NCBI GenBank assembly: GCA_016584305.1
Contig: JACEEZ010013932.1
Location: 37,561 to 101,560 of the forward strand
Source of the DNA: Chionoecetes opilio
Lineage: Eukaryota; Arthropoda; Malacostraca; Decapoda; Majidae
Direction: 5' to 3'
DNA: 64,000 nucleotides
A model generated the notes under the pieces. The model had not been told where the DNA came from. It made no database searches and saw nothing but the letters and a program-made list of their open reading frames with translations. Of this stretch, positions 1 to 64,000 are shown piece by piece; position 1 is the first letter of the stretch; every line of letters begins with the position of its first letter. Made by a program: the position numbers and the translations under genes.

Positions 1-19
1 AAGGTGAGACCAGAGAAAG

Positions 20-160
20 TGTTGTAAGGGAGGAAAGTGATTGGATCCCTGAGATGTATGATAAAAGGAAGGAGTGTGAGCATGGAGGTAAAAAGGAACA
101 GGAACTACCTCTGTGTAGGTCTCGCCTCTTGTAGCTTCCTATATTTCTTATGTAAAAAAG
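20..160 (+). repeat. Degenerate copy of the dispersed LINE 3'-tail repeat
   Basis: The stretch around 96-150 reads 'aggaactacctctgtgtagg' and then 'ctcttgtagcttccta'. These are the diagnostic segments of a repeat found many times in this window (for example 48360-48920, 51060, 59085). The copy is diverged and has lost its upstream coding part. It is in LINE-sense orientation. Nothing else is recognisable in 1-460. Confidence 0.55.
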
Positions 161-464
161 GGACTGAGAAATACAATAATTGTAGCAACATCTAGTATGG
201 AAGTGAGCCTTGGGACTTGTGTGGCATGAAGACAAAGGTCACAAGGGTCCAAGCAGTTGAAATGAATGATCTGAGAAGTGCCTGTGTGTGGGAAAATGGA
301 TGGTGAAAGTAGTGAAAGTGTATGCAACAGGTTTGGTATGTCACGTTAAAGTGAAGGTTGAAAAGTATAGTGGTTGAAGGGGTGAGCACAGCACTGAGGT
401 GGTGGTCATATAGAAGAATGGCGGAAAGTGAGTTGACTAAGGTAGTATATATGATGCAGTAGAT

Positions 465-662
465 GTGGTGGGTAGCAGAGGACGACCTCCAGTGAAATGG
501 GAGGAGAGAGTGCTGGAGTATGTGAGAGAAAGGGGCAACGAGAAGGATGTTAGGATTGGAGTCATGCAAGAGGGTGTGCAAGGACCAGGAATAAATGGAC
601 CCTTCTGTTGCGGCATCCCCTTGGGAGAGTTCTTAGAAACCGGCGTCAAGTTAGATGGATAA
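465..662 (+). pseudogene. LINE ORF2 C-terminal fragment
   Basis: The translation begins GSRGRPPVKWEERVLEYVRE and ends with a CCGIPLGEF block. A GRP-x-V-x-W-E-x-R-V segment followed by an FCxGxPLG motif is what I remember from the extreme C-terminus of some arthropod LINE polyproteins (family knowledge, not tested). There is no reverse transcriptase or endonuclease next to it, so this is a 5'-truncated relic. The middle of the fragment does not resemble a conserved sequence, which fits a decaying copy. It could also be a chance open frame in repeat DNA. Confidence 0.4.
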
Positions 663-669
663 AATCAGA

Positions 670-750
670 AAACACGTAAGAATATAGAAAATAAGGAAGC
701 TACAAGAGGCCGTAAGACCTACACGTGGTAGTTCTGTAAAACCTGAAGAG
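670..750 (-). repeat. LINE 3'-tail repeat, antisense fragment
   Basis: The plus strand reads 'ataaggaagctacaagaggc' and then 'acacgtggtagttc', the reverse complement of the dispersed LINE 3' tail described at 48360-48920. The copy stops before the part that encodes the LINE C-terminus. The following stretch to 1036 has a GC-rich patch near 880-960 but no gene that I can see. Confidence 0.6.
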
Positions 751-1036
751 AACTTATACACAATGTCATACCACCACATACACATTAGCAGATCCAGCAG
801 TATACAAGCCTTGATTGAAACATGTTTCTGATCTTTCAACTACTTCATATACTTCCTATGTACAGTAAGGATGTTGTTGTTGTTGCTCAGGCTGCCGGCC
901 GAGCAGCCCCGGGCTCCTAAGATAGGCCATGGCCTGGACCGGGTTTTCCCACAGGGCCTTCATGGATTGTGCCATTGTGTTGTTTTGGCGTGTGTGATTA
1001 TGTGCATGCAGTCTATATAATATGTTTGATAGTGTG

Positions 1037-1815
1037 GGATGCTGTGTTGCATCCCGGTGTTGTGTGAAATGTTGTCAACGCGCTAAATCCTGTAGACCCC
1101 TCCATTCATATCTCTTTATTTCACTGGTTTTACAGCTGAACTGCTGCCCTGATACATGTTACAGGTGGCATCGAGGCACTAGCCACCCATAAGAACACTT
1201 ACATTATATAGTTACTTAAAAGCTTAGAATATCCACATCAAATAATGCATGTGAATCAGTCAGCTTGTGGGAACAGGAATATTGTTCTTATCAGGTATAT
1301 ATTTCTTTTGTGTGGATACCAGTGCATGTAACTACTCTCATAAATAATGTGTCTCAGAGTACCCTGTATCATGTTTCAGGATAGCAGTAATGCTGTAAAA
1401 CATCAAATCAGAGAAAAGGCTGAACCTTCTTGTAAGCTACCTAAGTATATTATTTGATTTGCAGTTTTACAGCATTACCGATGCCCTGAAACTTGTTACA
1501 GTGTACTCTGAGATGCTTGTTAATTTATGAGAGTAGTTAGATGCACTGGTATCCAGACAAAGGATAATAATTATACCTGATAAGAACCATATTCCTGTTT
1601 GAACTTTTTGAAGGATATATTTTAAGCTTTTGAGTACGTAACTATTATTACTTGTAAACGTTCTCATGGGAAGCTAATGACTTGATGTTGCCTGTAACAT
1701 GTATCAGGGCAGCAGTTAAGCTGTAAAACCAGTGAAATATCAGAGATGAATGGAGGGCTCTGCAGGATTTTGTGCCGTCAACATTTCGCGCAACACCGGA
1801 CAGGCATCCGCAATG
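1037..1815. repeat. Long imperfect palindrome (foldback element), about 780 bp
   Basis: The left arm (about 1037-1455) and right arm (about 1460-1815) are reverse complements with scattered mismatches. Matching pairs from outside inward include 'catcccggtgttgtgtgaaa' with the complement of 'gcgcaacaccgga' near 1790, 'ccctccattcat' (1097) with 'atgaatggagg' (1746), 'ggttttacagct' with 'agctgtaaaacc', and 'actctcataaat' with 'atttatgagagt'. The centre is near 1457 with almost no spacer. The likely origin is a foldback transposon or an inverted duplication. No open frame runs through it. Confidence 0.75.
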
Positions 1816-2515
1816 GACCCAGCTAGCCTCTTCTGATGGCTCAGAAGAGCCGGGTGGTGTCCACACTGCGGCCTGGCCAGGTGGACTCTGTGCTCACGGG
1901 GAAGGGAGGACAAGGGTGGATGTGTAGGGGCCGTGCTGGCAGCTGAGTGTTGTCCTTGAGTGATTGGATGGAGCGATGGTGATCTGGGTATGGATATGCC
2001 TCTGGATGCCGGTTCGGGGAGGACAAGGTGGAAGTGATGATATAATTTGTGTGTCATAATGTGTGTGCTGTGTGTTGTTTTAATGTTTCTTGGCGTGTGA
2101 GGGTGGTGTGCCATGTAGGGATGAAGGCAAAGAGTTTGAATCCTTCCCCTAGTAGTGCAATTTCCTATGAAAATATTTGTTTGTTTGTTTGTTATGAGCC
2201 AACCCACTTGTTTTAAAAGAAAGCCAATTACGTGTATGAAAAAATAAACAAACACCATGCAACAATATCTCATAACATCCTTTAAGCCAAGACTTCAGTC
2301 ATCAGATACTCACGAGATAAATGTTAGACATGATAGTATACTTCCGAGGAGCTGTGTCATAAATTCTTTCACATTTCACCATGACTGTCGCCCACCAGCA
2401 CCTGCAATCCATGAGTCCCTCCTTACACAATCACCTAACCAGCTCTTGGCAACAGTGCCTTATACATACTTACTTTTGTACTAAAGGCCATGGCTCCTTG
2501 ACCACTGGGGTGTAT
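1816..2515. other. No gene recognised
   Basis: This is intergenic DNA downstream of the minus-strand gene at 2516-3820. It has a short TTTG run near 2175-2195 and no recognisable coding, RNA or transposon signal. Confidence 0.4.
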
Positions 2516-3820
2516 TATGAATCCTTGCTCAGGGTTGCATCCAGCAGAACCTCCAGTTCATCCTCGTCAATGTCTTCCAGCAGTGCAAACTCCTCATCGC
2601 TGTCTTCCTCTTCTGGGTCATGATCGATGTCATTACCTGAAAAAAAGGATTTGAAATACAAATTCAAAATTAATTTGCAATGTAAGAACACTTGTGAATT
2701 TCTGTGCTACTTTTCTCACTGTTCTTTCCTGTTACTGCACCCGAAAGTGTCCGAGCTTCTTCCACTAATCTGTTTCCTTTCATTCATAACTTTGTCTGGT
2801 CTGCTTCATGTGCAAAATGGTACAAAGATGTACTGTTTCTCAATATGAACTTTAATGACACACTACCTTCAATACTTGCTTTGAATGGTTTTTTTACAGT
2901 GGGCAGTCTTCAAAGTAGAAATATTGTAGCATAAATTTATTTCTATTACGAACATTACCCAGATGCCTCACAATGATTATTCTTTATCTTAAAGAGTACA
3001 TACTTAATTCACATAAACATCAAGCAGCAGACAGGGTGGCGCATTAGATATATTTGTATAAACTCCAATCTCTATGAAGCCAATGATCACCTGGTAATAC
3101 AGGTGACTGTCAGCCAGAAAGGGAATGCTGTGACCAGGGAATGAAGGCATTAGCCCTAAAGCATGAACTCTTGTGCACAAATGAAATCATGAACTCAATT
3201 GCAAGGGAGAAGTAATGCAAGGCCATCACTACCTTCACCAAGGGGTTATCCCAGGCGGGGTTGTATATCTGCGGATCTGCCTGTGTTGTGTCCAACTCTG
3301 CCATCACTTTGCCATTCCTCAGTCTTATAATGATGAACTTTGCAAATGCTGCTTTCATTGCAGAGTTGAAGGCGAACCTGCACATTATTATATACAATTT
3401 TTTGCACATGATGAAAATGCTTTAATATTGCTGTCTATCAGTCCGTCAATCCCATGCTGATGCTATAACATGTACGTATAGCTTACGATACTCATCTCAA
3501 TTTAGGAAAAGTCTATTGACTAAAAACTGCAAAAATAAAATGTAGAAAAGTCATTCAAGCTAATAAATCACATGTTTCATGACATAACACAAAGTTAGCC
3601 ACAAATACAGAAAACAAGATGAGAGGTGAGGTATCTTGTCCCAATATTTACCTTCGTGCACACTTAATGGATTCTGCCCTGGCGTGGGGTGACTGAGGGT
3701 TGCATGGGCACTCACTCACCCCAAGCCCCTCGCTGCACAGCCCTTCCATGGGCATTCTGACCCGTACCAGACACACCATCGCATCAAGTCTTTCTGTTCA
3801 TTATCAATCTCTCTTTCTAG
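2516..3820 (-). CDS. Unrecognised spliced gene, last three exons (acidic C-terminus)
   Basis: Three minus-strand exons are supported by splice sites: 3652-3820 (acceptor after a pyrimidine tract, donor GTAAATA), 3239-3377 (acceptor TGCAG, donor GTGAAG) and 2516-2636 (acceptor TTTTTTTCAG). The first junction is in phase and joins ...AESIKCARR to FAFNSAMKAAFAKFIIIRLR; that exon continues to ...QIYNPAWDNPL. The last exon has a strongly acidic frame, DPEEEDSDEEFALLEDIDED, ending ...LLDATLSKDS and a stop. The second junction needs a one-base correction to enter that frame, and another indel is likely inside exon 3652-3820. Upstream exons were not found. I do not recognise the family. The basic/hydrophobic segment followed by an acidic tail gives no safe function. 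Confidence 0.45.
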
Positions 3821-5098
3821 CTGAAAAATAAATGATTAGCATAAATAATAGTATACCCTCCATTATGGCCCATCAGTAACAAATAGAATAGCCAATTACA
3901 TCATAAAGTTGCTACAAATTTAAATGTCAATCGATCAAAACTTTTCAATTCCATGTGAACATTTGTATGGAGGCATAGAAAGTGTGATGAAGTTCAAGTT
4001 GTAAGTGTCAGTGAATATTAATTCTATATCCTAAGTGGTGGTTGGGCCTACTCGGCCTAACAAGACGCGGAGCAAGGCGTAAATAACTGCAACCACCACC
4101 TAACTACTACAACTAACTAGTACGTAACCTCTGTTGCTATCTACTACCACAGGGTGATGGCATATGGTAGTTGAACAGCTGAGTCATTCTTGACGCCGCG
4201 AAAACCCCCGCCTCCAGCCTCATAACCAGCGATTGTGGTAGGCTCATAATTATACCTCACAATTAACGACCACTTTGAATCACATGAATCATCAATATTC
4301 CTCTACTAGGGGCACCAATGTGGTAATTTATATCACATACATATTTAATCTGAGTTTCTACCTATTCAATCAAACCCATGGCCATCACCCGACACATCAT
4401 CCCAGCTACTTAACTAACTAGGATACTTATCGGTGGATAGTGGGTTGAACTATGTATGGCTGTAGGTTTGGATCAATACTGCAATGATCTTGTGATCCGA
4501 TGTGGTCGCCGGGATCGAGGCCGCCCGTGAATGACAAGAGCGGAGGTGGAGGCGTAATCGTGGGCATCAAGTGGTTATCACACCAAGTAACTTGACGCGC
4601 AATTGTTATCAGTGTTGTATTCTAACACGGTCTTATTGGTTTTATCACTTATATATGTACAAAATTAACGTATGTACAACATCTCTTCATATTAATCAGA
4701 GAAGAGATATAACTCGACGGAGAGTCTGGGTGTACTGATTCTCCAAGGTGGGCGAGCAGCGGCAAAACCAATCCTACCTACACGTGTCAATCGTTGGTGG
4801 TGGCGGCGAGGCGCACCCCTACCAATACCTGCCACGAATACACGCAGGATAGGTTACAAATATTATGACGGCGACCAATAGCCAGTCGCTCCAAATTAAG
4901 GTGCTAATTATTTAAGTGCAATGTTTATTAACCACTGGGAATATTAATTTATCCTATCCAGTACTAATCATTTACTTAAATTACCTTAATATTACCCATT
5001 ACATTACAATTGTATATACATTCCTACTCACCCCTATCACCACTCCCCTATGACGAGCGGAAAATACCTCACTCACAAGGGGGCGGGGGGGGGAAACA
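3821..5098. other. No gene recognised; upstream or intronic DNA of the minus-strand gene
   Basis: AT-rich sequence with a short inverted pair near 4034-4120 ('ggtggttg' and 'caaccaccacc') and a G run at 5080-5093. It may contain introns or upstream exons of the gene at 2516-3820, but no exon could be supported. Confidence 0.4.
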
Positions 5099-5970
5099 AA
5101 ACCACCACTCTACCAATTAGAGGAACTGAAACTCGAGAAATGCCAGTGGTCGCTGGAAAGTTTTAACTCAAAGGTTGGTCTAGGTTTTGGCTCCGCGACA
5201 ATATTTTTCATAAATAATTTCGCGATAACTTGATGCACCGCATCTGAATACCAAAAAATATTTCTCTGTGTCTATAATTATTGGATGACATTCATTACGA
5301 TGGAACGTTCATAATAGCAATGTAATGAAAATTACTCGGCTCGAGTAGCAAAGTTTAAATTATTTTTACATGTATATTGGCATGTAAAATTGGGTGATGT
5401 CACACTGTTTTCTAAGACAGTACTCTGCGTCTGGCAAACGCTTGTCAAAATCAAAAGCAATGCCTTGAAAAACGAAGATAAAGAATGCCGAAATCGGCTG
5501 TTCTGCGGGACAATGAGGTTATAATTGTGGAGGCGACACGCCGCGCGGGAGGGGTGGGCGGGAGATTGTGGCGGGGAGATGAATAAACATTCCCACTTCA
5601 CGCGTCGACTCATTGCACTTCAGGCTTTCTATCTGATTATACACATAATACAGGAAAATATACTGCTAGGTATAGATACTTCTAAACATACTTATGGGAC
5701 TATATAATATCATAGAGAACATTTACTCGCCTCCTCAACTATAACCTACTTGGTATTGGTTAAATGCATGTTTACAGACTCAGGCTTCTATACAATTACA
5801 TATAGAGAAAACATCTTTTTAAAATTATACCTTTTGTGTTTTAAGTGCAGTGGAATAGCCATATTTTTCTTTCAAGTTGACCAACTTTTCACCAAATTGT
5901 GAGTTTAAAACTGCCAGCGACCACTGGCATTTCGGAGTTGCAGTTCTCTCTAATTACGAGAGGGTGGTTT
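5099..5970. mobile_element. Non-autonomous TIR element, about 870 bp
   Basis: The two ends are inverted copies of each other over about 75 bp. The left end runs from about 5099 (ACCACCACTC..., AATTAGAG, then 'atgccagtggtcgctgg' at 5140). The right end is the reverse complement finishing near 5970, with the same 'ccagcgaccactggcat' core at about 5914. The interior is AT-rich without a convincing gene. The family is not identified and I could not fix a target-site duplication. Confidence 0.6.
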
Positions 5971-6089
5971 ATGGATAATTTCCACAACTCATATAATATA
6001 CAGCATATTAAACTCAAGTATTTCTGAAATGCCTATGCTAGGAATAATTATAACATTGATGCAAAATTATGTCTCTGCCATACATATGT

Positions 6090-6230
6090 TTATTTATTTA
6101 TTATATTTACCTAGTTGTGATGTAGGGGTACTAAGTTAAGCTTAAGGGACACACTTTCATGCCTTTTTTTCACTGATGCCTGTTCCTTGAAACCCCCTCA
6201 AGAGGGTGGACATGGCGGAAGTGTCTCCAT
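6090..6230 (-). repeat. Probable LINE 3' end
   Basis: On the minus strand this reads 'acaactaggtaaatata' followed by TAAA-type repeats. The same 'acaactaggtaaata' string ends the LINE fragment at 49130-49370, where it is followed by a CA tail. This suggests two insertions from the same or related LINE families with simple-repeat 3' tails. The coding part is not recognisable here. Confidence 0.4.
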
Positions 6231-6884
6231 CAGCACCCGACCATGCACCTCCTTGTCTTCTAGTCCTCTCACTCTCATATTTCCGCTCTCATCCACACAA
6301 TCCAACATTGTCTCTCCTTTTACTAGGGTTTGTCCTCTCACACTTCCAGTAGTTATTCTGTTGTCATATATCTATCTTTATCAAGTCATTCATACCCATT
6401 CTATTATTGTAAATCCATCTCATCAAATCACTCTCCCATCCTTTTCAGCTGTGGTGCCCCAATATTTTTTAGTGTGCTGTGCACACAAAAATGACCCCCA
6501 TCACATCACTGCTCATACTAATCATACCAATCATCATTACTAGTTCATCACATTACTAATCATACCAATCATATCATATCTTATAACCATACCTCATACA
6601 ATTCATTACTTTCATGATACATTCGTCTCATATAATTATGGTATTTTAAGAAGATTGCCAATAAAGTTCTTGTATTTAAACGATTGGTTCATTTAATAAA
6701 TTCCTCGCCAAAATTTTATACTCAAGCATGAAATTGAAATTCCAAAATCAAATGGATTTAAAGTATATTTTTAAAATAGCAAAAATAAAATAGACATATT
6801 ACACAATCAACTGTGTTATATATATGGCAAGTAATAACTGTGCCTCACAAAGGCATACCCGTGCAACAATGTGATCAGGTATGT
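6231..6884. other. Low-complexity AT-rich spacer
   Basis: A run of 'atcatac/atcacat'-like words at 6480-6600 and AT-rich DNA. The long open frame at 6187-6543 is made of low-complexity His/Thr/Ser codons and is not a credible gene. Confidence 0.45.
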
Positions 6885-7035
6885 AGGCTAGGATACCCCG
6901 TATAACAAAAATTCTTTTTCTCAACTTTGGCATGCCAATTTCCTATGTAAAATGGAATTCTAAGACGATTTTATCTGCTTCCATTTTTGCATTTGAGCAA
7001 TTCTTACTATGCAAAATCGCACTTTTTTATTGCAC
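6885..7035. repeat. Truncated copy of the GGGTACG-type foldback MITE
   Basis: 6897-7030 matches the first 130 bp of the MITE at 8959-9270, starting 'ccgtataacaaaaattcttt' and including 'ggcatgccaatttcctatg'. It is cut off before the second arm. Confidence 0.7.
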
Positions 7036-7218
7036 CTTTATCGAATAATGCTTAAATGAGTACGCAGTGTCCGGTTGGTCCTGTGTTATTGCATCATGCA
7101 CCAATATGAGTTCCAAATGACTAGCGTGGTAAACTCTTTCTGATCAGTTGGTTCATCAGGCACTACATCACAGTGTCACACCTCTATGTTGGCCTAGAAC
7201 GTATCCATCATGTCCTTC

Positions 7219-8955
7219 TTAGACCTGAAGCAGGGCATGGTCTCCCGGTGGTGGGCCCGAGCCCGGATGAACCGTCTCTGGCCTGCTGCCCCACCACTGC
7301 TGCCGCAAGCCTCTGTCACCTGCTTCACGACTCTTTCGGTGCTCTGAGTGTGGATAGAAACTCCGGAACCTCGTACGCTTGACCAGGATCTCCTGGATCT
7401 GATCCCCGGACAGTGAACAGGTGAATGCCGCCTCGTGCACCTGGCCAGGCTGCCAGCTGATCAGTGTCTGCAAGCGTGGCTGACAAGTTCAGCTTGGTGT
7501 GATGCAAGGTCTTACACTGGTGTCCCCATACTCCTCGCAGCCCTCAGCTTCAAAATCTGGTCACGCGAACTTGCGGTCGTCCTCACTCTGAGCCATCGGG
7601 GGACCCAGTTGCGAACATGCTGTGAGTCGTGTGCACTCAGCCCACAAGGTNGGTCCCGTGGGTGGGCCCGACCCCATGAACCGTCTCTGGCCTGCTGCCC
7701 ACACTGCTGCCGCAGCCTCTGTCACCTGCTTCACGACTCTTTCGGTGCTCTGATGTGGATAGAGAACTCCGGAACCTCGTACGGCTTGACCAGGATCTCC
7801 TGGATCTGATCCCCGGACAGTGAACAGGTGAATGCCGCCTCGTGCACCTGGCCAGGCTGCCAGCTGATCAGTGTCTGCAAGCTGGTGGCTGACAAGTTCA
7901 GCTTGGGTGTGATGCAAGGTCTTACACTGGTGTCCCCATACTCCTCGCCAGCCCTCAGCTTCAAAATCTGGGTCACGGCGAACTTGCGGTCGTCCTCACT
8001 CTGACTCGCCATCAGCGAGAGGAGGACACATTCTGAGTGTGCGAACCATGCTCCTGTCCGCACGTAGAAGGTCACAGCTGTTTGGACCTTCTTGGGCTGC
8101 GACCTCATCACTCTGAGCTGCGTGAGGATGTGCTTCGGGCCATCCTCTAGTCTGTGGTGAACCTTGATGTCGTAGTAGAGTTTGAAGTACACCTGCAGGC
8201 AGTACTTGACTAGGATTTCCAGGGTGTTCAGTTCTTTGCCAGTCAGTCCATACTTTCTGGTCCACATGTACACGAGCGACTGGGCTGTGGTGAGCCATCT
8301 GGAGTGGGACACCTTGCTACACTTGATCTCCTGCAGCTCGGACGGGAGAACGCCCCGCTTCACAGCCTGGACCAGCTGGTAGGAGACCTGCTGGTCAGTG
8401 GCCATGTTGACCAGGATATACTCCGGTATCTCCGTGAGATCTTCACCGCCTGGCACTCCTCTGAACTCTGCGTTGTACTGCATCTCATTCACGCTGGACA
8501 GCAGACTGCACACTGGACCCATGAAGCCAGTGTCAGATGAGGTAGGCCCGTCGATGCTGGTGATAAGGTGTTACAGGGGCAACTCGTTTGTGTGCAACAC
8601 GCATATACTCCAGAAGAGCTTGCGTCCCATCATCTTCTCCAAATGGGCGTGAGTACCACCCTTCCACCCCGTGTTGGCCCTAGTTGAGTCACCTTGCAGT
8701 ACGATCAGTGAGTCGGTGGAGTCGTATGTCACCAGCAGATCATAGAGAGCCTGAGCCACCTTGAACGCAGGCTTCTCAGGTGGCACCGGGTCCTCTGGTA
8801 CAAAGTGCCAAAGGTACCTTCCAGATGGCTCCTCTGTCACTGACAGATGCTCCTCCCTGATCAACCTTGGGTGCAGTTTCCCATAGCTGTCGGGCACCAT
8901 CGCCCTGGTCTTGTCCGTCCTCCCATCGTAACCCAATCCAACTATTTTGGTACCC
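7219..8955 (-). pseudogene. RNase H-like transposon-family gene, interrupted
   Basis: The minus-strand protein reads from IVGLGYDGRTDKTRAMV through VLQGDSTRANTGW and LEKMMGRKLFWSICVLHTNE, then SHSRWLTTAQSLVYMW, to ...IQEILVK. The order (GxDGRxDKT, GD-x-T-x-x-NTG, LxRxLxWxxCxLHxNELPL, SHSRWLTTA) matches an unnamed repetitive family that I remember from arthropod and cnidarian genomes; an RNase H/hAT-like fold is plausible but unproven. An in-frame TAA (8568-8570) stands where the family has Arg after NELPL, and the frame continues unchanged on both sides. The C-terminal part (7230-7570) is repeated at 7652-7990 around an N. The 5' end runs into the MITE at 8959. Most likely an old transposon copy. 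Confidence 0.55.
7230..7990. repeat. Local direct duplication around an N base
   Basis: 7230-7570 and 7652-7990 are near-identical direct copies, both containing 'aaccgtctctggcctgctgc', 'ttcacgactctttcggtgct' and 'gaacaggtgaatgccgcctc'. They differ mostly by single-base indels. The single N at 7651 sits exactly at the start of the second copy. The arrangement looks like an assembly joint rather than a real duplication. Confidence 0.75.
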
Positions 8956-8958
8956 TGG

Positions 8959-9270
8959 TTAGGGTACGCCGTATAACAAAAATTCTTTTTCTCAACTTTG
9001 GCATGCCAATTTCCTATGTAAAATGGAGTTCTAAGACGATTTTATCATGTTCCATTTTTGCATTTGAGCAATTCTTACTATACAAAATCGCACTTAAACT
9101 ATGTTTTGCATATAAATATAAAAGTCCATTTTTGCATAGCAAGAAGTGCTCAAACTCAAAAGTTGAAGAGGCCAAACTACCCTTAAAATTCAATTTTACA
9201 TAAGAAAACACCCTGCCAAATTCGAAATAATCTATATTTCACTTTTCATTGGACCTACGACGTACCCTAA
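8959..9270. mobile_element. GGGTACG-type foldback MITE, copy A
   Basis: The ends are TTAGGGTACG and CGTACCCTAA, which are exact inverted repeats flanked by or including TA. The whole element is an imperfect palindrome: 'atgtaaaatgg' near 9016 is matched by the complement of 'aattttacataag' near 9190, and both strands translate into similar phenylalanine-rich nonsense. It is inserted in the 5' part of the RNase H-like gene fragment. Confidence 0.7.
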
Positions 9271-10673
9271 TTGTAGGCTCCCAGCAAAAACTTAACATTT
9301 GGAGATTCTACAAACTTTTTGCCCTGCCAGATGGGACTGTATTTAAACACAGCCTGAAACGACCTGATTTTCAGAAATGATTATGTCTTCAGGTGAAATC
9401 TTAAATAAAACAGTACAGCAATATGTAATAATATAACAAGGGGAACATGAAGCTTTAAAGTGAGTGCCCATTGACTTTGTTCTTTTTGCTGTATATTTGC
9501 AATGTGTGTGATATGAAGGATTCAAGGATGGATCCAAAGATTTTTTGGCAATGACTGTAAATCATGAAGATGTAATGGGAAGAAAAATACCTATGTAAAA
9601 ATTTTCGGCAAAAAAAAGGCTGACATACAATTAATAACTAAATGTGGTAGGAGGATGACTGAAAAAAAAGAAAGTGTCTTTAACAATAAGAAAATTTAAT
9701 AATAGCAAATTTAGCAGTCCAGCCGGCCGGGCCAGGCGCTGTTTTTGCGAGGAGAGCTAGACGGCGGGAAAACGGCCGGGACTGTCTAGGCCCTTTCCAG
9801 CTGGTCAAATTAATAACTCTTTGGTGTATCTGGGGGGGAGGGGGGGTGTTAAACTTGCAGGACGGTAGAACCGCCCACTCGATCCCCCAGCCAATAGGAA
9901 CCCGAAATGGGACGGGGCCGGTCTGGATGTGTTTTCGCGAGCATCAGCCCAGCCTGGGCCAAAACCTAGACATTTCCTGGCAAACCTTGCAAAACGCGCT
10001 GCAAGTATCCATGGTGGGCCCCGGGTATGTGTGCATAACCGCTGTCTCCACCAGCAGCTGGGAAGTCCATAGGTGGTGTAATATTATCAAGATAATCATA
10101 TTTTTTCCTACATCATAGGATACTAATGAAGGGCAGAAAAAACATTATAAAAAACCCTGTTTTTTTTCTCAGTCTTACTTAAAAGATTGAGTTTAGACTT
10201 CAAATATGTTGGGATGCGAGGCACAAAAATGAATGAATCGTTTCGTACTGCACTGAATGTATTCATAAGAAAATTATTAAGGTACATGAACTTTTGCTCT
10301 CAATTAAGACGTAAGACAAACAACATCGTCTATATATATATTTTTTTAATACTGGCTACAATACGTACCTATTCTTGACTTGCAGTAAATTACTGTTGCG
10401 TGTAGTGGTGGTGGGCTATGTTTTCATAGCAAATCCATACCACTATACGCCACAACCATTCAACGCAGGGGTGGATACTGATAATGATACTGTTAAAATG
10501 ATACTATAATCACGGGGAATACATACATATTAAGTACTGATCTTATTTTGCATAATGTCTTTGTTTTTTTACGATAACACCTTAGGTAAAAGTGATGGTG
10601 CAATAATTATGTTACTTTCATGTTCTGTGTGCATACTAAAGTAAAAATTTAATTCCTCTAGTTTCATCATCAG
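9271..10673. other. Spacer of duplication unit 1, no gene recognised
   Basis: It contains a GC-rich island (9718-10080) with a CCAAT word in 'cccagccaataggaacc' and a G run near 9830-9847. This could be the promoter region of a gene read on the minus strand, but no exon is supported. AT-rich sequence follows up to the pogo-like element. A snap-back sequence lies near 10400-10465. Confidence 0.4.
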
Positions 10674-13600
10674 TAGGGTGGGGTGGGTCACACCGAACGG
10701 GGGGGATCCCCGTACGAAGGGCTACAACGCGAAAATTAATTAAAAATTTCGCGCCCCCATGCCCCACGGATGCAGCGCCACGCTCAGTGAACTACATGCG
10801 AGAAAAGGGGTAGCGTCAGCGTCACCCCCGGTTTACCAGGTAAGAAATTTTATTTTCGTATGTTCCTTGTCACTTTTCGCCGTTCTTAATAGGTCTCATG
10901 TCGGCTGTGATGGCGCCGTTTCCCTTTTGAGGTAAGTTGCAATAAGGTATAACCGTATTGACATGTTTTTGAGTGAAAAAGTAGTGCATCCCTTTCCCGA
11001 ACAGGCCGCGGTGGCATTATTTACAAAAAAATTGGTGGCGCGGGGGATCAACGTATGGTGAAGTGGGGGGGGATCAACGTACAGGGAAATTTTGAAAAGC
11101 TATATCTTTGAAATACCTACACAAACATAACAAACAGTGATTGACTAGTATATTCGCATGATATTAAATGGTGGTGGTGAACTAGTGCATTAAATTAAAT
11201 GGAACAGTTTTTTTTTGTGGCATAAAGTTGAAGGTGATTGGTATTAAATTATGAGGGCTATATCAGTGTTATTATGCTATAAGCACATGAACTAACTATT
11301 ATATAAGTGATTTATGTTATTAGAATGATTCTAGAATTAATTTTTTATGGTTAAAAAAACCATTTAACACTGCATATTTTCGGGGCATGACTTTCGGTGA
11401 TCCCCGCATCACTACGATTTTGGAAAATCTATATTTTTAAATACTTAGAAAAAACAAAAGAAAAAGTGACTGACTATGCATATTAGCATGATATTAAATG
11501 GTGGTGGTGAACTAGTGCTTTTAAAAATTAATGGAACAGTGTTTTTTTGTTGGTGTAAATTTGAAGGTGAATTGGTATTAAAATTATGATGCTATATCAG
11601 TTATTATGCTATAAGCACATGAACTAACTATTATATAAGTGATTTATGTTATTAGAATGATTCTAGAATTAATTTTTTAATGGTTAAAAAAAAATTTACC
11701 ACTGCATATTTTGGGGGCATGACTTCGGTTTGATCCCCCACATATTGCCAGACTCATAGTCCCAAAATAATATGGTGGCCATGCAAGAATCGCCCTCTCC
11801 ACTGTAAAAAATACAAAAGCTAAGCTAACCAAAAACTAACCTAACCTAACTATGCATGATGTCTAATGTCATTAACTCTTTTCAGATCTAACCTAACCTA
11901 CCGCCATCACCGTCATCATGCCTCGCAAAATAATCAGGAAGAGCGACAAGCAGATGGACCGCACGACCTGGAGGCTGCCTTTAAGCACCGCGTGGCCACT
12001 AGCTGCAGCCTGAAAGAAGCCGCTGACAGATTCAACATCAAGAAAACAACTCTTGCTGTAAGTTGCTTATTTAGTTCCATATTCCCAAGGTCTTTTGTGT
12101 ATGACCTCATCCCACGTCTTCTTTGGTCCCCTGGGATGAGGTCATGCAAAAGACCTCAGGGATAGCTTAAGGGTCTCTGATTTATAGATTTTAAAATTTA
12201 ATTCATTTTTTTGTTTTGTTTTATTGCCAGCAAGGGCCCCTTTTAAGTCCTAATTAATTTCTTTTGTTAAAGGATGCCTTCAAGCGCTCTATTTATTAAA
12301 TTTTTTTTTCAACTTTTGTTGCCAGCAAGGGCCTTTTAAGTCCTAATTCATTTCTTTTGTTACAGGACGCCTTCTATCTATCGAAGAAGCTTTTCGGATG
12401 GAGTTACTATATGGCTGTTTTCTTCCCGTAGCAAAAGGGTTTTCAGCCCTCAACAAGAAATATACATTGCTGATTATACCATCCACGCCAGCCAAGAGGT
12501 TCTACGGCCTGCCCATGACGATGTGCGTAGGATGGTGTACCAGTATGCCATAGCTTGTGGAGCAAGAGCATCCCCGCTGCCTGGGAGAAAGAGAAAATGG
12601 CGACAAGGGACTGTACTTTTGCCTTCATGAAAACCCTCATCCAAACCTTGTATTGAAGGGTCCGGAAGGCATGTCCATTGCCAGGATTGTGCCTTTAAAC
12701 AAAGTCAATGTGGAAACCCTTCTTTAAGGCTTACACATTAGCTTTTGGGGAAGTAACATTCAAAGCCGGAACCCGGGTAAAACAAATTTTGGGTGAGAGT
12801 TTAAATTTTCGACTGTTATGAAGCCAGTCAAGGTTGTGTGTGCGAGAGGCCAGCCAGTAGCCACGCAGGAACTCGTGAACGCGGTGACAGCATGACGTTT
12901 GTGGGCATTATAAATGCTGTGGGGCAGGGCCAACCTCCAGTGTTTTATAATTCCAGATGCCGATGGAATCCCGCTTTCATGAGGAACACGATCTTTGGTT
13001 CCAAAGGGATATTGCATCCTAAATGGCTGGATGAATGGTGAATGCTTCGTGCAGACACTTCAGCATCTCCATGAGAAGTCTTGTTCTTTTGTAGAGAACA
13101 AGATTCTTCTGATCATGGACAATGCTGAATGTCACATGAACATTCAGCCTGTTGAGTTTGCGATAATGCATGGTATCGTGATTGTTACCTTGCCTTTCCC
13201 CATACAACAGACAAACTCCAGCCATTGGATGTGAGTGTCTTTGGTCCCTTTAAGACATTCCTGCGGGGCCCTACTGAACAGCCACGCGCTCATGCACCCT
13301 AACGAGCACATAACAGTCCACAAGTTGCCAGAGTTTGCTTCTGAGGCATGGACCAAGCCACTACCCCCTCCAACATTCTCAGTGGTTTCCGGGCGCTGGT
13401 ATATGGCCACTCAATCGCAACATCTTCCAGATGATGTGTTTGTTAGGAGCGCATGTAACCGAGCGACCGGCACCACCAGAATTTGTAGTGGAAGTTACTC
13501 CAACTTCTTCTGATGGAGGAAGTTCAGATGGAGAGGAGCGACTGGTGAAGGCCATACCTCAGAAGCTATACCCCCTTCCCGCTGTGTCTCCCCGGCTAGA

Positions 13601-14968
13601 TGATGTGCCTGCCACCCGGGCCCCAGCACGACAGAGCCTGCCACCCCGAGCACCAGCAAGACAGAGCCTGCCACCCCGGGCCCCCAGCACGACAGAGCCT
13701 GCCACCCGGGCCCCCACGACGCCCCCCCGCACCCCGGGCCCCAGCACGACAAAGCCCGCCACCCCGAGCCCCGCACGACAGAGCCTGCCACCCCGGGCCC
13801 CAGCACGATGCACCCTGCCAACCCGGGGGCCCGAGCAACGATGCACCCTGCCACCCCAGGACACCCTTCTCAACAGCAGGGCTTAACCCCAGAGTGTGTC
13901 AGGCCGTTCCTAAGGCTAATCCTCGTCCTTATGGAAAGGGACGGAAGAGGGTGCGGGCCTGCATTTTAACCCAGAATGAGGAGGCAATATCTGACCTGAG
14001 GTTGAAGGCAGAGAAGAGGCAGAAGCTGGAAGACAAAAAGAAGGCAGCGGCTGAAAAGAAAACATTGGGAAAGAAGAAGGGTCCACAGGGGAAGAAGTCT
14101 GTGCCTGTCCCGGAGGAAGACACCACTGACGAGGAGGAGGTTGATGATGTCCGACTTCAGCTGGACGACTCCTCCGAGTACTCGGATGAGGTGGACGACG
14201 AGGGCACCTGGACTTTCAAACATCATACCCTTTTGCTGCGAAAACATCACAGGTGGGGGACTTTGTTCTGGTTCAGTGAAGCTGGAGGAGGGAAGGGTGT
14301 GGGCACATTAGTGTGCTATGTTGCTCAGGTGTTGGCCATCATGGAGGATGGAAAATTAAACCTTTCTTTCCTCCGGATGAAGTCCGCTAACACCCGAGAC
14401 ACGTTCACCTTCCCCACCATCCTAGATGAAGCTTCTGTTGATCCAGAAAAGTGCAAGGGTGTCCCGGTGACCTCCAAGGGCATCACCAAGAGGCAGGCTG
14501 ACCTGGTGAAGGTGTTTCCCCCCCCTGCATGCCTTCAGATGCACTTCTGAATAGTGAGCATAAAAATACCTAGACCTATCTTTTTAAAAAATGTATTTTA
14601 TATGAGCTTAAACTTTCATTTCATCACCTAATAATAATGGTGGGTGTCTAGGCTTAGCATATATGTTGATTTCAGGCAAAAAAACACAATAATGTTTGAT
14701 GTAATATGAGTTTAAAAATATCATACGGTGCCCCCCATACCTGATCCGGTGTCCCCCCTCGTGGGGGGGACACCGGACGAGGTGCCAAAAATTTATAAAA
14801 AACCTTTAAAAGACCCTTATTATCTGAGTTAAGAATTCATGAGGGTACCATAGGTGGGCCATATTGTGAAGTTTGTTTTGGGGACAGTGTGCACTCTCTC
14901 AGGTAAAAAAAGGATTTTTTTTGAATATTTTTCCACCCAATAGTACGGTGTCCCCCCACACCACCCTA
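10674..14968 (+). mobile_element. pogo/Tigger-like DNA transposon, copy 1
   Basis: A 4.29-kb element flanked by TA (10674-10675 and 14967-14968). The ends are related as inverted repeats (GGGTGGGGTGGG...CACCG at the left; CGGTGTCCCC...ACCACCC at the right). Inside are about 1.2 kb of leader with two direct repeats of roughly 320 bp (about 11085-11395 and 11400-11745), a two-exon transposase gene, and a 3' region with a GC hairpin at 14750-14780. It is the most indel-ridden of the three copies. It lies about 70 bp beyond the stop codon of the minus-strand HARBI1-like gene. Confidence 0.85.
11918..14550 (+). pseudogene. pogo-like transposase, copy 1 (many frameshifts)
   Basis: Exon 1 (11918-12057) starts ATGCCTCGC and encodes the HTH of copy 2 with indels. 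Exon 2 (12366-14550) follows a TTACAG acceptor. DDE motif segments are present but in different frames (the DNAECH block near 13120-13140 is readable). The C-terminal third, from the Pro/Thr repeats to the stop at 14548-14550, is open for about 316 codons. The number of single-base changes inside homopolymers compared with copy 2 suggests sequencing error as much as decay. See copy 2 for domains. Confidence 0.75.
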
Positions 14969-15039
14969 CTGAGTTTTAATACAATATTAATTTGTATTGA
15001 TTGAAAGTATAATATTTTCAAACACTGCATGCAGTTACC

Positions 15040-15623
15040 TTATGAGAAATGTCCTCTGGCAAATTCATCCCTGTGCTGTAGACCCGGCGTCCTGCGTCTA
15101 CGTCCTGGTGCAATGTTTGCACGGTCTTTTTCGATGATGTCGTCTTCATGATCACCACCACCATCATCATCTTCTTCTGATGAAAAGCAAACAATAAGGG
15201 AAATTGTCTACGGATGAATTTTTCATTACCATACAAGTTTTGCAAGTGTGTATACTAGGAGATCAAAAGAAAATGTGGACTGTATACGTGCTTTTGTATA
15301 CAGTAAACTGCGGAGTAAATACATCAATGAAGTGTGAATAAATTATTATAAAGGGGAAAAAAAATTGGCTACAATATATTATGTTATAAGATAACTTAAC
15401 AGTTCAAAAGATAAATGAAAATTAGCAGATGGATGAAAATTCCTATAAATCCATTACTGCTTAACTAAAAATAAAAACATAGATTTTCTTGTGCACAATA
15501 AAAAAAAGATAATATAAACACAAGAACAGTAATACAAAAATTACTGCTGGGCATTGCAACAGTTCTCATCTAGAGATGTTGTATGCACAAGCCAGTGACA
15601 GTGCAGTCTTGCCGAGAAAGAGC
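15040..15623 (-). pseudogene. HARBI1-like transposase, C-terminal exons (copy A, truncated)
   Basis: The last exon (15040-15176, minus) encodes an acidic stretch, DDDGGGDHEDDIIE, then RRRRTPGLQHRDEFARGHFS and a stop. The upstream exon (about 15544-15623) is cut by the N at 15624 and retains only its 3' part. Copy B at 21872-22539 shows the missing part. Tandem duplication unit 1 ends inside this exon. Confidence 0.55.
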
Positions 15624-15624
15624 N

Positions 15625-15787
15625 CCCTGGTACAAGTGCCAAAGGTACTTCCAGTGGCTCCTCTGCACTGACAGATGCTCCTCCTGATAAACCCTTTGGG
15701 TGCAGTTTCCCATAGCTGTCGGGCACCATCGCCCTGGTCTTGTCCGTCCTCCCATCGTAACCCAATCCAACTATTTTGGTACCCTGG
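15625..15787 (-). pseudogene. Second fragment of the RNase H-like family gene
   Basis: It encodes GYDGRTDKTRAMVPDSYGKL followed by frameshifted sequence, corresponding to 8794-8958 in unit 1. It begins directly at the N (15624), so the gene is truncated by the duplication joint and not by a biological break that I can recognise. Confidence 0.65.
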
Positions 15788-16098
15788 TTAGGGTACGCCG
15801 TATAACAAAAAATTCTTTTCTCAACTTTGGCATGCCAATTTCCTATGTAAAATGGAGTTCTAAGACGATTTTATCATGTTCCATTTTTGCATTTGAGCAA
15901 TTCTTACTATACAAAATCGCACTTAAACTATGTTTTGCATATAAATATAAAAGTCCATTTTTGCATAGCAAGAAGTGCTCAAACTCAAAAGTTGAAGAGG
16001 CCAAACTACCTTAAAATTCAATTTTACATAAGAAAACACCCTGCCAAATTCGAAATAATCTATATTTCACTTTTCATTGGACCTACGACGTACCCTAA
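15788..16098. mobile_element. GGGTACG-type foldback MITE, copy B
   Basis: Same element and insertion point as copy A at 8959-9270, carried along by the 6.8-kb duplication. The ends are TTAGGGTACG and CGTACCCTAA. Confidence 0.7.
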
Positions 16099-17514
16099 TT
16101 GTAGGCTCCCAGCAAAAACTTAACATTTGGAGATTCTACAAACTTTTTGCCCTGCCAGATGGGACTGTATTTAAACACAGCCTGAAACGACCTGATTTTC
16201 AGAAATGATTATGTCTTCAGGTGAAATCTTAAATAAAACAGTACAGCAATATGTAATAATATAACAAGGGGAACATGAAGCTTTAAAGTGAGTGCCCATT
16301 GACTTTGTTCTTTTTGCTGTATATTTGCAATGTGTGTGATATGAAGGATTCAAGGATGGGATCCAAAGAGTTTTGGCAATGACTGTAAATCATGAAGATG
16401 TAATGGGAAGAAAAAATACCTATGTACAAAATTTTTCGGCAAATAAAGGCTGACATACAATTAATAACTAAATGTGGTAGGAGGATGACTGAACAAAAAG
16501 AAAGTGTCTTTAACAATAAGCAAAATAATAATAGCTAATTAGCAGTCCAGCCAGGCCGGGCCAGGCGCTGTTTTTGCGAGGAGAGCTAGACGGCTGGAAC
16601 GGCCGGGACTGTCTAGGCCTTTCCAGCTGGTCAAATTAATAACTCTTTGGTGTATCTGGGGGGGAGGGGGGGGTGTTAAACTTGCAGGACGGTAGAACCG
16701 CCCACTCGATCCCCCAGCCAATAGGAACCACGAATGGGACGGGGCCGGTCTGGATGTGTTTTCGCGAGCATCAGCCCAGCCTGGGCCAACCTAGACATTC
16801 CTGGCAAACCTTGCAAAAACGCGCTGCAAGTATCCATGGTGGGCTCCGGGTATGTGTGCATAACCGCTGTCTCCACCAGCAGCTGTGGAAGTACATAGGT
16901 GGGTGTAATATTATCAAGATAATCAATTTTTTCCTACATCATAGGATACTAATGAAGGGCAGAAAAAAACATTATAAAAACCCTGCTTTTTCTCAGTCTT
17001 TACTTAAAAGATTGAGATAGACTTCAAATATGTTGGGATGCGAGGCACAAAAATGAATGAATCAGTTTCGTACTGCACTGAATGTATTCATAAAGCAAAT
17101 TATTAAGGTACATGAACTGTTGCTCTCAATTAAGCACGTAAGACAAAACAACATCGTCTACATATATATATTTTTTAATACTGGCTACAATACGTACCTA
17201 TTCTTGACTTGCAGTGATTACTGTTGCGTGTAGTGGTGGTGGGCTATGTTTCATAGCAAATCCCATCACCACTATACGCACACAACCATTCAACTGACAG
17301 AGGTGGATACTGATATAATGATACTGATATAATAATGATACTATAATCACTGATACATACATACTTAAGTACTGATCATTATTTTGCATAATGTCTTTGT
17401 TTTTTTACGATAAACACCTTAGTAAAAGTGATGGTGCAAATAATTATGTTACTTTCAATAGTTCTGTGTGCATACTGAAGTAAAATTTTAATTCCTCTTA
17501 GTTATCATCATCAG
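16099..17514. other. Spacer of duplication unit 2, no gene recognised
   Basis: Counterpart of 9271-10673 with fewer apparent errors. It contains a clean snap-back at about 17225-17285: 'gcgtgtagtggtggtggg' pairs with 'cccatcaccactatacgc' across a short loop. The GC-rich CCAAT-containing patch is at 16545-16860. Confidence 0.4.
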
Positions 17515-20500
17515 TAGGGTGGGGTGGGGTCACACCGAACGGGGGGGATCACCGTACGAAGGCTACAACGCGAAAATTAATTCAAATTTCGCGCCACCAT
17601 GCCACCACGGATGCAGCGCCACGCTCAGTGAACTACATGCGAGCAACAGGGTAGCGTCAGCGTCACCTCCGTGTTTACCAGGTAAGAAATTTTATTTTTC
17701 GTATGTTCCTTGTCACTTTTCGCCGTTCTTATATAGTGTCTCATGTCGGCTGTGATGGCGCGATTCTTTTGAGGTAAGTTGCAATACGAGGTATAACCGT
17801 ATTGACATGTTATTGAGTGAAAAAGTAGTGCATGCTTTCGAACAGGCCGCGGTGGCATTATTTACAAAAAAATTGGTGGCGCGGGGGATCAACGTATGGT
17901 GAAGTGCGGGGGATCAACGTACAGTGAAATTTTGAAAAAGCTATATCTTTTGAAATACCTACACAAACATAAAAAAACAGTGATTGGGACTATGTATATT
18001 CGCATGATATAAATGGTGGTGGTGAACTAGTGCATTTAAATTAAATGGAACAGTGTTTTTTTGTGGCATAAAGTTGAAGGTGATTGGTATTAAATTATGA
18101 TGCTATATCAGTGTTATTATGCTATAAGACATGAACTAACTATTATATAAGTGATTTATGTTATTAGAATGATTCTAGAATTAATTTTTTATGGTTAAAA
18201 AAACCATTTAACACTGCATATTTTCGGGGCATGACGTTCGGTGATCCCCCGCATCACTACGATTTGGAAAATCTATATATTTTTAAATACTTAGAAAAAC
18301 ATAAGAAAAAGTGACTGACTATGCATATTAGCATGATATTAAATGGTGGTGGTGAAACTAGTGCATTTAAATTAAATGGAACAGTGTTTTTTTTTTTTGG
18401 TGTAAAGTTGAAGGTGATTGGTATTAAATTATGATGCTATATCAGTTATTATGCTATAAGCACATGAACTAACTATTATATAAGTGATTTATGTTATTAG
18501 AATGATTCTAGAATTAATTTTTTATGGTTAAAAAAAACATTTAACACTGCATATTTTGGGGGCATGACGTTCGGTGATCCCCCAATATGCCAGACTCATA
18601 GTCCCAAAATAATATGGTGGCCATGCAAGAATCGCCTCTACACTGTAAAAAATACTAAGCTAAGCTAACCTAAACTAACCTAACCTAACTATGCATGATG
18701 TCTAATGTCATTAACTCTTTTCAGATCTAACCTAACCTACCGCCATCACCGTCATCATGCCTCGCAAATATGTCAGGAAGAGCGACAAGCAGATGGACCG
18801 CACTGACCTGGAGGCTGCCTTAAGCACCGCGTGGCCACTAGCTGCAGCCTGAAAGAAGCCGCTGACAGATTCAACATCAAGAAAACAACGTCTTGCTGTA
18901 AGTTGCTCTATTTAGTTCCATATCTCCCCAAGGTCTTTTTGTATGACCTCATTCCCACGTCTTCTTTGGTCTCCCTGGGATGAGGTCATGCAAAAAGACC
19001 TCGGGGATAGCTTAAGGGTCTCTAGATTTATAGATTTTAAAATTTATTCATTTTTTGTTAGCTTTTATTGCCAGCAAGGGCCTTCTAAGTCCTAATTAAT
19101 TTCTTTTGTTAAAGGATGCCTTCAAGCGCTCTATTTATTAATTTTTTTGTCAACTTTTGTTGCCAGCAAGGGCCTTTTAAGTCCTAATTCATTTCTTTTG
19201 TTACAGGACGCCTTCTATCTATCGAAGAAGCTGTCGGATGGAGTTACCTATATGGCTGTTGCTTCCCGTAGCAATAGGGTTTTCAGCCCTCAACAAGAAA
19301 TATACATTGCTGATTATACCATCCACGCAGCCAAGATGTTCTACGGCCTGCCCATGAACGATGTGCGTAGGATGGTGTACCAGTATGCCATAGCTTGTGG
19401 GAGCAAGAGCATCCCTGCTGCCTGGGAGAAAGAGAAAATGGCGACAAGGGACTGGTACTATGCCTTCATGAACCGTCATCCAAACCTTGTATTGAAGGCT
19501 CCGGAAGGCATGTCCATTGCCAGGATTGTTGCCTTCAACAAAGTCAATGTGGAAACCTTCTTTAAGGCTTACACATTAGCTTTGGAGAAGTACACATTCA
19601 CGCCGGACCGGATATACAATTTGGATGAGAGTTCATTGTCGACTGTTATGAAGCCAGTCAAGGTTGTGTGTGCGAGAGGCCAGCCAGTAGCCACGCAGGT
19701 AACTCGTGAACGCGGTGACAGCATGACGTTTGTGGGCATTATAAATGCTGTGGGGCAGTCCAAACCTCCAGTGTTTATAATTCCCAGATGCCGATGGAAT
19801 CCCGCTTTCATGAGGAACACGATCTTTGGTTCCAAAGGGATATTGCATCCTAGTGGCTGGATGAATGGTGAATGCTTCGTGCAGACACTTCAGCATCTCC
19901 ATGAGAAGTCTTGTTCTTCTGTAGAGAACAAGATTCTTCTGATCATGGACAATGCTGAATGTCACATGAACATTCAGCCTGTTGAGTTTGCGATAATGCA
20001 TGGTATCGTGATTGTTACCTTGCCTCCGCATACAACAGACAAACTCCAGCCATTGGATGTGAGTGTCTTTGGTCCCTTTAAGACATTCCTGCGTGCCCTA
20101 CTGAACGACCACGCGCTCATGCACCCTAACGAGCACATAACAGTCCACAAGTTGCCAGAGTTTGCTTCTGAGGCATGGACCAAAGCCACTACCCCCTCCA
20201 ACATTCTCAGTGGTTTCCGGGCGACTGGTATATGGCCACTCAATCGCAACATCTTCCCAGATGATGTGTTTGTAGGAGCGCATGTAACCGAGCGACCGGC
20301 ACCACCAGAATTTGTAGTGGAAGTTACTCCAACTTCTTCTGATGGAGGAAGTTCAGATGGAGAGGAGCGACTGGCTGAAGGCCATACCTCAGAAGCTATA
20401 CCCCTTCCCGCTGTGTCTCCCAGGCTAGATGATGTGCCTGCCACCCCGGGCCCCAGCACGACAGAGCCTGCCACCCCGAGCACCAGCACGACAGAGCCTG

Positions 20501-21801
20501 CCACCCCGGGCCCCAGCACGACAGAGCCTGCCACCCCGGGCCCCAGCACGACGCCCCCTGCCACCCGGGCCCCAGCACGACAAAGCCTGCCACCCCGAGC
20601 CCCAGCACGACAGAGCCTGCCACCCCGGGCCCCAGCACGATGCACCCATGCCACCCCGGGGGCCCCAGCACGAGCACCCTGCCACCCAGGACACCCTTCT
20701 CAACAGACAGACTTAACCCCAGAGTGTGTCAGGCGTTCCTAAGGCTAATCCTCGTCCTTATGGAAAGGGACGGAAGAGGGTGCGGGCCTGCATTTTAACC
20801 GAGAATGAGGAGGCAATATCTGACCTGAGGTTGAAGGCAGAGAAGAGGCAGAAGCTGGAAGACAAAAAGAAGGCAGCGGCCTGAAAAGAAAACATTGGGA
20901 AAAGAAGAAGGGTCCACAGCGGAAGAAGTCTGTGCCTGTCCCGGAGGAAGACACCACTGACGAGGAGGAGGTTGATGATGTCCGACTTTAGCTGGACGAC
21001 TCCTCCGAGTACTCGGATGAGGTGGACGACGAGGGCACCTGGACTGCAGCATCATACCCTTTTGCTGCGAAAACATCACAGGTGGGGGACTTTGTTCTGG
21101 TTCAGCTGAAGCTGGAGGAGGGAAGGGGTGTGGGGCACATTAGTGTGCTATGTTGCTCAGGTGTTGGCCATCATGGAGGATGGAAAATTAAACCTTTCTT
21201 TCCTCCGGATGAAGTCCGCTAACACCCGAGACACGTTCACCTTCCCTACCATCCTAGATGAAGCTTCTGTTGATCCAGAACAGTGCAAGGGTGTCCTGGT
21301 GACCTCCCAAAGGGGATCACCAAGAGGCAGGCTGACCTGGTGAAGGTGTTTCCCCCGCTGCATGCCTTCATGATGCACTTCTGAATAGTGAGCATAAAAA
21401 TACCTAGACCTATCTTTTAATAAATGCTATTTTTTATGAGCTTATCTTTCATTTCATCACCTAATAATAATGGTGGGGGGTCTAGGGTTAGCATATATGT
21501 TGATTTCAGGCAAAAAAAAACAATAATGTTTGATGTAATATGAGTTTAAAAATATCATACGGTGCCCCCCCATACTGATCCGGTGTCCCCCCTCGTGGGG
21601 GGGACACCGGACGAGGGTGCCAAAAAATTTATAAAAAACCTTAAATGACCCTTATTATCTGAGTTAAGAATTCATGAGGGTACCATAGGTGGGCCATATT
21701 GTGAAGTTGTTTTGGGCACAGTGTGCACTCTCTCAGGTAAAAAATGGATTTTTTATGAATATTTTTCCACTAATAGTACGGTGTCCCCCGACACCACCCT
21801 A
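17515..21801 (+). mobile_element. pogo/Tigger-like DNA transposon, copy 2 (best preserved)
   Basis: Flanked by TA (17515-17516 and 21800-21801). The layout is the inverted-repeat end, iterated GGGGATCAMCGTA words, two direct repeats (about 17905-18245 and 18250-18580), the two-exon transposase gene, a GC hairpin at 21578-21612, and the 3' end. TA target duplication, CENP-B-like HTH and DDE motifs place it in the pogo/Tigger branch of Tc1/mariner. It is unusually long for that branch, with an extended C-terminal domain. Confidence 0.88.
18757..21384 (+). CDS. pogo/Tigger-like DDE transposase (two exons)
   Basis: Exon 1 (18757-18897) encodes MPRKYVRKSDKQMDRTDLEA and ...CSLKEAADRFNIKKTT, a pogo/CENP-B-type helix-turn-helix. 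A GTAAGT donor and a TTACAG acceptor join it to exon 2 (from 19207). Exon 2 has the DDE_1-type core: YNLDESS (first Asp, codon 19624), LLIMDNAECH (second Asp, codon 19948) and PPHTTDKLQPLDVSVFGPFK (third Asp, codon 20038 or 20056). About nine PATPGPSTTE-like decapeptides follow (20440-20690), then a basic Lys-rich stretch, an acidic stretch (EEDTTDEEEVDD) and a conserved tail with VGDFVLVQLKLEEG, LNLSFLRMKSANTRDTFTFP and ADLVKVFPP before the stop (21382-21384). It is open from 19207 to about 20742. Later indels break the tail, and an extra G near 18890 disturbs exon 1. It should act in the nucleus, cutting at the element ends and inserting at TA. Confidence 0.85.
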
Positions 21802-21871
21802 CTGAGTTAATACAATATTAATTTGTATTGCATTGAAAGTATAATATTTTCAAACACTGCATGCAGTTACC

Positions 21872-22539
21872 TTATGAGAAATGTCCTCTGGCAAATTCAT
21901 CCCTGTGCTGTAGACCCGGCGTCCTGCGTCTACGTCCTGGTGCAATGTTTGCACGGTCTTCTTCGATGATGTCGTCTTCATGATCACCACCACCATCATC
22001 ATCTTCTTCTGATGAAGAGCAAACAATAAGGGAAATTGTCTACGGATGAATATTTTCATTACCATACAAGTTATGCAAGTGTGTATACTAGGAGATCAAA
22101 AGAAAATGTGGACTGTATACGTGCTTAGTATACAGTAAACTGCGTGAGTATATACATCAATGAAGTGTGAATAAATTATTATAAGGGAAAAAATTGGCTA
22201 CAATATATTATGTTATAAGATAACTTAACAGTTCAAAAGATAAATGAAAATTAGCAGATGGATGAAAATTCCTATAAATCCATTACTGCTTAACTAAAAA
22301 TAAATACATAGATTTTCTTGTGCACAATAAAATAAAGATAATATAAACACAAGAACAGTAATACAAAAATTACCTGCTGGTGGCATTGCAACAGTTCTCA
22401 TCTTAGAGATGTTGTATGCACAAGCCATGATGACAGTGCAGGTCTTGCCGGAGAAAGACGAACTTCCCCATGCAATACATGAAGGCGCCGTTTAAGACCA
22501 ATCATTCTTTCAACGAGGCTCCGTGTTTGTTTGTGTGCC
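21872..22539 (-). CDS. HARBI1-like (PIF/Harbinger) transposase, C-terminal exons
   Basis: Exon 22374-22539 (acceptor CTGCAG, donor GTAATT) encodes THKQTRSLVERMIGLKRR and HVLHGEVRLSP, then in a shifted frame ACAYNISKMRTVAMPPA. The order VER-x-x-G-x-x-KRR-F/L-x-x-L...ACxxLHN-like is the end of the DDE_4 domain in PIF/Harbinger transposases and in HARBI1. Exon 21872-22008 encodes the acidic tail and HRDEFARGHFS, ending TAA, which resembles the R-x-x-x-A-x-x-F end of that family. Upstream exons are absent here: a TTAA element (22559-23055) sits 20 bp upstream of the acceptor and no DDE exon follows. Whether this is a domesticated gene or a transposon remnant is undecided. Confidence 0.55.
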
Positions 22540-22558
22540 CTGCAGGTATAAACAATAA

Positions 22559-23055
22559 TTAACCCGTAAAGCGCGGCTATGCTCATTTGTCACTCGCTAA
22601 AGAAAACGCGAGTATGCCCAATTGGGCTGCCGCCAAATTCAAAAAGGTGTGGCAAATTTTTCGGTCGGTGAAATCTGGCAACTCTACTTTACCTGATAAT
22701 GACCCAGGGGCAGGGGTCACACATAGCTCAGTGACCCAGTGACCAGCATGGAAGGTGAAGGGCTGACAGGTCTCTCCCTATCGCGGGCAGAGAGATTAGA
22801 GAGGAAGACCCTTGCAGCCTGTTTCTGTGAACGAGCTGTACCATGGATTCCATAAACTCAACGCTCTTCATCTTGCAAGTACAATCATAGAATAACCACA
22901 AGACTTTAGCAAAAAAAAATATTTTTAGCGGTTGCACAAATATATGGGAATACATTGATACACATTCAAGTTTGTTTAGCGACTATAAGAATTCTGGCAA
23001 AAGTCCCACGTACACAGAGATATTGTCACACAGGTATCCGTAGTTTACGGGTTAA
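22559..23055. mobile_element. TTAA-flanked piggyBac-like MITE, 489 bp
   Basis: TTAA occurs on both sides (22559-22562 and 23052-23055). The ends are CCCGTAAAGCGCGG at the left and, read inward from the right, CCCGTAAACTACGG. TTAA target duplications and CCC starts are characteristic of piggyBac elements. The interior has no coding sequence. It is inserted just upstream of the 3' splice site of the HARBI1-like exon. Confidence 0.75.
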
Positions 23056-23508
23056 GAGAAACATTATAAATATATAAGTCAAAAAGGTTTAGATTATTTG
23101 CAATCTAACCCTCTTCAACATAAAAAGGACTTTGGTAGATATTTAGTTGGAATGACCAAACTATATTAGAGTGTTAATTTTATATGACCATATTCTTTAA
23201 AGTCCTAGTCGCAGATGCATGAATTTTCATAGTGATAATGCCTTGACTGAATATATAAGACCACAGTGGGAATTCAATGGTTCTTTTGTACTCATGAAAG
23301 ATGGGCTCTCTCTGCTGGCCATTATAAGCACATACTTATATTTTCTGCTCTAGGATGTAGTGGATATAATCAACTTCTTGAAACACAAATATATTATTCA
23401 TTTTACTAAAAAAAAATAATAAATAATGCCCATTTAGAAAATAATTCGCAGGAGTTGGCGTTGCCAACCAGCCGCGGATGCCGGGCAATCGCGCACCATC
23501 AGGTTAGC

Positions 23509-23850
23509 TTAAGGCCGTGTCACACGGGGATATTTTCCGGCCTTTTCTTGTATTTTGCTACCATTTGATGCCCTTAGTGGCGACAAAAAATGCACGTTGT
23601 CACACGGCGTTTCGGCTACGAGCATTTTCCGGGACACGCAACCAAAACAAACATTATAACAGCCAGACGAAGTGTTCTTGCACATCCATAGTGTTTGTTT
23701 GGTTGCGGGGTCCCGGAAGATGCCAGTAAATGATACTCGTAGCTGAAACGCCGTGTGCCGACACACACATTTTTGCCGCTACTACGGGCATCAAATGGTA
23801 GTAAAATACCAAAAAGATACCGGAAAATATCGCGTGTGACACGGCCTTTA
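23509..23850. mobile_element. Palindromic PIF/Harbinger-type MITE with TTA duplication
   Basis: TTA (23509-23511), then AGGCCGTGTCACACG... and, at the right, ...CGTGTGACACGGCCT followed by TTA (23848-23850). The arms continue as an imperfect palindrome of about 336 bp (for example 'catttgatgccc' near 23559 and 'gggcatcaaatg' near 23787). The 3-bp TWA duplication and GGC...GTCACAC end resemble the zinc-finger-carrying element at 44707-46825. Confidence 0.8.
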
Positions 23851-24529
23851 GTTAACCTAAATAACTACAAAATAGGTATTAAGTAGATACAAAACCTATC
23901 CCAAACTTATCCTAAACTAACCTAACCTAAACCAAACCTAAATATAAACATAAGCAACATACAAACTAAACGTAACCTAACCTACCTATTATTAACTATT
24001 ATAAATAAGTGCTATATTTTAGTTTCCAGAGAAAAGTTACTACTGCACATTATACTGAGCCAAAAATACTACAAAAAAAGTAGGTATTATTTTACACTAG
24101 GACCAGAATTCCCTAAACAATTGGGGGTACGGTTTCTGTTTGCCTCATTGGATTCTAGGAAACATTCTCTCTCTAAGGTTCTGTCGCAAATCATTACATT
24201 TGGAGATATGACGTGTTGTTTATAGGGAAGAGAGAGACAAGTGTTTACGTGCGCCTCACTCTTCTTCTCTTGTGACCTGCATCGCCTCTGTTCTCCCTTG
24301 CGCGGATACTTCTAATGAGGATTTGGCTTTAGTTAGGAAATTAAAACGTGGGGTTAAGTTAGGTTAGGTTAGGTTACAAAGTCTAAAGGTGGGGTTAGGC
24401 TACTTAATTTTCATATCTCTTATACACTCCTTCCTACTAAAAACATTTTATGTCTCCGAAAGTACTGATTTGCGACGGAAACTCAGATTGATAGTTTCTT
24501 GGAATACAAAAAAANCGCTCGAATCAAAA
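23851..24529. other. Intergenic DNA with CCTAA/TTAGG words
   Basis: Several CCTAA runs (23900-23985) and a TTAGG run (24355-24378), the arthropod telomere unit, occur here. The sequence is degenerate. An N lies at 24515 within an A run. No gene seen. Confidence 0.5.
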
Positions 24530-24640
24530 TGGCGGCGCGTCTGACGTCAGCAACACCCTCTCGTTCCCGCGCGGCAGTCGGGTCTGGCGTGGATATATAG
24601 CTGCAGCCCGCACCCCTCACCATTACCTATACAGCCACCA
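24530..24640 (+). promoter_or_regulatory. Core promoter of the SLC46-like gene
   Basis: AAAATGGCGGCG at about 24529, a perfect CRE (TGACGTCA, 24542-24549), a GC-rich stretch, and a TATA-like box GATATATAG (TATATA at 24594-24599) followed about 25 bp later by CTCACCATTACC, a plausible initiator. The leader that follows has repeated ACCTTCAGGAT-type words. Position and spacing fit the gene starting at 24877. The function of each site is inferred. Confidence 0.6.
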
Positions 24641-24876
24641 AGCCACCCGCACCAAGCAACACCTTCAGGATCCCAAAGACACCACCTTCAGGATACCTAA
24701 CACCACCTTCGGGATACCAAGACCCCACCTTCACCTGGCCAAGACACGGGATAATAGCTTCAAGTTACCCTCAAGTCAAGCGTCACTTTTTCATCCCAGC
24801 CAAGTGTGCCATTTTCACACCTATAGCTGGCATTGATGGAACGGGCGGTGGCAACGTGTTAGGCGCCCTGCGGCCC

Positions 24877-26348
24877 ATGACAATAGAGCCTGTCATGCTG
24901 AGGACGGCGCGTGCAAGGAGGCTATGCTGATCTACACAGAGATCGTACAGATGAACAAGATCTGCACCGTCAAGTTTGGCTATTCCAAGAGGTGAGCGGC
25001 CCATGTGTCTCTTTGTATAACGTAACCCTTCCTCAGATTCCCGCATAACACAATCTTCATTCCTGTCATTCTGAAAACATTCTTTGTAATATACATAAAC
25101 ACACTGTAGCTACACCCCTTTGGCAAAAACAAGCCATCCCCCAGCCATCGCGTCTACAGTATATATATACAGTCACTACATCGCGGGTGTTTTTGGGTTG
25201 GTGCAGGTGTGTGGGAACCTCACGGCCTACGGGGATCACAACGTGGCGGTGCAGGGGGAAAGTCACGGTTTTCACCTTCTACAACAGCATCATCATGTCC
25301 TGCTGCCGCTTATCTACGTGCTCTCCATGGGCGCCTGGAGTGACAAGTACGGCGCAAGGTACTGACAGGCAAGCGTGTACCCCTTGCAAGGACAGTTTTG
25401 AAATAAGCTGTCGTTGTTATATAGATGATGCGGTCTATAGAGTACATGTCAAAGTGTAGTTATCGCAATGGTGTGTTTTCAGTTTCCCATCATATCACGC
25501 TGGCGTCCCGCATCCTGCACTCTGCGGGCATTTACTCGTCAACTGGCAGACGCGGGGGCCCCGTGGAGGTGCTGAAACCCCGTCAGGGCTGCTGGAGGCC
25601 CTGGGCGGGGGCACGCCGGCATTCTCTCCTCCACCATCAGCTACATCAGTGACATCACACGCGAGAAGGATCGCACGTCCCGCCTCAGCACCGCCAACTC
25701 CCTGTGGTTCCTCGGGGGTCCCATGGGCACCCTGGTGGCCGCTGTGATGATCCAGCACGGCGGCTACAACCTGCCCCTGGCCCTCGTGTGCCTCGCCTAC
25801 ATCGCCGCCGTGGTGTACGTGGTGGTGTTCATCAGTGAGAGCCACGGGCCCCGCGCCAAGAAGGAGCTGCAGGCCAGGGGCTCCCCCCCGCAGGACACCA
25901 CCGCCACCACCACCACCGTGCCCCTCACCACCATGATCAAAGACTTCTTTGACTGGCACCGCGTGCTGGAGTCCTTCAAGACGGCCTTCAAGCGCCGTGA
26001 CGGCAACGTGCGCGCGCTGCTGCTCATCGTGCTCGCCGCCAACATGGTGCGCCGCGTGGCCCGAGGTAACTATTGCATCACAGTGACACCTGCCTGCAGG
26101 TTGCCACGGATACATGACACAGCGCCGCTGTTTGGCATATAGAGAGACGAGGCGGAGGATTTGACGCGGCACTAAGCTTTTTTCCCCCTGGTTGCAGGCT
26201 TCTTCATGTACCAGTTCGCGCGCCAAGTGCTGGACTGGGACGCCTCGGAGTACGGTTACTGGATCACCTACCGCAACCTGCTGGCGGCCCTCGGTACGTG
26301 TGCCATCCTCCCTGCCTTCATGCCACTCATTCCTGCCCCATATGACAA

Positions 26349-26394
<46 letters not shown>

Positions 26395-27568
26395 CAGGTA
26401 CACAGGAGTAACGCGCTAATTCAATGTAACATGGCTTTGCAGGCTCGCTGTTCCTGGTGCCGCTGCTGACCCCGCAAGCTGTCCCTTCCGGACACGTCCT
26501 GGTGGTCGTGGGCACGGGGTCCCTCATCCTAGAGTACCCGTTATACGGCCTCACCGGCGGCGTGTCCATGGGTTCCTCATGTGGCCCGGACCTCCCCGGG
26601 GCCTCGTGTCCAACGCCTGCGTCATCGCCTTCAAGTCCATGGCCACTAAACTGGTGACCAGCCGGGAGAAAGGTGAGCCACACGCCTGTCTTTTGAGTCA
26701 CACGCCTGTCTTTGAGTCGGTCACCCCGCAAAGCAGTATGGAATAGGCACGAGTGTATTGCCCCTGTGCCTGTGGCTCCCTGTTATAGCCTTGCCTCTCC
26801 CCGTGCCCTCAGGTCGCATCACCGCCGTCATCGCCGCCCTGAACGGCCTGATGCCCATGGTGGGCTACGCCGCCTACTCGCCCCTCTACTACCACACCGT
26901 GGCCACCTTCCCGCCGCACAGTTCTATTCGGCGCCAGCCTCAACCCGCTCATCAGGTCACCTTCATGTAAGTGTTGGTGTGTTACCAGGCCCGTTTCTCA
27001 CTCTATGCTATCACTACGCGGTTGCCTATAGGGCCCCCGAAGCCACCAAGGGGCCCCCAAGCTAACATTATATATTTTTTTCTGAATCTAGACTCTTTTA
27101 CTATGAAAGTGCACCAGATTGATGCACTGAAATATTGAAGGCGTGCCCCCTGACCACCTTAGAGGGCTTGGAATTCCCCCACCATAGTTGTACAATGTAC
27201 AAAATATTGCCCCAACAGCATGTCGCATAGGGCCCGAAAAGGCTAGAAACGCCACTGTGTGTCACCCATGGTTACCACCGGGGTAGTCATGCATGATACA
27301 ATATATTCCCCTTCCCCCCCCCTCCCACACACACTGACAGCCTTGTCTTCCCGCCCTCCACAGAGCGATGGGCGTGACGCAAGTGTCCGCCTCGTACAGC
27401 GCCGTGGACCTGGAGAGGGGCAAGGACGCGCCTATCATCCTGCACGGATTCAAGAGGCGATCCTCCGTCACACTCAAGGCCATCGCCCGCACCTTCAGCT
27501 TACCCGGCGGGAAAAATGTTGTCACCATCCCCGCCCCGCGATGGCCCACTCATGCTCCCCCACGCTGA
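24877..27568 (+). CDS. SLC46-family MFS transporter (proton-coupled folate transporter-like)
   Basis: Seven exons with GT-AG borders: 24877-24991, 25207-25358, 25483-26065, 26198-26293, 26443-26672, 26813-26966, 27364-27568. The protein starts MTIEPVML, has VCGNLTAYGDHNVAVQG, the MFS loop motif GAWSDKYGAR after TM2, YISDITREKDRTSRLSTANS before a glycine-rich helix (FLGGPMGTL), then AGYNLPL-like and FFDWHRVLESFKTAFKRRDG segments, YQFARQVLDWDASEYGYW in exon 4, and a cytosolic tail SYSAVDLERGKD. This order is typical of SLC46A1-A3, which move folates, haem-related compounds or lysosomal metabolites. Three or four single-base indels interrupt the frame (in exon 1 after VML, two in exon 2, one in exon 3), probably sequencing errors. 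The start codon and the exact C-terminus are uncertain; an N-terminal extension is possible. The paralogue cannot be chosen. Confidence 0.8.
26351..26393 (+). repeat. (TG)n microsatellite in SLC46-like intron 4
   Basis: An uninterrupted run of about 20 TG units between exons 4 and 5. Confidence 0.95.
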
Positions 27569-27736
27569 AGGAGGAGGAGGTGTCAGCAGTGTCAGGAGCG
27601 TCAGGCTGTTACTCCAATGCAATGAGTGACGCCGAACTGACAGCCTTGGAGACGGCAGTAGAAGGGAGGAGTGATGCCCTGCCGAGGGCGCTCGCTACCG
27701 AAGGAGGAACACTCGCCAGTGTGACACCCACTATAC

Positions 27737-27925
27737 TGTTTTTTAACGAGGTGAAAAATCCTGCCCCTTGCTGCTTACTGCGATATTGATGCCAGAGGAA
27801 TTTACGCTTCTTCTAATTCACTTGTTTTTTCATTTTAACCATATATCGGTAAACAGAGGCATCATTCAAGCATGAGACCTTAAGATAGAATGGAATTTTT
27901 GCCTCGTAAAAAAAATAGACTATAC
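27737..27925 (+). repeat. Dispersed repeat downstream of the SLC46-like gene
   Basis: Starts 'tttttaacgaggtgaaaaat' and matches 43393-43735, including 'taagatagaatggaattttt'. The apparent coding extension past 27568 runs into this repeat and should not be counted as protein. Confidence 0.65.
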
Positions 27926-28000
27926 CTATACAGGGCGTGACTTTAGACTCTGCACGTCTTGCGATCTCAGGGATAAGATTGAAACCTTGTTTATTTATAA

Positions 28001-28546
28001 CTAGCGCAAAGCCCCTCCGGCGGACTTTTGGCTAGCACTGCGAGGCTATTGATGGGCCGTTGGCCAACCTGTTTTTGTGGGCCTTTGGCCAACAAAACAG
28101 ACTCTCCAATAGCCCTTCTAACTTTCCTGAAATCATGGATGTAGAAATGTATGTATTCCCCCCACCCTTTTTCACTCACCCATTACCCATCACCACACAC
28201 CATTATTCACCCATACCCTCACCACACACCCTTCACTCACCTCACCCCCCACCATTCACTCACCATCACCCCAACCCATCCCCACACGCACCCATTCACT
28301 TACCCATCACCCTTACATCAAGGTTTCCTCAATTCTCGCAACCTACTTTTTTTTCACAATTCTCGCTAATAGGCACTAAAAAAAAAAAAAAAAAAAAATA
28401 GAAGTGATCGGATCAGCCCATAAGGGGCTTAAAACCTTCCCTGTCAACCTGTCCAAAACGTGCCATTGATGGGATTCGCCCCCAGGGGCGGACCTTATGC
28501 CGGACACACAGACAGACAGACACACTTTCGCTTATATTATTATAGA
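28001..28546 (-). mobile_element. Non-autonomous Helitron, copy 1
   Basis: On the minus strand it begins TCTATAATAATATAAGCGAAAG (28546 downward) and ends in a hairpin (AAAGTCCGCC / GGGGCTTT region, 28006-28025) followed by CTAG (28001-28004). It lies between an A (28000) and a T (28547) with no target duplication. 5'-TC, 3' hairpin plus CTRR-type end and A/T insertion are Helitron hallmarks. The interior carries a long CACCCAT-type minisatellite and an A run. The plus-strand copy is at 52177-52859. Confidence 0.8.
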
Positions 28547-28770
28547 TTATCACAAGTCATATCACGCTTCGCTATTTTCCTCTTCTTCTTGTGACCTCTT
28601 CTGTTAAGGATAGCTTTTTTTTTTTTATTTACATAGGATCACTTCGTAGGTCCTCTCCTCGCCTCCTCCTCCTCATCTCCTCTCCTCTCCTATCAACATT
28701 GCCAGTTGCTCATATATTATGGTCAATGTTAACGAGACATTAATATAGCCTGTTTATTTATGTGTGAATG

Positions 28771-31700
28771 TAGGGTGGGGTGGGGTCACACCGAACGGGG
28801 GGGATCACCGTACGAAGGCTACAACGCGAAAATTAATTCAAATTTCGCGCACCATGCCACAGGGATGCAGCGCCACCCTCAGTGAACTACATGCGAGCAA
28901 CAGGGTAGGTCAGCGTCACCTCTGTGTTTACCAGTAAGAAATTTTATTTTTCTATGTTCCTTGTCACTTTTCGCCGTTCTTATATAGTGTCTCATGTCGC
29001 TGTGATGGCGTGATTCTTTTGAGGTAATTTGCAATACGAGGTTAACCGTTTTGACATGTTATTGAGTGAAAAAGTAGTGCATGCTTCAACAGGCCGCGGT
29101 GGATTATTTACAAAAAATGGTGGCGCGGGGGATCAACGTAATGGTGAAAGGCGGGGATCAACGTACAGTGAAATTTGGAAAAGCCTATATCTTTTGAAAT
29201 ACCTACACAAACATAACAAACAGTGATTGACTATGTATATTCGCATGATATTAAATGGTGGTGGTGAACTAGTGCATTTAAATTAAAGGACAGTTTTTTT
29301 TGTGCATAAAGTTGAAGGTGATTGGTATTAAATTATGATGCTATATCGTGTTATTTTGCTATAAGCCATGACTAACTATTATATAATGTTTATGTTATTA
29401 GAATGATTCTAGAATAATTTTTTATGTTAAAAAACCATTTAACATGCATATTTTCGGGGCATACGTTGGGTTTGATCCCCGCATCACTACGATTTTGGAA
29501 AATCTATATTTTTAAATACTTAGAAAAACATAAGAAAAGTGACTGACTATGCATATTAGCATGATATTAAATGGTGGTGGTGAACTAGTGCATTTAAATT
29601 AAATGGAACAGTGTTTTTTTGTTGGTGTAAAGTTGAAGGTGATTGGTATTAAATTATGATGCTATATCAGTGTTATTTGCTATAAGCACATGAACTAACT
29701 ATTATATAAGTGATTTATGTTATTAGAATGATTCTAGAATTAATTTTTTATGGTTAAAAAAAACATTTAACACTGCATATTTTGGGGGCATGACGTTCGG
29801 TGATCCCCACATATATTGCCAGAATCATAGTCCCAAAATAATATGTGGCCATGCAAGAATCGCCTCTACACTGTAAAAATACTAAGCTAAGCTAACCTAA
29901 ACTAACCTAACTAACTATGCATGATGTCTAATGTCATTAACTCTTTTCAGATCTAACCTAACCTACCGCCATCACCGTCATCATGCCTCGCAAATATGTC
30001 AGGAAGAGCGACAAGCAGATGGACCGCACTGACCTGGAGGCTGCCTTTAAGCACCGCGTGGCCACTAGCTGCAGCCTGAAAGAAGCCGCTGACCAGATTC
30101 ACATCAAGAAAACAACTCTTGCTGTAAGTTGCTCTATTTAGTTCCCATATCTCCCCAAGGTCTTTTGTATGACCTCATCCCACGTCTCTTTGGTCTCCCT
30201 GGGATGAGGTCATGCAAAAAGACCTCAGGGATAGCTTAAGGGTCTCTAGATTTATAGATTTTAAAATTTATTCATTTTTTGTTAGCTTTTATTGCCAGCA
30301 AGGGCCTTCTAAGTCCTAATTAATTTCTTTTGTTAAAGGATGCCTTCAAGCGCTCTATTTATTATTTTTTTGTCAACTTTTGTTGCCAGCAAGGGCCTTT
30401 TAAGTCCTAATTCATTCTTTTGTTACAGGACGCCTTCTATCTATCGAAGAAGCTGTCGGATGGAGTTACCTATATGGCTGTTGCTTCCCGTAGCAATAGG
30501 GTTTTCAGCCCTCAACAAGAAATATACATTGCTGATTATACCATCCACGCAGCCAAGATGTTCTAACGCCTGCCCATGAACGATGTGCGTAGGATGGTGT
30601 ACCAGTATGCCATAGCTTGTGGGAGCAAGAGCATCCCGCTGCCTGGGAGAAAGAGAAAATGGCGACAAGGGACTGGTACTATGCCTTCATGAACCGTCAT
30701 CCAAACCTTGTATTGAAGGCTCCGGAAGGCATGTCCATTGCCAGGATTGTTGCCTTCAACAAAGTCAATGTGGAAACCTCTTTAAGGCTTACACATTAGC
30801 TTTGGAGAAGTACACATTCACGCCGGACCGGATATACAATTTGGATGAGAGTTCATTGTCGACTGTTATGAAGCCAGTCAAGGTTTGTGTGCGAGAGGCC
30901 AGCCAGTAGCCACGCAGGTAACTCGTGAACGCGGTGACAGCATGACGTTTGTGGGCATTATAAATGCTGTGGGGCAGTCCATCCCTCCAGTGTTTATAAT
31001 TCCCAGATGCCGATGGAATCCCGCTTTCATGAGGAACACGATCTTTTTGGTTCCAAAGGGATATTGCATCCTAGTGGCTGGATGAATGGTGAATGCTTCG
31101 TGCAGACACTTCAGCATCTCCATGAGAAGTCTTGTTCTTCTGTAGAGAACAAGATTCTTCTGATCATGGACAATGCTGAATGTCACCATGAACATTCAGC
31201 CTGTTGAGTTTGCGATAATGCATGGTATCGTGATTGTTACCTTGCCTCCGCATACAACAGACAAACTCCAGCCATTGGATGTGAGTGTCTTTGGTCCCTT
31301 TAAGACATTCCTGCGTGCCCTACTGAACGACCACGCGCTCATGCACCCTAACGAGCACATAACAGTCCACAAGTTGCCAGAGTTTGCTTCTGAGGCATGG
31401 ACCAAAGCCACTACCCCCTCCAACATTCTCAGTGGTTTCCGGGCGACGGTATATGGCCACTCAATCGCAACATCTTCCCAGATGATGTGTTTGTAGGAGC
31501 GCATGTAACCGAGTCGACCGGCACCACCAGAATTTGTAGTGGAAGTTACTCCAACTTCTTCTGATGGAGGAAGTTCAGATGGAGAGGAGCGACTGGCTGA
31601 AGGCCATACCTCAGAAGCTATACCCCTTCCCGCTGTGTCTCCCAGGCTAGATGATGTGCCTGCCACCCCGGGCCCCAGCACGACAGAGCCTGCCACCCCG

Positions 31701-33020
31701 AGCACCAGCACGACAGAGCCTGCCACCCCGGGCCCCAGCACGACAGAGCCTGCCACCCCGGGCCCCAGCACGACGCCCCCTGCCACCCCGGGCCCCAGCA
31801 CGACAAAGCCTGCCACCCCGAGCCCCAGCACGACAGAGCCTGCCACCCCGGGCCCCAGCACGATGCACCCTGCCACCCCGGGCCCGAGCACGACGCACCC
31901 TGCCACCCCAGGACACCCTTCTCAACAGACAGACTTAACCCCAGAGTGTGTCAGGCCGTTCCCTAAGGCTAATCCTCGTCCTTATGGAAAGGGACGGAAG
32001 AGGGTGCGGGCCTGCATTTAACCGAGAATGAGGAGGCAATATCTGACCTGAGGTTGAAGGCAGAGAAGAGGCAGAAGCTGGAAGACAAAAAGAAGGCAGC
32101 GGCTGAAAAGAAAACATTGGGAAAGAAGAAGGGTCCACAGCGGAAGAAGTCTGTGCCTGTCCCGGAGGAAGACACCCCCTGACGAGGAGGAGGTTGATGA
32201 TGTCCGACTTCAGCTGGACGACTCCTCCGAGTACTCGGATGAGGTGGACGACGAGGGCACCTGGACTGCAGCATCATACCCTTTTGCTGCGAAAACATCA
32301 CAGGTGGGGGACTTTGGTTCTGGTTCAGCTGAAGCTGGAGGAGGGAAGGGGTGTGGGCACATTAGTGTGCTATGTTGCTCAGGTGTTGGCCATCATGGAG
32401 GATGGAAAATTAAACCTTTCTTTCCTCCGGATGAAGTCCGCTAACACCCGAGACACGTTCACCTTCCCTACCATCCTAGATGAAGCTTCTGTTGATCCAG
32501 AACAGTGCAAGGGTGTCCTGGTGACCTCCAAGGGCATCACCAAGAGGCAGGCTGACCTGGTGAAGGTGTTTCCCCCGCTGCATGCCTTCATGATGCACTT
32601 CTGAATAGTGAGCATAAAAATACCTAGACCTATCTTTTAATAAATGCTATTTTATATGAGCTTATCTTTCATTTCATCACCTAATAATAATGGTGGGTGT
32701 CTAGGCTTAGCATATATGTTGATTTCAGGCAAAAAAAACACAATAATGTTTGATGTAATATGAGTTTAAAAATATCATACGGTGCCCCCCCATACCTGAT
32801 CCGGTGTCCCCCCTCGTGGGGGGGACACCGGACGAGGTGCCAAAAATGTATAAAAAACCTTAAAATGACCTTATTATCTGAGTTAGAATTCATGAGGGTA
32901 CCATAGGTGGGCCATATTGTGAAGTTTGTTTTGGGCACAGTGTGCACTCTCTCAGGTAAAAAATGGATTTTTTATGAATATTTTTCCACTAATAGTACGG
33001 TGTCCCCCGACACCACCCTA
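28771..33020 (+). mobile_element. pogo/Tigger-like DNA transposon, copy 3
   Basis: Flanked by TA (28771-28772 and 33019-33020). It has different outer sequence from copies 1 and 2, so it is an independent insertion and defines the element borders. The internal order is the same as copy 2. Confidence 0.88.
29983..32604 (+). pseudogene. pogo-like transposase, copy 3 (frameshifted)
   Basis: Exon 1 (29983-30123) encodes MPRKYVRKSDKQMDRTDLEA and the HTH. Exon 2 starts at 30429. It breaks early (a TAA at 30565 where copy 2 has the Tyr codon of MFYGLP) and again at several indels (around 30635, 30778, 31048, 31186 and 31447). DDE motifs, the Pro/Thr decapeptides (31539-32021 open) and the conserved tail (32194-32604 open, ending in the same stop) are all present in pieces. 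It is very similar to copy 2, which implies recent activity or error-limited divergence. Confidence 0.8.
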
Positions 33021-33114
33021 CCCTATTTATAATGGATAGGTATGGTAATACAACTAATGGAAAAATGAGGCCTGTGTTTACAAGTGACCACCTCCCGCCA
33101 CCCATGACTTATTT

Positions 33115-33770
33115 ATATTTAGGACATAAGAAAATAAGGAAGCTACAAGATGCCGCGAGACTTACACGTGGTAGTTCCTGTTACTTAACACTACCTACCT
33201 CCACCTTTCATCCCCATCCATAACAGTCTAGCCTCCTTTTAAAGCTCCCTATTGACTCCGCACTACCTACATCCACCTTTCATCCCCATCCATAACACTG
33301 TCCAGCCTCCTTTTAAAGCTCCTTATTGACTCCGCTCTACCGACATCCACCTTTCATCCCCATCCATAACACTGTCCAGCCTCCTTTTAAAGCTCCCTAT
33401 TGACTCCGCCCTACCGACATCCACCTTTCATCCCCATCCATAACACTGTCCAGCCTCCTTTTAAAGCTCCCTATTGACTCCGCCCTACCGACATCCACCT
33501 TTCATCCCCATCCATAACACTGTCCAGCCTCCTTTTAAAGCTCCCTATTGACTCCGCACTACCGACATCCACCTTTCATCCCCATCCATAACACTGTCTA
33601 GCCTCCTTTTAAAGCTCCCTATTGACTCCGCACTACCGACATCCACCTTTCATCCCCATCCATAACACTGTCTAGCCTCCTTTTAAAGCTCCCTATTGAC
33701 TCCGCACTACCGACATCCACCTTTCATCCCCATCCATAACACTGTCTAGCCTCCTTTTAACCCTTAAAGT
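33115..33770 (-). repeat. LINE 3'-tail repeat with a 74-bp internal array
   Basis: Begins with the antisense LINE tail ('aataaggaagctacaag', 33136) and then repeats a 74-bp segment; 'gcctccttttaaa' recurs at 33231, 33305, 33379, 33453, 33527, 33601, 33675 and 33749. The array stops at TTAA (33766-33769) and resumes at 42308, so it is split by the insertion described next. Confidence 0.85.
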
Positions 33771-33996
33771 AATCGTCCAGACCCAATTTTTTTTGCCGAA
33801 TTATGTTGAATGTACATTCAAAACACCTAATCCACCAAAAATAATTGATTTCCAGGCCTTATTTCCGTAAAAACACTACTTTTGTAAAAAGCGCGCGAAA
33901 AAAAAAATCTTTCCTCCAACAGGGTACGACTGTTATTGATGACGTCAGAACAGGGACGCCCGCAGACACTCTGTCTGACACCTGTCGGCAAATGTT

Positions 33997-34239
33997 ATGA
34001 TGAGCGATTGTACTTCGGTGTCAGACAGTGAATCTGTCGCTGTGACAGATCTAGAGTACGATGCTCAATCTGACACCGAAAGAAATGACGCTGGTCGCGT
34101 ATACTATGAGGAAAACGAACCTCAGATTGTCATGGGATCCTATATGTTTGAGCCCGAGTACGAGGTGGATGAACAGGTATTAGCAGAGCCTGAGGTTCAG
34201 CAGGAGGACCTGGCACTTCTCCAAAACATGGATTGGTAA
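33997..34239 (+). CDS. N-terminal exon of a PRPI (P2X7 C-terminal domain)-like protein
   Basis: ATG at 33997 opens an acidic 80-codon exon: MMSDCTSVSDSESVAVTDLE, ...NEPQIVMGSYMFEPEYEVDE, ...EDLALLQNMDW. The MFEP-like segment in an acidic N-terminus followed by NMDW is reminiscent of repetitive proteins that carry the Cys-rich P2X7 intracellular (PRPI) domain, where W is followed by C-x-C-G-x-C. A GTAAATAAG donor overlaps the last codon (ATGGATTG|GTAAATAAG), so the Cys-rich part would be in a later exon, which I did not find within this window. The assignment rests on memory of the family and is tentative. Confidence 0.35.
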   Translation: MMSDCTSVSDSESVAVTDLEYDAQSDTERNDAGRVYYEENEPQIVMGSYMFEPEYEVDEQVLAEPEVQQEDLALLQNMDW

Positions 34240-34549
34240 ATAAGGTTAAACCATGTGTGTGTGTGAATCACAATGAAGGTACTTTCGAGAAAATCCTATG
34301 GTTAGTTTTGGAGCTACAGTCAAACGTCATTACTAAAATAAAACTCTCCATTAGAACAAGCACCTATTGTAGGCCAAGAAAAAATAGGGAAATACTTTGG
34401 AACTCATCCTTCCGGCTTTGACTGAAATGAACTACCGCCTTTATTTATGCTTATTGTACTCACATCTGTAAAGGTTCCAGAGTGCGCTCAGCCTTGGTTA
34501 ACCCACGGCCGCTATGAAATATGATGGTGCCTCAAAAACTTCTAAGTCA

Positions 34550-34920
34550 TTAGGTTAGGTATACTTTGTGGTTAGTTAGTTGGTTAGGTTGATACTTGTG
34601 GTTAAGGGTTGGTATACTTTGTGGTTAAGGTTAGGTTAGTAGGTATAATTTGTGGTTAAGTTAGGTTAGGTATACTTTGTGGTTAAGGTTAGGTTAGGTA
34701 TACTTTGTGGTTAAGGTTAGGTTAGGTATACTTTGTGGTTAAGGTTAGGTTAGGTTAGGTATACTTTATAGTTAAGGTTAGGTTAGGTTAGGTATACTTT
34801 GTGGTTAAGGTTAGGTTAGGTTAGGTATACTTTGTGGTTAAGGTTAGGTTAGGTTAGGTATACTTTGTGGTTAAGGTTAGGTTAGTATACTTGTGGTTAA
34901 GGTTAGGTTAGGTTAGATTT
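34550..34920 (+). repeat. TTAGG-containing minisatellite
   Basis: About a dozen units of the form 'tactttgtggttaaggttag' plus one to three GTTAG repeats. TTAGG is the arthropod telomere unit, but the interspersed 'tatactttgtggttaa' shows a compound minisatellite, not a telomere. Similar words occur inside the element at 44875-45000. Confidence 0.85.
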
Positions 34921-35629
34921 TTACTTATAGTGACTTGATGATTTTTTTGTGAGCCATAAATCACTTATATTTGCTTCCCCCACCAAAAACCCCGTATTCC
35001 CGCCAGTTCCCCAGGCTTGTTGGCTATAGGGGGAAGAAAAAAAAGATAGGGGTGAAGGACTTCTTCCAAAGTTTTACCAAAAATAGTTGGTGTCTCTGAA
35101 AACGACCGCGAAACTCTCGTCCATTATTACCAAAAGTTGTTTCGTAGTCTATATGAAACCATAGTCGTTTCGTACACTCAGCGCAGAGTTGAACTTGACT
35201 ACTAGAGTAACGAAATGACACCAGGTATGTACGAAAATACTCAAAATCAGTGTACGAAACTAACTACTTTCAATTCAATATACCAAATTAAGAAAGTTTT
35301 TTTGATTAGGCCAAAGGCTTTTGATTCATTTAAACTTCCTGTAATCCCCGTGAGTAGCTTCTATGGACCACTGTGGCCCGCGCCGTACCCGTGGCCGTGG
35401 CGGTACGGGGCTGACGCCGTTATAGTGGACGAGAACTACGCGTTCGCTCTTTAGGTCAGACACACACACTCGGGTGCTAACGCTGCACTCTTAGCCTCTC
35501 TCGCTTTACCATATACACCACACCTGTCACTACACACCTGTACGGCCTCGCAACACACCTGTCGCCTGTGTGTCACCGTAAATAAATGACTTAGAAGGTC
35601 ACGCTTCTTAGGCATTGAGGGTGCATGTT

Positions 35630-35744
35630 TTCTTTTGTAATGTATTTTAACAAATAAAGGGCTATATATGTTCCATACTGTAGGATGTGCCTGAACTAAG
35701 TCAATCAGTAAGCTTTCCATCTCGTCTGTCCAGTCAGCAGGCAT
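35630..35744 (-). pseudogene. MADF-domain exon (Harbinger accessory protein-like)
   Basis: The minus strand encodes MPADWTDEMESLLIDLVQAH and PTVWNIYSPLFVK. Trp, acidic residues, LIxLVxxHPxxW/Y-N is the start of the MADF fold, a Myb/SANT-like DNA-binding domain. PIF/Harbinger transposons usually encode such a protein next to the transposase. The frame becomes unconvincing after FVK, so either a splice donor is nearby or the rest is lost. A degenerate end with GTGTAATAGCCGCTTTA follows near 35967-35985. Confidence 0.5.
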
Positions 35745-35749
35745 GTTGA

Positions 35750-36410
35750 TGTCTTCTTGAGAGTTTTAAAAGAAAAAGATCTTGCAATAAATAATAAAGT
35801 CATCCACTAATTTCGGTCCTTTATAACAGAAAACGTTTTTGCTCACTCAAATGACGAGCAAAAATAGCTTCGAAGTAGTTCCCTTTTTGCTCAACCAAAC
35901 AGGCTTTCATCGAGCAAAATCCTCAAAACTGCTCAGTGAAATCTGCTCACTGAGCAGAATAGTGCCCGTGTAATAGCCGCTTTAGGGTATGCTTTATACA
36001 CCTAAGCCCTGGGCGAAGGGTATGGTAATTTTGACGACCCTTGCAAAAATCGATAAAAACTACATCAGCGTGTAGGGAATGTTGTAGCGCACCCGGCCAT
36101 ATATATTTGACCCCCCAAAATATGTCTGGGGGGGTGGGGGGGGCGGTCCGTAGTTGAAAAATGTGGCGCGAACTACATCGTATGGCTAGATTGGTGTCGC
36201 GCGGCGAGATTTCCCTGGCGAATATCCGCCCGTATACGCTATGGGTTAGAGCGTAATATCGCGTATATCTCGTATATCTCGCATGCGCTCGCATATCTCG
36301 AGTTGCCATGTTGTACTACACACACACCAATTTGTAGCCGCCTGGGCCCGCAGTTTTGGTATGCCTTTAAAAACCCCGCTCTTAAGAGGCCACCCGCAGC
36401 CCACCAGAGA
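35750..36410. other. No gene; repeat-derived sequence
   Basis: 'actgctcagtg' and 'cactgagcag' words form small inverted pairs near 35925-35960. A G run lies at 36127-36145. The segment 'cttaagaggccacccgcagc' (36381) is repeated at 42284 on the other side of the Harbinger element. Confidence 0.45.
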
Positions 36411-36969
36411 AACCTCTTAAAAGTTGATTCACACTGGCGTTTTTTCGGCATTTTTATCTGACGAGAAGTCGGTCTCTTGCGGGCTAGTGCGGAGATTACG
36501 TTCACACACGCAATTCGTTTCGGGAGACAAATCTTCTTCTTCTTCTTCTTCTTGTGACCTTTTCTGCTTTTAGTATCGCTTTATAGGTCGTCTGTCAAGC
36601 TCGTGCTCGAGCTTCTTGTTGTTCCCAAGAGGAAGAAGAACCTCATGGCGACCACTACAAACCGGTTTGTGATTTCTGGAGATCTGTTTTTGACTTTCCC
36701 AGGTAGGAGAGAGGCCAGTCCGTGGTATGACCCGGACGCCAGCCTGTGAGGTAAGAGAGAGGCCAGTCCGTGTTCATAGACCCAGGGCGCCAGACTCTGA
36801 GGGGAAGGAAAGAGGCCAGGTAGGAAAGGCCCGTCCGTGTTTGTGCTACATCACAGCCTCACAAGTATGAGAGAATGGCAGATGTAGAAGGCTGCGCAAT
36901 AACAAGGGAAATAGAAACAAGGCTCGGGTGTGGATAGAGGAGCAAGATCTAAGGAAGTAACCCGAAGGG

Positions 36970-38347
36970 ATGATGAAGACACAGGAGGGAGACGTGCCGG
37001 AGGGCGAGGTGGATGCACATAAGTGTGGAAAGTGTCAAGTAGAGGTGACGGATGATGATGATGCACTTGCATGTGAGGTATGTGATGATTGGATTCACAT
37101 TGAATGTGATAATATACCTGAAGCTGTGTACGAGTTCATGAACGAGAACGAAGCAGGTAAACAGCTGAGTTACAACTGCAGTCGTTGTCAACTGGGAAGG
37201 GTCAAGATACATAATCAGCTTCAAAGAATCAGTGAACAACTGAAAGAAATGATAGGTAAACATCAAGTTTTGGAACATACAGTGGACGAGATGAGAGCCG
37301 ATAGGGTTAAAAGGCAGGACAAGGAGAAGAAGTTTGAAGACCGACTGAGTCACATGGAGGCAAATCAGTCCATTAAATGAAGTAATAGAAAGAAACTCGG
37401 AAGGCACCCATAGCCTGATGAATAGGCTCGGAACCTTGGAAGCAAAAATGATAAGCCTCGAGGATAAGATAGAGTCACATATCAAGGATAATGTAATGGA
37501 AGTTCGGGAGAATATTGCTGAACTGAAAACCAAGGTACAAGATGAAATGAAAGAACATGTTAGTTCATCATATAAGGATGTTCTATTGGCTGAGGCAAGG
37601 AAAGTTTATGAGAACATTAAGAATGACACAAGCAAACAAACAAGTGGGGATGAAGTGATTCAGCAAACAACTCAACAGATCCAGAGCAGACTAGATCGAA
37701 AGGACAATATAATTATGTATGACGTACAGGAGGAGATTCTGACGGGTATGAACTTGCAAATCAGAAAGGAAAAAGAAAAGCATGACAGAATGGTGTTTAT
37801 TGAAATATGTAATGAGATTGGGTTGACCTGTTATGATAGTGATCTAATCCACATAAATAGAATTGGAAGATACAATGGACTGGTTGATGACAAAGGTGAG
37901 GCAATAAGAGCCAGGCCCCTACTTGTGAAAGTAAACAGTGGATTGAAAGAAAGGATCATGAGAAATGGATTTAGGTTAAAGCAAGCAAAGAAAGTGGTGT
38001 ACAAACACGTTAGGGTGGCACACGACATGTCAAAGGAGGAGCATCACAATGACAAGACACTGAGGGAGGAAGCAAAAGCCAAAAATGAAGCTGAAAAGAA
38101 CACAGAAAATTTTTACATAATCAGGGGAAATCCTTGGGAGCGACGAATACTAAGAGTGAAGAGGAGAGAGGTGAACCCGGAGCCAATAACAGCACCGAGG
38201 AATGTGGCAGAAGGAGGGGCCGCACAGCCCAACAGAACTAGCCGGAAATCAAAATCACTTGAGACGAGGACAGACAAAAGACACCACCCAGGCGAGAGAA
38301 TACATGAAGTTTGGATGTATAAATGTGAGGGGTTGGGGTGTTGGTAA
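36970..38347 (+). pseudogene. LINE ORF1: PHD-like zinc finger and coiled coil
   Basis: The frame opens at 36970. Near the start is a Cys-rich finger: CGKCQVEVTDDDDALACEVC, then DDWIHIECDNI and CSRCQL, i.e. C-x2-C...C-x2-C...H-x2-C...C-x2-C, a PHD-type spacing. A long heptad-rich segment follows (RISEQLKEMIGKHQVLEHTV; NRLGTLEAKMISLEDKIESH), interrupted by one frameshift near 37375-37415. The second half contains an RRM-like NIIMYDVQEE...INRIGRYNG...RPLLVKVNS block, known from ORF1 of several LINE clades, and a basic tail. ORF1 proteins bind RNA and chaperone the retrotransposition particle. Confidence 0.75.
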
Positions 38348-41300
38348 ATATGAGGATGTATGCAAGGAATTGAGTGAATGGAAATTCGAACTAGTTGGTG
38401 TGACTGAAACCCATTTAAGAGACAATGTACGAATGCATGATAGTGAGTATGAGATGATTGGAAAGGACGAAAGAAACAAGAGAAACTAGGAGGAGGGGTT
38501 GCCTTCTTTCATAGAAAGGAAGGAAACCTTAAAGTAGATGAGATAGACGTGGGTAATAGTGCTATGAGTGAGGATGTTCTGGCTGCTAGAGTAGAATGTT
38601 TGGGTCAGAACGACAAGGAAAAAAGTTTATAGTGATTGTGGTATACATGACGGTTGAGGGTGATAGAGCAGGGAGAGAGAATAGAAAGAAGTACAACATT
38701 ATAAAGAAGATTTTTAGAGACCATGCCGGAGAGAGTGTGATGGTTATGGGTGATATGAATGCACATCTGGGTATGCTAGGAGAGCAAATAAATAAAAATG
38801 GAGAAATGCTTGCTGAATTTATAGATGAGTTAGAGTTAGAAAACCTGAATGAGACTGTGGCAGAGGGTCGAGTGACGTGGAATGCAAGAAACCAAGAGAG
38901 TGCAATTGATTATGTGTTGGTGAATGGCAAAATGCGAGAGAGTGTTGCTCGAATGTGGATAGATGAAGAGGGAAAAATTGATATTGTGTCTGATCATAAT
39001 ATGCTTGTAGTGGACTGTATGAAGTGGAATAAAAGTGAGCCAAAAGTAAGGACGGTGAAGAACAAATGGAGGTTGAGAGATGCAAAATGGGAAGATTTTC
39101 AAGTGTGTCTGAGTGAGATGTGGGACAGAGAAAGGTACAGGAGGTGAATGAGCTAAATGAGAGACTAACGGAAAATGTGAGGAGCGCTGCACTTAAAAAA
39201 ATAGGGTTTATTAGAACAATGGAAGAAGAGAGTAAATAAACCATGGTGGAATGAGGATATTAGAGAGGCAAGGAAGGAACGAAAAAGGTTAAACAGGAAA
39301 TGTAGAGGGTTAAAGAAAAGGAGGCAATGAAAGTGAAGAAGCGGAGGATGATACCAGAATGCATGGACAGAATATGTGAAACAGCAGCGGACTAACAAAA
39401 CGAAAGATAAGAGATGCGAAAGTTATGTGTGACAGGAGTAAGATCCGATCCCTAAAAGAGAAAGGACTTGCAGGTGGGCGTGAGTGGTACAGATTCATGA
39501 GAGGGGAAAAGATGGCTGGGAATGAAGATGTGAAAGCATTGAAAGTAAATGCTGAATGTGTAACAGATGAGACAAAAATCAAAGAGGTTATAAAAAAACT
39601 TTTGGGAAGACATAGGAGGCGTGGGTGAAATCTTTGACGTTAAGACCAGAATGTATAACGTTGGAAAGAAAAAGATGCGGAAGAGTTGAATGAATGGATT
39701 AGCAGGGATGAAGTAGAGAAGTGTGTAAGGAGGCAAAAGAATGAAAAAGCAGCAGGCCCGATGAAATACCATATGAGATGTACAAGAATGGGGGTGAGGT
39801 GGTGATGACAGGATGACTGACCTATTTAACCGTGTGTGGGAAGAAGAAAGGGTTGCCTAGAAAATGGAATGAATGTAGAGTAACCCTATTGCATAAAGGA
39901 GGATACAAGAGTAAGAATGAATTGAAGAACTATAGACCAATAGCCCTAATGAATACAGTAGGTAAAGTTTTTAGTGCAGTGTTGAAGGAAAGGTTGTGTA
40001 AATGGTTGGAGAGAGCTATGGTGTTAGGTGAGGAGCAAAATGGTTTTCGAGTGGATAGGAGGGCAGAGGACAACATGTTTGTGGTGAATGAAATAATTGA
40101 AAAGAAGGAAAGGGAGGGAAAGACACTGTACCTTGGGTTCCTAGACATTGAGAAAGCCTATGATAGAGTAAACAGAGAAATGTAATGCAAGGTTTTGGAA
40201 AAGGTTGGGTTGAGCCAAAGATAGTGAACATAGTGAGAAGCATGTATGAAGACACTAGAGCAAAATATAGGCTAGGTAGTATAGAAACAGAATGGGTGAG
40301 GAGTGAGAGAGGTGTTAGGCAAGGATGCACTCTGTCCCCAACCTTGTTTAGTTTGTATACTGAGGAACTGGCAGTAAGGATGAGAAGAATGGATGCAGGA
40401 GTGGAGAGTAGGAAATGACAAAATAAGCTTGTTAATGTATGCAGATGATATGGTAGTTATGAGTGAGTCGGCCGAGGAACTCCAGAGCCTGTTAGAATGT
40501 GGTGAATGAGTATGGGAGAGACTTTGGAGTAAAATTTAGCCGTGAGAAAAGTAAGGTGATGATAGTAAATATAACAGAGGATGACAGAAACGCTACATGG
40601 AGACTGGGAGAAAATGAATTAGAACAAACTAGTGAATACAAGTACCTAGGGATGTGCATTAGTTCCAATGGATGTGGAAAAGCAAAGGCTGAAAAGATCA
40701 GCCAGGCCAATCAGTGGGTTGGTCGACTGGGAGTGTGGCAAGGATGAGGGCAAGCAAGTATGATGTGTTGAGGGAAGTGTGGAAAAGTGTGGCTGTCCCA
40801 AGCATTATGTGATGGTATGGAGGTGATTGCATGGAATGAGAGTGAAATAGAGATATGGAAGTGGGACAAAATAAAGTAGCAAGAATGGCACTGAATGCAC
40901 CCAGATATGCAGCGACTGAAGGTTTAAGAGGTGACATGGGATGGAGTACATTTAGGGAGAGACATTCGAAAGCAACACTCAGGTATAAGATCAGACTGGA
41001 ACGAATGGAGGACACAAGATTGGCACGAAAAGTTTATTTGTGGAGTGAATGTAGTAGTAAATGGGGGAAGCGATGCCAAAAATGGTAGAAAGAAGTGGAT
41101 TGCGATTTTGGTGGATGTATCAACTGATAGATGGAAGACCGAATGTAATTGAATGGAAGATGTTGAATGGTGATGAAGAAGGCCTTGAGTGGGATGTGAG
41201 AAAGTGGAAAACTGAGATCGATAGAGTAGTGAAGTATGTGGGGCTGAGTAAGTGGAAAATGAGATGGAGCAAAAGAAAACACTAGAATGGTATAAGGAGA

Positions 41301-41627
41301 AAGAGGCACCAGCGTATGAAAGTGTGTATGATGGACCCGGGGTGGCGACCTTCTCTTCCAAGCCAGAACACAGTGCTTAGATGTCAATGCAAGAACTATA
41401 GATGGTCCGAGTCAGGCAGCAAAGTGTGCCAGATGTGTGACATGGGTGAGGATGAAACAGTGGAACATGTGATACTAGAATGTGAGAAGTATAGCGGGGA
41501 GAGAATGGAAATGATGCGGGTGGTTTTGACTGAAATGGGAGGTGACATGAACGAGGTGGTTGAAAGGACAGGAAGAGAATGGATGTTATTACTGCTGGGA
41601 CTGTGTGGTGAGACAAGTGGACGATGA
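38202..41627 (+). pseudogene. LINE ORF2: APE endonuclease, reverse transcriptase, C-terminal zinc knuckle
   Basis: It overlaps the end of ORF1. The endonuclease begins KFGCINVRGWGVGK (38308) and continues with VTETHLRDN, GDMNAHLG (38752), NQESAIDYVLVNG and SDHNMLVVD (38992), the Asp/His catalytic signatures of AP-type nucleases. The reverse transcriptase has LHKGGYKSKNELKNYRPIAL, LGEEQNGFR, LGFLDIEKAYDRVNRE (motif A, about 40130) and MYADDMVV (motif C, 40438-40450). The C-terminus has CQMCDMGEDETVEHVILECE, a C-x2-C-x8-H-x4-C knuckle. At least seven frameshifts (near 38485, 39140, 39620, 40185, 40420, 40750 and 41050) make it inactive as read. Confidence 0.8.
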
Positions 41628-41832
41628 TTGAGACAGTGAAAAGTTTTTGGAAGAATGTGGTATATGAGAAATAGACAATAGACTCTACAGCCCTAAAACA
41701 AGAACAAGAACAAGACTACAGGAGCAGCCGGTTTAAAGGCCTGGCCTAGGAAGAAAAGGCCACCTGTAACATCAAGATCAAGATCAAGATCCCGCGTCCC
41801 CGCCATCAACAAGTAGTGTACATTCTTCAACC

Positions 41833-42030
41833 ATGAATCGTTGCACCCGTATCCGATGTACTCTCATTGCTGCTGCACTAGCCCTAGCGTTGGATGATGA
41901 GGAGCCATCACGCGTCTGGACTCGTCCATGGATAGCCAGAAGGCGAAAATTTTCGGTATTATATGTATCGCCATTGGCATGGGAAATTTGGATTCAAATT
42001 AAGGATGAAAAGATCTGCACGATGATGTAA
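41833..42030 (+). pseudogene. N-terminal exon of a PIF/Harbinger-type transposase (tentative)
   Basis: ATG at 41833. The frame contains DDEEPSRVWTRPWIARRRKF. RRxWxRPW-x-x-RR close to the start is typical of HARBI1-like transposases, just before the 'x-L-x-E-L' helix. Here the expected helix does not follow and the right terminal repeat starts about 200 bp on. This fits an internal deletion of the enclosing element (36421-42285), with the LINE sitting in its 5' leader. Confidence 0.4.
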
Positions 42031-42307
42031 GTTAAATTTGTTAGTTTTTAGTGCCCAATACCGAAATCATACCAATAATTGGGGTAATTTGGGAGAGGGT
42101 GGTGCTGGCTTCTGCGTTTATTTGAATTTGGCGCGCGAAATTCTCGTCAAGTCGGTAGATAAAGACCGAGCGATCGGTGATTTTTTTTGAAAACTTATTG
42201 CGATCATGACACCAGCCCCAGCCCCAGACCCAGACCCCTTCTCGTCAGATAAAAATGACGAAAAAACGCTAGTGTGAATCAGCCTTAAGAGTCCACCCGC
42301 AGCCCAT

Positions 42308-42440
42308 GGGTTAAAGCTCCCTATTGACTCCGCACTACCGACATCCACCTTTCATCCCCATCCATAACACTGTCTAGTCTCCTTTTAAAGCTCTGACTCT
42401 GCACTACCACTACCTTCCCATCCATAACTTTCTCGACCTC
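42308..42440 (-). repeat. Minisatellite resumes after the 8.5-kb insertion
   Basis: 'agctccctattgactccgca' through 'cataacactgtctag' continues the 74-bp array interrupted at 33769. Confidence 0.85.
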
Positions 42441-42449
42441 TTGCACATA

Positions 42450-42985
42450 TCCGCCATAGTTTTTTTTAGTTACTTGACAAAACGTTTTGATTTAAAAAAA
42501 AAATCAAGGCCTTGCAAAATCTGCAATATTTTTGAGAAATAGATTTGCTTGAAAATTAGTTCCTAGCAGTTTTCGGGCATGCTGAACACGAATCAGAAGT
42601 CAGTTTTCAGTTACAATGAATTGAAGTCCCTATTTCAGCCAATTCACAATGACATGATATTTCCAGATATTCCTTAAAATCACAAATTAGACAAAACTTA
42701 CTACAAGACATAAAAATATGATAGGCATTGCTAAATTAATCATTACTTCAATACAACGATCAGTATTAGTATTAGTATTATTAATCCCTATTTGAGCCAC
42801 CCATGTCAAATGTCCATGAATCCAAAAACCAAAAACCATGTTATGTCAAAGTACTTATCTTACCTAGGAATACTAAGTAATCCTGTAGGACTTTAATGCC
42901 CTCCTATGACTCCTGTAGGATGCGTGAAGGAGCGAAGAGGCCCGTGAAGGACTCTGAAGGATTGTATATAAAGCGAAGGATACTT
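42450..42985. repeat. Dispersed repeat, copy 1 (empty-site reference for the Helitron)
   Basis: Matches 51770-52176 plus 52860-53175: 'tagttattgacaaaacg', 'gcatgctgaacacgaatc', 'gatatttccagatattcc', 'actacaagacataaaaatat' and 'gaggcccgtgaagg'. The second copy carries a Helitron between 'ccagata' and 'ttctatata'; this copy is uninterrupted. Confidence 0.75.
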
Positions 42986-42989
42986 AAAA

Positions 42990-43392
42990 AAAATAGTTCT
43001 TCCTCCTCCTTTCCTTGTCCCACCTCCTTCCTTCTCCTCCCCCTCCCCCCTCCTCCTCGTCCCTCCTTCCCCTCCCCCCCCCAAGTTAAGACATCCCTGT
43101 TGCACTTATCTGCCAGTTTTTTTAGTTATTGACAAAAACGAATTTTCAAAGAAAATAAAAAAAGTTCTTCCTCCCATTTCCTCTCCTCCTCTCCTCCCTT
43201 CCTTGTCCCACCTCCTTCCTTTATCATATATTTCCACTTTCTCGTGATTTGCTCTTTCTTCACAGAGACGAAAACCTCATTGACAAGACATGGTTCATTT
43301 CAAGGATAATATTAAGATCCTTCATGTTGACCTCAATGACTTCAATCTACATGTAACAAACAGAAGAAAACACAAAATCAATATAACTGTAA
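42990..43392. other. Pyrimidine-rich spacer, no gene
   Basis: Two stretches of TCCTCC/CCTTCC-type sequence (42997-43085 and 43165-43225). No recognisable gene. Confidence 0.5.
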
Positions 43393-43735
43393 GGTTTTTT
43401 TTAACGAGGTGAAAAATCCTGCCCCCTTGCTGCTTACTGACTGATATTTGATGCCAGGAGAAGGGAATACTATGCTTCTTCTAAATTACAGTTGTATTTT
43501 ATCATAGTTAACCATATTATCAGGTAAACACAGGCATCAATTTAAGCACGAAACCTTAAGATAGAATGGATATATGCCAGAAGAGAATACTATGCTTCTT
43601 CTAAATTACAGTTGTATTTTATCATAGTTAACCATAGTATCAGGTAAACATAGGCATCATTTTAAGCACGAACCTTATGATAGAATGGAATTTTCGCCTC
43701 GTTGAAAAAAACAGACTATACTGATACGACAGACT
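43393..43735 (+). repeat. Dispersed repeat with an internal 118-bp tandem duplication
   Basis: Same family as 27737-27925. The segment 'actatgcttcttctaaatta' to 'ttaagatagaatgg' occurs twice (43465-43570 and 43585-43690). Confidence 0.75.
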
Positions 43736-43777
43736 ATGGGACCAGACAAAAGATGGACGAATAGGTGGAGGACTACG

Positions 43778-43950
43778 TGAGGCGCTTATTTCAGAAAGTC
43801 GATAAGCGCCATCAATAAAAAACTAAGAAAATGGCTTCAAAATGTTTCAATGTTCAAAAGATATGACATTTTGAACATTGAAACAGTTTGAAGCCATTTT
43901 CTTAGTTTTTTATTGATGGCGCTTATCGACTTTCTGAAATAAGCGCCTCA
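43778..43950. repeat. Near-perfect 80-bp-arm hairpin
   Basis: From TGAGGCGCTTATTTCAG (43778) to CTGAAATAAGCGCCTCA (ending 43950). The arms are about 80 bp with at most two differences and a loop of about 9 bases (GATATGACA) near 43860. It is probably a snap-back MITE. As RNA it would form a long dsRNA hairpin. The target duplication is not clear. Confidence 0.9.
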
Positions 43951-44706
43951 TATACAATTCTACTAAACCGTAGGTAAACGTATGCTCGACAGACCTGAAA
44001 GTTCATCAGCAGGGAATGGGTACTTGTAGCTGGCTAACCTGTAGAGCATCAAAGGGAAGGGTTTCATGCCAGCTGCGACCTTTGACCTTTCTCTACCATA
44101 TGACCTTCAATACCTGGTTGTTCTTTGCCCTGTTAATTATGGAAAAAAAACATGCCTCATTTTTCTTGCCAATGGTAATGCATATATAGGTTCTCTACAT
44201 AATACTAAGATAGTTCTTCATATACCCCATAGGCTAGGTCATACCGGAGATAGTGGGAAGCGTATCACCAGCCGTCTAACCTCATGAAAATTGTGGGAAA
44301 AGTTGACATTAACGCCTTCCTGCCCAGATCTTTCCTTTGCTATATAAAATTGTCTGTTGTTAACCATAAAATTACGAAAAGTAACTTAATATACCAAATG
44401 AGTTAGTGGACAAGGATACTAAGCAGGTCATAGCTATAAATTATTGCTTATAGTCACTAAAAATCGTCTAATGGTACCCAAACAGAGCTGGGCACTAAAT
44501 ACATTGAATGTATTTAAATACTAAATACTAAATACATGGGAGAAATGTATTTAAATACTAAATACTAAATACATTTTACGAATGTATTTAAATACTAAAT
44601 ACTAAATACATCAATTGTATTTAAATACATTTGTAAATACATTTTAAATACACACAAATTTTAACATGTCCGAAAAAAATGAATTTCCTTAGGATTTTGA
44701 GTTTCC

Positions 44707-46825
44707 TTAAGGCGGCGTCACACTAGCACTTTTTCCGTCTAGTTTTTTTCAGCGACTTTCTACAAACTAACAATTTTCTGACTGCAAAGTCTGCAAGCCG
44801 TCACACACACAGAATCGTTCGCCTGCATCACCAGTCAGCTGTTCGACTGTAAACAAACATGGTTCTTTGTGGTTTGTGGTTTAACCACTTTGTGGTTAAG
44901 ATTATGTTTCATTAAAACCTATAAGGTTAGGTTATGTTTCATTAAAACCTATAAGGTTAGGTTAGGTTTCATTAAAATCTGGTTAGGTTAGGTTAGGTTT
45001 ATTTATTTTTTTTTTTTTTCTTTGCGCAAAATAAAACTATCTCCATTACAACACGCACCTATTGTAGGCCAAGAAAAAATAGTCTTTGTCTCTGAAAACG
45101 ACCGCGAAACTCTCGTCCATTATTACCGACGGTTATAATTACGTGCCTTGTAATGCATTAAGTTGTAGTAGAACAATTTCTTTCATGACATCGTAAAAAA
45201 AAGTAAGCTGAAAGGCTTGTGGAGCCCGCCAACTTCTGCGGATTATGCACCAAAAACATAGTACCGAAATAGGAAATGTAGGTACTTATTACTTCTATTG
45301 CCGTTTCTTAGCTGTGCTTTCCTGTGCCTGTATGTTTGCTTTTTGTGCAATGAATTTTCTAAATTCAGATAAGTGAGGTTAAGTTTTGGTTAGGTTAGGA
45401 GGCATTCATAATTCTTAACACCACTGTGTGTCAGGGTGTGTCTGGTGAGTTCAGAATGGGGTATATAACCTTTTCCCACACTCTAGGCATTCATGGTTCT
45501 TAACACCACTGTGTGTCAGGGTGTGTCTGGTGAGGTCACTCTTTGTAGTAAATCTTTTCCCACACTCTAAACATTGATAATTCTTAACACCACTGTATGT
45601 CAGGGTGTGTGTGGTGAGGTGACCCATTGTAGCAAATCTTTTCCCACACTCTAAACATTCATAATTCTTAACACCACTGTGTGTCAGGGTGTGTATGGTG
45701 AGGTGACCCATTGTAGCAAATCTTTTCCCACACTCTAAACATTCATAATTCTTAACACCACTGTGTGTCAGGGTGTGTGAGGTGAGGTCGCTCTTTGTAG
45801 TAAATCTTTTCCCACACTCTAGGCATTCATGATTCTTAACACCACTGTGTGTCAGGGTGTGTTCGGTGAGTTGACTCTTTGTAGTAAATCTTTTCCCACA
45901 CTCTTAAATATTCATAATTCTTAACACCACTGTGTGTCAGGGTGTGTCTGGTGAGTTCAGAACGGGTATAAAACCTTTTCCCACACTCTAGGCATTCATG
46001 GTTCTTAACACCACGGTGTGTCTGGTGAGGTCACTCTTTGTAGTAAATCTTTTCCCACACTCTAAACATTCATAATTCTTAACACCACTGTGTGTCAGGG
46101 TGTGTGTGGTGAGGTCACTCTTTGTAGTAAATCTTTTCCCACACTCTAAACATTCATAATTCTTAACACCACTGTGTGTCAGGGTGTGTGTGGTGAGGTC
46201 ACTCTTTGTAGTAAATCTTTTCCCACACTCTAAACATTCATAATTCTTAACACCACTGTGTGTCAGGGTGTGTGAGGTGAGGTCACTCTTTGTAGTAAAT
46301 CTTTTACCACACTCTAGGCATTCATGATTCTTAACACCACTGTGTGTCAGGGTGTGTTTGGTGAGCTGACTCTTTCTAGCAAATCTTGTCCCACACTCTA
46401 AACATTCATAATTCTTAACACCACTGTGTGTCAGGGTGTGTTCGGTGAGTTGACTCTTTGTAGTAAATCTTTTCAATCGAGTCATGCGAGAGACTGTTGG
46501 CTGTTATATAGAACCGGCTTTTAAATGTATCTACATGTACAATAGTCACTTGAATATTTTTAATACTTTTAAACGTATTGAATTATAATTTGCAAAAACT
46601 TACTGATTTATATCGAATATCTTTAAAGTAATCACTATGGATTTTGATTTGACTAAGAAAGTTGACTTCAACTTTGCAGACAAAGACGATCACGAGCGAC
46701 TGCCTCAGACTGACTGATCAAGACGGACTAACTAGTCAGAGCGAGAAAAAACTAGTCAGAGCGAGAAAAAACCAACGAAGTTCGACTAACTAGACGGAAA
46801 AAGTGCTAGTGTGACGCCGCCTTTA
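44707..46825. mobile_element. PIF/Harbinger-type TIR element carrying a zinc-finger array
   Basis: TTA (44707-44709) and TTA (46823-46825) flank a 2.1-kb element whose 35-bp ends are identical inverted repeats, starting AGGCGGCGTCACACTAGC and running to CCGTCTAGTT (44710-44744 and 46788-46822). The interior has, from the left, GGTTAGG-type repeats (44875-45000), a segment shared with 34349-34387 and 35090-35127, and then the minus-strand C2H2 array. No transposase is present. The 3-bp TWA duplication points to PIF/Harbinger. Confidence 0.85.
45395..46485 (-). CDS. C2H2 zinc-finger array, about 13 fingers
   Basis: The minus strand encodes fingers of 28 residues (84 bp): [21 protein letters not shown] joined by the linker SGVKNYE in place of the usual TGEKPY. 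C-x2-C-x12-H-x3-H is intact in most. Variable helix parts include [36 protein letters not shown] and YTRSELTRH, so only a few specificities are repeated. The first finger (ATG at 46485) lacks its CxxC half. Three breaks are seen: an extra T at about 45904, a 10-bp loss at about 46013 and an indel at 45456. Open parts are 45988-46485 and 45451-45711. The near-identity of units implies recent tandem amplification. A DNA-binding role is the family expectation; expression is unknown. No KRAB, ZAD or BTB domain precedes it. Confidence 0.7.
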
Positions 46826-47194
46826 GAAATTTCCTTCTCAGGCCTAAATTGCCTTGAAATCAGGACATTTCCTTGGCAGTGGAAACCCTGGTTCACTGTA
46901 ACATCAGGATTGCCAGATAGTTGGGCGGGTTTATGGCCAAATTAACTGATAAAAAAGTATTTAAATTTTTATATTAAATGTATTTAAATACTCATAAAAG
47001 TATTTAAATACTGTATTTAAATACATGACAACCAATGTATTTAAAAATACATTTCTAAATACATAAATGTATTTAAATACGTATTTAAATACAATGTATT
47101 TAAATACTGCCCAGCTGTGTAACCAAATTACAATGGAAACTACGCTCCGGGTCTCAAGGGGTTCAACAGAAAGAAGGAATAGTATATACATAAC

Positions 47195-47315
47195 TAAGTC
47201 ATCACCACCCTGTATACACCACACCACCCTGTATACACCACACCACCCTGTATACACCACACCACCCTGTATACACCACACCACCCTGTATACACCACAC
47301 CACCATGTATACACC
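47195..47315 (+). repeat. 19-bp minisatellite
   Basis: About six units of 'ccctgtatacaccacacca'. Further 'accatagccactataccatc' repeats follow at 47420-47560. Confidence 0.9.
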
Positions 47316-47639
47316 ATTACCACTATCAACACCACCTTTAAAACTGCCTTCATGATGCGAAATACACCATAAATGCTACCAATACTTTCTTATAAACATC
47401 ATCACCATGGTTTTGCATACACCATAGCCACTATACCATCACCTTACCATGTATAACACCATAGTTACCCAGACGACACCATAGCCACTATACCATCACC
47501 TTACCATGTATAACACCATAGTTACCCAGACGACACCATACCATAGGCACCATACCACAACCTACACTGTATTAGAGCTGGATACACCATAACCACACTG
47601 TCTTTGCTGGCTTCTCAATGATAACACCATAGGCAGCTT

Positions 47640-47640
<1 letters not shown>

Positions 47641-47682
<42 letters not shown>
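47641..47682 (+). repeat. (CA)n microsatellite
   Basis: Uninterrupted ACAC run of about 20 units. Confidence 0.95.
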
Positions 47683-47683
<1 letters not shown>

Positions 47684-47706
47684 ACCTTCGTTCTCCCACA
47701 ATAATG

Positions 47707-47917
47707 TCAACCCCTTCACGCCCAGATCTTTCCTTTGCTATAAAAAATTGTATGTTGTCAAGCCAAAAAGTCACGAAGTCACTTAATATACCCAATTAGT
47801 TAGTGGACAAGGATACTAAACAGGTCATATCTATAAAATATTACTTATATTCACTAAAAAGAGTCTAGTGGTACACAAATTACAATGGAAATTACGTTCT
47901 GGGTCTCAAGGGGCTAA
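47707..47917. mobile_element. TTAA-type MITE, intact copy
   Basis: Ends CCCCTTCACGCCCAGATC and, read inward from the right, CCCTTGAGACCCAGAACG, bordered by TTAA-like tetramers (TCAA/CTAA here). Another full copy of the family at 44309-47165 is split by the hAT element. Confidence 0.75.
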
Positions 47918-48190
47918 TACAAATGTCCTATAACAGCATTCAGAAACATTCAAGGCTTCACAATTAATATTCTTCTTTCTATTCAATCAACAACACAGAG
48001 ATTATTTTTCCGATATATTTCCCACAAAAGTAAATAACTACATGGCAGTACAGTATTAACACTCAAAATATCCCATAAAAAAACCCACAAAAGTTAACTA
48101 TAGTACAGTATTGACTAAAAAATATCACAATAAAAAACTAACTACATGAAAAACTGCACTAATATTTACTTGAACTATAAAGCTGGTTAA

Positions 48191-48352
48191 TCAGTGTTTC
48201 CCGAGAGGCGTGGGGCGCGTGGGAAGCCATGCGAGGATGTGTGCAGCGTTGTCCCTGAGCCAGCGTGTGTTGTGCTTGACTGTCTCCAGAGCCTGCTCTC
48301 GGTACCTCTCTCCTGCCCCGCCTTCAGGGTACTGGCGGAACAAGGTCTCCAT
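48191..48352 (-). CDS. Terminal exon of the M1 aminopeptidase
   Basis: It encodes [20 protein letters not shown] and [15 protein letters not shown] to a TGA at 48191-48193. YP-x-G-x-G-x-x-R...ALE-x-V-x-x-N-x-x-W-L is the usual end of M1 enzymes. It is preceded by a CACAG acceptor inside the pyrimidine-rich end of a LINE-tail array. Confidence 0.8.
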   Translation of the reverse strand: METLFRQYPEGGAGERYREQALETVKHNTRWLRDNAAHILAWLPTRPTPLGKH

Positions 48353-50443
48353 CTGTGGTAGGTAGTGCGGAGTCAATAGGGAGCTTTAAAAGGAGGCTAG
48401 ACAGTGTTATGGATGGGGATGAAAGGTGGATGTAGGTAGTGTTAAGTGACAGGAACTACCACGTGCAGGTCTCAGGGCCTCTTGTAGCTTCCTTATTTTC
48501 TTATGTTCTTAATAGGGAGCTTAAAAAGGAGGCTAGACAGTGTTATGGATGGGGATGAAAGGTGGATGTAGGTAGTGTTAAGTAACAGGAACTACCACGT
48601 GCAGGTCTCAGGGCCTCTTGTAGCTTCCTTATTTTCTTATGTTCTTAATGGGGAGCTTAAAAAGGAGGCTAGACAGTGTTATGGATGGGGATGAAAGGTG
48701 GATGTAGGTAGTGTTAAGTAACAGGAACTACCACGTGCAGGTCTCAGGGCCTCTTGTAGCTTCCTTATTTTCTTATGTTCTTAATAGGGAGCTTAAAAAG
48801 GAGGCTAGACAGTGTTATGGATGGGGATGAAAGGTGGATGTAGGTAGTGTTAAGTAACAGGAACTACCACATGCAGGTCTCATGACCTCTTGTAGCTTCC
48901 TTATGTTTCTATGTTCTAAAGCACACAACACGCACACATGCACACACTCACCTCGGATAGCTTGGCCTCCGTGGCAAAGTAGCGACAGATGTTAGGTATG
49001 AGCTGGCCCAAGTAGCGGTCGTTGGTGGTGTAGCGCTCCACCAGCCACCCCCAATGGGCCCTGCAACCACCACAGATTAGATTTTAGATATTTATCGACC
49101 ACAAAAAATACAAATATACGATTCAGCAATTTTTTTTTAAGCACGGTAGAACAAGAAGTAACGGATTCAAGCTGGAATAGCGTAGAGATCATGAGAGATT
49201 GAAAAGGACAACATGCAAGAGGGACATAAAAATAAATAGTTTCCCGTATAGAAGCATAGAAGCCTGGAATAACCTTGATGCAGAAGTGATTAATGGAAGA
49301 AGTATTCAGGACTTCAAAGGCAAGCTGGATAATAGTAGATTTGGAGACGGGATGTTACAACTAGGTAAATACACACACACACACACACACACAACACACA
49401 CACACAATGCCTTACCTCACCCAATCCCAGACAAGGTCGCTGCCTGCTGGGTTGGTGGAAATGTAAATTTAAGGGTGGACAGAAAGTTTTGTCTGCGTAC
49501 ATTTTCTTCCTTCATGGAGAGCTCGATGTACCTGGCCGGCGAGAAGAGACTGGTTTTAAAAATATACGAGGGAATATAATGTTAGGAGAGTAAAAGGAGG
49601 AAGGAGGGTGACAGGGATTAATAAAGGAAGTAATAAAAATAAAATAAAAAATAAAAATAAATAAATAAAAAAATAAAAAAAAGTGATTATTCGAAGGTGA
49701 AGAAAGTTTGGATGAAAAAGTAAGTCAAAGTTAACAACCAGGGAAGGAAAAAATTAAAAAAAATACTGACGCTAAACAGAAAGGATATAAATAGGGACAA
49801 ATAGGGTGGTAATGATTGGAAGGGACTCAGTCGTCGGGTAGTTAGTGCAAAGTTTTAGGGAGGCTTTAAAAGGAGACTGGAAAAATTCATGGATGGGGAT
49901 GAAAGGGGTGGATGTGGGTAGTGTTAAGAAACAGGAAGTACCACGTGTGGGCCCTCACGGCCTCTTGTAGCTTCCTTATTTTCTTATATTATGTGAGGTG
50001 TTTGTCATTTAATGCTAAGAAAATCATCTCTCTCTCTCTCTCTGTTCTTATATGATGTGGTTTTTGGGTTGCCATCTAGTGGTCACCTCTTTAAGACGGC
50101 AGGGTCCGGTTTTGTTGGCCATCCCGTAGTAAGGTTGTCTATGGCGGTGGCGCTGGTCTCCTTGAGGGCTCGCTGCACATCACTCCCACACCCTGGCGCC
50201 GCCCCCGACCACCACGCCCCCCCGGGAACACTGAACAAACACATCAACACAATCATTATTAAAATCAAGGTCTATTTGTTTCCCTCTACAAGAATGATCT
50301 AGTGTACCAAATACTTAGAATAATTATTAACCCCTTCACACCCAGATCTTTCCTTTGCTATAAAAAGTGTACGTTGTCGAGCCATAAAATAAACAAAGCA
50401 ATGAACAAAGCCACAAACACAATTATTATTAACCCCAGGACGT

Positions 50444-50485
<42 letters not shown>

Positions 50486-52219
50486 ATCACAAAGGACTGG
50501 CCAGGGGCACAAAAAAAACACCGGTAACACTGCCAAAAATTAACAGAATTATTATTAACTCAACAAGTCAAATATTAATTTCACTCAAGAATAAATTGTA
50601 CCCACAAGAAACAGCCCATTATCAAACTCAACAAGTCATTATTTTTTTGACTCTACAAGAATGAAGTATTGTACCAAAAACTTATTATTATTAAACTAAA
50701 GGGTCTATATTTTTTTTCACCCAACAAGAATGAATATTGTCCCAAACAACGCAAAAAACTGTCACCATTTGTCAACAAGAATGAAGTATTGTACCAACAA
50801 CTGCAAAAACTGTCCCCAATTTTCAACAAGTACCTTTTTATCACCAACAAAAATGAAGTATTGTACCAAATAACTGTATAAAGCTGTTACCCTTGTTCAA
50901 GCAGTCCCTACCTGTCTGCGTGTGTCCAGGGGCAGGGGAAGGAGGCATCCAGAACCCAGCTGTGTATGTTCTGTGCCGCTGTGTCCGGCAGGCAACACTA
51001 CCGCTCATACAGGCAAGTCTCACCACAACGGTCCTAAGCAATCTGGAATTATCATAACTTAATAACATAAGAACATAAATAAGGAAGCTACAAGAGGCTG
51101 TGAGATCTACACGAGGTAGTTCCTGATACTTAACACTACCTACATTCACCTTTCAGCCCCATCCATAAAAATGATCTAGCCTCCTTTTAACCCCTTGGAC
51201 CCAGAACGTAATTTCCATGTAATTTGGGTACCATTAGACGATTTTTAGTGACTATAAGCAATATTTTATAGCTATGACCTGTTTAGTATCTTATCGCTAA
51301 CTAAATTGGTATATTCAGTTACTTTTCGTGATTTTATGGCTAACATTATATGATTTTTTTTTATAGCAAAGGAAAATATCTGGGTGTGGAAGGGGGTTAA
51401 TTAAGAACATAAGAACATCAGGAAGCTAAAAGAGGCTGGGAACCTACACGTGGTAGTTCCTGTTACTTAACACTACTACATCCACCTTTCATCCCCATCC
51501 ATAAACCTATCCAGCCCCCCCTTTTAAAGCTCCCTATTGACTTAAATAACTAGAGCAGGAAAGACAGGAGCACATACAAATTTTGCCCCCCTAAACTATG
51601 ATCATGAACACCCTTTGGGACCTCAGGACATCACTACAGTAAGCCTCTCTAATTCAAACTAATTGTGGGGAGACCTGGGTGGAATTAGCCAAAAGTGTGA
51701 ATGATCCGATGGTTACCTCCAGCCCCTCCACACAGTAATAAGTCCTCAAACATCCCAAAAAAGCTCCACTTGCACTTATTTTGCCATATTTTTTTTAGTT
51801 ATTGAAAAACGTGTTTTAAAAAATAATAAAGGCAAAATCAATGATTTTAAGGAATATCTATCTGGAAGTATCATGTCATTGTGAATTGGCTGAAATAGGG
51901 ACTTCTAATCATTGTAACTTAAAACTAATTCCAGATTCGTGTTCAGCATGCCCCAAACTGCTAGGAACTAATTTTTCAAGCAATCTATTCTTCAAAAAAT
52001 ATTGCAATTTTGCAGTTTTTATTTTTTTGCAATATTTTTAGAAAAATACATTTGCTTGAAAATTAGTTCCTAGCAGTTATCGGGCATGCTGAACACGAAT
52101 CTGGAGTCAGTTTTTTAGTTTTCAATGATTAGAATCCCTATTTCAGCCAATTCACATGACATGATACTTCCAGATATCTATAATAATATAGCGAAAGTGT
52201 GTGTGTGTGTTGTGTGTGT

Positions 52220-52253
<34 letters not shown>

Positions 52254-55200
52254 GTGTGGGGTGTGTGTGTCCGCTCCAGGTGCCGCCCCCTGTGGCGGAA
52301 AACCCCTCATATGGCACAGTTGTGGGAAACCCGGCTCGAGCAGGGGAAGGTTTTTAAGCCCATTTATGAGATGATCCGATAATTTTTTTTTTTTTTTTTT
52401 TTTAGCAGCCTATTACCGAGAATGGTGAAAAAATTGTGGGTTGCGAGAATTGAGGAAACCTTGATGTAGGGTGATGGGTAATGGGTGAGGAATGGGTGGG
52501 GTGATGGTAATGGGTGTGGGGTGATGGGTGAGTTAATGGGTGGGGGGTGATGGTGATGGTGAGGGAATAGATGGGGGGTGATGGGGAATGGGTGTGTGGT
52601 GATGGGTAATGGGTGAGGGAATGGGTGGGGGGGGGGGAATGGGGGAGGGAATGAGTGGGGGGTGATGGGGAATGGGTGAGTGAATGGGGTTTGGGGGGGA
52701 TGTGAATAGGTTGGCGTTAATACATACATTTCTACATCCATGATTTCAGGAAAGCTAGAAGGGGCTATCTGGAGAGTCTGTGTTTGGTGGGCCGAAGGCC
52801 ACCAATGCCCTCCGCAGGAGCTAGCCAAAAGTCCGCCCGGAGGGCGGCTTTTCGGCTAGTTCTATATAAATCACAATAAGACAAAACTTACTACAAGACA
52901 TAAAAATATGCTAGGCATTGCTAGATTAATCATTACTTCAATACATGATCAGTATTAGTATTTTCAGTATTAGTATTACTATTATTAATCCCTATTTGAG
53001 CCACCCAGGCGATTTTCAAAGTACGTACTTATAAAAAACCTAGGAATACTATAGCAATCCTGTGGGACTTCTAAAAGCCCTCCCCTGACTCCTGTAGGAT
53101 GCGTGATGGAGCGAAGAGGCCCGTGTAGGCCCCTGTAGGATTGCATACAAAACGAAGGATACTTAAAAAAAATCATTGAAAAAAATAGTGGAAGGAGACA
53201 AACTATAAGACATAACACGACTGACCTCTTCAAGTGATCCCCTTCGTCCTGCCAGCCATGTGACACATACAGCGGCCCCCACCAGGCCCATAACATAGGC
53301 CTGAAACAACCATTGCATCATAACAAAATCACAACATAAACACATTGCATCATAAGAAATAAGGACATTGCATCACCAGATATTTCCTTTGCTATATAAA
53401 TTGTCTGTTGTCGGCCATAAAAATTACGAAAAGTAATTGAATATACCAAATTAGTTAGTGGACAAGGATAATAAACAGGTCATGCTATAAATATTGCTTA
53501 TTAGTTACTAAAAATCGTCTAACAGCACCCAAATTACAATGGAAATTACGTTCTGGGCCTAAAGGGGGTTAATTAAAAGGCTAGTAGCCCCTCACCTTAA
53601 AAGGCTTGTGGGCCCTCAGTGGATTCAAGACGCTTCATAATATTGATGAAGGTTTGTTGCCATGGCGTTCCAGGGGACATAGTCACTCTCACTGGCCAGG
53701 TTGTGACTGAAATCCAGGGCCACTTGTAGGCGAGGTGGCCCGCGTCCGCCATGGCAAACACGTCACTGTACAGGCTGGTCCGGTCGGCCGCATTCAGGGT
53801 CTGAGGGAAGCAAGCAGCAGAAGGTTAACATAAGAAATTTAAGAAAATCCCTCGTTTTATTTTTCCTGTTCTTTTTACTTTTTATTGTCATTATATTGTT
53901 TCTTTTCCTTTTAAGACATAAGAATGTAAGAAAATAAGGAAGCTACAAGAGGCTGGGAGACCTACACGTGGTAGTTCCTGTTACTTAATACTACCTTTTC
54001 ATACAGTACAGCTGGGGCCTGAACGCTACAGCTGGGGTGCATACATAAAGCCGCTCACTGAGACGAACACAGCTTGCCCAGCTCAGCCCACATGTCTGGC
54101 TCATAGTTGACCCGGTAGAAGCCCTTGTACTGCATGTTGACCTGACCCACGTGACCTCAGCAGGAACCTTCACCTCCACTGCAATCACATAGTAAGGTTC
54201 ATGTCCTGCAAATCTGAAATGTCTGGTAAATACTACCCCTAAAGCTTTTACTCTTATATTTAACATATTTTCTTATGTTCTTATGTACTCTTGGTGAGAG
54301 ACCAAGAATGAGACCCTTATACGTAGGTAGTTTGAATGCATAATCTAAAATAGGACAAGGAATTCTTACAAATCCTTGAACCAATTACTGCAATATTTCA
54401 TGTGCTCAACCTTCACACACAGAACAGCAACACCAAAACACGGAAAAATAACACACACAAAAACTAAGCTATGTGGGAGAGGTATTTGCATTAGATAATA
54501 TGAAGGAGATGTAAATACCTCTCCCACACACCTCCCATGACAGCACGAGGCAAGGGAGAGAGAGAAAGGAAAATAAGGCACGAAATACACTAAATTTAAA
54601 GTAACTAGTTTCAAACCCCGATAGTGATAGTTAACTTAATATAATATGATATAAGGAAAATAGAGCATGAGGCAAGGGTACTTACACGAGGCGTTGTCAT
54701 GGTAGAGCCAACACCTCTGTAGTGTTGTGGCATCAGCGGCAGTGACGTAGCTCAACGGGACGTCCCACTTGTACTGGAAGGCGGAGTCATCAGGGCTGTG
54801 GAGGGAACAGTGTGGAGGAGGGAACCACTATTACCATCAACATGTGGAGGAGGGAACAGTGTGGATGCCAGGAACCACTATTACCATCAACATGTGGAGG
54901 AGGGAACCACTATTACCATCAACATGTGGAGGAGGGAACCACTATTACCATTAACATGTGGAGGAGGGAACCACTATTACCATCAACATGTGGAGGAGGG
55001 AACCACTATTACCATCAACATGTGGAGGAGGGAACCACTATTACCATCAACATGTGGAGGAGGGAACAGTGTGGATGCCAGGAACCACTATTACCATCAA
55101 CATGTGGAGGAGGGAACAGTGTGGATGCCAGGAACCACTATTACCATCAACTGTGGAGGAGGGAACCACTATTACCATCAACATGTGGAGGAGGGAACCA

Positions 55201-58200
55201 CTATTACCATTAACATGTGGAGGAGGGAACCACTATTACCATTAACATGTGGAGGAGGGAACCACTATTACCATCAACATGTGGGGAGGGAACCACTATT
55301 ACCATTAACATGTGGAGGAGGGAACAGTGTGGATGCCAGGAACCACTATTACCATTAACATGTGGAGGAGGGAACCACTATTACCATTAACATGTGGAGG
55401 AGGGAAACCACTATTACCATCAACATGTGGAGGAGGGAACCACTATTACCATTAACATGTGGAGGAGGGAACAGTGTGGATGCCAGGAACCACTATTACC
55501 ATTAACATGTGGAGGAGGGAACCACTATTACCATTAACATGTGGAGGAGGGAACAGTGTGGATGCCAGGAACCACTATTACCATTAACATGTGGAGGAGG
55601 GAACAGTGTGGATGCCAGGAACCACTATTACCATTAACATGTGGAGGAGGGAACAGTGTGGATGCCAGAACCACTATTACCATCAACATGTGGAGGAGGG
55701 AACCACTATTACCATTAACATGTGGAGGAGGGAACCACTATTACCATTAACATGTGGAGGAGGGAACCACTATTACCATTAACATGTGGAAGAGGGAACA
55801 GTGTGGATGCCAGGAACCACTATTACCATTAACATGTGGAGGGAACCACTATTACCATTAACATGTGGAGGAGGGAACCACTATTACCATTAACATGTGG
55901 AGGAGGGAACAGTGTGGATGCCAGGAACACTATTACATTAACATGTGGAGGAGGGAACCACTATTACCATTAACATGTGGAGGAGGGAACCACTATTACC
56001 ATTAACATGTGGAGGAGGGAACCACTATTACCATCAACATGTGGAGGAGGGAACCACTATTACCATTAACATGTGGAGGAGGGAACCACTATTACCATTA
56101 ACATGTGGAGGAGGGAACCACTATTACCATCAACATGTGGAGGAGGGAGCCACTATTACCATCAACATGTGGAGGAGGGAACCACTATTACCATCAACAT
56201 GTGGAGGAGGGAACCACTATTACCATTAACATGTGGAGGAGGGAACCACTATTACCATTAACATGTGGAGGAGGGAACCACTATTACCATCAACATGTGG
56301 AGGAGGGAACCACTATTACCATTAACATGTGGAGGAGGGAGCCACTATTACCATCAACATGTGGAGGAGGGAACCACTATTACCATCAACATGTGGAGGA
56401 GGGAACCACTATTACCATTAACATGTGGAGGAGGGAGCCACTATTACCACCCTTACCATACCATTGCATACTTCGTCACCTGTTTTTACAATAATAATAA
56501 TAATAACAATAATTTTATTTTCACCCGAAGGCATACAGTAAAAATAATATTTAATAATAACAAGATATATTAAATATGATTTAAAAATGCTAGGTAGGAT
56601 CCAGGGTTGTTCAATTTAAATCAAGTTGATTTTAATCACTGATATAAATCCTGATTTAAATCAAATAATAATTTTTTTTAAATCACTGCTATAAATCATA
56701 ACCTTATCATTATTCAAAAACGAGAGGGGAAAGAAGGAAAATTAAGCCCAGGGGCTTTATGAACACCATGTTATATGCATTTTTTATTCACTTATTCGAT
56801 CTTTTTTAGTTATAAATATGCTAAACAATATCCTGTAGTAGTTAGATTTCATGTAGAACATCAAATTAACCCCTTGAGGCCCAGAACGTAATTTCCATTG
56901 TAATTTGGGTACCATTAGAAGATTTTTAGTGACTATAAGCAATGTTTTATAGCTATGACCTGTTTAGCATCCTTGTCCACTAACTAATTGGGTATATTCA
57001 GTCACTTTTCATAATTTTATGGCTAACAACAGACGACTTTATATAGCCAAGGAAAGATCTGGGCGTGAAGGGTTAATAATAATAATAAAAAAAAAAAACG
57101 ATTTAAATCAAATAAATCAATTTTTATTATTATTTATTTTAACTAAAAAAATAAACCCTGGTAGTCCCCCACCTGTAGTGCGCCGAGGGGTCCAGAAGAA
57201 AGCGCTGCTGTGTCATGACCAAGGTGTCCCGGGCCGCCCGCCTCACATGGACCACCGGGTAACCCATCTGCCGGGTCCAGGTGTCCATTATGGCCCCAAC
57301 GTCACCCTGCAGACAAAGGTTACACACAATGGTTACATACACAGGTTACATACACAGGTTATATACACAGGTTATATACACAGGTTACATACATAGGTTA
57401 CATACACAGGTTACATACACAGGTTACATACAAAGGTTATATACACAGGTTATATACACAGGTTACATACATAGGTTACATACACAGGTTATATACAAAG
57501 GTTACATACACAGGTTATATACAAAGGTTACATACACAGGTTATAACAATTACATACATCTAATGCCTTCATTATGGACTCAGACTCAGATAGATATTAC
57601 ACATAACAATTACATACATATAAATAAATATAAAGAACCCCACCTAAGGCAGCCTCATCGGAGCACAAAAACATAGGTTGGGAAGTGACACTGAAACCAA
57701 ACCAGTTTTATGTCAATACTGTAAATTGCACCCGAAGGAAAAGTCTATTGTACTCTGCAGGAGTGTGGAGTCAATAGGGATTTTTAAAAGCAAGCTGGCC
57801 AGTGTTATGGGGGGGTGGATGAAAAGATGATGAGGGAAAGGTGGATGTAGGTAGTGTTACCTCTTGAGACCCAGAACGTAATTTCTATTGTAATTTGACT
57901 ACCATAAGACAATTTTTAGTGACTATAAGCAATATTTTAATAGATATGACCTGTTTAGTATCCTTGGCCACAAGTTAATTTAGTATATTCAGTCACTTTT
58001 CGAAATTTTTTATGGCTAACAGACAATTTTATATAGCAAAAGGAAAGATCTGGGTGCAAAGAGGTTAAAGTAACAGGAACTACCACGTGTAGGTCTCCCA
58101 GCCTCTTGTAGTTTCCCTTTATTTTCTGGTTTTGAATTATTAAGATACATCCATAGGCTTTATAAATCACTCTTGCCTTGTCTTACTCCTCTCCCTCCCT

Positions 58201-60199
58201 CACCTTGGTCCCCTCAGGCACATGGGCGGCCCAGGCGAGGTCATTTTCCCCCCCAAAAGTCTCGGGTCACGGCATGCTGTACTTGAACTTGGTGAGGAAG
58301 GCGTTGATGCCCCTCTGGAGGCCGCCCCCATAAAGTCCTCAAGCAAAACGCAGCACGACGCCCCCCTGGGAGGCAAGGAAAGGGCTGTCAACACTCACAC
58401 TGGAGTATACTTATGGGGGTAAACAAAAAGTTGCTGAAAAAAAGTTACGAGGATTTAGTGGTAGGTAAAAAACACACACTCACACCACTAACACAAGGCT
58501 GACACCACTAACACAAGGCTGACCCCCACTAACACAAGGCTGACACCCACTAACAAAAGGCTGACACCCCCAAACACTAAAACCTAAATATGACGCAAAT
58601 ATACCACTAACTCAATATACTATACAACTCAATATAACACTGCTTAATACCATTTTCCTAACCAAACCTAACCTAACAACCAAATCATAGGTTAAGATAG
58701 GTGAAGCATTGTAGTAACCAGAAAGGTTTCACCACTCACACGCAGAGAAGGATGATCAAAATTATTCATGGAATGCGTAACTTTAGTTATGAGAAGAGAT
58801 TGAAGCTATTAGAGTTACACTCACTTTAGAGGCGCAGAGTAAGGGGCGATTGATAGAAGTTTTTAAGTGGATAGAGGGATTAATAAAGGAGAGGCAGGAA
58901 AAGTTCTTACGGCTAGTAACCAGGGTAGAACAAGAACTAAACGGATTTAAGCTGAAAAGTGTAGATTTAAAAAGGAAATAGGGAAAAACTGGTTCACAAA
59001 TAGGGTGGTGAATGATTGGAATGGACTCAGTAGCAGGTAGTTAGTGCAGAGTCTATTTGGGGTCTTTAAAATGAGTCTGGATAAATTCATGGATGGGGAA
59101 GAGAGGTGGATGTAGGTAGTGTTAAGTAACAGGAACTACCTGTGTCGGTCTCACGGCCTCTTTTAGCTTCCTTTTTGTTCTTAGTTCTATGTTTCGTTGG
59201 TGTTTTATCGAGTTCCCTTATCAATACAGTGGTCAAATAAGCATCTATCTATCTTTGCAATCTACCTGGAAACTCAAACCTTATTGTAGGCGATCTTGTC
59301 AAAGATGGCGTTGATCTGGTCCGGGGTCTCCACCTTCAGGATGATGGGTGGGAGCTGAGCAAGGCGTCATCCTCCAGCACCGGCAGCAAGTGCTCGACAA
59401 GAACTGGAAGCCCTGACACACACAATAGTACATAACATTAAGACCAACACCTCACCTTTATTATGGCATCCCAGTATTTACAACTCTGGAAATGGAGTTT
59501 TAATGAGATACAATGATGCTTCTAGAAATACAAAGTCTTGTCTATACTGTATCAGGAGATGAGTCACCTTTACACCTGTCCATGCACCTCATACTCACAT
59601 CTCCCTGTCCTCATTATTCCTGCTCCCCTCCCTCATTCATGTACTTCAATACTTGATCCTCACTAAAGAACGACATCATCCTCTCTTGTCCATCTTGCTT
59701 GCAATTTACCGAGTCTAGCCCAAATAAATGGTTAATGATTAGGTGAGTTCTGATCAGGACACAGCACAGTGACTCACCATTTCCAGCCAGGTTCCACATG
59801 TGCCGCCCTTGTACTGCACATAGCTGCAAGCCCTCGTTCAGCCACAGTCATCCCACCACGCCAAAGTCACTGGGGAATAACAAACGCAAGAAATAATAAG
59901 AATAAACCTCTATAATAACCTATATACTACTACTACTACTACTACTATACTACTACTACTACTATTACTACTACTACTACTACTACACTACTACTACTAC
60001 TACTACTATTACTACACTACTACTACTACTATCCTGATCTCTCCTTTCCTACTACTACTACTACTACTATCCTGAATCTCCTCTCTTCCTACTACTACTA
60101 CTACTACTACTACTACACTACTACTACTACTACTACTACTACTATCCTGAATCTCCTCCTCTTCCTACTACTACTACTATTCTGAATCTCCTCCTCTTC

Positions 60200-60244
<45 letters not shown>

Positions 60245-63200
60245 TTCTGAATCTCCTCCTCTTCCTACTACTACTACTACTACTACTATTCTGAATCTCC
60301 TCCTCTTCCTACTACTACTACTATTCTGAATCTCCTCTTCCTCCTCCTACAACAACAACAACAACAACTACTACTACTACTATACTACTATCTGAATCTC
60401 CTCTTCCTCCTCCTACACAACAACTACTACTACACTATTCTGAATCTCCTCTTCCTCCTCCTATAACAACAACAACTACTACTACTACTATATCTGAATC
60501 TCCTCTTTCCTCCTCCTCTACAACAACAACTACTACTACTATTCTGATCTCCTCTTCCATCCTCCTACAACAACTACTACTACTACTACTTACTACTACT
60601 ATTCTGAATCTCCTCTCTTCCTCCTCCTCCTACAACAACAACTACTACTACTACTACTATTCTGAATCTCCTCTTCCTCCTCCTACAACAACAACAACTA
60701 CTACTACTATTCTGAATCTCCTCTTCCTCCTCCTCCTACAACAACAACTACTACTACTACTACTATTCTGAATCTCCTCTTCCTCCTCCTACAACAACAA
60801 CAACAACTACTACTACTACTACTATTCTGAATCTCCTCTTCCTCCTACAACAACAACAACAACTACTACTACTATTCTGAATCTCCTCTTCCTCCTCCTA
60901 CTACAACAACAACAACTACTACTACTACTATTCTGAATCTCCTCTTCCTCCTACTACAACAACAACAACAACTACTACTACTACTACTATTCTGAATCTC
61001 CTCTTCCTCCTCCTACAACAACAATAACAACTACTACTACTACTACTACTATTCTGAATCTCCTCTTCCTCCTCCTACTACAACAACAACTACTACTATA
61101 CTACTACTACTATTCTGAATCTCCTCTTCCTCCTCCTCCTACAACAACAACAACTACTACTAGCCACAATGGTCTCACCCAGATTGCCGAACCACTGGTG
61201 GGCCATCTCGTGGGCTATCACGGAGGCCACGCGCTGCTTGTTGGCGGCGGAACTCTCCGTGCTGTTGTAGTAGAGCGCCGTCTCCCGGTAGGTGATGACG
61301 CCCCAGTGCTCTGTGGCGCCCGAGGAATAGTCGGGGATGGCAACCATGTCTGGGGAGAGCAGTCAAGAAGACCATATAATAATAATAATATAATAATAAC
61401 ATACTCGTTACCTCTTTTTGGTGTGCCCTTGGCCAGTCCTTTGTGATGAAAAAAAAAAAAAAAAAAAAAATCATATCCTCAAATTTCAAGGTCAAGGCAA
61501 CCATGTCTGGGCAAGATTAAATAGATTAGATTAAATAAGATGATAAAATAATAATAATATAATAAATCATATCCCCAAATTACAATGTCTTAACCCCTCC
61601 ACGCCCAGATCTTTCCTTTGCTGCATAAAAGTGTCTGTTGTTAGCCATAAAATTACGAAAAACTAACTTTAAATACCAAATTATCTTGTGGACAAGGATA
61701 CTAAACAGGTCATAGCTGTAAAATATTGCTTATAGTCATTAAAAATCGTTTAATGGTACCCAAATTACAATGGAAATGACATTCTGGGTCTCAAGGGCTT
61801 AAACAAGATGATATAATATAATACTAAAATAAATCATATCCAAAATTTCAAGGTCTTAATAGTTGTAAAAGTGCATATTTTGTATTACGAGGGAGCAAAA
61901 ACCTACATAAATAGGGCACTTTAGCCTTATAAATAGGGCATTTAGCTTATAATAGGGCACTGAGCCTTATAAAATAGGGCATTGGCCTATAAATAGGGCA
62001 TTGAGCCTTATAAATAGGGCACTGAGCCTTATTAAATAGGGCATTGAGCCTTATAAATAGGGCAGAGCCTTATAAATAGGGCATTTAGCCTTATAATAGG
62101 GCACTGACCTTTTAAATAGGGCATGGGGCCCTTTTAAATAGGGGATTTAGCCCTTTTAAATAGGGGACTGAGCCTTATAATAGGGCATGGGGCCTTATAA
62201 TGGAGTTTATGGGCATTGGGGCCTTATAAATAGGGGACTGAGCCTTATAAATAGGCATGAGCTTATAAATAGGGCACTGAGCTTTTAAAAAGGGCAGAGC
62301 CTTATAAATAGGGCATGACCCTTTTAAATAGGGCACTGAGCCCTTTTAAATAGGCATGAGCCTTATAATAGGGCACTGAGTCTTATAATAGGGCATGAGC
62401 CTTATAAATAGGGCATTGAGTCTTATAAATAGGGCCCTGACCTTATAAATAGGGGATGAGCCTTATAAAATGGAAATTGAGCCCTTTTAAATAGGGCACT
62501 GAGCCCTTTTAAATAGGGCACTGAGCTATAATAGGGCACTGACCCTTTTAAATAGGCATGAGCCTTATAAATAGGGCACTGAGTCTTATAAATAGGCACT
62601 TTAGCCTTATAAATAGGGCATTGAGCCTTATAAATAGGGCATTGAGCCTTTAAAAATAGGGCACTGAGCCTTATAATAGGGCACTGAGTCTTATAAATGG
62701 CATTGAGCCTTATAAATGGGCACTAAACCTTATAAAAGGGCACTGACCTTATAAATAGGGCATTGAGCCTTTTATAATGGGCACGGGAGCCTTATAAATA
62801 GGGCATGAGCCTTATAAATAGGGCATTGAGCTTATAAAAGGGGGCACTGAGCCTTAAAAATAGGGCATTGACCCTTTAAAAAATTTAGGGCCTGAGCCTT
62901 ATAAATAGGGCACGGGAGCCTTATAAATAGGCATTGAGCCTTATAAATAGGGCACTGAGCCTTATAAAGGGCAGAGTCTTATAAATGGGCACTGAGCCTT
63001 AAAAATAGGGATTGACCCTTTTTAAATAGGGCATGAGCCTTATAATAGACTTGAGCCTTATAAATAGGGCACTGAGCCTTATAAAAGGGCATTGACCTTA
63101 TAAATAGGGCACTGAGCCTTATAAGGATAGAAAAACACTGAGCTATATCAATGGGGCAATTGAGCCTTACCACTTTGGGAGGGGGAAGGGCAGGCCAAAC

Positions 63201-63312
63201 ATTTGTTCATACATCAGCAGCACACTCTTGCCCACTCCGGGGGCGTAACGCGTGTCGCTGAGGCGGCTCTCCGGGGCATACACTGGGACGGCACGCCACT
63301 CGCCAGCACGGA
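48191..63312 (-). CDS. M1-family zinc aminopeptidase (aminopeptidase N-like), N-terminus missing
   Basis: Fifteen minus-strand exons with GT-AG borders: 63171-63312, 61179-61349, 59778-59869, 59280-59412, 58204-58365, 57173-57306, 54686-54795, 54059-54178, 53596-53800, 53226-53300, 50912-51042, 50087-50230, 49416-49531, 48952-49060, 48191-48352. Reading order: [17 protein letters not shown] (exopeptidase motif), [11 protein letters not shown] with the third zinc ligand Glu in LWLNEG 18 residues later, [37 protein letters not shown], then the ERAP1_C-like region [83 protein letters not shown] and the end [15 protein letters not shown]. It removes N-terminal residues from peptides, usually at the cell surface. 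The C-terminus has no hydrophobic GPI signal. Several exons need one-base corrections. N-terminal exons lie beyond 63312. Confidence 0.88.
48360..48920 (+). repeat. LINE 3'-tail repeat in a 135-bp tandem array
   Basis: Four units starting 'agggagctt(t/a)aaaaggaggc' (about 48376, 48515, 48651 and 48785). Each begins with the end of a LINE ORF2 ([15 protein letters not shown], stop) and continues through 'aacaggaactaccac' and 'cctcttgtagcttcctt' to 'attttcttatgttctta'. It lies within the last intron of the M1 gene on the opposite strand. Confidence 0.85.
48952..49060 (-). CDS. M1 aminopeptidase penultimate exon
   Basis: It encodes [20 protein letters not shown] and [15 protein letters not shown] between a TTGCAG acceptor and a GTGAGT donor. 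This helical-repeat region near the C-terminus of M1 enzymes is open without corrections. Confidence 0.75.
49130..49410 (+). repeat. LINE ORF2 C-terminal fragment with (CA)n tail
   Basis: It encodes [20 protein letters not shown] and [12 protein letters not shown], the R-x-x-x-x-W-N-x-L...S-I-x-x-F-K-x-x-L-D end of arthropod LINE ORF2 proteins, followed by ACAACTAGGTAAATACAC and a CA run to 49407. 5'-truncated insertion in an M1 intron. Confidence 0.7.
49795..49990 (+). repeat. LINE ORF2 end plus 3' tail
   Basis: 'aatagggtggtaatgattgg' ... 'gaaaaattcatggatgggga' ... 'cctcttgtagcttcctta'. It joins the coding end (NDW-x-GL, KFMDGDE) to the dispersed tail, showing that the tail belongs to this LINE. 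Confidence 0.75.
50087..50230 (-). CDS. M1 aminopeptidase exon (ERAP1_C-like region)
   Basis: TTCAG acceptor, GTGACC donor. It encodes [20 protein letters not shown] or, in another frame, [15 protein letters not shown] before joining YIELSM. Position and phase fit, but the frame is broken by an indel. Confidence 0.55.
50328..50392. repeat. Truncated TTAA MITE end
   Basis: 'ttaaccccttcacacccaga' then 'tttcctttgctataaaaa', cut after about 65 bp. A long T run (50439-50480) follows. Confidence 0.75.
51060..51545 (-). repeat. Two antisense LINE 3' tails flanking a TTAA MITE
   Basis: 51060-51186 and 51405-51545 are antisense LINE-tail copies ('aaggaagctacaagaggctg'). Between them lies a complete MITE (51187-51400) with TTAA on both sides, inserted at the TTAA in 'ctccttttaa'. 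Confidence 0.8.
51187..51400. mobile_element. TTAA-type MITE inserted in a LINE tail
   Basis: TTAA, CCCCTTGGACCCAGAACG ... CTGGGTGTGGAAGGGGG, TTAA. Same family as 47707-47917. Confidence 0.8.
51770..53175. repeat. Dispersed repeat, copy 2, interrupted by a Helitron
   Basis: 51770-52176 and 52860-53175 are homologous to 42450-42985. 51840-52010 also contains an inverted segment of the same sequence ('gattttaaggaatatctatc' against 'ccagatattccttaaaatca'), so the family has internal inverted repeats. Confidence 0.7.
52177..52859 (+). mobile_element. Non-autonomous Helitron, copy 2
   Basis: Starts TCTATAATAATATAGCGAAA (52177) and ends in a hairpin (AAAAGTCCGCCC / GGGCGGCTTTT, 52827-52852) followed by CGGCTAG (ending 52859). 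It sits between A (52176) and T (52860). The empty site is visible at 42668-42680. The interior has a TG run (52198-52250) and a GGTGATGGGTAATGGG-type minisatellite. Confidence 0.85.
53226..53300 (-). CDS. M1 aminopeptidase exon
   Basis: It encodes [19 protein letters not shown] after an indel; Y/V-x-x-LGW-x-D-x-x-x-H-L is a conserved M1 helix. Acceptor TTTCAG, donor GTCAGT. Confidence 0.7.
53375..53572. mobile_element. TTAA-type MITE, 5' end eroded
   Basis: Matches the family from 'cagatatttcctttgctata' to 'gggcctaaagggggttaatt'. One TTAA remains on the right. Confidence 0.75.
53596..53800 (-). CDS. M1 aminopeptidase exon
   Basis: It encodes [20 protein letters not shown] and, after one indel, [20 protein letters not shown], the ADR-x-x-L-x-x-D-x-F...E-x-D-Y-V-P-W core of the ERAP1_C-like domain. 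Confidence 0.8.
54059..54178 (-). CDS. M1 aminopeptidase exon
   Basis: It encodes [10 protein letters not shown] and, after one indel, [28 protein letters not shown] is a signature of the M1 beta-sandwich/helical junction. Confidence 0.8.
54686..54795 (-). CDS. M1 aminopeptidase exon next to a VNTR
   Basis: It encodes [20 protein letters not shown] and [18 protein letters not shown]-x-(I/V)-PLSYVT is typical of M1 domain III. The acceptor CTCCACAG lies in the first unit of the VNTR at 54796-56450. Confidence 0.8.
54796..56450 (+). repeat. 32-bp VNTR, about 50 units, at a splice acceptor
   Basis: The unit is 'aacatgtggaggagggaacc' plus 'actattaccatt'. Some units carry an extra 'agtgtggatgccaggaac'. 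It starts directly at the 3' splice site of M1 exon 54686-54795 (minus strand), so the pyrimidine tract is part of the first unit. Translations of it in all frames are artefacts. Confidence 0.95.
56866..57076. mobile_element. TTAA-type MITE, intact copy
   Basis: TTAA (56866-56869), CCCCTTGAGGCCCAGAACG ... CTGGGCGTGAAGGG, TTAA (57073-57076). The ends are inverted repeats of about 16 bp. Confidence 0.85.
57173..57306 (-). CDS. M1 aminopeptidase exon
   Basis: It encodes [20 protein letters not shown] and [19 protein letters not shown] without interruption. The IMDTWT-x-Q-x-GYPVV motif closes the catalytic domain in M1 enzymes. Acceptor TCTGCAG, donor GTGGGG. Confidence 0.88.
57309..57545 (+). 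repeat. 13-bp minisatellite at a splice acceptor
   Basis: About 17 units of 'ggttacatacaca'. It begins within a few bases of the acceptor of M1 exon 57173-57306. Confidence 0.95.
57755..58135 (+). repeat. LINE 3' tail split by a TTAA MITE
   Basis: The tail 'ggaaaggtggatgtaggtag' (57836) is interrupted at TTAA and continues 'taacaggaactaccacgtgt' (58070). The inserted MITE is 57857-58068. Confidence 0.8.
57857..58068. mobile_element. TTAA-type MITE inserted in a LINE tail
   Basis: Left TTAC/CCTCTTGAGACCCAGAACG, right CTGGGTGCAAAGAGG/TTAA. The target is the TTAA of 'agtgttaagtaacagg'. Confidence 0.8.
58204..58365 (-). CDS. M1 aminopeptidase exon (frameshifted)
   Basis: It encodes, in shifting frames, [20 protein letters not shown] and [18 protein letters not shown], i.e. 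the KGASVLRMLxxFxG...G-x-x-x-YL-x-x-x-x-Y helix segment that follows FDxIxYxK in M1 enzymes. At least three one-base corrections are needed. Acceptor TCCCAG, donor GTGAGG. Confidence 0.7.
58480..58575 (+). repeat. 20-bp minisatellite
   Basis: Five units of 'cactaacacaaggctgacac'. Confidence 0.9.
58740..59185 (+). repeat. LINE ORF2 C-terminus plus 3' tail
   Basis: It encodes in pieces [43 protein letters not shown] and [13 protein letters not shown], a stop, then the dispersed tail 'gtaacaggaactacct ... cctcttttagcttcctt'. This is the clearest copy linking the short dispersed repeat to its parent LINE. Confidence 0.8.
59280..59412 (-). CDS. M1 aminopeptidase exon
   Basis: It encodes [40 protein letters not shown] and AYNK. 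DAL-x-SSHP-I...P-x-x-I-x-x-x-FD-x-I-x-Y-x-K is strongly conserved in M1 enzymes. One indel follows SSHP. Confidence 0.85.
59778..59869 (-). CDS. M1 aminopeptidase exon with the third zinc ligand
   Basis: After two one-base corrections it encodes [14 protein letters not shown] and [10 protein letters not shown]. The Glu of NEG (codon 59833-59835) is the third zinc ligand, 18 residues after the second His of HEMAH in the previous exon. Acceptor CCCCAG, donor GTGAGT. Confidence 0.85.
59925..61165 (+). repeat. CTA/CAA compound minisatellite in an M1 intron
   Basis: Runs of CTA, then CAA and 'ctgaatctcctcttcctcct' alternate in units of about 45-65 bp. The array reaches to within about 15 bp of the donor of exon 61179-61349. 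Confidence 0.95.
61179..61349 (-). CDS. M1 aminopeptidase catalytic exon
   Basis: Uninterrupted: [62 protein letters not shown] (codons 61198-61212) supplies two zinc ligands and the catalytic Glu. The exopeptidase motif, normally GAMEN, reads GATEH here. Acceptor TCCCCAG, donor GTGAGA. Confidence 0.93.
61380..61480. repeat. AT-rich microsatellites in an M1 intron
   Basis: A TAA run (61376-61403) and an A run of about 22 (61449-61470). Confidence 0.9.
61590..61802. mobile_element. TTAA-type MITE, intact copy
   Basis: TTAA (61590-61593), CCCCTCCACGCCCAGATC ... CTGGGTCTCAAGGGC, TTAA (61799-61802). Confidence 0.82.
61880..63165 (+). repeat. 21-bp minisatellite (TATAAATAGGGCACTGAGCCT)
   Basis: About 60 degenerate units of 'aaatagggcactgagcctta'. 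It abuts the donor of M1 exon 63171-63312; the donor GTAAGGCTCA itself resembles a unit (TAAGGCTCA). Many homopolymer errors are evident. Confidence 0.95.
63171..63312 (-). CDS. M1 aminopeptidase exon upstream of the catalytic exon
   Basis: It encodes [38 protein letters not shown] and [10 protein letters not shown] without interruption. FG-x-P(F/Y)PLPK immediately precedes the D-x-VA-x-PD-F segment in M1 enzymes. Acceptor TTTCAG, donor GTAAGG. The junction to the next exon is one base short, probably an error. This is the most upstream exon found. Confidence 0.88.
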
Positions 63313-63329
63313 CTGAAACACACATTTAT

Positions 63330-63560
63330 TAACCCTGGAGGCCAGAACGTAATTTCCATTGTAATTTGGGTGCCCTTTTAACATTGAAAACACATAATTA
63401 CAACCTCTTGAGGCCCAGAATGTATTTCCATTGTAATTTGGGTGCCATTAGACAAATTTAAAACACTAATTATTTAAACCCCTTGAGGCCCCAAAAAATA
63501 TTTCCATTGAAAATTTGAAACCTTAAAAAATTGAAAACACAATTTCTAACCCCTTGAGGC
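63330..63560. repeat. Three partial tandem TTAA MITE ends
   Basis: The end of the MITE ('gaggcccagaa.gta.tttcc' to 'tttgggtgcc') is repeated three times at about 63338, 63409 and 63480, each followed by 'aaaacac'. Confidence 0.75.
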
Positions 63561-63564
63561 CCAG

Positions 63565-63830
63565 ATATTTTTATGTTGTAAATACAGCTTAAAGTTCTCA
63601 CCTCTTTATATGTGTAAATACAGCTAAAGTTCTCCTCTTTTTTATGTGTAAATACAGCTTAAAGTTTTTCCCTTTATATGTGTAAATAAGCTTAAAGTTC
63701 TCCTCTTATGTGTAAATACAGCTTAAGTTTCACCTTTTTTATATGTGTAAATACAGCTTAAATTCTTTTTTAATTGTTAAATCAGCTTTAAGTTCTCCCT
63801 TTTAAATGTGTAAATACAGCTTAAGTATCT
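63565..63830 (+). repeat. Minisatellite of about 34 bp
   Basis: Units of 'gtgtaaatacagcttaaagt' plus 'tctcctctttttat'. The last 150 bases of the window are low quality and hold nothing recognisable. Confidence 0.85.
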
Positions 63831-64000
63831 TAAATTTAATACGTTAAATCACTTAATTCAATTCTTTAAATTGAATTTGGTAAATTCATTTGAAATCCCT
63901 GAACACCCAAAGGGCCCCGGCCGGAATCAGGCCAACCCCATTTAAAAGGGGGCGGTTCTTGTGAAATGAAAAAATTGGCAATAGTAGGGGAAAAATTTAA

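Follow-up and report, generated by a model that had tools for sequence, protein, structure and literature searches.

A non-autonomous PIF/Harbinger-like element carrying a C2H2 zinc-finger array in the snow crab genome

Structure of the element and its setting

We analysed a stretch of 64,000 nucleotides from a contig of the snow crab, Chionoecetes opilio (the window; all coordinates below refer to it unless a contig is named). As had been observed before from the letters of the sequence, a transposon of 2113 bp lies at 44710-46822, without a transposase and with a minus-strand array of 84-bp C2H2 units. The element, its parts and its immediate surroundings are as follows.

44483..47119, no strand assigned: possible hAT-like MITE enclosing the finger element, with ends CAGAGCTGGGCA.. 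and ..TGCCCAGCTGTG, by eye
44707..44709, no strand assigned: left TTA target-site duplication, read in the sequence
44710..44744, plus strand: left terminal inverted repeat, 35 bp, read in the sequence and found by inverted-repeat search
44710..44862, plus strand: MITE-derived left end, matching finger-less sisters of about 0.8 kb (seven elements, L060-L066) at 84-87%
44863..45402, no strand assigned: segment not matched by the finger-less sisters, containing a 30-bp minisatellite at 44894-45000
45403..46474, minus strand: captured C2H2 zinc-finger array, about 13 units of 84 bp in three reading frames, from Tandem Repeats Finder, Pfam and the frames
46475..46822, minus strand: MITE-derived right end, matched from the array edge onward in six of seven sisters, and the source of an ATG for the array
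46788..46822, minus strand: right terminal inverted repeat, 35 bp, read in the sequence and found by inverted-repeat search
46823..46825, no strand assigned: right TTA target-site duplication, read in the sequence

The 35-bp ends are perfect inverted copies of each other (44710-44744 versus 46788-46822) with TTA on both sides, and no transposase frame was seen among the open reading frames of the window copy inside 44710-46822, which bears out the preliminary description of the boundaries. The inverted-repeat search returns a 42-nt pair at 95%, flanking bases included. The window contains the first 20 bp of the end nowhere but at the two element ends; the number expected by chance is 0.00. The minus-strand array of about 13 fingers described between these ends was recovered by Tandem Repeats Finder (45403-46474, 12.9 copies, 88% match), and Pfam finds zf-C2H2 in the two longest window frames with E-values of 4.9e-37 and 1.8e-31. 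The Krueppel-type motif C-x2-C-x12-H-x3-H is present and repeated, the linker between fingers is HSGVKNYEC and not of the TGEKP type, and KRAB is absent from the 25 best of the 36 and of the 31 Pfam families matched by the two window frames. In the window copy the array is split into pieces of 171, 64 and 150 aa, so that, as assembled, this copy encodes no single protein. Two peptides from the left part of the element matched no Pfam family above cut-off, and Rfam returned nothing in the 64-kb window at gathering score.

The finger element may itself be nested in a second MITE, since possible MITE ends lie on both of its flanks (about 44483 and about 47119). This possible outer MITE, which may be hAT-like, is flanked by TACCCAAA and TAACCAAA, alike at 7 of 8 positions; no other complete copy of 44483-47119 was seen. 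Elsewhere in the window, one 30-bp minisatellite occurs at three places (13607-13857, 20436-20687 and 31658-31909); the second of these copies falls within an open frame of 548 aa that has a DDE_1 transposase domain. Two tandem arrays at 33189-33760 and 48375-48917, with units of 74 bp and 136 bp, have units that look partly reverse-complementary by eye. A 185-aa frame at 38590-39144 carries an endonuclease-reverse transcriptase domain (PF14529) and is probably a retrotransposon remnant.

Copies in the genome and finger-less sisters

A search of the genome (1.94 Gb, 20,818 contigs) for the exact 33-bp core of the end gave 681 matches, 346 forward and 335 reverse, in which finger-bearing and finger-less types are counted together; the reversed control gave 0. 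The element is thus not confined to a single copy. With the left 101 bp as query there were 962 candidates, 40 of them scored. Matches of 100-101 bp at 99-100% number 40 and include the window's own copy, and one further match is partial, over 35 bp. We took 40 regions, made up of 39 of the 40 full matches (the one on C2322, near a contig end, was omitted) and the partial match on C116. The array is present in all 40, including the window's own and the five regions outside the 35 described below; because the left end used to draw the sample comes from the finger-bearing type, this figure cannot be carried over to the 681 ends as a proportion of copies with fingers.

In 35 of the 40 regions the two ends are no more than 4.4 kb apart, at spacings of 1369-3448 bp, and a 36th region (L030) has both under looser matching. 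In the 35 copies the array stands between the ends in one orientation to them (35/35, as assembled), and the non-array left and right parts are matched in all, in a few over part-length only; for these flanks the divergence from consensus is about 1.9%. In three cases two of the 35 copies are one locus in two contigs, which leaves 32 independent loci, so that one and the same unit is present at several independent places, as in Pack-TYPE elements. TTA or TAA is identical on both sides in 28 of the 35 copies and at 26 of the 32 independent loci, with C before the duplication in 23 of the 28 and G after it in 20 (by eye), giving a CTWAG-like target. The right 348 bp as query gave 1189 candidates, 40 of them scored, at 95-100%; of the new places, part of that on C3675 was read. 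In other collections, two viral and five prokaryote contigs share 16 or 17 bases with the end motif, which we took as chance, and the array had no match among phages.

The assignment to a superfamily is by ends and target site. The 3-bp TWA duplication of PIF/Harbinger is found in finger copies and finger-less sisters alike, and the identical ends of 35 bp fall within the range of about 25-50 bp given for PIF/Harbinger terminal inverted repeats in PMC2572040; together these features suggest a PIF/Harbinger-like element. Harbinger transposase (PF13359) is abundant in the genome, all 150 scored places among 1203 candidates lying over the cut-off. Nine of the 150 listed PF13359 loci were examined for an autonomous partner in pieces of 4.2-4.5 kb, and none of the nine has these ends.

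The same ends also enclose elements without fingers. In the first 100 places listed for the 33-bp end, a count by eye gave 21 inverted pairs less than 10 kb apart: 10 of 761-856 bp, 10 of 1686-2941 bp and one of 6004 bp. Seven of the ten pairs of 1686-2941 bp are among the finger copies read. Seven of the ten short pairs were fetched (L060-L066), and none has a match to the array; five of the seven have identical TWA on both sides. They share the first ~153 bp of the finger element at 84-87% and its right part at 83-94%, and this right homology starts no more than 2 bases from the array edge in six of the seven (30 bases further on in L065). Based on the shared ends and on the break in homology at the array edge, it appears that the finger element is a MITE with a replaced interior. 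The replaced part (44863-46473) measures about 1.6 kb and is two-thirds array; the ATG ahead of the array is part of the MITE sequence.

The pair of 6004 bp (L059, C860:262913-268916) was considered as an autonomous element and ruled out, because it consists of two finger-less MITEs, with unlike flanks, around 4.4 kb of unrelated DNA. Capture by Pack-CACTA elements is thought, according to the review PMC13317346, to start from a two-element arrangement, to which the C860 pair is akin. Such a pair is a natural setting for capture by the outer ends.

The host finger family and the history of the array

A protein search with the cargo returned 491 proteins. Among the 120 listed, the best E-value belongs to a bird zinc finger (44% identity); swimming-crab proteins with the linker type HSGVRNYEC are among those of highest identity, which reach 65% over part of the length. 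Residues 90-170 of one swimming-crab protein, covering the N-terminus and part of a finger, matched 12 proteins when used as query, including some from Scylla and the snow crab (Chionoecetes opilio) and one wasp protein over 57% of the query; among named sources, the family N-terminus is found mainly in true crabs. In the snow crab genome, an 88-aa composite N-terminal query gave 10,110 candidates, and all 150 that were scored, contig duplicates still included, match at E 2e-30 or better with 66-72% identity, in open frames of up to 632 aa and with several per contig. A 233-aa query also lists frames of 1501 and 2054 aa.

We read seven host genes (L067-L072 and L082). Six have an N-terminus like VGPGSSMSGREQQDQSASGVGRHRGDGKNHLEAGSS, the piece of L082 starting inside the N-terminus, and the seven carry from 7 to about 19 fingers of the transposon unit type, five of them ending in HTFRHTGLREFKCDICSKCFKTK. 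A 53-aa piece of one host N-terminus has no Pfam match, and so no KRAB. Fingers and SGVKNY linker are shared with the transposon array at a median of 4 mismatches in 84, and of the 87 host units that passed the motif filter, 60 lie at 5 or fewer of 84 bases from a transposon type, one identical unit being counted within the 60. The preliminary description had called this linker atypical; it is not so here, because a very large gene family in the same genome has it. Judged by likeness of sequence, the donor of the cargo is one member of this C2H2 family and is known at family level, at which level the element is, like Pack-TYPE transposons, a terminal-inverted-repeat element without transposase, with a piece of a gene family that the host also has at other places in its genome.

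That host and transposon units are near-identical as DNA, 60 of 87 differing by 5 bases or fewer, would also suit a cargo acting as RNA. Small RNAs from the transposon arrays might target the host finger family, or silencing of the element might harm that family and in this way protect the element; we regard either as improbable. We give as little credence to a wider scheme, in which arrays near-identical to a huge crab-type finger family that may police transposons would feed small RNAs or recombination back onto the family, silencing of the element would harm the host, and the arrays would be a mobile reserve from which new host genes could obtain fingers.

A third way for the cargo to matter would be as a functional zinc-finger protein useful to the transposon, which might bind the element's ends or protect it against silencing, and on this the arrays themselves bear directly. 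Their constant orientation to the ends in 35/35 copies is in keeping with such a protein. Against it, the number of units in the 35 copies with both ends varies from 2.8 to 26.9. Altogether there are 533 whole or partial units, 245 of them indel-free 84-mers, and about nine types recur. Type by type, the longest arrays follow the order E K S T T J A R Y E S J J A I A K S I A R Y, and many shorter arrays look, by eye, like internal deletions of it; E K S T I A R Y, for one, is found at six loci (in L026 without the first unit). Gains are seen as repeated blocks in L033, L036 and L081.

The reading frames point both ways. On the side of a protein, L042 has a 213-aa open frame, the 233-aa query lists three more places with a 213-aa frame, L021 and L026 have an open frame through a truncated array, and L081, in which TTA and one end are seen, is open over at least 524 aa. 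On the other side, L042 is the one copy of the 35 with a single frame from the first unit to the usual stop, the first finger of the array is without its cysteine half, and in about 30 of the 35 arrays the last finger has the same +1 shift, after which the frame runs into a stop (shift absent in L020, L021, L027, L032 and L034, and ambiguous in position in L040). Frameshifts as proof of decay are weakened by L016 and L017, which are one locus in two contigs with 16 and 3 indel events; this difference indicates that assembly adds indels and inflates counts of lost frames.

Patterns of substitution separate the time before capture from the time after it. In the nine founder types, contact codons (-1, 2, 3 and 6) have pN 0.369 and pS 0.099, and scaffold codons pN 0.017 and pS 0.103. 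Host units show the same pattern, with pN/pS of 0.414/0.143 at contacts and 0.050/0.145 on the scaffold, which indicates that the array was shaped in host genes. For changes after capture we used indel-free units from the 32 independent copies lying 1 to 6 bases from the nearest type. With each distinct change counted once there are 100, of which 23 are synonymous versus 23.7 expected (p 0.87), and on scaffold codons 55, of which 15 are synonymous versus 13.9 expected (p 0.72). Changes confined to one copy give the same result, both overall (69, 15 synonymous versus 15.6 expected, p 0.87) and on the scaffold (41, 10 versus 9.8, p 0.95). Counting per occurrence, the nonsynonymous ratio is 0.86 overall and 0.67 on scaffold codons, and in 17 low-noise copies, picked by indel rate, 0.73 and 0.55. 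This weak deficit of amino-acid changes would favour a protein, but it disappears when each change counts once and can arise because shared variants count repeatedly; weak constraint on the array could also lie behind it. Changes since capture look neutral, and the cargo apparently behaves as passenger DNA.

A rough comparison of indels in 31 copies gave 375 events in 36,627 bp of array and 66 in 10,408 bp of 5′ flank (10.2/kb versus 6.3/kb), obtained with two aligners, of which the array aligner splits long gaps, and after removal of one event per copy to allow for the fixed shift. Multiples of three make up 4 of 405 indels in the array and 3 of 66 in the 5′ flank.

Given the neutral test and the broken frames, a working protein kept by selection is rejected as the main reading, and we consider it very unlikely. 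The same results, changes that fit neutrality and a full frame in 1 of 35 copies, tell against the active zinc-finger gene or self-targeting factor that the preliminary description had entertained; what holds of its interpretation is the non-autonomous PIF/Harbinger type, by ends and TWA, with a finger cargo gained by gene capture.

Origin of the element and known systems

An ordinary host zinc-finger gene or minisatellite between unrelated inverted ends, to which a tandem, variable and minisatellite-like array might point, can be dismissed almost entirely, since 35 copies have the same set of parts between the same ends, 28 of them flanked by identical TWA, and there are sisters without fingers.

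We are confident, though short of certain, that the element is a Pack-type PIF/Harbinger-like MITE whose interior was replaced by host-finger DNA and which was multiplied in trans with its cargo unselected. The middle of a non-autonomous PIF/Harbinger-type MITE of about 0.8 kb would have been swapped for about 1.6 kb of foreign DNA that included finger-coding sequence from one member of the very large host C2H2 family. The new Pack-type element would then have been multiplied in trans by a Harbinger-type transposase, with insertion at CTWAG-like sites and TTA/TAA duplication. The array would have been long on arrival (about 22 fingers) and would since have changed in length by recombination between units, loss of units being commoner than gain and the array not being kept as a protein. 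In this account the ends, duplications, copies, finger-less sisters, break at the array edge, donor family and near-neutral change since capture are observed, and we infer the transposase, the step of capture, the length of the founder array and the excess of loss over gain.

On this reading the locus offers a clear and recent animal example, present in many copies, of a Harbinger-like element that has taken up a gene fragment, and because the uncaptured sister element and the donor family are in one genome, the age and the steps of the capture can be worked out. A large zinc-finger family with its diversity at DNA-contact positions comes to light as well. The role of this family is perhaps transposon control, and that possible role of a crab-type family is now testable.

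KRAB-ZNF genes are an expanded C2H2 family with many loci and near-identical tandem fingers that differ at contact residues. The crab donor family has the same features, as do the hemipteran ZF271-like genes, a finger-family expansion treated in the milkweed bug paper (PMC6444547). It differs from both in having its own N-terminus without a Pfam match and SGVKNY in place of TGEKP, and the element, unlike expanded C2H2 families, holds a captured part only. The text of PMC10547256, which deals with transposons as drivers of zinc-finger evolution, does not contain the word 'captured'. In open papers, to which the search was limited, we recognised neither a finger array in a terminal-inverted-repeat element nor such a crab finger family; gene capture by such elements is already known, and it is the finger cargo and the host family for which these papers gave no description.

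Non-autonomous Harbinger MITEs resemble the element in its 35-bp terminal inverted repeats, TWA duplication and sisters of about 0.8 kb, but not in its ~1.6 kb of foreign DNA with fingers. Pack-TYPE transposons include Harbinger-PIF members in rice and maize according to PMC8903248. In the Harbinger-PIF members described there, as in the crab, a terminal-inverted-repeat element without transposase carries captured gene pieces, and most PIF members have TTA/TAA duplications. That work concerns plants (the word 'animal' occurs 0 times in its main text) whereas the crab element is from an animal; and, unlike the PIF elements described there, the crab copies descend, as far as read, from one finger-bearing form and have an array of variable length. 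A parallel within animals is the Harbinger element Turmoil-1 of C. elegans, which carries captured pieces of rsp-2 and cpg-3, as described in PMC2572040. Both belong to the Harbinger superfamily, come from an animal and carry host coding fragments. In Turmoil-1, by the account given there, the capture lies inside long ITRs, a transposase is present, and there are one full copy and eight fragments; the crab element is non-autonomous, has 681 exact ends in the genome (both types together) and carries a finger array.
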